A stretch of DNA of 41,086 nucleotides, taken from assembly GCA_900313905.1 (NCBI GenBank), contig OMTG01000138.1, positions 1 to 41,086 on the forward strand. Direction: 5' to 3'. Positions 1 through 41,086 of this stretch are shown here, one piece after another. Under the pieces are notes generated by a model, which saw nothing but the letters and a program-made list of their open reading frames with translations, was not told where the DNA came from and did not search any database. A program made the position numbers and the translations under genes. Positions within the stretch are counted from its first letter, which is position 1. Each line of letters starts with the position of its first letter. This DNA is from an uncultured Actinomycetes bacterium (lineage in GTDB: Bacteria; Actinomycetota; Coriobacteriia; Coriobacteriales; Atopobiaceae).

Positions 1-1251
1 GGCTGGCTGCGGTGCCGGCGCGGCGGGCACTGCCTGCTGGGGAGCGGCCTGGGCCGCCTGTGGCGCTGCCTGCCGTTCCAGGACGATCCCTGGCGTGGCC
101 AAGGCATCGAGCTCGGCCTCGAGATCATTCAGGCGCTCCTCGAGGGACTCCAAGGTGAGGTCCGATTCCGGCCGGGCGATCTTCGTGAAGGCTATCTCCA
201 GGACCAGGCGCTGGTTCGTGGCAGTGCGCATCTCGTTCGAGGCATCGCCCAGGATCGTGAGGATCCGGGCCAGGCGGTCAGGAGAGCCGAAGGCATCGGC
301 CTCCGTCTCGAGCTCATGCACATCCCCTGCCGAGGCAGGGATGACCTTGGGGTCGGCACCCACAGCTGCCACCACATAGATGTCTCGGACATGCGCCGCC
401 AGCTCGCGGACGAACTGGAGGAGGTCCCGTCCTGCATCGCAGAGCGCCGCGGTCTCGCTGAAGAGCTCTGCCACATCGCGGCGGGCAATCGCGGAGACGA
501 CGTTCTTCAGGGTCGCATCCCCTACCTCGCCGAGGGCGTTGCGGACCGCAGCGAGCGTGATCTTGTCGTCGCTGAAGACCGAGATCTGCTCCAGGGTGCC
601 CAGGGCATCGCGCATGCCGCCGCGGGCATGGGCGGCGATCAGTGCCAAGCCCTCATCCTCGTAGGTGAAGCCTTCCTTCTGGCAGACATAGGCAAGGCGC
701 TCCTCGATGTCCTCTGCCGAGATGGCATGGAAGTCGAAGCGCTGGACGCGGGAGAGGATCGTGGCCGGGATCTTCTGGGGATCGGTCGTGCAGAGGATGA
801 ACACCACATGCTCAGGCGGCTCCTCGAGGGTCTTCAGCAGGGCGTTGAAGGCCGCCGTCGTGAGCATGTGGACCTCGTCGATTATGTAGACCTTGTAGGA
901 GCCCCTCACCGGCGCGAAGCTCACGCGGTTGATGATCTCCTCGCGCACATTGTCGACGCCCGTCCTGCTTGCCGCATCGAGCTCATAGACATCCGGATGC
1001 TCGCCAGCCGCGATGAGCTGGCACTGCTCGCAGACGCCGCAGGGAAGCTGGTTCGGACCCTTCTCGCACATGAGGGCCTTCGCCAGTATCCTCGCCATCG
1101 TCGTCTTGCCGGTGCCGCGGGGTCCGCAGAAGAGATAGGCATGGGTGACCCTCCCCTCGAGCACGGCGTGCTCGAGCGTCGACACCACATGCTGCTGCCC
1201 CACGACATCCTCGAATGTCAGGGGCCGATATTTTCTATAGAGCGATTCCAT
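1..1251 (-). CDS. dnaX: DNA polymerase III subunit gamma/tau, 3' end outside window
   Basis: Clamp-loader ATPase of the replicative polymerase; loads the sliding clamp onto primed DNA. 417 codons are visible. From the N-terminus: MESLYRKYRP start, Walker A GPRGTGKTT (about residues 43-51), four zinc-binding cysteines (62, 71, 74, 77) in the DnaX zinc module, and Walker B IIDEVHML (about 123-130). After roughly residue 370 the protein turns Ala/Pro/Gln-rich, as in the tau linker, and runs off the left edge. The ATG at 1249-1251 is preceded by GGAGA (1256-1260). It lies downstream of the radical SAM gene but is separated by a terminator and has its own -10. Family assignment is near certain; the C-terminal tau region cannot be judged. 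Confidence 0.97.
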   Translation of the reverse strand, partial: MESLYRKYRPLTFEDVVGQQHVVSTLEHAVLEGRVTHAYLFCGPRGTGKTTMARILAKALMCEKGPNQLPCGVCEQCQLIAAGEHPDVYELDAASRTGVDNVREEIINRVSFAPVRGSYKVYIIDEVHMLTTAAFNALLKTLEEPPEHVVFILCTTDPQKIPATILSRVQRFDFHAISAEDIEERLAYVCQKEGFTYEDEGLALIAAHARGGMRDALGTLEQISVFSDDKITLAAVRNALGEVGDATLKNVVSAIARRDVAELFSETAALCDAGRDLLQFVRELAAHVRDIYVVAAVGADPKVIPASAGDVHELETEADAFGSPDRLARILTILGDASNEMRTATNQRLVLEIAFTKIARPESDLTLESLEERLNDLEAELDALATPGIVLERQAAPQAAQAAPQQAVPAAPAPQPA

Positions 1252-1284
1252 CTGGTCTCCGTCGGAGTCTTGTCCTGAATGTCC

Positions 1285-1312
1285 AGTATACCCGCGAGAG
1301 CTTCTGACAGAA
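1285..1312 (-). promoter_or_regulatory. Putative dnaX promoter
   Basis: On the minus strand a good -10 TATACT (1285-1290) sits 16 bp from a weak -35 TTCTGT (1307-1312), 34 bp upstream of the dnaX ATG. It lies between the upstream gene's terminator and dnaX. The -35 assignment is uncertain. Confidence 0.5.
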
Positions 1313-1335
1313 GGGGCAACGAGGGGCCGAGGCGA

Positions 1336-1369
1336 CACAAAAGGGGGCACGCCTTCCGGCATGCCCCCT
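1336..1369 (-). terminator. Terminator after radical SAM gene
   Basis: Inverted repeat AGGGGGCA (1342-1349) / TGCCCCCT (1362-1369), extended by three pairs after one mismatch, TTCC-type loop. Read leftward it is followed by TTTTGTG, so it terminates the 1393-2865 gene. Confidence 0.85.
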
Positions 1370-1392
1370 CGCACGGATCTTATATGGAAGCG

Positions 1393-2865
1393 CTAGTCCT
1401 GCAGCACCTTCTCTGCCTCGGCATCCTCTTCTGCGATTGCCTTGGCCTTGATATCGACATCGGTGCAGCTCATGGCATCGGCGTAGATCTTCTTGCCCGT
1501 CGGATGCTCCTCGAGCCAGAGCTCGGTGGCCTTCGGGGCCCACTCGGCTGCATACGGGGTCGTGCGGTCGCAGAGCTGCTCTGCGCTCTCCGGTGCCGTG
1601 TAGTCGGAGCTGTGGGCGCCCGACTCCTTCACGATGTCCGGGAGGATCGTCGGGTTCTCGAGCATCGGGCAGGGCTGCAGCATGTTGTCGTTCCAGGGGT
1701 AGCGCTCGCGGTAGGCCTGGAAGATCGGCTGATGCAGGCAGTCGAGCCAGCTCATGTCACGGATGTTCACGTTCGAGTAGTGGATGAAGACGCAGGGCTC
1801 CACGTCGCCACGGGCGTTCACATGGCAGTAGGCACGGCCTCCTGCGATGCAGCCGCCGACGTACTCGCCGTCGTTCTGGAAGTCCATCGCGAAGATGGGC
1901 TTGCCGCCGGTCACGCCACGAATCTCGCGGATGCGGTGCAGCATGTACTCGCGCTGCTCGATAGTCGGCATGAGGTCGGCGTTGGCGCCATCGCCCACCG
2001 GCATGTAGTGGAAGTACCAGGCGTAGCGGCAGCCCTTCTCGATCAGGAGGTCGATGAACTCATCGGAGCTGACGCGCTCGACGTTGGCGCGGGTGTAGCA
2101 GGTGGAGGTGCCGTAGAGCAGGCCATGCTTGTGCATCAGGTCGAAGGCGCGCATGACCTCCTCGAAGGAGCCCTCGCCACGGCGGCCGTCGTTCACGGTC
2201 GGCTCATAGGACTCGAGGGAGACGGAGAAGACGATGTTGCCAAGCTCCTGCACCTTCTGGCAGAACGGCTCATCCACGAGGGAGGCGTTCGTGAAGATGT
2301 TGAAGAGCGAGGTGTTGTGCTTCTCGGCCAGCTTCAGGACATCTGCCTTGCGGACCAGGGGCTCGCCGCCAGTGAGCATGAAGAGGTGGGTGCCAAGGGC
2401 CTCTGCCTCGGTGACGAGCTTGTCCATCTCGTCGTAGGTGAGGTTCAGGCGGTTGCCATACTCAGCTGCCCAGCAGCCGACGCAGTGCTTGTTGCAGGCA
2501 GAGGTCGGGTCGAAGAGGATGATCCAGGGCACATTGCACTCATACTTGGCGGCATTGGCGGTCGTGTTGCGCAGGCCACGGAATGCTGCCTCGTAGCCGC
2601 CATTGAGGATGGCGGTATGGAGCACGTTGTGATCGGTCTGGTCGATCACGTCGAACAGGAACTTCTCCCACTTGGAGCCAGGATAGAGTGCTGCCTTCAT
2701 GCCGCGGGTAGCGCCCGGGTTGGTGTCCTTCAGCAGCTTACCTGCCATATCCACGAACTTGTCGATGTTCTTCTCGCGGTCAGGACCCGCAACGGTCTTC
2801 AGGGCCTGATCCAATGCAACGCTGAACGCCTTGCGCTCTGCCGCGTGTGCAAGCTTTGACTGCAT
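1393..2865 (-). CDS. Radical SAM protein with SPASM-like C-terminal cysteines
   Basis: 490-residue radical SAM enzyme of unknown substrate. An unusual N-terminal region of about 110 residues precedes the [4Fe-4S]/SAM motif CNKHCVGC (Cys124, Cys128, Cys131), followed by TGGEP (about 165-169), the SAM-binding glycine motif. Further Cys residues at about 325-346 (GGCIAGGRAYC ... VEPC) resemble a SPASM/twitch auxiliary-cluster region. ATG at 2863-2865 has AAGGAG upstream. Monocistronic: own promoter with paired operators (2924-3024) and own terminator. Family is clear; no substrate or peptide partner is visible next to it, so a peptide-modifying, anaerobic-redox or cofactor role cannot be chosen. 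Confidence 0.9.
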   Translation of the reverse strand: MQSKLAHAAERKAFSVALDQALKTVAGPDREKNIDKFVDMAGKLLKDTNPGATRGMKAALYPGSKWEKFLFDVIDQTDHNVLHTAILNGGYEAAFRGLRNTTANAAKYECNVPWIILFDPTSACNKHCVGCWAAEYGNRLNLTYDEMDKLVTEAEALGTHLFMLTGGEPLVRKADVLKLAEKHNTSLFNIFTNASLVDEPFCQKVQELGNIVFSVSLESYEPTVNDGRRGEGSFEEVMRAFDLMHKHGLLYGTSTCYTRANVERVSSDEFIDLLIEKGCRYAWYFHYMPVGDGANADLMPTIEQREYMLHRIREIRGVTGGKPIFAMDFQNDGEYVGGCIAGGRAYCHVNARGDVEPCVFIHYSNVNIRDMSWLDCLHQPIFQAYRERYPWNDNMLQPCPMLENPTILPDIVKESGAHSSDYTAPESAEQLCDRTTPYAAEWAPKATELWLEEHPTGKKIYADAMSCTDVDIKAKAIAEEDAEAEKVLQD

Positions 2866-2923
2866 AGTGCCACTCCTTCAAGCATGCGTCCGAACCAGCG
2901 CCTCTCCCGTCGGAATCCGATTT

Positions 2924-3024
2924 TTTGACACTGATTCAAATTGAACAAGAGTACTTTACCCCGTCCTTTGCGAGTACTCAAGTCACAAATGTCCCCCGTA
3001 GCCAATATTTGAAACTCATTCAAA
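2924..3024 (-). promoter_or_regulatory. Promoter flanked by two TTTGAA-N5-TTCAAA-type operators
   Basis: Upstream of the radical SAM gene. -35 TTGAGT (2976-2981) and -10 TAAAGT (2953-2958) with a 17-bp spacer. A 17-bp dyad occurs twice: 3008-3024 has perfect arms TTTGAA/TTCAAA around ACTCA, and 2924-2940 is the same with one arm mismatch. The copies start 84 bp apart, 8 helical turns, one upstream and one downstream of the promoter. GAGTACT (2949-2955) and AGTACTC (2973-2979) form a further 7-bp inverted pair over the core promoter. The sequence repeats are direct observations; the regulator is unknown. Confidence 0.65.
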
Positions 3025-3065
3025 ATTCAAGCACACATCAGACATATAACGAATGCATGGATTCC

Positions 3066-4025
3066 CTAGAAGGTCTTGAGCCAGCCGAGCTTCTCGACAT
3101 TCCCGCGGATGTGGCCACAGGTCTTGTGCCACTTCTCGATCTCTGTGTCAGAGAGCTCGGGCACGAAGACGCGTTCGACACCGTCCTTGCCGATCACGCA
3201 GGGAAGCGATGCCCAGATGCCGCCCTCGCCGTAGACATCGTCGATCTTCGTGGAGACCGGCGTGATGATTTTCGTGTCATGGACGATGGCCTTGACGATC
3301 TTCACGGTGCCATTGGAGATCGAATACTCGGTGCAATGCTTGCCCTTCATCGTGATGTAGCCGCCACGGCGTGCCTTGTCCTCGAGATCGTCGCGGTCGA
3401 AGCTGAGTCCCGCCTGCTTCTCGACCTCCTCCGGCGTGAGGCAGCCGAAGCTCACATGGCTCCAGCAGGCGAACTCGCTGAACCCGTGCTCGCCGAGCAT
3501 CCAGGAATTGATGCACTGCGGATCGTAGCCCGTGGCATCGGAGAGAGCATGCTGGAAGCGGGAGGAATCGAGCGTCGTGCCTGAGCCGATCACGCGGCGC
3601 CAGTCGTAGTGGCCGCTCTCCTGCCAGATCGCTTCGGCGACAACATCGTTCGGGTTGGAGACGCTGACCCAGACGCCCTGAAAGCCTGCTGCCATGATGC
3701 GGGGCACGAAGGTCTTGACCTCATCTGGCGTCACCATGAGCTCGCCGTCACGGTCCTTTGCCGCCGCCGCGACATGGCCTGCAGCATTCACGATCACATC
3801 GCAGCCTGCCAGCTCCTCGTAGCGATCATCGCACTCGATGACGCGGCAGGTGTGGGGATAGAAGCTCATAGCGTCCTGGAGGTCGTTCACCTGGGCCCGG
3901 CAGAGGTCGGTCTCCTTGTCCGAGATATAGAGCTCGCTTGCAAGCCCCTGGTAGAGGAGTGCGTTGGCGACATGCGCTCCGACATGGCTGGCACCGATGA
4001 TGCCGATCTTCGTCACAAGGCTCAT
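3066..4025 (-). CDS. L-lactate / L-2-hydroxyacid dehydrogenase family protein
   Basis: NAD-dependent LDH/MDH-superfamily oxidoreductase, 319 aa. Rossmann motif GIIGASHVG (8-16), Asp36 for NAD ribose, SNPND (123-127), substrate Arg156 with Asp153 in LDSSR, and catalytic His180 in GEHGFSEF are present. The mobile substrate loop (about 84-94) is Ala-rich with one Arg (92) rather than the classic LDH loop, and the overall style recalls L-2-hydroxyisocaproate dehydrogenase, so the substrate may be a branched or larger 2-oxoacid. ATG at 4023-4025 is chosen because GGAAGAAGGATG lies just upstream; an in-frame extension to 4172 lacks family similarity. Divergent from rlmD. Confidence 0.9.
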   Translation of the reverse strand: MSLVTKIGIIGASHVGAHVANALLYQGLASELYISDKETDLCRAQVNDLQDAMSFYPHTCRVIECDDRYEELAGCDVIVNAAGHVAAAAKDRDGELMVTPDEVKTFVPRIMAAGFQGVWVSVSNPNDVVAEAIWQESGHYDWRRVIGSGTTLDSSRFQHALSDATGYDPQCINSWMLGEHGFSEFACWSHVSFGCLTPEEVEKQAGLSFDRDDLEDKARRGGYITMKGKHCTEYSISNGTVKIVKAIVHDTKIITPVSTKIDDVYGEGGIWASLPCVIGKDGVERVFVPELSDTEIEKWHKTCGHIRGNVEKLGWLKTF

Positions 4026-4263
4026 AACATCCTTCTTCCTGATGGTGGATTGCATGCTGGAACTGAATGCCAGCTCCCACTGTAGTCCCATTGGAGGATG
4101 CAGGGACATATTTGTTGACCTATTCAAGAAAGCGCTTCTGCATCGAGATGCCACGGAACTGCATGGACACAAGCCTTTTCATGTGTTGTCCTCATCTCCG
4201 CCGCCCGTTTCCTCTACATGGGTTACCATCAATCGCATATCAGCTGACAAAAGGAGCATAGCA
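4026..4263. promoter_or_regulatory. Divergent intergenic region, LDH / rlmD
   Basis: 238 bp between the two divergent starts. It includes an 8-bp palindrome AAGCGCTT (4130-4137) in a context loosely like a catabolite-responsive element, and the rlmD ribosome site AAAGGAG. No convincing -35/-10 pair could be fixed for either gene. Confidence 0.3.
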
Positions 4264-5466
4264 ATGGGATATCGCACCTATACCTGTCCCACCGCAAGAA
4301 GCTGCGGTGGATGCGAATGGCTGCAGGTCCCCTATCCCATCCAGCTGAAGCGCAAGCAGGCCGGGCTCGACGAGCTCTATGCGCCCTTCCTGGAGGCCAC
4401 ACCTGGCCTTGCCTTCTCCCCCATCCTCGGCATGGATGAGCCGATCCACTACCGCCACAAGGCGGCGACCCCCTTCGCCCCTGCCCCTCATGGACGCATC
4501 CGCTCCGGCTTCTATGCCAAGGGCACGCATAGGATCATGAGCTGCTCGGAGTGCCTCGTGGAGGATCCGCGCTGCCGCCCCATCCTCACTTCGGTCGCCC
4601 GCACGGCAGAGCATATGCGCATTGCCGCCTACAATGAGGACCGTGGAAGCGGAATCCTGAGGCATGCCGTGGTACGCTGCGCCTGGAAGGGCGATGAGGT
4701 GCTGCTGACGCTCGTCGCGAACGGCGAGCAGCTGCCCCATGAACGGGCCTTCATCGAGCGCCTCATCGACTTCACGCCCGATGTCACGACGGTCGCCCTC
4801 AACATCAACATGAAGAAGACCAATGCGATCCTGGGGCCGCGCACCCGCACGCTCTTCGGCTCGGGCACGATACACGACGAGCTTCTGGGCTGCCGCTTCC
4901 GCATCGGGCCTGCCTCCTTCTACCAGACCAACCCCGAGCAGACCGAGAAGCTCTACCAGATCGCGATCGACGCAGCGCTCGAAGATGCCCCCGAAGGCTC
5001 CTCCATGAAGGTGCTCGATGCCTACTGCGGGCTCGGCACGATCGGCATCTGCCTTGCCCATGCAGCCCAAGGAAAGGGTGTCGCAGCAGAGGTTACCGGC
5101 GTCGAGAAGGGCGCCGAGGCCATCCGCCTGGCAAAGCTCAATGCCTCCGACAACCATCTGGAGGAGGCTTGCCGCTTCGTCTGCGACGACGCGACCTCCT
5201 ACATCTCCGCCCTGGCCCGCCAGGGGCACCAGTTCGATATCGTGGTGATGGACCCGCCCCGTGCCGGTTCGACACCTGAATTCCTTGCAAGTGTCCTTGC
5301 CTTCAAGCCCCGCAAGGTCATCTACATCTCCTGCAACCCCAAGACCCAGGTGCGCGACCTCGAGACCCTCATCAAGGGTGGCTACCGGGTAGCGAGCCTC
5401 CATGCGGTGGACATGTTCCCCCATACCAAGCACGTGGAGACCGTAGCCGTGCTGATGAGGGCGTAA
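4264..5466 (+). CDS. rlmD: 23S rRNA (uracil-C5)-methyltransferase, RlmD/RlmCD type
   Basis: 400 aa class I SAM methyltransferase of the TrmA/RumA family that makes 5-methyluridine in 23S rRNA. Near the N-terminus Cys8, Cys14, Cys17 plus Cys94/97 provide the [4Fe-4S] ligands (CX5CX2C) that separate RumA-type enzymes from TrmA. The SAM loop LDAYCGLGTIG, motif DPPRAG and the catalytic Cys in YISCNPKT follow in order. ATG 4264-4266 has AAAGGAG 7 nt upstream. It has no N-terminal TRAM domain, starting directly at the cluster. Whether it methylates one or two uridines (RlmCD of Gram-positives) is not visible. Confidence 0.93.
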   Translation: MGYRTYTCPTARSCGGCEWLQVPYPIQLKRKQAGLDELYAPFLEATPGLAFSPILGMDEPIHYRHKAATPFAPAPHGRIRSGFYAKGTHRIMSCSECLVEDPRCRPILTSVARTAEHMRIAAYNEDRGSGILRHAVVRCAWKGDEVLLTLVANGEQLPHERAFIERLIDFTPDVTTVALNINMKKTNAILGPRTRTLFGSGTIHDELLGCRFRIGPASFYQTNPEQTEKLYQIAIDAALEDAPEGSSMKVLDAYCGLGTIGICLAHAAQGKGVAAEVTGVEKGAEAIRLAKLNASDNHLEEACRFVCDDATSYISALARQGHQFDIVVMDPPRAGSTPEFLASVLAFKPRKVIYISCNPKTQVRDLETLIKGGYRVASLHAVDMFPHTKHVETVAVLMRA

Positions 5467-5481
5467 GGCCCCTGCAGAGGG

Positions 5482-5852
5482 ATTCAGATTCTCATCAAAC
5501 GTATCCAGGAAGACTTTTCCGTCTGCAAAGTGATGGAGTATTCGGAAGTCGATCTTGATTCCCCGTTCTGCTTCATCGGAAAGACGGATGAGGAGAAATC
5601 GCTTGTCTGCCTGACCCAAGACGTGCCGGAGAATGCAACAGAACGCGATGATGGCTGGAGGGCCTTCAGAATCGACGGAATCCTGGGCTTCTCCCTGATC
5701 GGCATACTGTCGGGAATCACCAGCATACTGGCGCAGAGCAGGATGGGGTCTTCGCCGTGTCCACATACAACACGGACTACATTCTTGTCAGGGAAGAACG
5801 CTACAAGGATGCGCTGGACGCTCTGCAGGCTGCGGGATACGACGTGCAGTGA
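5482..5852 (+). pseudogene. ACT-domain protein, frameshifted and lacking a start
   Basis: Two overlapping frames together give one small ACT-domain protein of the type found singly in many bacteria. Frame one reads EDFSVCKV ... FCFIGKTDEE ... ERDDGWRAFRI ... FSLIGILSGI. At the GGGG run 5745-5748 the sense moves to another frame, giving VFAVSTYNTDYILVREE and ending with TGA at 5850-5852. The upstream open frame has ATT at 5482 where ATG would be expected and no good ribosome site; an internal GTG/ATG at 5530/5533 would cut off the first strand. One lost base plus a lost start make this a likely pseudogene. A sequencing error at the G run cannot be excluded. Confidence 0.8.
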
Positions 5853-5928
5853 GCCAGCCCTCCCCCAATCCGGCGCCCACACGTTACGCCAAGGTTCTCC
5901 TGCCAATAGCAACTGAAGCCTCATGGCT

Positions 5929-5990
5929 GCGCTGAATGCGTCCTCTCCAGCCCGGCATTTCTCCATCCAGCGTAACCAGATGCTCTGTAG
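5929..5990 (+). pseudogene. 5' fragment of a RelB/DinJ antitoxin gene
   Basis: Closely matches the intact antitoxin gene about 200 bp downstream (its bases from about 6133), including the identical stretch GGCATTTCTCCATCCAGCG, but with one missing base in a C run and several substitutions. There is no start codon or ribosome site. It ends abruptly before the operator of the intact module. Confidence 0.75.
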
Positions 5991-6016
5991 CTTTATGGCC
6001 CCATCGTGTGATTCAC

Positions 6017-6052
6017 GCTATTGCTTGCATATGCAAGCAATAGCAATATAGA
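6017..6052 (+). promoter_or_regulatory. Toxin-antitoxin operator and promoter
   Basis: A perfect 28-bp palindrome at 6017-6044 with half-site GCTATTGCTTGCAT. It contains a -35 TTGCAT (6025-6030) that pairs with -10 TATAGA (6047-6052) over 16 bp. Binding of the RelB-type antitoxin or the toxin-antitoxin complex here would block the -35, the usual autoregulation of such modules (inferred). Confidence 0.75.
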
Positions 6053-6079
6053 ATGGTCTCAACGTAGAAAGGAAGCACT

Positions 6080-6385
6080 ATGGCGAATACATCCGTCGTC
6101 TATGCAAGGATAGACACCGGCCTTAAAGACAGCGCTGAAGGCATCCTCTCCCAGCTTGGCATTTCTCCATCCAGCGCAATCCAGATGTTCTATAGCCAGA
6201 TTGTGCTGAACAAGGGCTTGCCTTTTGAGCTGAGGCTTCCCGCCTCTCAGCCCTTGGCTGTTGGCGCAATGTCCAAAGAGCAGCTTGATGCAGAGCTGCA
6301 GAAAGGCATCGATTCCATCAAAGCAGGAAACGTCTATTCGGCCGATGAAGTCGACGCGGCTCTTGCGAGAGAGTTTGGCATATGA
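6080..6385 (+). CDS. RelB/DinJ family antitoxin
   Basis: 101 aa. The N-terminal half (VVYARIDTGLKDSAEGILSQ, then SPSSAIQMFYSQ) is the ribbon-helix-helix DNA-binding domain of DinJ/RelB antitoxins; the C-terminal half (about 62-101) is the acidic toxin-wrapping tail. ATG 6080 has GAAAGGAAG upstream. The stop overlaps the toxin start by 4 nt (ATGA), giving translational coupling. The gene autoregulates, by family precedent, through the 28-bp palindrome upstream. Pieces of a second copy lie on both sides of the module. Confidence 0.92.
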   Translation: MANTSVVYARIDTGLKDSAEGILSQLGISPSSAIQMFYSQIVLNKGLPFELRLPASQPLAVGAMSKEQLDAELQKGIDSIKAGNVYSADEVDAALAREFGI

Positions 6386-6714
6386 CAGAACGCTATGTGG
6401 TTTCTTATTCACCTGATGCACTGAATGACCTAGGAGAAATCTATGCGTACCTCGCCAACGAGCTGCTTGTTCCGAAGACCGCCGCTGCATTGGTGAAGAG
6501 GGTCCGTAAACAGATTCGTTCATTGGATTTCATGCCTGCCCGTTTCGCTTTGGTTGAATGGGAGCCATGGCACTCAATGGAGATGCACCAGTTTTCAGTG
6601 AGCAACTTTGTGGTGTATTACTTGGTCGACAATAAGAACAGATCCGTTACGGTAGTCCGAATATTCTACGGCGGCCGTGATGTTGAAGAGATCATCAATG
6701 AAAGGGGCTGCTGA
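6382..6714 (+). CDS. RelE/ParE family toxin
   Basis: 110 aa. It shows the family layout: YVVSYSPDALNDLGEIYAYL at the N-terminus, an amphipathic helix pair, then the strand MHQFSVSNFVVYYLVD and the C-terminal VRIFYGGRDVEEI. Partnered with the RelB/DinJ antitoxin upstream by a 4-nt overlap. RelE-type toxins are ribosome-dependent mRNA endonucleases while ParE-type ones poison gyrase; the sequence read here does not settle which. The GRD near the C-terminus is typical of both groups. Confidence 0.88.
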   Translation: MTERYVVSYSPDALNDLGEIYAYLANELLVPKTAAALVKRVRKQIRSLDFMPARFALVEWEPWHSMEMHQFSVSNFVVYYLVDNKNRSVTVVRIFYGGRDVEEIINERGC

Positions 6715-6725
6715 GCTGGCCTCGA

Positions 6726-6820
6726 GCAGAGCTGCAGAAAGGCATCGATTCCATCGAAGCAGGAAACGTCTATTCAGCCGATGAAGCCCTTGCGAGAGAG
6801 TTCGGCAGATGACGGAAAGC
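6726..6820 (+). pseudogene. 3' fragment of a RelB/DinJ antitoxin gene
   Basis: Near-identical to the last third of the intact antitoxin (from about 6292), with a 9-nt in-frame deletion after GCCGATGAAG and a few substitutions; it even retains the start of the next gene (GATGACGGAAAG). No toxin follows. With 5929-5990 it brackets the intact module. Confidence 0.8.
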
Positions 6821-7049
6821 CTTTGGACTTCCTGGTCCGGAGATCACATTTACAGAAGTGATACGACCTCATTTCCCAGAAATGGGATATGACGCACCTG
6901 CATGCCTGTGCTATCTACAGCGCAATCAAATAGCACGAAGAAACCGAGGACGCGGAAGGTAGACGCTACACGCGCGTACAGAGAGCCTGAGACGGTGAGA
7001 TTCAGGACGAGAGGCGGAGCGTTGAATGGGCCGCGGAGGGCGCATCGAA

Positions 7050-7254
7050 AAGGGGCATCTGCTCCCCAGTAGGCTGCGATGTCAGGCACACGTCACGTGC
7101 CAGGGATGTGTTGGCATCCTGGCGATCTCATGGCCACCCTGCTTGCCAAAGCATTCCGCTGAGTGCACGGCTTGTCGTGAATCAAGGTGGCAATGCGAGC
7201 TCTGTATGGGTTCGTCCTTGGACGTAGCTATCGTCGGGGACGGGCCTTCTTTTG
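7050..7254 (+). promoter_or_regulatory. T-box leader, probably tRNA-Trp responsive
   Basis: Antiterminator: CAAGG (7183-7187) pairs with CCTTG (7216-7220), then a seven-base bulge TGGCAAT (7188-7194, consensus TGGNACC), then GCG (7195-7197) pairs with CGT (7213-7215). The competing terminator is GGTTCGTCC (7209-7217) / GGACGGGCC (7238-7246) followed by TTCTTTT. The bulge TGGC pairs with 5'-GCCA, i.e. a tRNA with discriminator G, as in tRNA-Trp. AGTA at 7069-7072 fits the Stem I motif, and TGG at 7131-7133 is a candidate specifier codon. The leader precedes the trp remnant, which fits. Stem I details and the 5' boundary are approximate. Confidence 0.82.
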
Positions 7255-7289
7255 TGCCGCTCCCGGAACCCGAAGGTGAGGAAGGGCGC

Positions 7290-7406
7290 ATGCAACCATC
7301 ATTGGAGGAGGTCAGGAGCCTGGCCTCCACAGGCACATACCGTCGCATCCCCGTGAAGCGGGAGCTCTATGCCGATGGCTTCACGACCATAGAGGCGACA
7401 CGGGCA
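7290..7406 (+). pseudogene. trpE: trpE 5' remnant (anthranilate synthase component I)
   Basis: ATG 7290 with AGGAAGG upstream starts a frame whose first 39 codons match the TrpE N-terminus ([20 protein letters not shown], then [16 protein letters not shown]). After that the sense jumps to a different frame and gene (TrpB C-terminus). The open frame runs into a TGA at 7428-7430, so the translated product would be a 46-residue chimera. Everything of TrpE beyond the N-terminal strand, including the chorismate-binding domain, is gone. Confidence 0.85.
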
Positions 7407-7774
7407 AGCTCGGCATCTTCCACGGGATGAAGAGCTATTTCTGCCAGAACGAGTACGGCCAGATCGCTCCGGTGTACTCCATCTCGGCAGGCCTCGATTA
7501 CCCCGGCATCGGCCCCGAGCACGCCTGCCTGCATGATACGGGCCGCGCCGAGTATGCCGCCATCACCGACGATGAAGCTGCGGACGCCTTCGAATACCTC
7601 TCACGCACCGAGGGGATCATCCCGGCCATCGAGAGCGCCCATGCAGTGGCCTACGCCATGAAGCTTGCACCCACGATGCGCAAGGACCAGTCGATCATCG
7701 TCACCCTTTCAGGCCGTGGCGGCAAGGATGTGGCGGCAATCGCACGCTACAGGGGAGAGGATCTGCATGAGTAA
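7397..7774 (+). pseudogene. trpB: trpB 3' remnant (tryptophan synthase beta)
   Basis: The frame reads [15 protein letters not shown], then [45 protein letters not shown] and the LSGRGGKD phosphate-loop motif, ending TAA at 7772-7774. This is the last 125 or so residues of TrpB. The N-terminal two thirds with the PLP lysine are missing, so it cannot be an active beta subunit. It is out of frame with the trpE fragment; the junction is near 7390-7405. The end overlaps the trpA start by 8 nt, the normal trpB-trpA coupling. Confidence 0.9.
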
Positions 7775-8552
7775 CATCCGCCGCGCCTTCCAGGACGGGA
7801 AGGCCTTCATTCCATTCATCACTGCCGGCGACCCCACCCTCGATGTCACCGAGAAGCTCGTGGTCGCGATGGCAGAAGCAGGCGCCGACCTCATAGAGCT
7901 GGGCATCCCCTTCTCGGACCCCACCGCAGAGGGTCCCGTCATCCAGGAGGCCAACATCCGTGCCCTGAAGAACGGGGTGACCACGGACGATGTCTTCGCG
8001 ATGGTGGAGCGCGTCCGCAGGACCTGCGACGTGCCGCTCGTGTTCATGACCTACGCGAATGTCGTGTACTCCTATGGCATCGAGAAGTTCGCGAAGCGGG
8101 AGCGCGAGTGCGGGATGGACGGCTTAATCCTGCCCGATGTCCCCTTCGAGGAGAAGGAGGAGTTCTCGATCCCCTTCTCGAAGGAGAGCCTCGACCTCGT
8201 GAGCCTCATCGCCCCCACCTCGCATGAGCGCATCAAGACCATTGCCAAAGCTGCCCAGGGATTCGTCTATGTGGTCAGCTCGCTGGGCGTCACCGGCGTG
8301 CGCTCGAACATCACGACCGATGTGGGAGCCATGGTGAAGCTCGTGAAGGAGGCCAACCCCGCTGTGCCTGCCGCCATCGGCTTCGGCATCAGCACGCCCG
8401 AGCAGGCCGAGAAGATGGCCCGCGTCTCAGACGGCGTCATCGTCGGCTCGGCGATCGTCCGCATGATCGCCGCCCACGGCGCCGATTCGGTGGGGCCTGT
8501 CGCTGAGTATGTACGGTCCATGAAGGAAGCGGTCATGAGGGCAGAGGCATAG
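7767..8552 (+). CDS. trpA: Tryptophan synthase alpha chain
   Basis: 261 aa TIM barrel; cleaves indole-3-glycerol phosphate to indole and glyceraldehyde-3-phosphate. The catalytic Glu in [12 protein letters not shown] and the catalytic Asp in FSDPTAEGP are both present, as are the phosphate-binding GFGIS and GSAIV loops. Length is normal and no frame damage is seen. ATG 7767 is preceded by GGGGAGAGG. Its partner TrpB is reduced to a C-terminal fragment just upstream, and trpE, trpG, trpD, trpC and trpF are absent here, so no tryptophan pathway is encoded locally. Transcription would still come through the T-box leader. Confidence 0.95.
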
Positions 8553-8597
8553 CTCCGATCCGCCTTCCCTCAGCATATGACAGCCATCTGAAGCCTC

Positions 8598-8627
8598 GCC
8601 GCCCTGGGCATGCCCGGGGCGGCTTTT
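8598..8627 (+). terminator. Terminator after trpA
   Basis: GCCGCCC (8598-8604) / GGGCGGC (8617-8623) with an inner GGGCATGCCC palindrome, followed by TTTT. Between it and the next start at 8814 I see no recognisable gene. Confidence 0.85.
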
Positions 8628-8813
8628 GCGCTGGCAGGGCTGATACCAGGAGGCGTTCTCCAACGCCATCACATACCTCTTCCCCCGCCAGCTGTTTCAT
8701 GCAGCGAACAGTTGCAGGGATGACACAGCGCTCTGCGCGGACGGCAGCTATGCTGATGCCTGGAATGTTCTCGAGCTGGGGCCTTCTCCCAGCCATATGC
8801 AGAGGTGGTCTGG

Positions 8814-9521
8814 ATGGAAGGTCTTGTCGGAGTCATGCCTCTCTGGGACGGCGAGAAGGCGAGCATCTGGATGCTGCCGGGATACCTGGGTGGCCTCAAG
8901 GCTGTGGGACTTGACTCCTTCATCTTCCCGATGACAGACGACGAGGAGGAGCTTGCACGGCTTGCCGGCCTCTGCGATGGCCTCCTTCTGACGGGCGGGC
9001 ACGACGTGGATCCCCATCTGTACGGGGAAGATCCCCTCGACAGCACTGTCGTGCCGAATGCCACACGCGACCATATGGACAGGACTGTGCTGGAGCTGGC
9101 GCTGGCGGCTGACAAGCCGGTCCTCGGCATCTGCAGGGGGCTCCAGCTGCTGAACGTGGCTCTGGGCGGCACGCTTTGGCAGGATCTGCCCCAGCAGTGC
9201 AGCTCGAAGACAGACCACCACATGGCAGCACCCTATGACCGACGCTGTCACGACGTCCATATCCTGCCGGATACGCCCCTTGCCCATCTTCTCCAGAAGA
9301 AGACGATTCCCGTCAACAGCATCCACCATCAGGCAATCAAGGACCTGGCGCCAGGCCTTGAGGAGATGGCTCTATCGGATGATGGGCTCGTGGAGGCAGT
9401 CTCCAAGCCGGACAGCGCGTTCGTCTGGGGTGTGCAGTGGCATCCTGAATACTGGTACAAGACCAATCCAGACTGCATGAAGATCTTCGAGGCATTCGCT
9501 GCGAGCATGCGCTTCGCATAG
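8814..9521 (+). CDS. Class I glutamine amidotransferase-like hydrolase (peptidase C26, PuuD-like)
   Basis: 235 aa, gamma-glutamyl hydrolase family. Motifs in order: LLLTGGHDVDPHLYGE (about 58-73), catalytic Cys107 in LGICRGLQLLN, NSIHHQ, and the His/Glu pair in VQWHPEYW near the C-terminus. These fit gamma-glutamyl-GABA hydrolase (PuuD)-like enzymes, which release glutamate from gamma-glutamyl amides; no putrescine-pathway partner is nearby, so the substrate is open. ATG 8814 has AGAGGTGG 5 nt upstream; an in-frame GTG at 8805 would overlap that site. Probably monocistronic. Confidence 0.88.
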   Translation: MEGLVGVMPLWDGEKASIWMLPGYLGGLKAVGLDSFIFPMTDDEEELARLAGLCDGLLLTGGHDVDPHLYGEDPLDSTVVPNATRDHMDRTVLELALAADKPVLGICRGLQLLNVALGGTLWQDLPQQCSSKTDHHMAAPYDRRCHDVHILPDTPLAHLLQKKTIPVNSIHHQAIKDLAPGLEEMALSDDGLVEAVSKPDSAFVWGVQWHPEYWYKTNPDCMKIFEAFAASMRFA

Positions 9522-9891
9522 CGGCATCTGACCCGCCTCTCATGGTCAGGCTCTTTGGATCTCGTAGCAAACAGTACAACCGGGCTAGATTGTGCATGCA
9601 TTATTCCGGAACAGGCTCTCCGTCTCAGCTTCATCCGGATACTGCGCAGTTGAGCCGTCAGCTCCCATGAGGTCTCGTCAATCTAAGGGCTTCCGACATG
9701 TGGCGCGTTCCTGATAGCCGTTCTTGACCGGATATCTCATTGGCAGTCTGGACGAACGGCTTGCCACAGTTGCAATCAGTGCTTTTCCACAGGGACAGGG
9801 GAAGCTTGAAGAGATTGGCGTCGGCGATAAGCTGCAGCGGATAAGTCAATGTGTACGAGCCGCACCTGCACGTCGACTTTGAAAGACATGG
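9522..9891. other. Gene-poor spacer with one weak 63-codon frame
   Basis: 370 bp between the C26 hydrolase and the second toxin gene. A minus-strand open frame at 9658-9849 (63 codons, containing a CNCGKPF motif) has no recognised family and no clear ribosome site. I see no RNA gene or strong terminator. It may be decayed coding sequence, in keeping with its neighbours. Confidence 0.3.
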
Positions 9892-10203
9892 CTAAAGAAA
9901 ATCATCCAGATTCCGCCTGGAATAGAGAACACGCCGCACTTCCATAGTGTCATCGACAACTACATAGAAAACGGAAAAGTTCCTGACGTTGATTCGATAA
10001 TACGGATGTAGCCGCTCCCGTTTCGAAGGATATGGGGCGGTCGAGAGAGGAGCTTCCAGACGCCTGTAGATTGCCGATTCGATATCGCTGACCAGCCGCT
10101 CCGCAGCAGCAGGATTCTGAAGCCTGATGGCAATGTAATCTGCAATCTGTGTCAGATCCTCCTCAAAAAGCGGGAGAAGCAAAAGCTTATATTTGCTGGC
10201 CAC
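9892..10203 (-). CDS. RelE/ParE family toxin
   Basis: 103 aa. Family layout: YKLLLLPLFEEDLTQIADYI, AAAERLVSDIESAI, then YRINVRNFSVFYVVVDD and C-terminal RRVLYSRRNLDDFL. Start GTG at 10201-10203 lies inside the end of the antitoxin gene (17-nt overlap), so the pair is translationally coupled. Second module of this kind in 4 kb but on the opposite strand and with an unrelated antitoxin. Confidence 0.88.
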   Translation of the reverse strand: MASKYKLLLLPLFEEDLTQIADYIAIRLQNPAAAERLVSDIESAIYRRLEAPLSTAPYPSKRERLHPYYRINVRNFSVFYVVVDDTMEVRRVLYSRRNLDDFL

Positions 10204-10456
10204 GGATATGACTCCTCACCCGTCCAAACACTTCATCGGCAGAATAGCGCACGCCAGAAGCGGCGGCCGCAGCATCAGCCTCATCGAGCTTGCGCTCTGT
10301 ATCATCGGTAAGTCTGGAATACTGCTCGATGCTCAAGAGGACCATCGTGCCATAACCGTTTTTCGTAAGGAAGACAGGCTCTCCTGACTCTAAGACAGTT
10401 TCCTCAATCTCCGGAAACTTGTTTCTTAAATCAGATACCGGGCGAATGTTAATCAT
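10187..10456 (-). CDS. YefM/Phd family antitoxin
   Basis: 89 aa. N-terminal INIRPVSDLRNKFPEIEETV and EPVFLTKNGYGTMVLLS are the Phd/YefM DNA-binding and dimer domain; the C-terminal third (from about 55) is the charged, Ala-rich toxin-binding tail. ATG 10454-10456 is preceded by GGAGG at 8 nt; an in-frame start at 10480 is less likely. Antitoxin-first order and overlap with the toxin are typical. Its probable operator is the repeated ATTTTATC just upstream. Confidence 0.9.
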   Translation of the reverse strand: MINIRPVSDLRNKFPEIEETVLESGEPVFLTKNGYGTMVLLSIEQYSRLTDDTERKLDEADAAAAASGVRYSADEVFGRVRSHIRGQQI

Positions 10457-10481
10457 GTACAATGCCTCCGTTCTTATCATT

Positions 10482-10500
10482 ATTTTATCTCTATTTTATC
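10482..10500 (-). promoter_or_regulatory. Repeated operator-like octamer before YefM/RelE pair
   Basis: ATTTTATC occurs at 10482-10489 and 10493-10500 on the plus strand, 11 bp apart, one helical turn, in the AT-rich stretch 26-44 bp upstream of the antitoxin start. It overlaps the expected -10/-35 zone, so antitoxin autorepression is plausible. Confidence 0.45.
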
Positions 10501-10668
10501 ATCATTAGACAGATTTATACGCCTGATGCAGCAGGCAGCATAGGGGCTCTGCGCCCAGCACAATGGCCTTTCTATCTCCGATGGCTTCAGGTGCCATCAG
10601 CTCAAGAGATGCGGGGCATAATCCAATGGATGCAGCCCCTGCGTCATAGCAGAAAAGAGGCCAATCCC

Positions 10669-11226
10669 ATGCCAGGGCACCATCGAGCCCAGAAGCGAAC
10701 GACTCCTGCTCCGGAGGATGCGTCTGGATGATGCCCAGCATTGCATCGCCTCTTCGGCACCGGTAAGATGATGTGGCGCTACTCAGGATGGAATCCCTTC
10801 GCAACCGAAGAGTTGGCGACGGAGAGCTTGCGCGAGGCGCTTGCGGCGTATGAGGATCCGCACTTCTATGCCTGGATCGCAGAGCATGATGGAGCGGTCG
10901 TCGGCACTGTCTCTGCCTATGACTACCAGAGCGAGTCGAAAAGCGCCGAACTTGGCATCAGTGTCGCCCACAGCTTCTGGCATCAGGGCTTCGCAGGAGA
11001 GGCTCTTCTGCGCATGGTCGCCTATCTGATGGACGAGGAGAGGCTGGCCTCCGTCTCTGTCTGGTGCGCAGAGGACAATGTCGCATCGCGGAAGGCCCTC
11101 GAGCATGCCGGCCTCACGCTGCGCTCTACCGATCCGGGCGGCCTTGAGGTGGATGGGCATCTCTACAACAGGCAGAACTTCCTTCTGACCGCTGCTGAAT
11201 GGCAGGCAATGCCTATCCACCAGTAG
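10669..11226 (+). pseudogene. GNAT acetyltransferase with N-terminal frameshifts
   Basis: GNAT N-acetyltransferase (RimJ-like). The uninterrupted part (10741-11226) holds LHRLFGTGKMMWRYSGWNPF, IAEHDGAVVGTVSAYD, the acetyl-CoA segment SFWHQGFAGEALLRMV and a C-terminal EDNVASRKALEHAGL. Its natural N-terminus, IEPRSERLLLRRMRLDDA, is read in a different frame at 10682-10735, and the shift falls in the CCC run at about 10733-10736. The only likely start, ATG 10669 with AGAGG upstream, is again in the first frame, so a second compensating indel near 10672-10678 would be needed. A protein started at 10741 would lack the first strand. Probably inactive; base errors in the assembly are the alternative. 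Confidence 0.7.
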
Positions 11227-11273
11227 GGCCCTGCTTCCGCCTTCCTATCCAGCCGTCCGCATAAGCATCCCAA

Positions 11274-11301
11274 TTGTTGCAGGCATATATGTCGTTATGA
11301 A
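11274..11301 (+). promoter_or_regulatory. Putative promoter of second LDH
   Basis: -35 TTGTTG (11274-11279), 16 bp, -10 TATGAA (11296-11301), 87 bp upstream of the ATG. A weak match to consensus, offered as the best candidate in this 160-bp gap. Confidence 0.35.
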
Positions 11302-11388
11302 ACTCTTGGGGTCATCTCTCCTGGCTCTGCTCAGCCAAGGGCTATCGTAGGCTCTGTCCGTCATCCCTTGTGCGTGAAGGAGACACAG

Positions 11389-12345
11389 ATGGCATTCCAC
11401 AATTCGAAGGCTGTGATCGTCGGCGTCGGCAATGTCGGGGCGACCTGCGCCTACAGCTTCGTGAACCAGCTGCTCTGCGAGGATCTTGTCCTCATCGATG
11501 TGAACAAGGACAAGGCCTACGCCGAGGCGCTCGATATCCAGCACTCCGTCTATTTCATGAACCGCAACATGCATGTCCGTGCAGGCGACTACTCCGAGTG
11601 CGCCGATGCTGACGTCGTCGTCATCTCTGCCTCGGCACCCATGCCGAAGGATTCCCATGACCGGCTCGAGATGCTGAAGCCCTCCATGGGGCTGATGAAG
11701 AGCATCGTCACCTCCATCATGGCATCAGGCTTCTCCGGCATCCTCATCGTCGTCTCGAACCCCGTCGATGTGATGACCTACTACGCCTGGAAGCTCTCGG
11801 GGCTCCCCTATCAGCAGGTCATCGGCTCCGGCACAAATCTCGATACGGCGCGGCTCTGCACCGAGTTCTCCCGCATGTACGATCTCGATGCCCGCAACGT
11901 CGAGGCCTACGTCGTGGGAGAGCACGGCGATTCTGAAGTCATCACCTGGGACTCCGCCACGATCGGCGGCAAGCGCGTCGACGATGTCCTGGCTGACAAT
12001 GCCTCGCGCACCAAGGGAACCACGAAGGCCGACCTGGCCCATGCGGTCGTCGAGGGCGGCTGGGACATCTTCAACCGCAAGGGCAACACCTGCTATGGCA
12101 TCGCCTCGTCGGTCACCGCGATCGCCCGCTCCATCTTCTTCGACGACAATGCGATCTTCCCGGTGAGCGTGCGGCTCACCGGCCAGTACGGCGTGGATGG
12201 CATCTTCCTCTCAGTGCCGACGATCATCGACCATACCGGCGCGAAGGAGATCGTCGAGATCCGCCTCTCCCCCGACGAGCTCGATGCCTTCCAGCGCTCC
12301 GCCAAGCTGCTCCAGGAATACTACGATGTGGTGGACAACGCCTAG
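11389..12345 (+). CDS. ldh: L-lactate dehydrogenase family protein
   Basis: 318 aa NAD-dependent dehydrogenase reducing pyruvate to L-lactate in fermentation. VGVGNVGATCAYSF Rossmann motif, Asp37 for NAD, loop with Arg92 (MPKDSHDR), SNPVDV (123-128), Asp152/Arg155 in LDTAR and catalytic His179 in GEHGDSEV. A better canonical LDH than the paralogue at 3066-4025, though its mobile loop is also not the textbook sequence. ATG 11389 follows GAAGGAGA; an in-frame start at 11368 would precede the ribosome site and is rejected. Single gene; ends at a two-way terminator shared with the purine genes. Confidence 0.93.
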   Translation: MAFHNSKAVIVGVGNVGATCAYSFVNQLLCEDLVLIDVNKDKAYAEALDIQHSVYFMNRNMHVRAGDYSECADADVVVISASAPMPKDSHDRLEMLKPSMGLMKSIVTSIMASGFSGILIVVSNPVDVMTYYAWKLSGLPYQQVIGSGTNLDTARLCTEFSRMYDLDARNVEAYVVGEHGDSEVITWDSATIGGKRVDDVLADNASRTKGTTKADLAHAVVEGGWDIFNRKGNTCYGIASSVTAIARSIFFDDNAIFPVSVRLTGQYGVDGIFLSVPTIIDHTGAKEIVEIRLSPDELDAFQRSAKLLQEYYDVVDNA

Positions 12346-12376
12346 CCTGCCTGATCCCCTCATCCATCTGCATGAA

Positions 12377-12407
12377 AAGGGCGCCCTGCTTCACGCAAGG
12401 CGCCCTT
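12377..12407. terminator. Two-way terminator, ldh / purN
   Basis: AAGGGCGCC (12377-12385) / GGCGCCCTT (12399-12407). On the minus strand it is followed by TTTT, so it serves purN best; on the plus strand the T tract is poor but it is the only hairpin after ldh. Confidence 0.8.
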
Positions 12408-12431
12408 CATTCATGTGCAGGACCTGCCCTC

Positions 12432-13061
12432 TCAGGCTGCAGGATCGATTCTGACCTTGCCATCATCCCCGACATGGACCCGGCCCTCAGCCAGAAGCTC
12501 GATCACATCGGGATAGAGCTGATGCTCGATCTCATGGATATGGGCCTCGAGCTCATCCACGGTCCAGCCTTCCTCGACGGGAAGCGCCCGCTGGGCGATG
12601 ATGGGGCCGCAGTCGTAGCGGTTGTCCGCGAAATGCACGGTCACGCCCGTGACCTTCACGCCGTAGTCGTAGGCATCCTGGATGGCATGGGCGCCCTTGA
12701 AGCTCGGAAGCAGCGCCGGATGGAGGTTGAGCACCCGGTTCGGGAAGGTGGCGAGGATGGGATCGTGCACCATCCTCATGTATCCTGCCATCACCACGTA
12801 GTCCACGTTATGCTGCTTGAGCTCGGTCGCGATCACCATATCGGCCTGGATGGGATCTGCATAGATGGCCTTGTCCAAGGTCAGGGTCTGGATGCCGGCG
12901 GCCTGGGCACGCTTGAGCCCATAGGCGCTCGGACGGGAGGAGACCACCAGCTCGATCGTGGCGTTGAGCGTGCCTTCGGCGATGCGGTCGATGATGGCCT
13001 GTAGGTTCGTGCCGGAGCCTGAGATCAGGACGCCCAGCTTGATTGGCTCATGCCCGCTCAT
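12432..13061 (-). CDS. purN: Phosphoribosylglycinamide formyltransferase
   Basis: 209 aa. Transfers a formyl group from 10-formyl-THF to GAR in purine synthesis. LISGSGTNLQAII at the N-terminus binds GAR phosphate; the active-site stretch with LNLHPALLPSFKGAHAI and VTVHFADNRYDCGPII includes the family's catalytic Asn-His...Asp set. ATG overlaps the purM stop by 4 nt (ATGA), so it is the last gene of a purF-purM-purN unit ending at the 12377-12407 terminator. Confidence 0.97.
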   Translation of the reverse strand: MSGHEPIKLGVLISGSGTNLQAIIDRIAEGTLNATIELVVSSRPSAYGLKRAQAAGIQTLTLDKAIYADPIQADMVIATELKQHNVDYVVMAGYMRMVHDPILATFPNRVLNLHPALLPSFKGAHAIQDAYDYGVKVTGVTVHFADNRYDCGPIIAQRALPVEEGWTVDELEAHIHEIEHQLYPDVIELLAEGRVHVGDDGKVRIDPAA

Positions 13062-14119
13062 CGATAGACCACCTTGCCCGTGCCCTCTGTGACCTCGCCC
13101 ATTACGAAGGGATTGAGGCCCTCGCCCTCGAGGAGCTCGCAGACCTCGTCCACATCGTCCTGCGCGCACAGAAGCGACATGCCGACGCCCATGTTGAAGG
13201 TCTTGTATGCCTCATCAGGCGTGAGGCCCGCTGCCTTCACACAGTAGCCGATGATGGGCGGGACATCCCAGGCAGGCCCATCCTCGCCACCGCGGTCCAC
13301 CACCGCGTCGAGATCCTTTGGCAGGGCACGGTTCAGGTTCTCCGTGATGCCGCCGCCTGTGATGTGTGCCATCGCATGGATCGGAGCGCCCGCACGCAGC
13401 ACGTTCATGAGCTTGCCGGCATAGATCGTGGTCGGGCGCATCACGGCATCAGCCAGAGACTCGCCAAGCTCCGGGATGGGGGTCTCAAGCTCCTCCACGG
13501 TCTTGCCCTCGATGGCGACCTTGCGGACGAGAGAATATCCATTGGAGTGGATGCCGGAGCTGGGAAGCCCGATGATCGCATCGCCGAGCTTCACCTTGGA
13601 GGGACCGATCATCTTCGGACGGTCGACGACGCCCACGACAAATCCTGCAAGATCGTAGTCATCAGCCTTCATGACGCCAGGATGCTCGGCCATCTCGCCG
13701 CCCACGAGGGCGCAGCCGCTCATCTTGCAGCCCTCGGCGATTCCCTTCACGATCTCGGCCACATGCTCGGCGCGGAGCTTGCCGATTGCGACATAGTCAA
13801 GGAAGAAGAGCGGCTCTGCTCCCAGCGGCACGATATCGTCGACACACATGGCGACGAGGTCCTGGCCGACCGTATCATGGCGGTCGAGGAGCTGGGCGAT
13901 CGCGAGCTTCGTGCCCACGCCGTCCGTGCCGGAGACCAGCACGGGGTCCTCCATGTCCTTGTAGCCCTTGAGCGAGAAGCAGGAGCCGAAGCCGCCGAGT
14001 CCGCCAATCACCTCAGGGCGGTTTGTCTCGGCCACGGCTGCCTTGATCGCATCGACCGCACGGGCCCCCTCATCCACGTCGACACCGGCATCTGCATAGG
14101 TCACGTGCTTCTTCTCCAT
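13058..14119 (-). CDS. purM: Phosphoribosylformylglycinamidine cyclo-ligase (AIR synthetase)
   Basis: About 353 aa. ATP-dependent ring closure of FGAM to AIR. VTYADAGVDVDEG, GGFGSCFSL, SGTDGVGTKL, the metal-site DDIVPLGAEPLFFLDYVA, GGEMAEHPG and ITGGGITENLNR are the PurM landmarks. Two starts are possible: GTG at 14125 overlapping the purF stop (GTGA), or ATG at 14119; the GGAGGAG site is 8 nt from the ATG and only 2 nt from the GTG, so the ATG is chosen. Sandwiched between purF and purN by overlaps of a few bases. Confidence 0.96.
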   Translation of the reverse strand: MEKKHVTYADAGVDVDEGARAVDAIKAAVAETNRPEVIGGLGGFGSCFSLKGYKDMEDPVLVSGTDGVGTKLAIAQLLDRHDTVGQDLVAMCVDDIVPLGAEPLFFLDYVAIGKLRAEHVAEIVKGIAEGCKMSGCALVGGEMAEHPGVMKADDYDLAGFVVGVVDRPKMIGPSKVKLGDAIIGLPSSGIHSNGYSLVRKVAIEGKTVEELETPIPELGESLADAVMRPTTIYAGKLMNVLRAGAPIHAMAHITGGGITENLNRALPKDLDAVVDRGGEDGPAWDVPPIIGYCVKAAGLTPDEAYKTFNMGVGMSLLCAQDDVDEVCELLEGEGLNPFVMGEVTEGTGKVVYR

Positions 14120-14121
14120 GG

Positions 14122-15642
14122 TCACTGCTCCTCCTTATGGATCTCCTGTATGACATCCTCGATCTGCATGCGCGCCCCTTGTGGCGGCTTGGCCAGGTTA
14201 TGCGGACGATAGCCGGAAAGAAAGCGCCCTTCCGAGAACTCCTTGGGTATGGCGACAGGATACTCGCCCGTGAAGCAGGCGCAGCAGTAGCCGCCCGCAG
14301 GGCAGCTGTGCACGAGGCCCTCGACCGACAGGAAGTGGAGGGAGTCTGCCCCGATGTACTCGCAGACCTCCTCCTCGCTCATGCGGGCAGAGATCAGCTG
14401 GTCCTGGGTGCCGGTATCGATGCCGTAGAAGCAGGGCCACTTGACCTCGGGGGAGGTGATGCGCACATGCACCTCCTTGGCGCCAGCATCCTTCAGCATG
14501 CGGACGATCTGCTTCGAGGTCGTGCCGCGCACGATCGAGTCATCGACCATCACCAGGCGCTTTCCAGCCACATTGTCGCGCAATGCATTGAGCTTCATGC
14601 GGACGCCGAGCTGGCGCAGCTCCTGCGTCGGCTGGATGAAGGTGCGGGCGATATAGCGGTTCTTGATGAGGCCCTCGCCGTAGGGAAGCCCCAGCTCGTG
14701 GGCATAGCCCTCTGCAGGAGGGAGGCCCGAGTCGGGGACGCCGAAGACCATGTCCGCATCGATCGGTGCCTCACGGGCAAGCTGGCGGCCCATCTCGTAG
14801 CGCATGCTGTAGATCGAGCGGCCGTCCTCGTAGGAGTCGGGACGGGAGAAATAGACATTCTCGAAGATGCAGCGTGCCTGAGCACGGGCCTCAACGCCCC
14901 GCTCGGATATGAGCCCATCATCGGAGATGCGGACGATCTCGCCCGGCTCGATGTCGCGCATGTACTTGGCGCCCACGATATCCAGCGCGCAGGTCTCGGA
15001 TGCGACCACATAGTCGTCGCGGCCAAGGCGCCCCAGCACCAAAGGACGGATGCCATTGGGATCGCGGAAAGCATAGAGGGCATTCTCGCGAATCAGCACG
15101 ATCGCATAGCCGCCGTCGATCATCTCCATCGTCCGGCGGATGCCTTCGCGCAGATGGCTCGTCTGCATCGTGAAGTAGCCGATGAGCTTCGCGGCGACCT
15201 CGGAATCCGTGTTGGAACGGAAGAAGACGCCGAGATCGATGAGCTCGCGGCGCAGGGCATCGGTGTTCACCAGGGTGCCATTGTGGGCCACGGCGATGAT
15301 CGTGTCGTCGATCGTCGAGAGGTGCGGCTGGGCAGCCTCCCAGCTCTTCGATCCCGCCGTGCCGTAGCGGACATGGCCGACGGCGACCTTGCCCCGGAGC
15401 GCCCCCAGATCCGCATCGGTGAAGACGGAATCGACCAGGCCCAGATCCTTCCTGATGAGGACGGTCTTCCCATCGCCGACGGCAATGCCGGCAGACTCCT
15501 GGCCCCTGTGCTGCAGGCCCCTCAGGCCAAAGGCCGTCAGGCGCGCCACATCGCGGTCTGGCGCCCAGATGCCAAAGACGCCGCATTCCTCATGGATATG
15601 GCTCTCGCAGGGATTTGCCTGCTCGTTCAGCTCTCGACTCAT
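14122..15642 (-). CDS. purF: Amidophosphoribosyltransferase
   Basis: 506 aa. First committed purine step: PRPP plus glutamine to phosphoribosylamine. A propeptide of about 19 residues precedes the nucleophile Cys in EECGVFGIWAP, the arrangement of the Bacillus-type enzyme that is processed to expose Cys. GLQHRGQESAG and the PRPP loop LVMVDDSIVRGTTS follow; C-terminal cysteines around SCPAGGYCCACFTGEYPV match the [4Fe-4S] ligands of the oxygen-labile class. ATG 15640-15642 has AAGGAGAGGG upstream. The sortase gene ends 31 bp upstream with no terminator, so the two are probably cotranscribed. Confidence 0.97.
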   Translation of the reverse strand: MSRELNEQANPCESHIHEECGVFGIWAPDRDVARLTAFGLRGLQHRGQESAGIAVGDGKTVLIRKDLGLVDSVFTDADLGALRGKVAVGHVRYGTAGSKSWEAAQPHLSTIDDTIIAVAHNGTLVNTDALRRELIDLGVFFRSNTDSEVAAKLIGYFTMQTSHLREGIRRTMEMIDGGYAIVLIRENALYAFRDPNGIRPLVLGRLGRDDYVVASETCALDIVGAKYMRDIEPGEIVRISDDGLISERGVEARAQARCIFENVYFSRPDSYEDGRSIYSMRYEMGRQLAREAPIDADMVFGVPDSGLPPAEGYAHELGLPYGEGLIKNRYIARTFIQPTQELRQLGVRMKLNALRDNVAGKRLVMVDDSIVRGTTSKQIVRMLKDAGAKEVHVRITSPEVKWPCFYGIDTGTQDQLISARMSEEEVCEYIGADSLHFLSVEGLVHSCPAGGYCCACFTGEYPVAIPKEFSEGRFLSGYRPHNLAKPPQGARMQIEDVIQEIHKEEQ

Positions 15643-15673
15643 ACCCTCTCCTTGCATTGTGCTTCCCTGCCCC

Positions 15674-16738
15674 CTATGCGGTGGCCGCGGCAAGCGCAGC
15701 TTCGCTCTTCGGCACGCACACCAGGACCGTGCGGCCAATTCCATTGTCGTAGTTGCACGTTACCAACGTGAGCACATGGCTCGTCTGCGCAATGATTGCA
15801 GAAGCGTCCGGGCGCGATGCGACCGACTTTGCCAGAAGGTCCGCGAGATAGCCATGGAAATCGTCCTGGGTCACGAAGGCGAAGGTGCGGACATTCGTGT
15901 CGTCTGCAGTCGTCTTGTAGACCAGGAGCGGCTCCAGCTCATAGCTCTGGTTGTTCTCATCGATGTACCAGATGGTCGGATGGCTGTTGAAGTTCGACTG
16001 CTCCGCCATATCGGCAACCGGCTTGAACATCGACCCATCGAGCAGGTGGTGCCCGTAGATGATGGTCTGGGAATCGAGCATGCCCGGCTCGGTGTTCTGG
16101 TAGTCCATGAAGACCTGGCCGCCCAGGGAATACTCGCCTGTCGCCGTATGGCGGAGGTATTCGTCGTTGTTGGATCCCTGATAGACCGGATAGTTCACGA
16201 CGGTGTCCGGGATGTAGATCCATCCCACCACATCGGAGTTGATGGCCTCGAGGCCCGCCCAGTCGATGGTCGGGACGCCCCCGCTGTCATCCGCGTTCGG
16301 CGTGCTGTACTGGGCAAGCTCCTCGTTCACCTGCTCCTGCTGCTGGTACTGCTGCTGGGCGCGCCAATACATGTAGCCTGCGACGCCGATCAGGGCTATG
16401 CCGACGATCAGAAGGAGGGTCGAGATGACACGGAGGACCGGATGCTTGCGCTTCCTCTTCTTCTCTCCGTCGAGATCATACGGGTCGAGCTCCTGGTAGT
16501 TGGAGACCCTGCCGCCCTTCCCTGCACGTTCGGCTTTGCGGTCCTTCTGCGAGTGCCCGACCAGCGGCGTGAAGCCCTCCTGTATGGTCGTGCCTTCAGC
16601 GCCCGCGCTGTAGCGTGGCTGCGCCCCATCCACCAGCTCGGAATCCTCGTCCTCGACATTGGCCCTGATGGAGCCCTGCTGGACGCTGCCTTCCTCCTGG
16701 GAGGGATCCTCATCCACCTGTTTCATATGACGTGCCAT
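15674..16738 (-). CDS. Class B sortase with long cytoplasmic N-terminus
   Basis: 354 aa membrane transpeptidase that cleaves sorting signals and joins proteins to the cell wall or to pilins. Residues 1-100 are hydrophilic and acidic, ending in a KKRKRK patch; one membrane segment at about 101-125; then the sortase fold. Catalytic His230 in IIYGHHLLDG, Cys328 in LTLVTCNYD and Arg336 in GIGRTVLVC. The GWIYIPDTVVNYPVYQGSN motif is of the SrtB type. ATG 16736-16738 has CAGGAG 8 nt upstream. It lies just before purF in the same direction, an unexpected pairing, and no LPXTG-type substrate is in the window. Confidence 0.92.
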   Translation of the reverse strand: MARHMKQVDEDPSQEEGSVQQGSIRANVEDEDSELVDGAQPRYSAGAEGTTIQEGFTPLVGHSQKDRKAERAGKGGRVSNYQELDPYDLDGEKKRKRKHPVLRVISTLLLIVGIALIGVAGYMYWRAQQQYQQQEQVNEELAQYSTPNADDSGGVPTIDWAGLEAINSDVVGWIYIPDTVVNYPVYQGSNNDEYLRHTATGEYSLGGQVFMDYQNTEPGMLDSQTIIYGHHLLDGSMFKPVADMAEQSNFNSHPTIWYIDENNQSYELEPLLVYKTTADDTNVRTFAFVTQDDFHGYLADLLAKSVASRPDASAIIAQTSHVLTLVTCNYDNGIGRTVLVCVPKSEAALAAATA

Positions 16739-16764
16739 GATAGCGACTCCTGTCGAGGCAAGAT

Positions 16765-16783
16765 CCCGGCAACGGATGCCGGG
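16765..16783 (-). other. Stem-loop in sortase 5' leader
   Basis: CCCGGCA (16765-16771) / TGCCGGG (16777-16783) with a five-base loop, no T tract, in the leader between the yqeY terminator and the sortase start. It could protect the mRNA 5' end or be regulatory; function unknown. Confidence 0.4.
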
Positions 16784-16815
16784 AGATAGAGAGCGGATAG
16801 CGCTTCGAGCGTAAC

Positions 16816-16847
16816 AAAAAACTGCCTCCCGCGCAGGCGGGAGGCAG
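16816..16847 (-). terminator. Terminator after yqeY
   Basis: Perfect 11-bp stem CTGCCTCCCGC (16822-16832) / GCGGGAGGCAG (16837-16847), GCAG loop, followed leftward by TTTTTTG. Confidence 0.93.
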
Positions 16848-16856
16848 CACCGTGCC

Positions 16857-17306
16857 TCAGGAAAGCTTCTTGCCGAGATATGCCGCAGCAGCAGGCTTGT
16901 CGAAGTTGCCGTTGGTGGCCTTGGTGAGGGCGCCCATGACCTTGCCCATATCACGCTTCGTGGAGGCGCCGAGCTTGCCGCACGTCTCGTCGATCAGGGC
17001 CTCGAGCTCCGCGCCTGCGACCTGCTTCGGCAGGATGGACTCGAGGATCCCCGCCTGCTCCTCAAGCAGGGCGATGCGCTCTGCATGGGTCTCGGCACCT
17101 GCCTTGTGGAGCCCATCAAGCTCCTCGGCCGTGACCTTCTGCAGCTTCTTGATCGCAGCGGTGATGTCGGCTTCGGTCACCTCGCGGCGTTCGTCGACCT
17201 CGATCTGCTTCACTGCCTGATTCACGAGCCGCAGAATCTGGGTGCGTGCCTTGTCGCGCGCCTTCATGGATTTCTTGATCTCTTCGAGCAGTTCCTCTTT
17301 GGTCAA
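16857..17306 (-). CDS. GatB/YqeY domain-containing protein
   Basis: 149 aa. KKSMKARDKARTQILRLVNQAVKQ with the helical YqeY domain and C-terminal KRDMGKVMGALTKATNG are family hallmarks. YqeY proteins resemble the tail domain of GatB, the amidotransferase subunit for Glu-tRNA(Gln)/Asp-tRNA(Asn), and are thought to bind tRNA; function is not established. Start is TTG at 17304-17306, preceded by AAGGA at about 7 nt; no better start is in frame. purE ends 30 bp upstream in the same direction, so both probably share a transcript ending at 16816. Confidence 0.9.
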   Translation of the reverse strand: MTKEELLEEIKKSMKARDKARTQILRLVNQAVKQIEVDERREVTEADITAAIKKLQKVTAEELDGLHKAGAETHAERIALLEEQAGILESILPKQVAGAELEALIDETCGKLGASTKRDMGKVMGALTKATNGNFDKPAAAAYLGKKLS

Positions 17307-17335
17307 AACAGATTCCTTCTTCCCAGGAGCAGGTG

Positions 17336-17797
17336 CTAGGCTTCAGCCATCTCCTGCTTCATTGCAACGATCTTCTCGCGGTACTCAGGCAGCGTGGCGC
17401 CCAGGATCTGCGTGGCATAGATGGCAGCATTCTTCGCGCCATTGATCGCGACGCAGGCGACGGGCACGCCGGACGGCATCTGCACCATCGAGAGCAGCGA
17501 ATCCATGCCGCCCAGATCGGAGGTCTTCATCGGGACGCCGATGATCGGAAGCGGCGTATAGGCTGCGACGACGCCACCCAGATGCGCTGCCTTGCCTGCA
17601 GCGGCGATGATCACCTTGAGGCCGCGGTCTGCTGCCGTGCTTGCCCATTCATGGACCTTGTCCGGGCTGCGATGGGCGGAGGCGATGATGAGCTCATAGG
17701 GGACGCCCAGCTCATCCAGCTCCTTCGTGCATGCCTCCATCGTCGGCATATCGGACTTCGAGCCCATGATGATGCCTACCAAAGGTGTTTCGGCCAT
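17336..17797 (-). CDS. purE: N5-carboxyaminoimidazole ribonucleotide mutase
   Basis: 153 aa. [46 protein letters not shown] and the C-terminal [13 protein letters not shown] are the PurE class motifs; it moves the carboxylate from N5-CAIR to C4. Class I PurE needs PurK, which is not next to it here. Two ATGs exist: 17803 is only 1 nt from GGAGG, 17797 is 7 nt away and is chosen. Followed by yqeY. Confidence 0.96.
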
Positions 17798-17818
17798 TTC
17801 CATACCTCCAAAGCGTCA

Positions 17819-17846
17819 AAGGCACCCCATCAGTGCGAGGTGCCTT
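17819..17846 (-). terminator. Terminator after Ser/Thr-tailed membrane protein
   Basis: AAGGCACC (17819-17826) / GGTGCCTT (17839-17846), followed leftward by TTTG; short T tract. It separates the membrane-protein gene from purE. Confidence 0.65.
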
Positions 17847-17866
17847 CCTGTGGGACCTTATGTGTG

Positions 17867-18823
17867 CTAGTTCGTGCTCGCTGAGCTGGACTCGCCCGAC
17901 GAGGTGTACGAGGCATCGCCCGTGGCGGTGCTGTCCGTACCAGAGCCCGTGGCATCAGAGCTTGTCGTGTCGGAGCTCGTGGTGCCAGAGCTGGTGCTGG
18001 AACTCGAATCCGTCGAAGTGCTGTTCTGCTCGCTCTCGCTGCTCGAGCCGAAGCCCAGGATCTCGGTCGGCGACCAAGTCGTGACCTCGGAGCGCAGGAT
18101 GTTCTGGATGTCCTCATCCATGCCGGCGATCGTGCAGGTGAAGTTCACGCGGCCATTGGCGGAGGTGGACTTCCTCCAGATGAATGTCATGAACGACTCC
18201 AGGTCCCCGGACGGCTTGAGGAAGCCGAAGAGCGAGGAGCGCTCAATCGTCCCGTCGTCGGCCCTGTGCACCTTGACATGATAGATGACCGTGTCGATAT
18301 CCGGATTGAGGAGGGCGTTGACGGCGAAGGCGGTCGCCTGGATCTGCGAGCCGGCGAAGCACTCCATCGAGTCGCGCGAGCTGGTATCGATGACAGTGAC
18401 TTCGACACGGCCGGTCTCCTCAGATGCCTCCTGGATCGTGAAGTCATCCGGGAACTGCGTGAAGCCGTTGCCCCATTCGACGCCGCCGCGCAGGGCGCTG
18501 GCGACCGTCTGGACGCTGACCTCGTCGGAGAGGTTCGCCGTGTTCATGCGGCGTGCCACGCCGCAGGACACCTGCGCCAGCACCAGCACCACAAGGAACA
18601 GGAGGATGATGGCAATGGCGGCATGCGTGATCGACTTCTCGACCGTGTTGCCGGAGGGGTCATCCCCTGAGAGCGGGTCCACATCGACGCCAGAGCCAAA
18701 GAGACGCCTGCGGGAACGCTGCTTGTCAGCGTTGTCCTTGTTGGTATGCCCCGTCTCATCGACCTTCGCAAAGAGTTCCTCCGCCTGGTCGGCGCTCAGG
18801 GCGTTCTTCTGCTTGATAGGCAT
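17867..18823 (-). CDS. Single-pass membrane protein with Ser/Thr-rich tail
   Basis: 318 aa, no family recognised. Residues 1-65 are charged and cytoplasmic-looking; one membrane helix at about 67-87 (ITHAAIAIILLFLVVLVLAQ); an extracytoplasmic domain of about 170 residues with IYHVKVHRADDG; from about 265 a low-complexity Ser/Thr tail (TSSDTTSSDATGSGTDS) to the end. The tail looks like a wall-spanning or unstructured linker. ATG 18821-18823 has GGGAG 7 nt upstream. Own -10 TATACT at 18917. Same direction as the ABC exporter upstream, 125 bp apart. Confidence 0.8.
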   Translation of the reverse strand: MPIKQKNALSADQAEELFAKVDETGHTNKDNADKQRSRRRLFGSGVDVDPLSGDDPSGNTVEKSITHAAIAIILLFLVVLVLAQVSCGVARRMNTANLSDEVSVQTVASALRGGVEWGNGFTQFPDDFTIQEASEETGRVEVTVIDTSSRDSMECFAGSQIQATAFAVNALLNPDIDTVIYHVKVHRADDGTIERSSLFGFLKPSGDLESFMTFIWRKSTSANGRVNFTCTIAGMDEDIQNILRSEVTTWSPTEILGFGSSSESEQNSTSTDSSSSTSSGTTSSDTTSSDATGSGTDSTATGDASYTSSGESSSASTN

Positions 18824-18916
18824 ATGCGCGCTCCCGTTTTCCTGCTGATGCGCAAAGCTGGTAGGTTGCCAAGGTGCCATGCCGGAGCTGAATCCAGGCT
18901 GGCATCCCTCATGCTA

Positions 18917-18922
18917 AGTATA
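18917..18922 (-). promoter_or_regulatory. -10 element of membrane-protein gene
   Basis: TATACT on the minus strand, 93 bp upstream of the ATG at 18823. No good -35 hexamer at 16-18 bp. The same hexamer occurs before dnaX, purA and the 40085 gene. Confidence 0.4.
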
Positions 18923-18948
18923 CGCAACTCAGAGCCCTGCCGATGCCA

Positions 18949-20715
18949 TCACGTGAGCCTTCCTTCAAACTGCATCCGGTAATAGCGGGCATAGGTGCCG
19001 TTCAGGGCAAGAAGCTCCTCATGCGTCCCCCGTTCGGCGACCTTGCCATCGATGATGGTGGCAATCTCGTCTGCATCCTTGATGGTGGAGAGCCTATGGG
19101 CGATCACGATCGTGGTGCGGCCACAGGCAAGCTCGGCAAGCGATGCCTGCACCATCTTCTCCGATTCGTTGTCGAGAGCGCTTGTCGCCTCGTCGAAGAT
19201 GAGCAGCGGCGGATTCTTCAGGAACACGCGGGCAATCGCGATCCTCTGCTTCTGTCCGCCGGAAAGGCGCGTGCCCCGCTCTCCCACCTGCGTCTCATAG
19301 CCATCCGGCAGGGTCTCGACGAATTCGTCGATATGGGCGCGATGCGCCGCCAGGGCAATCTCCTCGGCGGTCGCCGAGGGCTTGCCGTAGGCGATGTTTT
19401 CGGCGATCGTCCCGTCGAAGAGATAGACGTCCTGCTGCACGAGGCCGATGGCATCGCGGAGCGACTTCTGCGTCACATCGCGGACATCCTGTCCATCGAT
19501 CGTGATCGAGCCGGAGTCCACATCGTAGAAGCGCGGCAGGAGCGAGCAGGTCGTGGACTTGCCGCCGCCTGAGGGGCCGACCAGAGCAAGCGTCTCGCCG
19601 GGCCTGAGCTCAAGGTCGAGGCCGCGGATGACCTCGCCTTCATCCTTCGCATAGGAGAAATGCACATCGTCGTAGACGACACGCCCTTCCGTGACCACAA
19701 GATCCGCAGCACCGGGCTTGTCCTCGATATCAGGCTGGGTATCGAGGACGTCGACGAAGCGCGCAAATCCTGCCACAGCCTTCTGGAAGGTCTCCGTGAA
19801 GTTCAGGATGTTCGTGATCGGGTTCGTGAAGAGCGAGATGTAGAGCGCATAGGTCGAGAGGTCGATGGCATCCATCTGGCCCTGGGCGATGAGCCAGCCG
19901 CCGTAGACGATGATGCAGACATTCAGGATTCCCATCATCACGGCGATGGCGGACTGGTAGATGCCCATCGCATGGTACATGCGGACCTTCGAGTCGAGGT
20001 AGGCATCATTCGACTTCCGGAACTTGCTGCGCTCCACGTCCTCGGCCGCGAAGCTCTTCACGACCCGCACGCCGGCAAGGGAATCCTCGACCTGGGAGTT
20101 CACACCGCTGATGCGCTGGCGGTTCTCGGTGAAGACCGCCCGCATCCTCCGGTTTGCCTCGATATCGAATATCACCAAGGCTGCAAGGACCACCGCAAGC
20201 ACGGCTGTCAGCGGGAGGTTGATGGTGGCCAAGATCACGAAGGAGCCGACGATCTCGACGACACCGATCAGGAGGAACTCCGGCCCATGGTGGGCGGTCT
20301 CCGAGATATCGAAGAGGTCGGAGACGAGCCTGCTCATGAGGTCGCCGCTCTTGTTGCGGTCGAAATACGAGAAGCTCATCCGCTCATAGGCATCGAAGAG
20401 GTCCTCGCGCATCTTCGACTCCATGCGGGCGCCCATCACGTGGCCCCAGAAGATCACGAAGTAGCGGCACAGGAACCGGATCGCATACATTGCGATGAGG
20501 CCAAGGGCGATTGCGAGGAGCGCCTGGACGATCGCATCATGTCCCTCGGTGAAGAGCCCCTTCGTAAGGATCCGCAGGATCTGCGGGAAGGCAAGGTCGA
20601 TGAGGGCGACGAGCAGGGCGCAGATGATGTCGCCTATGAAGAGGTGCATCTGGCCATGGTAGTAGGAAAGGAAGGTGCGAAAGAGGCCACGCCTCTTCTT
20701 CTCTGTAGCTTGCAT
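18949..20715 (-). CDS. ABC exporter, fused membrane and ATPase domains
   Basis: 588 aa half-transporter of the MsbA/LmrA type. Six-helix membrane domain (residues about 15-320) with coupling-helix region SFSYFDRNKSGDLMSR, then a nucleotide-binding domain: Walker A GPSGGGKSTT, Q-loop LVQQDVYLF, signature RLSGGQKQR, Walker B LLIFDEATSALD and H-loop IVIAHRLST. Exports an unknown lipid, drug or peptide, working as a dimer; as no second half-transporter is adjacent it is likely a homodimer. ATG 20713-20715 has AAGGA 4 nt upstream. Downstream of the Nudix gene with two hairpins between. Confidence 0.93.
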   Translation of the reverse strand: MQATEKKRRGLFRTFLSYYHGQMHLFIGDIICALLVALIDLAFPQILRILTKGLFTEGHDAIVQALLAIALGLIAMYAIRFLCRYFVIFWGHVMGARMESKMREDLFDAYERMSFSYFDRNKSGDLMSRLVSDLFDISETAHHGPEFLLIGVVEIVGSFVILATINLPLTAVLAVVLAALVIFDIEANRRMRAVFTENRQRISGVNSQVEDSLAGVRVVKSFAAEDVERSKFRKSNDAYLDSKVRMYHAMGIYQSAIAVMMGILNVCIIVYGGWLIAQGQMDAIDLSTYALYISLFTNPITNILNFTETFQKAVAGFARFVDVLDTQPDIEDKPGAADLVVTEGRVVYDDVHFSYAKDEGEVIRGLDLELRPGETLALVGPSGGGKSTTCSLLPRFYDVDSGSITIDGQDVRDVTQKSLRDAIGLVQQDVYLFDGTIAENIAYGKPSATAEEIALAAHRAHIDEFVETLPDGYETQVGERGTRLSGGQKQRIAIARVFLKNPPLLIFDEATSALDNESEKMVQASLAELACGRTTIVIAHRLSTIKDADEIATIIDGKVAERGTHEELLALNGTYARYYRMQFEGRLT

Positions 20716-20732
20716 AGGGTCCTTGCATGAAG

Positions 20733-20799
20733 GGGCACCCCGTGGGGTGCCCGGATTGCCAGTTGCTGTCCTTGGGGCTGCAGGGGGCAGGTGCCCCTG
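20733..20799 (-). repeat. Two related GC hairpins between Nudix and ABC genes
   Basis: GGGCACCCC (20733-20741) / GGGGTGCCC (20744-20752) and, 30 bp on, GGGGCA (20784-20789) / TGCCCC (20792-20797) extended by flanking CAG/CTG. Both share the GGGGCA/TGCCCC core and lack T tracts in either direction. They may act as mRNA stabilisers or weak terminators after the Nudix gene. Confidence 0.5.
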
Positions 20800-20811
20800 C
20801 GGCCGGCTCTG

Positions 20812-21582
20812 TCAGCCCTCTTGGGGCGGCGTCAGCCTATGGCTGATCACATCGCAGAGCAGCGCGCCGATGACGGTCTTCGCATCCTCGATGCGGCCAT
20901 CGAGCACCGCATCCACGAGCTCCCCCACATCGACGAGATCGACGTTGATGAACTCGTCTGCATCGGGGTCGCTGCCCGCGAGCGTGAGCTCTGTCGCCAT
21001 GTAGATATGGATGAGCTCGTCGGCGAAGCCGGCAGAGGTCGCGATGGTCGTGAGATAGGCCATCTTCCCGGCCGCAAATCCGGTCTCCTCCTGGAGCTCG
21101 CGGTGGGCGCAGTCGAGCGGATCCTCGCCGGGGGCAAGCTTGCCTGCCGGAATCTCCACCGTGACCCGTCCCAGGGCCGTGCGGTACTGGCGCACGAGGC
21201 AGATCCTCCCCCCCTGCGTGAGGGCCACGATCGCCACGGCACCAGGATGGCGGACGACGTCGCGCAGGGCATGGCGGCCATCAGGCAGTGTCACCTCGAG
21301 GCGGTCGACGTTGAAGATGCGGCCCGTCCAGGCAACCTCCTCCGAGTCGATGGCCTCCTCGAGGGCCTTGTCCCTCGGGTCGTCCTCGCCGAGCACAAGG
21401 CTCCGCTCCTGGGGCATGCCAGAGACATGCGTATGCTCGGAGCGGTCGCCGTCGAAGGTATAGGCGCCTGCCGCATCGCCGAGCGAGTCGAGCGCCTCGG
21501 TGCGGGCTTGTGCCAGGTCGTCCTTGGAAGGCATGCTGGGGATGTCCGGAGCCTCGCCTTCCTGCTCTATCTTCTTGCTCAT
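20812..21582 (-). CDS. Nudix hydrolase, ADP-ribose pyrophosphatase-like
   Basis: 256 aa. The Nudix box matches GX5EX7REUXEEXGU: it starts at the Gly of GKLAPGE and ends RELQEETGF. VRQYRTALGRVTVEIPAGKL just before it is typical of the NudF/ADP-ribose pyrophosphatase group. About 75 N-terminal residues, acidic and Ser/Asp-rich, are extra. ATG 21580-21582 lies 10 bp after purD, with AGAGGTG overlapping the purD stop, so the genes are coupled. Confidence 0.9.
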   Translation of the reverse strand: MSKKIEQEGEAPDIPSMPSKDDLAQARTEALDSLGDAAGAYTFDGDRSEHTHVSGMPQERSLVLGEDDPRDKALEEAIDSEEVAWTGRIFNVDRLEVTLPDGRHALRDVVRHPGAVAIVALTQGGRICLVRQYRTALGRVTVEIPAGKLAPGEDPLDCAHRELQEETGFAAGKMAYLTTIATSAGFADELIHIYMATELTLAGSDPDADEFINVDLVDVGELVDAVLDGRIEDAKTVIGALLCDVISHRLTPPQEG

Positions 21583-21592
21583 CTATGCACCT

Positions 21593-22888
21593 CTAGAGAT
21601 TGGCGCGGCCCTTGATGGCCTTGATGCCGATATCGTGACGATAGGTCTTGCCCTCGAACCAGATCTTGTCGCAGGCCTCATAGGCACGGTTGCGGGCATC
21701 CTCGAAGGTGCCTGCCACGGCCGTCACATCGAGCACGCGGCCGCCCGCCGTCACAAGGTTGCCGTCTGCATCGAGTGCGGTGCCGGCATGGTAGACCGTG
21801 ACGCCGTCCATTGCATTCGCATCGTCCACGCCGAAGATGCGCTTGCCCTTCTCATAGCTGCCCGGATAGCCGGCGCTCGTGAGGACGACCGAGACCGCCC
21901 AGTCGTCGTCCCACTGCACCATGGACGGATCGAGCGTCTGGCTGTCGCAGGCCAGGAAGGCCTCGACGAGGTCGCCCTTCATGCGGGGCAGGACGACCTG
22001 GGTCTCGGGATCGCCGAAGCGGGCATTGAACTCGAGGACCTTCGGACCATCCTTCGTGAGCATGAAGCCGCCATAGAGGCAGCCGGAATAGGTGATGCCT
22101 TCGGAGCGCAGCTCGTCGATCACCTTCTGCTCGATCTCGACCATCTGGTCAAGCTCGCCCGGAAGAAGGATCGGCACTGGCGAATAGACGCCCATGCCGC
22201 CCGTGTTGGGGCCACGGTCCCCATCCAGGGCGCGCTTGTGGTCCTGGCTTGTCGCAAGCGGCACGAGGGTTGTGCCATCGGTCAGGGCAAGGAGCGAGCA
22301 TTCCGGGCCTTCGAGCATCTCCTCCACGACGACCGTCTTGCCGGCAGCGCCGAAGTGCCCGCCGAAGCACTCATGGACGCCCGCCAGGGCCTCCTCGGTC
22401 GTCTGGGCGACGATGACGCCCTTGCCGGCAGCAAGGCCGTCAGCCTTCACGACACAGGGGCCAGCGAGCGAACGGACGTAGTCGGCGCAGGACTGCTCGT
22501 CGGTGAAGCTCTGATAGGCAGCCGTGGGAACGCCTGCCTTGCCCATGACCTCCTTCGCGAACTTCTTGGAGCCCTCCATCTGGGCTGCTTCCTTGCTGGG
22601 GCCGAAGACCGGGATGCCAGCGGCACGCACTGCATCGCCGACGCCCTTCACGAGCGGAGCCTCCGGGCCGATCACGACGAGGCCAATCCCCTGCTCCTTC
22701 GCGAAGCGGGCGACCGCCTCTCCGTCCTCAGGGTCGAGCTCGGCCTTCTCTGCCAGCCCGTACATCCCGCCATTGCCCGGCGCCACATAGATCTTGCCTG
22801 CATGCGGGGACTCCGTCAGCTTCACGAGCAGGGCATGCTCGCGTCCGCCCGAACCCAGAAGCAGGATATCGACGTTCTTCTCTGCCAT
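21593..22888 (-). CDS. purD: Phosphoribosylamine-glycine ligase
   Basis: 431 aa ATP-grasp enzyme joining glycine to phosphoribosylamine. [13 protein letters not shown] at the N-terminus, [16 protein letters not shown], the ATP-grasp core [47 protein letters not shown] and [12 protein letters not shown] are all in place. The second ATG (22886-22888) is chosen, 5 nt from GGAGG; ATG at 22900 overlaps that site. Between purA upstream and the Nudix gene downstream. Confidence 0.97.
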
Positions 22889-22910
22889 TGCGGCCTCCAT
22901 CCAAACAGGA

Positions 22911-22947
22911 AAGGTGCCGGAGGAGCCTCATGGGCATCCGACACCTT
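22911..22947 (-). terminator. Hairpin between purA and purD
   Basis: AAGGTG-C-CGGA (22911-22921) pairs with TCCG-A-CACCTT (22937-22947) around one internal mismatch; leftward it is followed by TCC, not a T run. A weak terminator or attenuator between purA and purD. Confidence 0.45.
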
Positions 22948-22968
22948 CACCTCACCTATCCGAAATTG

Positions 22969-24249
22969 CTAGTCCCAATACCGGTTGATCGTCTGCTCGC
23001 GGTCCGGACCCACCGTGATGATGGAGACGCGCACGCCTGCGAGCTGCTCCAGGAAGTCGATGTAGTCCTTCGCCTCGCGCGGGAGCTGGTAGAAGTTGCG
23101 GACATCCGAAATGTCGCACTTCCAGCCCGGCAGGGTCTCGTAGACCGGCTTCGCATGATAGAAGACGGACTGGTGCTCAGGAACCGTCCGATAGGTCTTG
23201 CCATCGCACTCGTAGGCGACGCAGACCTTGATCTCATCGAGGCAGCCGAGGACATCGAGCTTCGTGATCGCCAGATCGGTCAGGCCGTTGACACGGGCAG
23301 CATAGTTCACGACTACCGCATCATACCAGCCGCAGCGGCGCTTGCGTCCCGTCGTGACGCCGTACTCGTGGCCGACCTCGCCGAGGAGATCGCCCGTCTC
23401 ATCGAAGAGCTCGGTCGGGAAGGGGCCGGAGCCGACGCGGGTCAGATAGGCCTTCGCGACACCGAGGACACGGTCGATCTGGGTAGGTCCGATGCCGGAG
23501 CCGGTGACTGCGCCGCCAGCTGTGCAGTTCGAGGAGGTGACGAACGGGTAGGTGCCATGATCGATATCGAGCATGGTCGCCTGGGCGCCCTCGAACAGGA
23601 TGTTCTTGCCCGCTTCGAGCTGCTCGTTCAGGAAGAGCGAGCTCTCGACGATGTAGGGGCGGATGCGCTCTGCATAGGGCAGGTAGGTCTCGCAGATCTG
23701 GTCGACCGTGTAGGTCGGCAGCTCATAGACCTTCTCGAGGATCGGGTTCGTGTAGGCAAGCGCGCTCTCGAGCTTCTCGCGGAAGATGTGCTCGTCGAGC
23801 ATGTCCTGGATGCGCAGGCCTGTGCGGTTCATCTTGTCCATGTAGCAGGGGCCGACGCCGCGCTTCGTGGTGCCGATGAGGTTCTTGCCGAGCTTCTTCT
23901 CATGCGCGCCATCGAGGTCCTTGTGATAGGGCATAACGATGTGAGCATTGCCGGAGATCTTCAGATCGGCGCAGGAGATGCCCTGCTTCTCGAGCATGTC
24001 GATCTCGCCGAGGAGGATCTCAGGGTCGACGATGCAGCCATTGCCGATCACCGGATAGACGCCCTTGTACATTACGCCAGAGGGCACCTGGTGCAGAGCG
24101 AGCTTGTGGCCTCCTGCAATGACCGTATGGCCGGCATTGGCACCACCCGCATAGCGGCAGACGACATCGAAATCGCCTGAGATGAGGTCCGTGACCTTGC
24201 CCTTGCCTTCATCGCCCCACTGTGTGCCGACAAGCACTGATGCTGGCAT
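22969..24249 (-). CDS. purA: Adenylosuccinate synthetase
   Basis: 426 aa. GTP-dependent IMP plus aspartate to adenylosuccinate, first step to AMP. GTQWGDEGKGKVTD (P-loop and catalytic Asp), YAGGANAGHTV with the catalytic His, IGTTKRGVGPCY, NILFEGAQATMLDIDHGTYP, GVTTGRKRRCGW and the GTP motif TKLDVLG are intact. ATG 24247-24249 with TAGGAGGA upstream. Follows dnaB in the same direction, but has its own -10. Confidence 0.97.
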   Translation of the reverse strand: MPASVLVGTQWGDEGKGKVTDLISGDFDVVCRYAGGANAGHTVIAGGHKLALHQVPSGVMYKGVYPVIGNGCIVDPEILLGEIDMLEKQGISCADLKISGNAHIVMPYHKDLDGAHEKKLGKNLIGTTKRGVGPCYMDKMNRTGLRIQDMLDEHIFREKLESALAYTNPILEKVYELPTYTVDQICETYLPYAERIRPYIVESSLFLNEQLEAGKNILFEGAQATMLDIDHGTYPFVTSSNCTAGGAVTGSGIGPTQIDRVLGVAKAYLTRVGSGPFPTELFDETGDLLGEVGHEYGVTTGRKRRCGWYDAVVVNYAARVNGLTDLAITKLDVLGCLDEIKVCVAYECDGKTYRTVPEHQSVFYHAKPVYETLPGWKCDISDVRNFYQLPREAKDYIDFLEQLAGVRVSIITVGPDREQTINRYWD

Positions 24250-24276
24250 GTGATTCCTCCTATATTGAAGCCTGAC

Positions 24277-24313
24277 AGAGCCCCGCGCAAAGCGCAGGAC
24301 TCTCCCAGTATAC
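24277..24313 (-). promoter_or_regulatory. purA promoter with 5'-terminal stem-loop
   Basis: -10 TATACT (24308-24313) on the minus strand, no clear -35. About 5 bases past it begins a 12-bp stem AGAGTCCTGCGC (24292-24303) / GCGCGGGGCTCT (24277-24288), TTT loop. Two pairs are G-U only on the minus-strand RNA, so the RNA strand is clear. It would form the very 5' end of the purA mRNA; no T tract follows, so it is not a classic terminator of dnaB. Confidence 0.5.
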
Positions 24314-24381
24314 GGCAGGCACGCAGGAGCCTGCGCCGATTTCGCACGCCGAAACGAGGTCTCTATAGAGGACAGGCACAG

Positions 24382-25779
24382 CTACTCCGTATGGATCGAG
24401 TCGACCTCGATGAACTTCGTCTTGCCTGGCTCGAAGACGAGCGGCACCGTGCCGACCGGGCCTGAACGGTTCTTCGCGATGATGAAGTTCGTGATGTTCT
24501 TGTCGGGACGGTCGTCGCGCTCGGCCTCCTCGTCTGTCATCGAGCGGTCGAGAAGGATGACGATATCGGCGTCCTGCTCGATAGCGCCGGACTCGCGCAG
24601 GTCGGAGAGCTGCGGGGTCTTGCCGGTGCGGGATTCGACCTGGCGGGAGAGCTGGGAGAGCGCCACGACCGGCACGCCCAGGTCCTTTGCCATGATCTTG
24701 ATGCCTCGCGACATCTCGGAGACCTCGGTCGCACGGCTGTCCGACCTCCTGCCGCCGGAAGGCGGCGACACGAGCTGCAGGTAGTCGAGGATGACGAGGC
24801 AGTTCTGCCCCTTGCCATGGAGCATGCGCCTCGCCTTGGCGCGCACCTCCGTCACGGTCGTGCCCGGCGTGTCGTCGACCATCATGTCGAGCCTCGAGAG
24901 GTCGATCGTCGCGTCGAGGAGCAGCTTCCACTGGTTGTCGCGGATATTGGCGGCACGGATGTCCTGCAGGCTCACCCCCGACTGGGCAGCGAGCAGGCGC
25001 TGGGCAATCTCGGCCTTGCTCATCTCGAGCGAGAAGAAGGCGACGGTCGCGCCCTTCGCAGCAGCATTCACTGCGAGGTTCAGGGCGAACGATGTCTTGC
25101 CGACGCCTGGGCGGGCGCCGATGACGATCATCTGGCCAGGACGCAGGCCCAGCAGCTGCCTGTCGATGCCTGGGAACCCGGTCTGGACACCGAGGAACTT
25201 CTTGTCCTGTCCCGCCATGTCCGCAAGCTCGCTGTAGAGGTCCTGCATCACGCTCTCGATGGTGGAGTAGTCGCTCTTGATGTCAGAATCGGTGGCGTTG
25301 AGGATGAGCTTCTCGGCCTGGTCGACGACTTCCTTCGTATCCTCTGGTGCATCGTAGGCAAGCGCGGTCACCTGCGTGGAGGCCGTGATGATCTTGCGCA
25401 GGGTCGAATCGCGGCGCAGAATCTCCGCATGATGGCGCCAGCTGGCGAGCGCGAAGCTGTTCCCGTTGAGCTCGAGCAGATAGGTGCTGCCTCCTGCACG
25501 GGAAAGCTCGCCCTCCGACTTCAGGTAATCGGCAAGCGAGATCGGATCGACCGGCTGTCCACGGTCGAAGAGGGTGCGCATCGCCATATAGATCGTGCGG
25601 TTCGACGGCACGTAGAAATCGTCAGGCGAAAGCTCCGTGAGGGCTTCCTGGAGGACATCGGCGGAAAGCAGCATCGCCGACAGCACCGAAGCCTCGGCTG
25701 CCGAATCCTGCGGCATCACCGCATCGGCAGGAGGCGTCGTAGGCATATCGCGGCGCTCGCGCTTCTCATGCTCTGGCAT
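24382..25779 (-). CDS. dnaB: Replicative DNA helicase
   Basis: 465 aa RecA-fold hexameric helicase that unwinds the fork. N-terminal primase-binding domain (EASVLSAMLLSADVLQEA, about 30-130), linker, Walker A ARPGVGKTSF (about 212-221), FFSLEMSKAEIAQRLLA, Walker B LVILDYLQLV, and the C-terminal SRQVESRTGKTPQLSDLRES and DADIVILLDR motifs. No intein is present. ATG 25777-25779 with GGGGA 4 nt upstream. Downstream of rplI but separated by a terminator and a long, repeat-bearing leader. Confidence 0.97.
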   Translation of the reverse strand: MPEHEKRERRDMPTTPPADAVMPQDSAAEASVLSAMLLSADVLQEALTELSPDDFYVPSNRTIYMAMRTLFDRGQPVDPISLADYLKSEGELSRAGGSTYLLELNGNSFALASWRHHAEILRRDSTLRKIITASTQVTALAYDAPEDTKEVVDQAEKLILNATDSDIKSDYSTIESVMQDLYSELADMAGQDKKFLGVQTGFPGIDRQLLGLRPGQMIVIGARPGVGKTSFALNLAVNAAAKGATVAFFSLEMSKAEIAQRLLAAQSGVSLQDIRAANIRDNQWKLLLDATIDLSRLDMMVDDTPGTTVTEVRAKARRMLHGKGQNCLVILDYLQLVSPPSGGRRSDSRATEVSEMSRGIKIMAKDLGVPVVALSQLSRQVESRTGKTPQLSDLRESGAIEQDADIVILLDRSMTDEEAERDDRPDKNITNFIIAKNRSGPVGTVPLVFEPGKTKFIEVDSIHTE

Positions 25780-26110
25780 ACAGTCCCCTTTCTCTTTCCC
25801 TAATCAGATGCACTAACAGGCTGCCCTGTCAAGCTCCACCCTCAGAGGCCCATCCCAAGGAGCAGGGAGGGGCCGGTGCGCCGGTGGTGAAAGTTCCTTC
25901 GCCGTGACCTTGCGATTCGCAGGTTTTCGACGTTTTCGACATTTTGTTCGATGCTGCATGGAGCAGTTTTCGACATATCGAACAAGCGTACCTTCCTGCA
26001 CGTCAGAGGCCATTTTGAACGCCCACGGAAAAAACTATGTATGCCCCGACCTGCGCTTTTCCGCATTTCCGCAGGTAGATGCCTTACAAATTATTCTCTC
26101 GGAAGAGCAG
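25780..26110 (-). promoter_or_regulatory. dnaB upstream region with GTTTTCGAC repeats
   Basis: Gene-free 330 bp. GTTTTCGAC occurs three times on the plus strand: 25923-25931 and 25932-25940 in direct tandem, and 25966-25974. A perfect 9-bp inverted pair TTGTTCGAT (25944-25952) / ATCGAACAA (25977-25985) interlocks with them, and TTCGA-CATA-TCGAA forms a dyad at 25970-25983. The repeats sit 145-205 bp upstream of dnaB. No protein family fits the open frames here, and no -10/-35 could be assigned with confidence. Confidence 0.55.
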
Positions 26111-26146
26111 AAAGCCCTCCTTGGAACACATGGTCCCAAGGAGGGC
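26111..26146 (-). terminator. Terminator after rplI
   Basis: 11-bp stem GCCCTCCTTGG (26114-26124) / CCAAGGAGGGC (26136-26146), followed leftward by TTTCT. It lies about 110 bp past the rplI stop; nothing else was recognised in that gap. Confidence 0.85.
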
Positions 26147-26254
26147 GCTCAGTCGCTGTGCATACAAGGTCTTGTGGCCTCAGTCTTCAGCCTGCATATT
26201 TGTCGAAATCCCCCAGCTTTCACCAGAGGTCCCGCGCAGGCGGAAGAAGATGCC

Positions 26255-26779
26255 TTAGGCCTCTGCCGGAGCCTCGGCTGCATCCTCTGCAGGAGCGGCC
26301 TCCTCGGCTGCCTCAGGAGCAGCCTCCTCAGGCTCGACATCGCCGACGAGCACGTTGAGCTCGGCGTTGATCTCGCGGTAGAGGTTGATGGTGACCTGGT
26401 GGCGGCCGACGGTCTTGATGGCGGCAGCGTGCTCGACACGCTTGCGGTCGATCTCGACGCCGAGCTCTGCCTTCAGGGCATCAGCGATCATGGTCGTGGT
26501 GACAGAGCCGAAGAGCTGGCCGTCGTCGCCGATCTTTGCATCGACCTTGACGCTCTTGCCGTCGATCTGAGCCTTGAGGGCCTCGGCGTTTGCGATACGC
26601 TCAGCCTCGCGCTTCTCGATGTTGTGGCGGCGCTCCTCGAGCTGCTTGATATTGCCAGGGGTAGCCGGCTGGGCGATACGGTTCGGGAACAGGTAGTTCT
26701 CTGCGTAGCCCTGTGCGACGTCGACGATATCGCCTTCGCCGCCCTTGCCCCTGAGCTCACCCAAAAGGATGACTTTCAT
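26255..26779 (-). CDS. rplI: 50S ribosomal protein L9
   Basis: 174 aa. MKVILLGELRGKGGEGDIVDV and YAENYLFPNRIA are the L9 N-domain that binds 23S rRNA; then the long connecting helix and C-domain. It ends with about 25 extra Ala/Glu/Pro residues not found in the usual 148-residue L9, a tail common in actinobacterial forms. ATG 26777-26779 with AAGGAG upstream. Last gene of the rpsF-ssb-rpsR-DUF2232-rplI set. Confidence 0.96.
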   Translation of the reverse strand: MKVILLGELRGKGGEGDIVDVAQGYAENYLFPNRIAQPATPGNIKQLEERRHNIEKREAERIANAEALKAQIDGKSVKVDAKIGDDGQLFGSVTTTMIADALKAELGVEIDRKRVEHAAAIKTVGRHQVTINLYREINAELNVLVGDVEPEEAAPEAAEEAAPAEDAAEAPAEA

Positions 26780-26816
26780 TGGGACACTCCTTCGGTTGGT
26801 TGCCTTGCGGCAACTC

Positions 26817-27881
26817 CTACTTACTCTCATCAGTCCGGTACTGGTAGCTCCGGATTCCTTTCCGCCTGAGATTGCGGAAGTTCGCGAAGCCATCGACCAG
26901 GCCAAAAACGCTCAATACCAGAAACGAGATCTCGAGCAGGACGCCCGCGAAGGCGCCCAGCACCTGTCCGAAGCTCCCCACCCCATGCTCTGCCAGGAAC
27001 CACACGATGAGTGCGATGCCCTGGAGCACGGCGATGAAGCGCATGGCCTGGAGCAGGTTCGCCGCGACGAACACCAGCTCCTGCGGGAGCGCGATGCCTT
27101 TACGCTGCATCACGTCCACCACAAAGCCCGCGACAAGCACGATCAGCACCCAGAGAGGTGCATCGAAGTCACGGAAGCTGACCGCGTAGGTCACACCAGG
27201 CGTACCTGGACGGGTGAACAGGACTGCTCCCAGCCAGGCGCTCAGACAGTAGCAGACGCTGATGATCCCGTAGGCCAGCGGCCAATAAGTCTCCATCAGC
27301 CCCACTATCGCCTGGGCAGCACCCTGCGCCTCGGCAGAGCCCACAGAAGCCGCATAGGCGTCCGCAAGCTCCTGGTAGAAGGCAGACTCGCTCTCAGCCA
27401 GGCTCATACCTGCCTGGGCAGAGATATAGGCATCGGTGCCTATGAGCCCTGCGGTGATGCCCAGCGCCACAAGGACGAGGGCATTCGCGCTGAGATGCTT
27501 CCGGGTGACCAGAAGGCCGACCACGCTTCCTGCCAGGGCAGGAAGCACAGCCTCGCTCACAGATCCGGAAGCAGCGAGGATGCCTGCCACTACGCTAGCC
27601 GCCACCGTGGCTGCAATCGCTCCAAGAGAAGCCTTGCGCCCACGGCCGGCACAGCAGAGGCATGTGCCATACGAACAGGCGAAGCCTGCAAGCAGCGGTA
27701 TGAATCCCGAGACGGCCCCGCCGGCTATGCACCAGGCCAGGCCGAGCCGGAAGTCATCGGAGGGGCGAGCCCTGCGCCCTGAGGCATCAGGAGCCTCCGA
27801 TGCACCATCCTTCTGGCTGGACACAGGGGTCCAGCCTTCTGGCGGCACCAGACGCTTGTCGTCCTCTTTGCTCACTGCCAC
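26817..27881 (-). CDS. DUF2232 (YybS-like) membrane protein
   Basis: 354 aa. About 50 charged N-terminal residues, then eight or so hydrophobic helices (AWCIAGGAVSGFIPLLAGF through SFLVLSVFGLVDGFANF). Position between rpsR and rplI is the conserved place of yybS-type genes in Firmicutes and relatives, which supports the DUF2232 call. Function unknown; ECF-type transporter-like fold has been proposed for the family. Start taken as GTG 27879-27881; GTG 27873-27875 is as likely, since no strong ribosome site is seen. Confidence 0.75.
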   Translation of the reverse strand: MAVSKEDDKRLVPPEGWTPVSSQKDGASEAPDASGRRARPSDDFRLGLAWCIAGGAVSGFIPLLAGFACSYGTCLCCAGRGRKASLGAIAATVAASVVAGILAASGSVSEAVLPALAGSVVGLLVTRKHLSANALVLVALGITAGLIGTDAYISAQAGMSLAESESAFYQELADAYAASVGSAEAQGAAQAIVGLMETYWPLAYGIISVCYCLSAWLGAVLFTRPGTPGVTYAVSFRDFDAPLWVLIVLVAGFVVDVMQRKGIALPQELVFVAANLLQAMRFIAVLQGIALIVWFLAEHGVGSFGQVLGAFAGVLLEISFLVLSVFGLVDGFANFRNLRRKGIRSYQYRTDESK

Positions 27882-27909
27882 ACGGCTTCGTTCGAGAACC
27901 GGATCTGCG

Positions 27910-28179
27910 CTAGTCGCGGTTGCGGCCACGGCCACCGCGGCTGGAGACCACGGAAACCGTATACGGCAGAAGTGCCATCTCGCGAGCGCGCTTGACGGCA
28001 ATAGCGATGTCGCGCTGATGCTGCGTGCATGCGCCAGTCACACGACGCGGCTTGATCTTGCCGCGGTCAGTCGTGTACTTGCGGAGGAGCTGGACATCCT
28101 TGTAATCGATGTAGTCCACGTCCTCCTTGCAGAACTGGCAATACTTGCGACGCGGCTGACGCTGAAATTCCTGAGCCAT
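27910..28179 (-). CDS. rpsR: 30S ribosomal protein S18
   Basis: 89 aa. [37 protein letters not shown] and [20 protein letters not shown] are the S18 core. The Cys pair CQFC together with the later Cys and His fits the zinc-binding (C+) form. ATG 28177-28179, with AAAGG upstream at 10 nt. Third gene of the cluster. Confidence 0.97.
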
Positions 28180-28236
28180 GTCTGATTTGCCTTTCTTTTC
28201 AGGCGGCAAATCCGCCTGAGTTTCTTCACGTTCCTG

Positions 28237-28737
28237 CTAGAAGGGAATGTCCTCGTCGTAGACATCCGCAGAAGGCGGAGCCTGGACGGGACGCTGAGGG
28301 GCCTGCTGCTGCGGCTGATATGCCGACGGAGCAGAGAAGGCGGGCTCTGACGCCTGCTGGCTGCGTGCCTGCTGGGCGCCTCCCTGGTAGGACCCTTGGC
28401 CATTGCGTGACGACATGAATTCCAGGTCGTCCACAATCACCTCGAGCTTGCTCCTGCGCTGGCCGTCGCGTTCCCACGAGCTATAGCGCAGCTTGCCTTC
28501 CAAGGCAACCTTGGTGCCTTTGGTGAGGAAACGTGAAAGGGCCTCTGCGCGGGTTCCGAACATGACGCAGTCGACGAAGTTTGGAACATCCTCCCATTCA
28601 CCGGATGCATTGCGGCGGCGGTCATTCACTGCTATGCCGAAGGTCAGCACGGTCGTGCCGCCCGTGGTGGAGCGGAGCTCCCCATCGCGTGTCAGATTTC
28701 CCGAAAGAACAACCCTGTTGATGCTCACGTTGCTCAC
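28237..28737 (-). CDS. ssb: Single-stranded DNA-binding protein
   Basis: 166 aa. OB fold (INRVVLSGNLTRDGELR, NFVDCVMFGTRAEALSRFL, LRYSSWERDGQRRSKLEVIV), a Gln/Ala/Ser-rich linker (about 112-155) and the acidic interaction tip DEDIPF. Start GTG 28735-28737 close to GAGAGG (2 nt); the GTG at 28728 gives better spacing but drops three residues. Between rpsF and rpsR, the usual place. Confidence 0.96.
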   Translation of the reverse strand: MSNVSINRVVLSGNLTRDGELRSTTGGTTVLTFGIAVNDRRRNASGEWEDVPNFVDCVMFGTRAEALSRFLTKGTKVALEGKLRYSSWERDGQRRSKLEVIVDDLEFMSSRNGQGSYQGGAQQARSQQASEPAFSAPSAYQPQQQAPQRPVQAPPSADVYDEDIPF

Positions 28738-28776
28738 TGCCTCTCTTCTGCGGGCTCTGCGCCCGCCCTTCCATGA

Positions 28777-29070
28777 CTAGTCCTTGTCCGGACGACGCAC
28801 GATCATGTGACGCTTCACTGCATCGTTGATGCGGAGAACGCGGTCGAGCTCTGCAATATCCTCTGCGTTGGCATGGAAGTTGATGAGGGTGTAGTCGCCC
28901 TCCGTGAGACCGTCGATCTCGTAGGCGAGCTTGCGCTTGCCCCAATCCTCGACGCTGTCGACCTGGCCACCGTTGGTGGTGATAGCGACGTCCACGCGCT
29001 TCATGACACCAGCGCGGACCTCCTCATTGGAAGCAGGATCGACAAAGAACAGCAGTTCATAGGCCTTCAT
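28777..29070 (-). CDS. rpsF: 30S ribosomal protein S6
   Basis: 97 aa. MKAYELLFFVDPA, EDWGKRKLAYEIDGLTEGDY and LDRVLRINDAVKRHMIVR cover the whole S6 fold; it pairs with S18 on the 30S platform. ATG 29068-29070 with GAGGAGGTGACC upstream, a strong site. First gene of the cluster; a possible -10 TAGGAT lies about 80 bp upstream. The 213 bp between it and the 29284 terminator hold no gene. Confidence 0.97.
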   Translation of the reverse strand: MKAYELLFFVDPASNEEVRAGVMKRVDVAITTNGGQVDSVEDWGKRKLAYEIDGLTEGDYTLINFHANAEDIAELDRVLRINDAVKRHMIVRRPDKD

Positions 29071-29283
29071 ATGGTCACCTCCTCTGGGCTTAAGGCTCAG
29101 GGTCGTGAAGGACAGCGCCCCGAGCAGGAAAGGTTCGGTCTAGAATCCTACCACACCCACGCCTGTCTCCCGATACACTCCACAACTTTCCGCATAGTGC
29201 CGCAGCATGCCACGCATGAGGCGCATGGTAGCAGACCGCCCTGACACAAATGGATATCCCTGCTGCCTGCATGCTCACACGCA

Positions 29284-29317
29284 AAGCAGGCGCCCTCCGC
29301 AAGGAAGGGCGCCTGCA
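29284..29317 (-). terminator. Terminator after DUF4013-like gene
   Basis: 11-bp stem GCAGGCGCCCT (29287-29297) / AGGGCGCCTGC (29307-29317), followed leftward by TTTG. Confidence 0.85.
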
Positions 29318-29330
29318 GCCATAGCGAGGT

Positions 29331-30422
29331 CTATGCCTGCTCCTCGGAAGGAGTGCCTGGATCTTGTGGCCCTGCCTGGGGGGCAGCTGCCTGCGTCCTC
29401 CAGGACCCGCTCACCTCTGCAGGCATATCGGAGGTGAGCACACGCGCCGGCTCATCTTCTGGAGCGCTGCTCTCGCCTATGGCCGGAAGGCCTTGGACCG
29501 GCTTCTCCTCCGTCTCCGTCTCGCCCTTCTCATCCGGAGCCGATGCGGACGGGCGCTCCTGGCCTGGCTCCGGAGCCTCCCTGGGGCCGGATGAAGGAGC
29601 GGAAGCCTCAGGAGCCACCGGGCGCTCAGGCTCCTTCTCCTGCGGGCCTGCATCAGGCAGCGGATCTGTCGGGGACTTCCAGGCAGGGACATCGAACTGC
29701 CGCATCCAGAGGCCAATCGCATTGGTCAGGCAGAGCGCCAGCGCATTGTAGAAGACGCCTGCGAAGTAGATCACAAGCACCATCCAAGGCGCGAACTGGG
29801 CAAAGAACCGGACGATGAGGTAGGCAGACCCCATGCCCCCATCGTAGAGCACCGGCATGATCTCATAGATCGCTGGAACTGCCACAAGGATGGACATGAG
29901 GATAACGAAGCCCTCGATCAGGAGGATGCCGAGGAAGAGCCAGAGGGCGAGGAGCGCCAGGCTCTTGAAGTCGCGCTTCAGCATGTCCACGACACGGTTC
30001 ACCTTATATGCCGCCCCGGCCTTCTGGTAGATCGTGGCACGGAGCGCCGCGACGTCCATGATGATGGACCAGAGGCAGCAGAGATAGGTCCAGATGAGGG
30101 CGGCAAGCGTGCTCTCGGTCCCCCGGCCAACAGCCAGCCCGATAAGGAAGAGGACCAGCGCATAGCCTATCGAAGAGAGGAACACGCGCCATCCGCTCTT
30201 GATGCAGGCGCCGATCTTCACGTCCTTCTGCTTGGGATAGGTATCAAGTCCCCACGCGCTCATGCGTGCCCATTCGAAGCGATATCCCTGGACACCCAGG
30301 ACCCCTGCTATCGGGACGAGATCAGCCACCGGCAGCACGAGAAGCGGCTTGTACCATCCCTTGTCGTGCGTGACCATCCGCCAGGAGCGGCTGAGATATT
30401 CCTTGTTGCTGCTATCTGCCAT
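29331..30422 (-). CDS. DUF4013-like multipass membrane protein
   Basis: 363 aa. N-terminal amphipathic SLSRSWRMVTHDKGW-like segment with WYKPLLVLPVADLVPIAGVL, then further helices (SIGYALVLFLIGLAVG, LALWLFLGILLIEGFVILMS, WMVLVIYFAGVFYNALAL). From about residue 250 a Pro/Glu/Ser-rich tail of 110 residues. The first-helix pattern and the GY/R motif recall DUF4013 proteins, whose function is not known. ATG 30420-30422 with AAAGGG upstream. Monocistronic between tRNA genes and the rpsF cluster. Confidence 0.72.
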   Translation of the reverse strand: MADSSNKEYLSRSWRMVTHDKGWYKPLLVLPVADLVPIAGVLGVQGYRFEWARMSAWGLDTYPKQKDVKIGACIKSGWRVFLSSIGYALVLFLIGLAVGRGTESTLAALIWTYLCCLWSIIMDVAALRATIYQKAGAAYKVNRVVDMLKRDFKSLALLALWLFLGILLIEGFVILMSILVAVPAIYEIMPVLYDGGMGSAYLIVRFFAQFAPWMVLVIYFAGVFYNALALCLTNAIGLWMRQFDVPAWKSPTDPLPDAGPQEKEPERPVAPEASAPSSGPREAPEPGQERPSASAPDEKGETETEEKPVQGLPAIGESSAPEDEPARVLTSDMPAEVSGSWRTQAAAPQAGPQDPGTPSEEQA

Positions 30423-30600
30423 GAGAGACCCTTTCAAGCCATTCTGTGCAGGGCCGGCCCCTGGAGCATCGCAGCGGCACGGCCATATGGATAAGGATAT
30501 ACCCCCGCACTCCCCATTTTCTGCAGGTGGTGTGCAAAGGACATGAGCCTGCAAGATTCCTGGGAGAGCGCCGGAAGTGCAACCTCATTCACGAGACAAT

Positions 30601-30625
30601 AAAAAAGCCCTGCTGAGCAGGGCTT
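30601..30625 (-). terminator. Terminator after tRNA-Ser(CGA)
   Basis: AAGCCCTGCT (30605-30614) / AGCAGGGCTT (30616-30625), with a tight loop, followed leftward by TTTTATTG. Nine bases past the tRNA 3' end. Confidence 0.9.
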
Positions 30626-30634
30626 TGACTAATC

Positions 30635-30724
30635 TGGCGGAGAGGGTGAGATTTGAACTCACGTACCCGCAAGCGGGTAAACGGTTTTCGAGACCGCCGC
30701 ATTCGGCCGCTCTGCCACCTCTCC
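30635..30724 (-). tRNA. tRNA-Ser(CGA)
   Basis: 90 nt including encoded CCA. Acceptor GGAGAGG / CCTCTCC, D-arm GCAGAGCGGCCGAATGC, anticodon loop CTCGAAA (anticodon CGA), long variable arm TACCCGC-TT-GCGGGTA typical of serine tRNAs, T-loop TTCAAAT, discriminator G. Reads UCG codons. Confidence 0.97.
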
Positions 30725-30730
30725 AATTGT

Positions 30731-30766
30731 GAAAGAACGTGGCGTCCCTATTGCAGGAACGCCACG
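30731..30766 (-). terminator. Hairpin between the two tRNA-Ser genes
   Basis: CGTGGCGT (30738-30745) / ACGCCACG (30759-30766) plus inner CCT/AGG pairs, followed leftward by TTCTTTC. It may stop transcription of the first tRNA or act as a processing signal. Confidence 0.65.
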
Positions 30767-30775
30767 GAAATCTGC

Positions 30776-30866
30776 TGGCGGAGAGTCTGGGATTTGAACC
30801 CAGGATACGCTTTAGGCGTATACACGATTTCCAATCGTGCTCCTTCGGCCACTCGGACAACTCTCC
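30776..30866 (-). tRNA. tRNA-Ser(GGA)
   Basis: 91 nt with encoded CCA. Acceptor GGAGAGT / ACTCTCC, anticodon loop TTGGAAA (anticodon GGA), variable arm ATACGCC-TAAA-GCGTAT, T-loop TTCAAAT, discriminator G. Reads UCC/UCU. Confidence 0.97.
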
Positions 30867-30883
30867 TCAAAACCGCGTAAGCA

Positions 30884-30912
30884 ATAATACAATACCGCCC
30901 CGAAGTTGTCAC
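30884..30912 (-). promoter_or_regulatory. Promoter of the tRNA-Ser pair
   Basis: -35 GTGACA (30907-30912), 17-bp spacer, -10 TATTAT (30884-30889), 18 bp before the tRNA-Ser(GGA) 5' end. Confidence 0.65.
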
Positions 30913-31007
30913 GGGAAATTTCCTCTTTTTCTTCCGGGCTGCTAGACTCACAGGCATCGAATGATGAGCGCATTTTCCCCATCAGTCTCTCGCCAAGGGG
31001 GTATCAG

Positions 31008-31751
31008 GTGTTTGACCTGCTCTTTTCCGGTGCATCACAGGCACAGGCCGTGCCCATCCCTGCCTGGCTCGACCTTGCCGCCGTCGTTGTCGGCTCCCTT
31101 ACTGGCTGCATAGTCGCATCCGAACGCAAGCTCGATCTTGTAGGATTTGTGGGACTGAGCATCCTCTGCGGTCTGGGCGGCGGTCTTCTGAGGGATATGG
31201 CGATGCAGCAGGGCGGGGTCTATCTGATCGATTCCCCCTATGCCATCCCAGGGTCGGTCGCAATCGCCCTCATATCGTTCGTCTTCCCTTCCCCATTCTT
31301 CAGCAATCCCCGGGGCCTCGAGTGGTTCGATATCATGTCCGTCGGCCTCTTCGCCGTCTCGGGCACCGACAAGGCCCTGCTCTATGGCCTCTCGCCGTGG
31401 GCGACGGTCCTCATGGGGACGCTGACCGCAGTGGGCGGCGGCATGCTGCGCGATGTCTTCCTGGGGGACATCCCCCGCATCTTCAGGAAGTCCAACCTGT
31501 ATGCCCTCTGCGCCGTTGCCGGCTCCACAGCCTATCTCATAGCCGCCACCTGCGGCCTCAACAAGATCGTCTGCGCCATCATATGCCTTATCGTGACGGT
31601 CGGTCTGAGAAGGGCATCGCTGCGCTACCACATCATGTCCCCCGCCGATGTTGACCTGACCCCGAAGGTGCAGGCAGGCGTGCGCAAGGCAGAGCACAAG
31701 GTCGAGCGCGTCTGGCAGGAGCGGACCGACGATTCGCGGAGATCACGCTAG
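31008..31751 (+). CDS. TRIC-type cation channel family (UPF0126) membrane protein
   Basis: 247 aa, seven hydrophobic segments. Two repeats with GLGGGLLRDM (first half) and AVGGGMLRDVFLGDIP (second half), plus ASERKLDLVGFVGLS and SGTDKALLYGLSPWATV, match the bacterial UPF0126/TRIC family, trimeric potassium-permeable channels. Start set at GTG 31008 (VFDLLFSG) with AAGGGGG 6 nt upstream; a longer frame from 30906 overlaps promoter-like sequence. Cytoplasmic basic tail of about 40 residues. Single gene, convergent with typA. Confidence 0.88.
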   Translation: MFDLLFSGASQAQAVPIPAWLDLAAVVVGSLTGCIVASERKLDLVGFVGLSILCGLGGGLLRDMAMQQGGVYLIDSPYAIPGSVAIALISFVFPSPFFSNPRGLEWFDIMSVGLFAVSGTDKALLYGLSPWATVLMGTLTAVGGGMLRDVFLGDIPRIFRKSNLYALCAVAGSTAYLIAATCGLNKIVCAIICLIVTVGLRRASLRYHIMSPADVDLTPKVQAGVRKAEHKVERVWQERTDDSRRSR

Positions 31752-31782
31752 CGCCGGCTGCCCATCAGATGCTTCGCATAAG

Positions 31783-31814
31783 AATCAGGCCCGCTCCTTT
31801 GAGCGGGCCTGATT
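31783..31814. terminator. Two-way terminator, UPF0126 gene / typA
   Basis: Perfect 13-bp stem AATCAGGCCCGCT (31783-31795) / AGCGGGCCTGATT (31802-31814) between convergent genes. T tract is short on both strands. Confidence 0.8.
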
Positions 31815-31821
31815 GGGCTGG

Positions 31822-33660
<1,839 letters not shown>

Positions 33661-33840
33661 GGAATGCCTCTCGTTCTTGTAGACACACGCCTGTGTCGTC
33701 TCGTGCCGGTCTCCCCTCGGGCAACCGCTGCACGTGGGTATTCAGCCGTTCAAAGAATTTACTCTTGCAAATATAGTGTATGGATGTCTTTGCAGCACGA
33801 TATGCCTGCATACTCCACGTAATTTGCGACACTTCCCTGC

Positions 33841-34284
33841 CTAGAGCAGGGGCGGAAGCTCTCCTGCTGCAGCCGGATCGGTCCAGGCGAACCCTTCGTG
33901 CTCGCCTCTCCCCTTGAAGAGGGAGTAGGCGGAGTAGTTGATGTAGCCGGTCTCGCCGAATTCGAGGAGCAGCGCATCGTCGTAGGCGCCTTCGTCGTCC
34001 TCGATGGCACCTTCATAGACGAGTGCATAGCGGACAGGCGTGCCGAGATGGGAATCCACATCCCCTTCTTCGTGGACCAGATCCTTCACCCGCTTGTGGG
34101 CGCCTTCGATGCAGGCCTCTATCCCATCGTCGGTGAACTCGTAGGATGCCGTCGTCCCATCTGCATCCTGCACCGCCAGAATGACCGGCACTTCCTGGCC
34201 ATCGGCCAAAAGGTCGAATGCCTGCCCCATCAGGTCGCAGGAGAGCTGGTCGAGCTCTGGGGAGACCCCTTGCTTTCTTGCCAC
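33841..34284 (-). CDS. Acidic protein of unknown function
   Basis: 147 aa, strongly acidic, no membrane segment or known motif. N-terminal SPELDQLSCDLMGQAFDLLADG is helical; the rest alternates strands (VPVILAVQDADG, YALVYEGAIEDDEGAYDDALLLEFGETGY). Start GTG 34282-34284, with GAGGATG upstream. Codon use resembles its neighbours and the frame fills a gap between typA and the regulators, so it is accepted as real. Its own promoter was not identified. Confidence 0.75.
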   Translation of the reverse strand: MARKQGVSPELDQLSCDLMGQAFDLLADGQEVPVILAVQDADGTTASYEFTDDGIEACIEGAHKRVKDLVHEEGDVDSHLGTPVRYALVYEGAIEDDEGAYDDALLLEFGETGYINYSAYSLFKGRGEHEGFAWTDPAAAGELPPLL

Positions 34285-34372
34285 GGCACCATCCTCTGTA
34301 TTGCGGGCACATCATGCCCATGCGCTTTCCAGCCTATTCTAGCAGCCCTGATGCCTCACGGCATCTTGAGGA

Positions 34373-35095
34373 CTAGTAGCGCACGGTATAAAACCCCAAG
34401 TCGCCACGTCGGAGCGTCCTCGTATGCTCGATCACGAGCCCATCCTGATCAAAGGAGAGGCAATCATAGGCCATCGCAGGCTTTCCCGCCTCGACGCCGA
34501 GAAGATGCGCATCGTGGACGCTGAGCTCGGCAATCTCGAGCCGCTCGGACGTGGCATCGACCACCTTGCCGTAGTAGCCGAAGACCTCATAGAGCGAGAA
34601 GACCGCAAGGTCGATCCCTTCGAGGCGCGGGAAGCGCACCAGCGGGACCATGGTCCGCTCGATCGAGAGCGGCACTCCGTCGACAGAGTTCACGCGGCGA
34701 ATCGCATAGATGGGATCGTCCGTTTCGATGCCGAAGATCTGGGCATACCAGGGGCCTGCGGGCCTCGTCTCGTGCGAGAGGATCCGGACAGCGGGCTGGG
34801 CTCCTTCCGCACGGGTGCTCTGGCGGAAGCTCCGTCCATCGCCGACATCGAGCATGCCCGGGCTGGGCTTTGCGACAAAGACGCCCTTCCCCTGCACGCG
34901 CCGCACCAGCCCTTCGTCCTCCAGGGCGGCATAGGCATTGCGCACGGTCTGGCGCGTCGTGCCAAAGCGCTGCGCCATCTCCTGCTCAGAGGGCAGGGCC
35001 GTCCCCAGAGGGTAGTCCCCATCCTCGATCATCGTGCGCACTTCCTCGCGCAGATGCAGGTAGAGAGGTGTGCGGCTGGGCTTCTCGTCACTCAT
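34373..35095 (-). CDS. GntR/HutC family transcriptional regulator
   Basis: 240 aa. GntR winged helix at about 8-75 (PLYLHLREEVRTMIEDGDYP, LPSEQEMAQRFGTTRQTVRNA, EGLVRRVQGKGVFV) and a UTRA ligand domain at about 90-235 (DDPIYAIRRVNSVDGVPLSIE, YEVFGYYGKVVDA). UTRA domains bind small sugars, sugar phosphates or amino acids. ATG overlaps the end of the next regulator by 8 nt (ATGAGTGA), so the two are made from one transcript. No transport or sugar operon lies beside them; the target is unknown. Confidence 0.93.
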   Translation of the reverse strand: MSDEKPSRTPLYLHLREEVRTMIEDGDYPLGTALPSEQEMAQRFGTTRQTVRNAYAALEDEGLVRRVQGKGVFVAKPSPGMLDVGDGRSFRQSTRAEGAQPAVRILSHETRPAGPWYAQIFGIETDDPIYAIRRVNSVDGVPLSIERTMVPLVRFPRLEGIDLAVFSLYEVFGYYGKVVDATSERLEIAELSVHDAHLLGVEAGKPAMAYDCLSFDQDGLVIEHTRTLRRGDLGFYTVRY

Positions 35096-35852
35096 CGGCT
35101 ATCACCCGCTCAGGAATCTCGTGGCCCGAGGACAGGTGGTCCTGGCGGGCATAGAAGGTGTAGCGGTCGGAACGGATGACCGCCTTGAAGTACTCGACAC
35201 GGGTGCCATCCTCTTCAGCAGCGACACCAGTCTGGAAATAGACCGGCGTTCCCTCCTCGAGGTCGAGCTCGGCTGCCTCCTCGCTGTCCACACGGGTGAT
35301 CGAGAGGCGCTCCTCGCCGTGGGGCAGCTGGATCCCGTACCGGGAACGGAGCGTGTCGAAGAGCGAGGTGTCCCGGAAATCATTGTCCTCGATGCCGGGG
35401 CAGGCCGCCACGTTCAGGAAGACCGTCTCGATCATGCACGGCGCATCATCGATATAGCGGACACGGCGGAGCTCGAAGATGGGGTCCCCTTCTTTCAGCT
35501 GGAGCTTGCGGGCCACATGCTCATCGGCTGTCTCCATGCGCGCCTCCAGCACCTTGGAGGAGGGATGCTTCCCGACTGCACGTACCGTATCGCTGTAGCC
35601 ATTGTAGCCACGGCAGTTCGATTCGGGCCGCCGCGGCGCCACATAGGTCCCCGATCCGCCCCTGCTCTCGAGGATATGCATCGCGATGAGCTCGCGCAGG
35701 GCGGCACGCAGGGCAGTCCGGGATATGCCCCAGCTCTCGCAGAGCGTGCGCTCCGCCGGAAGGCGGTCGCCCTCCCTGAGGCCAGCCTCCTTGAGGTAGG
35801 CAAGGATGTTCTCATATGCCATTTCCGAAGGAGCCACGCGCTGCCCAGCCAT
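35088..35852 (-). CDS. GntR/HutC family transcriptional regulator
   Basis: 254 aa. GntR domain at about 10-80 (MAYENILAYLKEAGLREGDR, LPAERTLCESWGISRTALRA, GGSGTYVAP) followed by a UTRA domain (EGDPIFELRRVRYIDDAPCM, LDLEEGTPVYFQTGVAAEE). ATG 35850-35852; ribosome site weak (AGGTAG), the start lies 7 bp after the upstream gene, so coupling is likely. A paralogue of the next gene in architecture but not close in sequence, so not a fresh duplication. Confidence 0.92.
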   Translation of the reverse strand: MAGQRVAPSEMAYENILAYLKEAGLREGDRLPAERTLCESWGISRTALRAALRELIAMHILESRGGSGTYVAPRRPESNCRGYNGYSDTVRAVGKHPSSKVLEARMETADEHVARKLQLKEGDPIFELRRVRYIDDAPCMIETVFLNVAACPGIEDNDFRDTSLFDTLRSRYGIQLPHGEERLSITRVDSEEAAELDLEEGTPVYFQTGVAAEEDGTRVEYFKAVIRSDRYTFYARQDHLSSGHEIPERVIADE

Positions 35853-35859
35853 ACGGATA

Positions 35860-36549
35860 CTACCTGCCCTTCGTCTTGTCGAGGAGCTTCTGGTAGCCGC
35901 CCTTGAAGCTCTTCGAGACCTTCCCCGCGATATCCGAGGAAGGCACGACCCCATGCTCGTCCGAGACCAGGAACGCCTCGGCAGGCTCGAGCGTGCCTTC
36001 CAGATAGGAGGAGGCCAGGCCATCGACCCTGAGCACCGGCATGCCAAGGGTCTTGGCAAGATCGACGATGAGGGAGGTGGCGCCCGATGGGCACTCCTCA
36101 GGCGCGGCATCCATCAGCAGGGTCCCGTCCTCGCGCACGGCCCAGAAGGTCTCAGGAGCGACCGAAGTCTCGCTGCACTCCCGGCGTGCCTTCAGGGCAC
36201 GGATGGCAAGCTCGCGGGCAGAGGTCTCCTCGAGCGGCGCATAAGGGCCGACCGACATGGCAGCCTGCCCTTTATCGTCCACGACGATCATGAGGACGCC
36301 GTAGGGATGGTCCATGGAGCCGTCGGCCAGCGTCCATTCGATATGCTGCTTGGCCCACTGGAGGAGCGTCCCATGGAGCGGCTCCCCATCGATCCTCCTG
36401 GCGCCGAGCGCCCGCATGTGCCTGTTCTCAAGCGGCAGGGCCCGGTTGTAGAGCCGCCAGCGGCAGACCAGGACGGGCTTTCCAAGCTTGAAGTCCTTGA
36501 GGTTCTGGGGAGCGGCGGCGGTGCCCTTCCCTGTTTCTTCTCTATCCAT
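35860..36549 (-). CDS. Uncharacterised protein, faintly class IV aminotransferase-like
   Basis: 229 aa, not assigned with confidence. The C-terminal half runs FWAVREDGTLLMDAAPEECP, ATSLIVDLAKTLGMPV, LEPAEAFLVSDEHGVVP, in the order seen in class IV aminotransferases (branched-chain/ADC-lyase fold), but the PLP lysine and neighbouring catalytic motifs are not evident, so it may be a non-catalytic relative. ATG 36547-36549 is 11 nt from GGAGG; TTG at 36555 is 5 nt from it and possible. First gene of a three-gene unit with the two GntR regulators, so it may be linked to their signal. Confidence 0.65.
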   Translation of the reverse strand: MDREETGKGTAAAPQNLKDFKLGKPVLVCRWRLYNRALPLENRHMRALGARRIDGEPLHGTLLQWAKQHIEWTLADGSMDHPYGVLMIVVDDKGQAAMSVGPYAPLEETSARELAIRALKARRECSETSVAPETFWAVREDGTLLMDAAPEECPSGATSLIVDLAKTLGMPVLRVDGLASSYLEGTLEPAEAFLVSDEHGVVPSSDIAGKVSKSFKGGYQKLLDKTKGR

Positions 36550-36675
36550 AAGCAAAGATTCCTCCTGCTTGCGATCTTCCCTCCCTGAAGCTTACAACGT
36601 CTCATGTTGCAGCTCCACGCAATGCGCGTAAGGTATGCATTCACAGAGAGTGTTCCCGAAAATGAAAGGCCAGAC

Positions 36676-37626
36676 ATGGGAGAAGCACCAAAAGGGCGGT
36701 TTGCCCCGACGCCGTCAGGACGCATGCATGCAGGCAACATCCTGTCTGCCCTCATTGCCTGGCTCTCCATCAGGTCGGCCGGCGGCACCTTGGTCCTGCG
36801 CATCGAGGACCTCGACCCGCGTGCGCAGGACCGCGAGGTGGCAAAGCTCCTGATGGACGACCTCGCCTGGCTCGGGCTCGATTGGGATGAGGGCCCCTAT
36901 TTCCAGAGCAGCCGCCACGAGATCTATCGTGAGGCGGTGGCCCAGCTCACCGAGAGAGGCCTCACCTATCCCTGCTTCTGCACGAGGGCCGAGCTCCATG
37001 CCGCTTCCGCTCCCCATGCAAGCGATGGGACCTATGTCTATCAGGGCACCTGCCGCCATCTCACTCCTGAAGAGGTCGCAGCGAAGGCGGCGGTGAGAAA
37101 GCCCGCCATCCGCCTCATCGTCCCGGATGCCGAGGACCCGGCAGGCACGATCTCCTTCACCGATATGGTCTACGGCCCCAAGACCGAGGTGCTCGCCCGC
37201 GAGTGCGGAGACTTCCTGATCCAGCGCAGCGATGGGGTCTGTGCCTACCAGCTGGCCGTCACGATCGACGACGGGCTCATGGGCGTGACCCAGGTGGTGC
37301 GCGGCCATGACCTTCTTGGGTCCTGCGCCCGCCAGATCTACCTGCAGCGGCTCTTCGGCCTGAAGACGCCCCAGTATGCCCATGTCCCGCTTCTCATGTC
37401 CCCAGCAGGCCGGCGCCTCTCGAAGCGCGACCATGACCTCGATCTCGGCGTCATGCGGAAGCGCTATGGACATCCTGGCCCCATCATCGGCATGCTCGCT
37501 TCCGCTGTCGGCCTTGCCGAGCAGGGGGAGGAAGTCCTGCCCCAGGACCTGGTTCCCCGTTTCTCCTGGGACATCATCCGTGCCCATCGCGCAGATATTG
37601 TGGTGAATGACGCATTTCTCTGGTAA
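36676..37626 (+). CDS. gluQ: Glutamyl-Q tRNA(Asp) synthetase
   Basis: 316 aa. Shortened GluRS paralogue that attaches glutamate to queuosine in the tRNA-Asp anticodon. GRFAPTPSGRMHAGNILSAL carries the HIGH-like motif, LRIEDLDPR follows, then a zinc site CFC (about 113-115) with a later Cys in YQGTC, VVRGHDLL, and the KMSKS-like RLSKRDHDL. It stops after the catalytic domain, as expected; a full GltX would be about 150 residues longer. ATG 36676 with GAAAGG upstream. The frame extends upstream to 36604 without a ribosome site. Confidence 0.9.
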   Translation: MGEAPKGRFAPTPSGRMHAGNILSALIAWLSIRSAGGTLVLRIEDLDPRAQDREVAKLLMDDLAWLGLDWDEGPYFQSSRHEIYREAVAQLTERGLTYPCFCTRAELHAASAPHASDGTYVYQGTCRHLTPEEVAAKAAVRKPAIRLIVPDAEDPAGTISFTDMVYGPKTEVLARECGDFLIQRSDGVCAYQLAVTIDDGLMGVTQVVRGHDLLGSCARQIYLQRLFGLKTPQYAHVPLLMSPAGRRLSKRDHDLDLGVMRKRYGHPGPIIGMLASAVGLAEQGEEVLPQDLVPRFSWDIIRAHRADIVVNDAFLW

Positions 37627-37633
37627 GCAACCC

Positions 37634-37663
37634 TTGTAGTGCAGGGTGCAAGTGGGGTATGAT
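37634..37663 (+). promoter_or_regulatory. Promoter of tRNA-Ser(GCT)
   Basis: -35 TTGTAG (37634-37639), 18 bp, -10 TATGAT (37658-37663); the tRNA starts 16 bp on. Confidence 0.6.
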
Positions 37664-37678
37664 TCCTAAGCACCGTCT

Positions 37679-37769
37679 GGAGAGCTGACCGAGTGGCCGA
37701 AGGTGCTCGCCTGCTAAGCGAGTATAGGACCAAATCCTATCTGGGGTTCGAATCCCCAGCTCTCCGCCA
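37679..37769 (+). tRNA. tRNA-Ser(GCT)
   Basis: 91 nt with encoded CCA. Acceptor GGAGAGC / GCTCTCC, anticodon loop CTGCTAA (anticodon GCT), variable arm ATAGGACC-AAATC-type long arm, T-loop TTCGAAT, discriminator G. Reads AGC/AGU. Confidence 0.97.
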
Positions 37770-37779
37770 GACCATTCCG

Positions 37780-37808
37780 AGGACCGCACAGCTGTGTGGT
37801 CCTTTTTT
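37780..37808 (+). terminator. Terminator after tRNA-Ser(GCT)
   Basis: AGGACC and CACA (37780-37790) pair with TGTG and GGTCCT (about 37793-37803), then TTTTTT. Confidence 0.9.
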
Positions 37809-37958
37809 CTTGGACGGACTTCCGCAAGCAACTCCCGGATCCGAGACATCGGTGTGCAGCATACATGTCTCCACAATTCGTCAAATTTCAGAACACTGGC
37901 ATCTAGCTGCGATTCCATGCCGCTTTCCACAGCATGCCAACTTTTTTCGAGATTACGC

Positions 37959-37987
37959 TTGACGAAGGAGGTGGATGGGGGCATTAT
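37959..37987 (+). promoter_or_regulatory. Promoter of tRNA-Arg(ACG)
   Basis: -35 TTGACG (37959-37964), 17 bp, -10 CATTAT (37982-37987), or TATATT three bases on; tRNA starts at 38001. The 150 bp before it hold no gene. Confidence 0.6.
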
Positions 37988-38000
37988 ATTTACTTGCTTC

Positions 38001-38077
38001 GCGGCGTTACCTCAGCTGGATAGAGGAACTGACTACGAATCAGTCTGTCATAGGTTCGAATCCTATACGCCGCACCA
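38001..38077 (+). tRNA. tRNA-Arg(ACG)
   Basis: 77 nt with encoded CCA. Acceptor GCGGCGT / ACGCCGC, D-arm CTCAGCTGGATAGAG, anticodon loop CTACGAA (anticodon ACG, A34 normally edited to inosine by TadA), T-loop TTCGAAT, discriminator A. Confidence 0.97.
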
Positions 38078-38086
38078 GAAACTTTC

Positions 38087-38109
38087 AGAGCCCCGCAAGG
38101 GGCTCTTTT
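38087..38109 (+). terminator. Terminator after tRNA-Arg(ACG)
   Basis: AGAGCCCC (38087-38094) / GGGGCTCT (38099-38106), GCAA loop, then TTTT (38106-38109). Confidence 0.92.
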
Positions 38110-38146
38110 CATATCCCGATGCAGCTCATTCTGTGCCGCAGAGCAC

Positions 38147-38521
38147 TCAGCGAAGATGCTGCGATGGCCTGAAGCATCCCTCCCTCTCCCCGAAGGCATG
38201 ATAGTCATACGGGATGTCATTCATATCGAGGTAATCCATAAGGTCGACCAGCTGCCGGCATGGCTCGATCTCGAAGAAGCGCTGGATTGCCCGAGGCAGC
38301 CCTTCTGGATCGGTCCCCAGGATATAGGCAGCACCTGCGATGCAGAGCGGCTTCACGAGCATCCGCTGCACGTGGAAGGGCTCATGGTAGATTGCAGCAG
38401 TGAGCTGCCCTTCCGTCCTCTCCTCTATCGTTATCCCCTCCCCATCGCTCCAGAGGCGGACTTCCCTGCTTTCCTCGCAGCTGGTGCTGGTGAAGATCGT
38501 GCGTATATTGCCTGTCTCCAT
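38147..38521 (-). CDS. Small protein of unknown function behind a LexA-like box
   Basis: 124 aa, no family recognised. N-terminal strand-rich part (NIRTIFTSTSCEESREVRLW, EERTEGQLTAAIY), C-terminal helical and acidic part (ALQ-like IQRFFEIEPCRQLVDLMDYL, then DMNDIPYDYHAFGE). No membrane segment. ATG 38519-38521 has AAAGGAGG 5 nt upstream, a strong site. Its upstream region has -10 TATAGT and a near-consensus LexA/DinR palindrome over the -35, so damage-inducible expression is possible. Convergent with tRNA-Arg. Confidence 0.78.
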   Translation of the reverse strand: METGNIRTIFTSTSCEESREVRLWSDGEGITIEERTEGQLTAAIYHEPFHVQRMLVKPLCIAGAAYILGTDPEGLPRAIQRFFEIEPCRQLVDLMDYLDMNDIPYDYHAFGEREGCFRPSQHLR

Positions 38522-38559
38522 GGCATCCTCCTTTGCCGCTGTCTCATCTCATGGCTCCA

Positions 38560-38597
38560 CTATACGCTGTTTCTTGTCAAAATAGAACATATGTTCG
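38560..38597 (-). promoter_or_regulatory. LexA/SOS-like box over promoter
   Basis: GAACATATGTTC, a perfect 12-bp palindrome at 38585-38596; on the minus strand the site reads CGAACATATGTTCT, 13 of 14 positions of the Gram-positive LexA consensus CGAACRNRYGTTYG. Its end overlaps a -35-like TTCTAT placed 17 bp from -10 TATAGT (38560-38565). Confidence 0.6.
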
Positions 38598-38606
38598 TAC
38601 ATTAAG

Positions 38607-38641
38607 CACAAAAAGAAAGGGTCCCGCCAAGAGACCCTTTC
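38607..38641 (-). terminator. Terminator after serS
   Basis: GAAAGGGTC (38615-38623) / GACCCTTTC (38633-38641), followed leftward by TTTTTGTG. Confidence 0.92.
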
Positions 38642-38668
38642 CTTCGGTTCGCTATGGCAGCCTTGCCG

Positions 38669-39955
38669 CTAGGCCAGCGGCTTGATGACCTCCATGTCGC
38701 GCATGTACGGGCGCAGCACCTCGGGGACGGTGATGGAGCCATCGGCATTCTGGTAGTTCTCCATGATTGCCGCCATGGTCCTGCCCACAGCCAGGCCAGA
38801 GCCATTGAGCGTGTGGACCAGACGGGTGCCCTTGAAGTTCGCAGGGTCGCGGTACTTGATGTTGGCACGACGAGCCTGGAAGTCCCAGCAGTTGGAGCAG
38901 GAGGAGATCTCCTTGTAGTTGTTGTAGCTGGGCAGCCAGACCTCGAGGTCGTAGCACTTGGTGGCAGAGAAGCCGATGTCGCCCGTGCAGAGGGTGACCA
39001 CATGGTACGGGAGGCCCAGGAGCTGCAGGCACCTCTCAGCCTCGGCGACCATGCTCTCAAGCTGGTTCATGGAGTCCTCAGGCTTCGCGAACTTCACCAT
39101 CTCGACCTTGTCGAACTCATGGACACGAATGATGCCACGGGTGTCGCGGCCGGCAGAGCCAGCCTCCTCGCGGAAGCAGGGCGTGAAGGCGGTGTACCAG
39201 AGCGGCAGGTCGTCTCCATCGAGCACCTCGTCGCGATGGATGTTCGTGAGCATGACCTCAGCGGTCGGGATCAGGTACATGCCGCCGCTCACGTGGTAGA
39301 GGTCCTCATCGAACTTCGGGAGCTGGCCGGTGCCGAAGAGCGAATCATAGTTCGTGATGACAGGGGGCCACCACTCCTTGAAGCCAGCCTTCACATGGGT
39401 GTCGATGAAGAAGTTGATGAGGGCGCGCTCCATCAGGGCGCCAGCGCCGCCGAGCAGATAGAAGCGGGTGCCGGCAAGCTTGATGCCGCGGTCGAAATCG
39501 ATCATGCCCGTGGAGGGGCCGAGATCCCAGTGGGCCTTCGGCTCGAAGTCGAACTTGGTCGGCTCGCCCCAGCGGCGGACCTCAGGGTTGTCGGAATCGT
39601 CCACGCCGTACGGCACGGACTCATGCGGGATGTTGGGGATGGCAGCGACGAGGTCGAAGAGCTCCTTCTCGACCTCGGCACGGCGGTCGTTCAGGTCGGA
39701 GATGCGCTGCTTGTTGGCGGCGACCTCTGCCTTTGCCGCCTCTGCCTCATCGCGCTTGCCCTCGCGCATGAGCTGGCCGATCTTCTTCGAGACAGCGTTG
39801 CGGTCTGCCTGGAGCTTCTCGACCTCGGCAATCACGGAACGGCGCTCCTCGTCGAGCTCGAAGAACCGCTCACGATCCCAGTGGGCGTTCTGGCGCGATG
39901 CGCAGGACTTGTCCACCACGTCTGGGTTTTCTCTCACGAACTTGATGTCAAGCAT
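38669..39955 (-). CDS. serS: Seryl-tRNA synthetase
   Basis: 428 aa class II synthetase. N-terminal coiled-coil arm (about 28-105, EERRSVIAEVEKLQADRNAV) that grips the long variable arm of tRNA-Ser; motif 2 FTPCFREEAGSAGRDTRGII; SSCSNCWDFQARRANIKYRD; motif 3 NGSGLAVGRTMAAIMEN. ATG 39953-39955 with AGGAGAGG 6 nt upstream. Own promoter and terminator. Three tRNA-Ser genes lie within 10 kb. Confidence 0.97.
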   Translation of the reverse strand: MLDIKFVRENPDVVDKSCASRQNAHWDRERFFELDEERRSVIAEVEKLQADRNAVSKKIGQLMREGKRDEAEAAKAEVAANKQRISDLNDRRAEVEKELFDLVAAIPNIPHESVPYGVDDSDNPEVRRWGEPTKFDFEPKAHWDLGPSTGMIDFDRGIKLAGTRFYLLGGAGALMERALINFFIDTHVKAGFKEWWPPVITNYDSLFGTGQLPKFDEDLYHVSGGMYLIPTAEVMLTNIHRDEVLDGDDLPLWYTAFTPCFREEAGSAGRDTRGIIRVHEFDKVEMVKFAKPEDSMNQLESMVAEAERCLQLLGLPYHVVTLCTGDIGFSATKCYDLEVWLPSYNNYKEISSCSNCWDFQARRANIKYRDPANFKGTRLVHTLNGSGLAVGRTMAAIMENYQNADGSITVPEVLRPYMRDMEVIKPLA

Positions 39956-39997
39956 CTGACACCTCTCCTTATCTGTGCAATGCTCGTCTGCCCCTTG

Positions 39998-40045
39998 GGT
40001 ATATGCGAGCCCAGCATGACCAACAACGGAACAAGTATATACTTG
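39998..40045. promoter_or_regulatory. Divergent promoters serS / 40085 gene with palindrome
   Basis: serS (leftward): -35 TTGTTG (40021-40026), 17 bp, -10 TATACC (39998-40003). Between it and the rightward gene is a perfect 14-bp palindrome CAAGTATATACTTG (40032-40045) containing TATACT, a likely -10 (40038-40043) for the 40085 gene; its -35 is weak. Confidence 0.5.
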
Positions 40046-40084
40046 AGGACGACTGACGCGCGACATGCACAGAAAGGCGCAACA

Positions 40085-40276
40085 ATGATAGTGGATTTCT
40101 TCAGCTGGCTCTTCACCACCCGCACGGGTGTCCTCTGCCTGGTGGTAGGCGGCATTCTTCTCTTCCTGCTCATCGCCTTCCTGCTCGAGCGCAAGACGCG
40201 CAAGGAATACTACAACCACGAGAAGACGGACGACGACTGGGATCTCTTCGACGACGATGACGAAGAAGAGTCATAG
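40085..40276 (+). CDS. Small single-pass membrane protein
   Basis: 63 aa. Short N-terminus, one membrane helix (about 14-34, TGVLCLVVGGILLFLLIAFL), a basic patch ERKTRKE, then a very acidic tail (DDDWDLFDDDDEEES). ATG 40085 has AAAGGCG 6 nt upstream; followed by a strong terminator, which supports a real gene. No family recognised. Divergent from serS. Confidence 0.72.
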   Translation: MIVDFFSWLFTTRTGVLCLVVGGILLFLLIAFLLERKTRKEYYNHEKTDDDWDLFDDDDEEES

Positions 40277-40302
40277 CGGCGCTGTGCAGAAGGAGCATTT
40301 GC

Positions 40303-40336
40303 GGGGCAGGCCTCAAGGCCTGCCCCTTCCTGTTTT
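40303..40336 (+). terminator. Terminator after small membrane protein gene
   Basis: GGGGCAGGCC (40303-40312) / GGCCTGCCCC (40317-40326), TCAA loop, followed by TTCCTGTTTT. Confidence 0.9.
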
Positions 40337-40406
40337 CTCCAGGCATCCGCTGCCCGAAGATGATGCCAAGGGACATTTGCGCTGGATTTGCACCTGCAGT
40401 CAGAAG

Positions 40407-40479
40407 GGCAGCACATTTCCGGAAATTGCCGCAGCATGTGCTGCCTGAAGATTCCCGCTGCTCAAATCGCTGCTCAAAT
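40407..40479. repeat. Inverted repeat and 12-bp tandem repeat
   Basis: GGCAGCACAT (40407-40416) and ATGTGCTGCC (40436-40445) are perfect inverted copies. Just beyond, CGCTGCTCAAAT is present twice in tandem (40456-40467, 40468-40479). No gene is seen in this 150-bp stretch. Confidence 0.6.
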
Positions 40480-40512
40480 GAAAGAACGCACCTGCCATCT
40501 TGGCAAGTGCGT
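40478..40512 (-). terminator. Terminator of the ancestral tRNA locus
   Basis: ACGCAC-TGCC (40486-40496) / GGCA-GTGCGT (40502-40512) with one mismatch, followed leftward by TTCTTTCATTT. It lies 15 bp beyond the tRNA 3'-end copy, where a tRNA terminator is expected. Confidence 0.75.
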
Positions 40513-40526
40513 CCGATGAAATGCTA

Positions 40527-40554
40527 TGGTGCGGGCGAAAGGACTTGAACCTTC
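40527..40554 (-). other. tRNA 3'-end fragment, probable attachment site (att)
   Basis: On the minus strand GAAGG-TTCAAGT-CCTTT is a T-arm, followed by CGCCCGC, discriminator A and CCA. The expected 5' partner GCGGGCG, D-arm and anticodon arm are absent, so this is not a complete tRNA. It fits the remnant left at one end of an element that integrated into a tRNA gene (a Leu-type acceptor would fit); the intact tRNA should be at the other end, beyond the right edge. Confidence 0.75.
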
Positions 40555-40697
40555 ATGAGACTCTTTGGGCTTGTGACCTGCGGTTATTCAGATGGACTAG
40601 AAAGGACTAACGTACTTTTGAGCTGGTAAAACGTTGTGACTGTTGGTGTACGGTTTGGACTCGTTAGGACTAGGGTTTTGCGCCAAATTTGCGCCAA
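40541..40697 (+). repeat. Phased GGACT repeats and TTTGCGCCAA direct repeats next to att
   Basis: GGACT begins at 40541, 40594, 40604, 40657 and 40667: intervals 53, 10, 53, 10, all close to whole helical turns. The last four are within AGGACTA/TGGACT-type contexts. TTTGCGCCAA occurs at 40677-40686 and 40688-40697. Such arrays beside an att core resemble integrase or excisionase arm sites. Confidence 0.6.
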
Positions 40698-40717
40698 CTT
40701 TACACCAAGGATTCAGG

Positions 40718-40760
40718 GCAAAAGAGGCACCTACGCGGCTATGAAACGTAGGTGCCTCTT
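40718..40760 (-). terminator. Terminator at the element's last gene
   Basis: 14-bp stem AAGAGGCACCTACG (40722-40735) / CGTAGGTGCCTCTT (40747-40760), followed leftward by TTTTGCC. Confidence 0.9.
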
Positions 40761-40832
40761 GCTATCCGCGTGCGTGTGCACCGCACGGGCAAGGCGGGTG
40801 AAAGAAAGGAGGAAAGCCCCGCCCGATGTTGT

Positions 40833-41086
40833 CTACTCCAAAGCCTTCACAACGTCGCTCGGCACATCGTTGCCCACAATCGCCCTGCAAGTGTCGATGT
40901 AGTACGGCTTTGCCTCGATATCGGCCACGAACTGCGCGGCCCTCGCGTTGGCGGGCACGGGTGCGCCGCCGCCCCACTTGTAATCGTGGTATGCCGCACT
41001 CGCGTCGCTGCTAATCTCCATTGAGCTACGCCCGTCCCATTGCAGGATGTTGTTAGCGGCCCGCTGCAAGGCGTCTACCGCGTCTC
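40833..41086 (-). CDS. Unknown protein of integrated element, 5' end outside window
   Basis: Only the last 83 residues are visible, open to the right edge; stop TAG at 40833-40835. Content: NNILQWDGRSSMEISSDASA, YHDYKWGGGAPVPANARAAQ, VADIEAKPYYIDTCRAIVGN and VPSDVVKALE. No family recognised. It is the first gene inside the putative att site and ends at its own terminator, so it is probably accessory cargo or an element protein. It is not a recognisable integrase C-terminus (no Tyr-recombinase HxxR...Y pattern). Confidence 0.6.
   Translation of the reverse strand, partial: DAVDALQRAANNILQWDGRSSMEISSDASAAYHDYKWGGGAPVPANARAAQFVADIEAKPYYIDTCRAIVGNDVPSDVVKALE

Follow-up and report, generated by a model that had tools for sequence, protein, structure and literature searches.

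According to excerpts of PMC7738170, DnaA of Mycobacterium tuberculosis binds upstream of dnaB in vitro, DnaA of M. smegmatis is found at the homologous dnaB region in vivo, a DnaA mutant with less binding before dnaB under-expresses this gene, and Caulobacter is consistent with these data. DnaA sites at dnaB are, as such, already known. In E. coli, the region before nrdD is bound by DnaA, which prefers boxes separated by 2-3 bp (PMC11317965, in excerpt). In B. subtilis, six box clusters act mainly together on initiation timing, as described in excerpts of PMC5295017. The region before dnaB was analysed in an uncultured Atopobiaceae bacterium (contig OMTG01000138.1 of assembly GCA_900313905.1; the whole stretch of 41,086 nt is referred to as the window). 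As in the two mycobacteria, DnaA sites, here predicted, are located at the origin and upstream of dnaA and dnaB of an actinobacterium (excerpts of PMC7738170). The mycobacterial box YWRTCCACA, quoted in an excerpt of PMC5043019, has C at position 6, whereas C6 is nearly absent from the dnaB module of Atopobiaceae, which, unlike that of Mycobacterium in the excerpts, also shows a regular box pair spaced by 34 or 35 bp and an accessory CGCAGGT motif. The E. coli DnaA regulon likewise has boxes upstream of dnaA and nrdD and the 2-bp spacing observed here at nrdD; however, its box is TTATCCACA, and the 16 regions listed in the excerpt of PMC11317965 include no dnaB site, whereas the present cluster lies at dnaB, its boxes being separated by 0 and 25 bp. 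B. subtilis likewise has box clusters away from its origin (PMC5295017, in excerpt), but its box is spelled TTATnCACA (excerpt of PMC11511705), unlike in Atopobiaceae, and an effect of its clusters on timing is described, whereas the cluster reported here is a predicted one.

The cluster occupies 63 bp of a 475-bp gap between rplI and dnaB, both encoded on the minus strand, and the gene order by Pfam is DUF2232 protein, rplI, dnaB, and adenylosuccinate synthetase (Table 1). A re-read of the sequence placed the three plus-strand copies of GTTTTCGAC (starts 25923, 25932, and 25966) and the inverted pair at the positions given in the original prediction. Its description of a gene-free stretch before dnaB is correct, although the rplI terminator lies inside the same gap. 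The boxes sit 145-196 bp before the dnaB start codon. The original prediction knew of no matching motif; however, the 9-mer is most likely a variant DnaA box, TTTTC[G/A/T]ACA, in which position 6 departs from the canonical base and which would be the Atopobiaceae spelling replacing TTATCCACA. Compared with the pattern TTWTNCACA, all three copies carry G instead of C at position 6; the two TTTTCGACA copies fit it everywhere else (positions 1-5 and 7-9), and TTTTCGACG has a further mismatch at position 9. The usual DnaA-box search with this pattern would miss nearly all dnaA and dnaB sites of Atopobiaceae. The 63-bp cluster is read as a probable group of DnaA-binding sites before dnaB, at which DnaA would bind and regulate this gene.

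Table 1. Features of the dnaB locus, with positions in the window.
Feature	Position	Strand	Basis
dnaB, replicative DNA helicase, presumed regulated gene	24382..25779	-	Pfam DnaB_C 1.6e-89; DnaB N-terminal domain 5.8e-27
Variant DnaA box (candidate) TTTTCGACG, directly abuts next box	25924..25932	+	Sequence; aligns with relatives' tandem TGTTGAAAACGTTGAAAA
Variant DnaA box (candidate) TTTTCGACA	25933..25941	+	Sequence; box position conserved
TTGTTCGAT, inverted pair left arm; possible weak DnaA box	25944..25952	+	Sequence; resembles TTGTTCTACA upstream of dnaA; inference
Variant DnaA box (candidate) TTTTCGACA, start-to-start 34 bp from preceding box	25967..25975	+	Sequence; spacing common in relatives
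ATCGAACAA (as read on +), inverted pair right arm; possible weak DnaA box	25977..25985	-	Sequence; inference
ACCTGCG / CGCAGGT inverted pair, contains the module's conserved accessory motif	26049..26076	.	Sequence
Intrinsic-terminator-like hairpin after rplI	26114..26146	-	Terminator scan
ATTTCGACA, box-like portion of conserved upstream block GGGGATTTC[AGT]ACAA	26201..26209	-	Motif listing; alignment block
rplI	26255-26779	-	Pfam

Dinucleotide shuffling of the gap yielded some 9-mer in three copies in 7 of 5000 sequences, whereas perfect 9-bp inverted pairs spanning no more than 63 bp arose in 336 of 5000. The threefold 9-mer thus stands out, and the inverted pair, taken by itself, does not. 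The frequency of the inverted pair speaks for chance repeats in AT-richer intergenic DNA. The perfect inverted repeat is not conserved in the alignment of relatives, and its arms may represent two weaker box-like sites. A LexA-type site was considered at the right arm and set aside, because the conserved part is the box.

The original prediction proposed a genome-wide motif count and a comparison with related genomes as checks. The 2,783,739-bp genome contains five copies of GTTTTCGAC (reversed control, six), of which three are in the cluster, one (C150:20874-20882) precedes the likely dnaA start by about 30 bp, and one is inside a predicted gene on contig C161; with four of five exact copies at dnaB or dnaA, the distribution is not random. 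The relaxed form GTTTTCNAC occurs 21 times, and its reversed control 23 times. Since the total count is not enriched over the reversed control, the unusual feature is placement: seven of the 21 sites are located at dnaB (three), upstream of dnaA (two), between dnaA and dnaN (one), and upstream of nrdD (one). The other 14 lie outside the dnaB, dnaA, and nrdD regions; eight of them are GTTTTCCAC, and two of the remaining six fall within predicted genes, as called by a crude gene caller. At a rate of 21 sites per 2,783,739 bp, the Poisson probability of at least three sites in 475 bp is about 8e-9, or about 4e-5 over all such windows.

A DNA search using the gap itself gave weak matches in only two genomes besides its own among 40, and the comparison was, therefore, anchored on dnaB. 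It comprised 88 rows (80 fetched dnaB loci, 7 from further genomes, and the window), two of which, L071 and L097, share an equal box pattern and are probably one genome entered twice. Gaps were measured up to the first matched dnaB residue, and some include a few codons. A long gap, defined as at least 380 bp, was present in 68 of the 88 rows, including the window; of the other 20, 16 have short gaps, two are truncated where their contig ends (L056 and L057), and two were left unoriented by the script (L100 and L101). The box TTTTCNACA was found in all 68 long gaps, with at least two copies in 54, and was absent from all 18 gaps of 100-380 bp, the two contig-cut loci included. Outside this count, L100 has two boxes upstream of dnaB. 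The exact tandem form occurs in 35 of the 68 long rplI-dnaB gaps, and successive boxes of the same orientation are 34 or 35 bp apart in 40 of 52 pairs in the relatives, as in the window. In L001-L080, 120 boxes were counted in 34,066 bp of long gaps versus 3 in 515,651 bp elsewhere, while the reversed motif gave 5 and 3, respectively. This conservation, set against five reversed motifs in 34 kb, refutes chance for the boxes and leaves accidental repeats a practically negligible explanation. Placement and conservation both support the suggestion, made in the original prediction, of a multi-site regulator-binding region before dnaB.

The box-bearing module is kept across the family Atopobiaceae, with at least three losses. 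On the DnaB tree, which was rooted at its midpoint for drawing, the long or short gap label requires three changes among 83 labelled rows, which suggests that the module is ancestral and has undergone at least three losses. It is absent from a genome of the same genus (G002), from L003, and from a rumen clade of 14 labelled rows; the module is dispensable, as the same-genus genome and the rumen clade do without it. These separate losses, at least three in number, offer natural comparisons. The same-genus genome (L095 / G002:C1, upstream of 84195) has no module before dnaB and keeps boxes at dnaA; its dnaA and dnaB are on opposite strands, about 66 kb apart.

Boxes of the same type were found at dnaA and in the dnaA-dnaN gap. 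A box is present within 250 bp upstream of dnaA in 40 of 42 Atopobiaceae rows, which contain three pairs of identical sequence. The dnaA-dnaN gap measures 219-298 bp in 37 of 38 rows, the exception being L110 (G014:C1:512019-513433), where dnaA is split over two frames in the assembly. This gap contains TTTTCNACA-form boxes, AT-rich DNA, and repeats of TAGTAGTAATA, which we take to be "DnaA-trio"-like. By script, a box was located about four bases before the trio-like TTATTACTACTA in 36 of the 42 rows and never had C at position 6 (G in 14, T in 11, A in 11); in the genome studied, the origin box is TATTCGACA. The label "DnaA-trio" is used in excerpts of PMC8235120. In other families, the trio-adjacent box, read by eye in eight of nine rows, has C in six (L114, L206, L207, L208, L211, and L218), T in one (L209), and A in one (L210). 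The difference between Atopobiaceae and other families at C6 gave a Fisher P of 4e-6, although the comparison sets one clade against all others and so counts as a single evolutionary contrast. Among sites of the form TTWTCNACA, position 6 is A95 G28 T7 C1 in the Atopobiaceae dnaB modules, A37 G14 T6 C0 upstream of dnaA, and G12 T11 A6 C6 between dnaA and dnaN. From these C6 counts, canonical boxes survive mainly in the origin.

Many boxes in relatives, and a length conserved at about 450-500 bp in the majority of them, had suggested that replication starts at the module itself, either as a full origin at dnaB or as the second part of a bipartite one. The dnaB origin was rejected by gene-strand polarity, which, at 10-kb resolution, flips at dnaA and not at dnaB in all three complete relatives sampled, each with one main chromosomal contig (G014, G018, and G022), so that the dnaB cluster is not the main origin. 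The polarity is noisy in single 10-kb bins, with local exceptions, and GC skew was too weak for use alone. In these three genomes, dnaB lies about 20-31 kb from dnaA on one arm. Moreover, no polarity switch surrounds the cluster within the window, the boxes, trio-like repeats, and AT-rich DNA of the dnaA-dnaN gap point to an origin there, and a module lost at least three times would hardly be one. An origin function at dnaB is thus highly improbable.

A further reading is a titration role. By this account, the cluster would mainly titrate or remodel DnaA, as do the B. subtilis clusters or E. coli datA/DARS, with dnaB a mere neighbour and with the early duplication of an origin-near cluster lowering free DnaA. 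The cluster is indeed outside the origin, and in the six Atopobiaceae genomes with both genes on one contig, dnaB and dnaA are separated by about 18-67 kb. Published excerpts report that B. subtilis initiates early when its clusters away from the origin are removed (PMC5295017) and that, in E. coli, box density is higher close to the origin (PMC12371093). However, the module stays before dnaB across Atopobiaceae with a regular layout, and boxes also occur at dnaA and nrdD, which indicates gene control. Titration as the main role is, therefore, considered unlikely; the two functions are compatible, and DnaA titration may accompany the regulation of dnaB.

The cognate DnaA was examined at residues that contact the box, D433, H434, and T435 among them (listed in excerpts of PMC7561715 and PMC5043019). 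Atopobiaceae DnaA has S or T in place of D433, keeps H434, and has A in place of T435 in 40 of 42 rows (two were unparsed), and so departs from the canonical D433, H434, and T435, whereas DnaA of other families has D433, H434, and T/S435 in nine of nine rows. An excerpt of PMC8235120 assigns D433 to box position 7, and the D433 change alone does not, therefore, explain the change at position 6. We infer that the residue changes and the position 6 change are linked. The departure of position 6 from the DnaA consensus and the unrelated conserved CGCAGGT that accompanies the boxes might instead point to a different transcription factor, with a TTTTCNACA-like site, controlling dnaB, dnaA, and nrdD. 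However, the trio-like repeats between dnaA and dnaN come immediately after a box of this kind, and the family with these boxes also has an altered DnaA recognition helix; both observations make such a factor very doubtful and argue for DnaA.

The nrdD gene was identified by Pfam (NRDD, 2.3e-83). Upstream of it, the arrangement TTTTCTACA-gg-TTGTCGACA-ggc-AATCGACAT adjoins CAATATCTTGTG, which we take to resemble an NrdR site, and the boxes show 2-bp spacing. An ACCTGCG starts 17 nt before the start of the first nrdD box. The stretch L229:1485-1560 (G000:C28, about 24484-24560), upstream of nrdD and beside an NrdR-like site, has DnaA-like boxes lined up 2-3 bp apart. The composite nrdD pattern occurred 11 times in 10 of 30 genomes (reversed control, 0), and nine of these occurrences preceded the nrdD match by about 160-250 bp; one of the other two lay elsewhere (G069:C6), and the genome of the last (G053) was outside the nrdD comparison. 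Among 25 nrdD upstream regions, TTTTCNACA was present in 8 and TTNTCNACA in 17, and 8 had no listed site, so that the link to nrdD is weaker than that to dnaB. The CGCAGGT motif was found in 60 of 68 long dnaB gaps and in 12 of the 25 nrdD upstream regions; the long gaps hold 111 occurrences in 36.6 kb, compared with 204 in 514.9 kb of other sequence.

Taken further, these observations allow a tentative reading, which we rate as possible rather than probable, in which Atopobiaceae recoded initiator recognition. DnaA would have lost D433 and T435, the sites at the origin, dnaA, dnaB, and nrdD would have shifted together from TTATCCACA towards TTTTC[A/G/T]ACA, and a partner protein reading CGCAGGT would join DnaA at dnaB and nrdD, coordinating helicase and nucleotide supply. 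In the open-licence literature, outside which most subscription journals lie, no description of the variant box, the DnaA residue pair, or the CGCAGGT partner motif was found. If confirmed, the system would provide a natural example of joint change in an initiator and its sites, would give a testable prediction as to which amino acids read the central part of the box, and would add a second actinobacterial lineage in which the helicase gene is tied to the initiator.

At dnaB itself, the three clear boxes TTTTCGAC[A/G], and perhaps two weaker ones, would be bound by DnaA, which would tune dnaB transcription from a promoter lying between the cluster and dnaB, and helicase supply would thereby follow the DnaA cycle. 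Activation, or at least DnaA-dependent tuning, is the preferred direction, in view of the dnaB under-expression in the mycobacterial DnaA mutant (excerpt of PMC7738170). As in a double-box promoter, at least two conserved boxes lie upstream in most long gaps (54/68), whereas the spacing of 2-3 bp between paired boxes is not observed at dnaB. With a terminator-like hairpin behind rplI, dnaB is probably transcribed from a promoter of its own. An RNA element in the gap was rejected, since no Rfam family reached the gathering score, the one sub-threshold match being on the terminator hairpin. The search for a sigma-70 consensus promoter found none within 25700-26350. A TTGACA is present on the minus strand at 25827-25832, between the boxes and dnaB; the 9-mer CCCTTGACA occurs in 20 of the 68 long gaps, and TTGACA / CCCTTGACA is perhaps the -35 element of the dnaB promoter.

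Follow-up and report, generated by a model that had tools for sequence, protein, structure and literature searches.

Excisionases (RDFs) bind direct repeats that lie one helix turn apart, and they do so cooperatively and head to tail, bending the att DNA (PMC7498355). In the Xis/Cox/Apl systems, including the X1-X1.5-X2 array of lambda and those of phage 186 Apl and Pukovnik Xis, the sites are short one-turn direct repeats located between the core and the arm sites (PMC7498355). A further parallel is offered by the RdfS/IntS system of ICEMlSymR7A, in which RdfS, an HTH_17 RDF, acts in attL of a tyrosine-integrase att site with one monomer for every 10 bp (PMC11963761).

The locus described here lies in a window of 41,086 nucleotides that is the entire contig C19 of genome G000, and it resembles both of these systems. 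Like the Xis/Cox/Apl arrays, it carries short one-turn direct repeats in the core-to-arm interval of an element that encodes an RDF of the same fold family; like RdfS/IntS, it pairs an HTH_17 RDF with a tyrosine-integrase att site. Unlike the Xis/Cox/Apl arrays, however, the repeats form two clusters 5-6 turns apart in the arm away from int, their binding by an RDF is a prediction, and G000 and its closest complete relative, G073, have the same sites despite divergent RDF sequences. In contrast to RdfS, which is without a clear consensus motif, the motif here is explicit and repeated, and while ICEMlSymR7A is a large ICE, the window element is about 6 kb. The locus is most likely a well-made example of a known arrangement as opposed to a new arm-site layout, and the GGACT pairs that characterize it are probably binding sites for the element's RDF within the attL of a tRNA-Leu(CAG) element.

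An Attachment Site in tRNA-Leu(CAG)

The segment 40526-40559 of the window recurs on a second contig of the same genome, C113, as the 3' end of a full-length tRNA-Leu(CAG) gene encoded on the minus strand. The genes on C113 encode first a 63-aa HTH_17 protein, then a repressor-like HTH protein and a 422-aa tyrosine integrase (PF00589, 3.3e-22; PF14659, 1.8e-07), and beyond the integrase gene come two 11-bp repeats (TTTGCGCCAA and TTTACGCCAA), a hairpin and then the core. Because the core and the arm repeats are found on both contigs and int is on C113, the end of the window is assigned as attL and C113 as attR, and the two most likely belong to one element that was split by assembly. A duplicated core equal to a tRNA 3' end, an adjoining recombinase and arm repeats on both sides are the features of an att site of a tRNA-targeting tyrosine integrase, and all of them are present here. 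The features of the window are as follows.

40526-40559, no strand: attL core of 34 bp, matching attR on C113 exactly; 3' end of tRNA-Leu(CAG), with the tRNA on the minus strand
40552-40676, plus strand: spacer (P-type arm) of 125 bp from the core T-loop to the first arm repeat; equal in length in G073 and G069
40574-40578, plus strand: in-phase degenerate unit TGACC; TGACA at the matching position in the relative with 55% integrase identity
40594-40608, plus strand: GGACT pair 1 (40594, 40604) with one-turn spacing; proposed sites for RDF/Xis
40637-40641, plus strand: degenerate unit TGACT, in phase with pair 2 and two turns upstream of it
40657-40671, plus strand: GGACT pair 2 (40657, 40667) with one-turn spacing; proposed sites for RDF/Xis
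40677-40708, plus strand: three tandem 11-bp integrase arm-type repeats (TTTGCGCCAA, TTTGCGCCAA, TTTACACCAA)
40833-41084, minus strand: first element gene, truncated by the contig end; by eye, like the C-terminus of a protein (255 aa) of the G073 element

The initial annotation had reported two copies of the repeat, 11 bp apart, after the GGACT array; they are present, but as three copies (40677-40686, 40688-40697 and 40699-40708), the third of which, TTTACACCAA, reads TTTACGCCAA in the relative. At attR, two copies lie between int and the core, as compared with three at attL, and a tandem pair of an element-specific motif of this 11-bp type is found at both ends of every relative that was delimited. 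Judged by sequence, the TTTGCGCCAA repeats are the integrase arm sites. Since they occupy both ends of the element while the GGACT pairs occur at one end only, the suggestion that the latter could identify a new integrase arm-site layout is not supported.

To the left of the element, a gene at 38669-39959 on the minus strand appears by eye to encode a seryl-tRNA synthetase. The tRNA-Ser(GCT) and tRNA-Arg(ACG) genes near the window element have counterparts upstream of the G120 and G052 elements, and the three elements seem to have an insertion neighbourhood in common.

Two One-Turn Pairs of GGACT

GGACT starts at positions 40541, 40594, 40604, 40657 and 40667 of the window, giving steps of 53, 10, 53 and 10 bp, just as initially described. 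In a scan of the whole window with any 5-mer, GGACT was the sole word with such an a,b,a,b spacing, and no 5-mer showed the pattern in 60 Markov-shuffled 41-kb windows. The regularity is thus real and far beyond chance. The array was also said to start inside the att core. The copy at 40541-40545 does lie within the attL core, but it belongs to the T-loop of the tRNA-Leu fragment (GGACTTGAACC), and every tRNA-Leu or tRNA-Phe element seen has the same T-loop GGACT in its core. It is a host-type tRNA sequence outside the element's array and, therefore, the element's own array consists of two pairs in a 10-53-10 layout. These four copies form two one-turn direct-repeat pairs with the core on one side and the arm sites on the other, and GAC-containing half-matches lie in phase at 40574 and 40637. 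Comparison with the other att end did not reveal a second array, as the attR arm is without GGACT except in the tRNA core.

Related Elements and Their Spacers

The closest relative, in G073, is a complete 5.95-kb element on one contig (L037 1506-7490), with an integrase 97% identical and an attL 97% identical to those of G000. By comparison with it, the G000 element would be small, about 5-6 kb. A more distant relative in G069 is an 8.4-kb element whose integrase is 55% identical to that of G000. Nine further elements with the same integrase family, from other genomes of the bacterial order (G298, G233, G275, G424, G120, G303, G339, G036 and G052), were delimited at both ends; they span 3.4-9.9 kb and are integrated in tRNA-Leu, tRNA-Phe or tRNA-Thr. 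The elements of G303 and G339 are the same and those of G298 and G233 nearly so, and merging near-identical cases leaves nine distinct spacers, which are not all strictly independent in that G036, G052 and G120 are mutually homologous in the spacer region. The more distant integrase matches in G462 and G433, together with contig C56 of G339, were left out, as no core repeat was found in the DNA examined. A query of viral contigs with the integrase protein gave no close relatives, and a scan of genome contigs gave only two, both already known.

Members of this family (3.4-9.9 kb, tRNA-integrated) encode an integrase, an HTH_17 protein and a repressor-like HTH protein, to which the G073 element adds a DnaD-like helicase loader and a phrog_2412 protein. 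The small tRNA-integrated elements of this order are possibly phage satellites.

The one-turn repeat is not peculiar to the window. An exact 5-mer repeat at a lag of 10 occurs in seven of the nine distinct int-distal spacers (core to arm repeats), the exceptions being those of G424 and G120. When these spacers were shuffled, a mean of 1.1 had a lag-10 repeat, and none of 3000 shuffles reached seven at any lag from 6 to 60; windows of the same length from element interiors gave a mean of 0.82 and a maximum of five in 5000 draws. The int-side spacers, in contrast, have no lag-10 repeats (0/9). This one-sidedness, along with the helical phasing, agrees with the earlier proposal of a structured recombination complex.

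The repeated motif is element-specific (GGACT, GTAGACA, GAGGGG, TAGGAA or GGAATCTCG). G000 and G069 have spacers of equal length, 125 bp, with GAC units in common at positions 23, 43, 53 and 106 of the spacer (P about 5e-5); G069 has AGACA in place of GGACT, with units largely in register with those of G000. In G036 and G052, units lie near spacer positions 21, 31, 83 and 93, a 10-52-10 layout, and the remaining spacers, of 99-116 bp, carry their repeats at other positions. Preservation of the spacing had been named as the test of the array, and the 53-bp step is kept in the 97% relative and in part in the 55% relative; one other lineage has a similar 10-52-10 layout, and the rest do not keep it. 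The one-turn repeat is general and the two-cluster layout is common to two lineages, while an exact 53 bp is no rule.

The HTH_17 Protein as the Probable RDF

Each complete element encodes one HTH_17 protein, and the HTH_17 domain is present in all 11 aligned sequences. Profile searches match it to Pukovnik Xis (1.7e-10), the best relative of solved structure, and to BldC. For the predicted structure of the G000 protein (mean pLDDT 82), the best fold matches are to Pukovnik Xis, BldC and RdfS, with Z scores of 7.6-7.9; for a small common domain, scores under 8 cannot decide the matter by themselves. It is because of these profile and fold matches, together with the published RDF repeats, that the GGACT pairs are proposed as RDF sites. 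Direct observation at this locus extends to the att core pair, the integrase, the arm repeats at both ends, the one-sided 10-bp repeats and an HTH_17 protein with a Xis fold match; an RDF array is characterized by one-turn direct repeats, a core-to-arm location in one arm only and an encoded RDF homologue, and each of these is found.

The most likely mechanism can be outlined. The small element has been inserted by its tyrosine integrase into the 3' end of tRNA-Leu(CAG), and the HTH_17 winged-helix excisionase would bind both GGACT pairs, its monomers arranged head to tail with one for each 10-bp unit. A distance of 5-6 turns places both clusters on one helix face, from which they would bend the 125-bp spacer and so allow the integrase to bridge from the core to the TTTGCGCCAA arm sites in an excision geometry. 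Both the binding of HTH_17 to GGACT and the bending of the DNA are what we infer from these features.

A complication arises from the comparison of G000 with G073. Their HTH_17 proteins are only about 32-34% identical, yet they have the GGACT sites in common (97% DNA identity). In BLAST comparisons, int and the att arms (L005 2290-3629 plus window 40526-40731, set against L037) form a block of 95-97% identity between the two, and most of the other stretches that match are at 72-74%. The block, which is contiguous as int-attP in the excised circle, looks like a recent module swap between these elements, and the GGACT sites travel with it and not with xis. Either the RDF is permissive, as has been reported for the class, or one of the elements has a mismatched RDF, or the integrase reads the repeats. 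No GGACT-like repeat was found in the region upstream of the G000 xis gene. Upstream of the G073 xis gene (L037 4940-4980) are AGGACA and AGGACT units 20 bp apart, possibly reflecting autoregulation; the second overlaps a likely ribosome-binding site, both are absent in G000 and the signal is weak.

A broader generalization may also be entertained, although it is rather improbable: that a two-cluster RDF layout of one-turn pairs about five turns apart on one helix face is conserved while the motif drifts, with the sites moving with the integrase and not the excisionase. Were this true, excisionases would read spacing or shape above sequence, or the integrase would read the repeats.

The G000/G073 pair, with the same sites and different excisionases, provides a direct test of specificity for excisionases of this fold, and comparing int-distal arms for one-turn repeats would make RDF sites readable from sequence alone. 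A limited literature search returned nothing relevant on Coriobacteria elements of this kind.

Alternative Explanations for the Repeats

An alternative possibility, although an unlikely one, is that the GGACT pairs are an additional class of accessory arm sites, bound by the integrase itself; this would explain why they travel with int. The inheritance of the sites and int as a single block of 95-97% identity with a differing xis is consistent with this, as is the resemblance of one GGACT copy (GAAAGGACTA) to the core (GAAAGGACTT). However, clear arm sites for the integrase already exist at each end of the element, whereas GGACT-type repeats occur at one end only, with none in the nine int-side spacers; the likeness to the core is seen in just one of the four copies; and, because int and attP are contiguous in the circle, linkage alone explains the co-inheritance. 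For the same lack of resemblance in three of the four copies, the idea that the GGACT copies are core-type integrase sites was rejected.

Host factors bend the arms in lambda-type sites, and core-to-arm spacers of about 100-125 bp require bending, so an IHF- or HU-like architectural protein of the host could be imagined to bind the repeats and bend the arm. This is improbable given that, within a single bacterial order, the motif varies by element, a variation that speaks for a binder encoded by the element. Slightly more improbable is that the pattern is what remains of a 63-bp tandem duplication in the arm, to which no protein binds. Two successive 63-bp units do match at 29 of 63 positions (P 0.0006), but outside GGACT the match falls to 19 of 53 (P 0.08), so the likeness resides mainly in the units; these are also in register in the 55% relative, and other spacers carry 10-bp repeats of their own. 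That the repeats are operators of a transcription regulator for the leftmost gene, apart from recombination, is the least credible reading, for although regulating transcription is within the repertoire of HTH_17 proteins and RDFs (PMC7498355, PMC11963761), no promoter-like site was found in 40480-40840 and, in every relative with such repeats, they sit between the core and the integrase arm sites.

Matches in Viral Contigs

Tandem arm-type repeats such as TTTACGCCAA are known from other phages and islands, and the same 11-bp motif is present in 18 viral contigs, none of which has GGACT pairs in the DNA that was fetched. In many of these (L008-L025), the TTTACGCCAA tandem repeats lie just upstream of genes that appear by eye to encode integrases, and the motif is a widespread one for arm sites. 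Searching viral contigs for a pattern of four GGACT copies gave 12 matches, which were set aside as mostly simple tandem or coding repeats. One of the 12, an unrelated virus contig with a P4-like integrase (L077 1701-1769, minus strand), carries two one-turn GGACT pairs beside a tRNA-Asp core.
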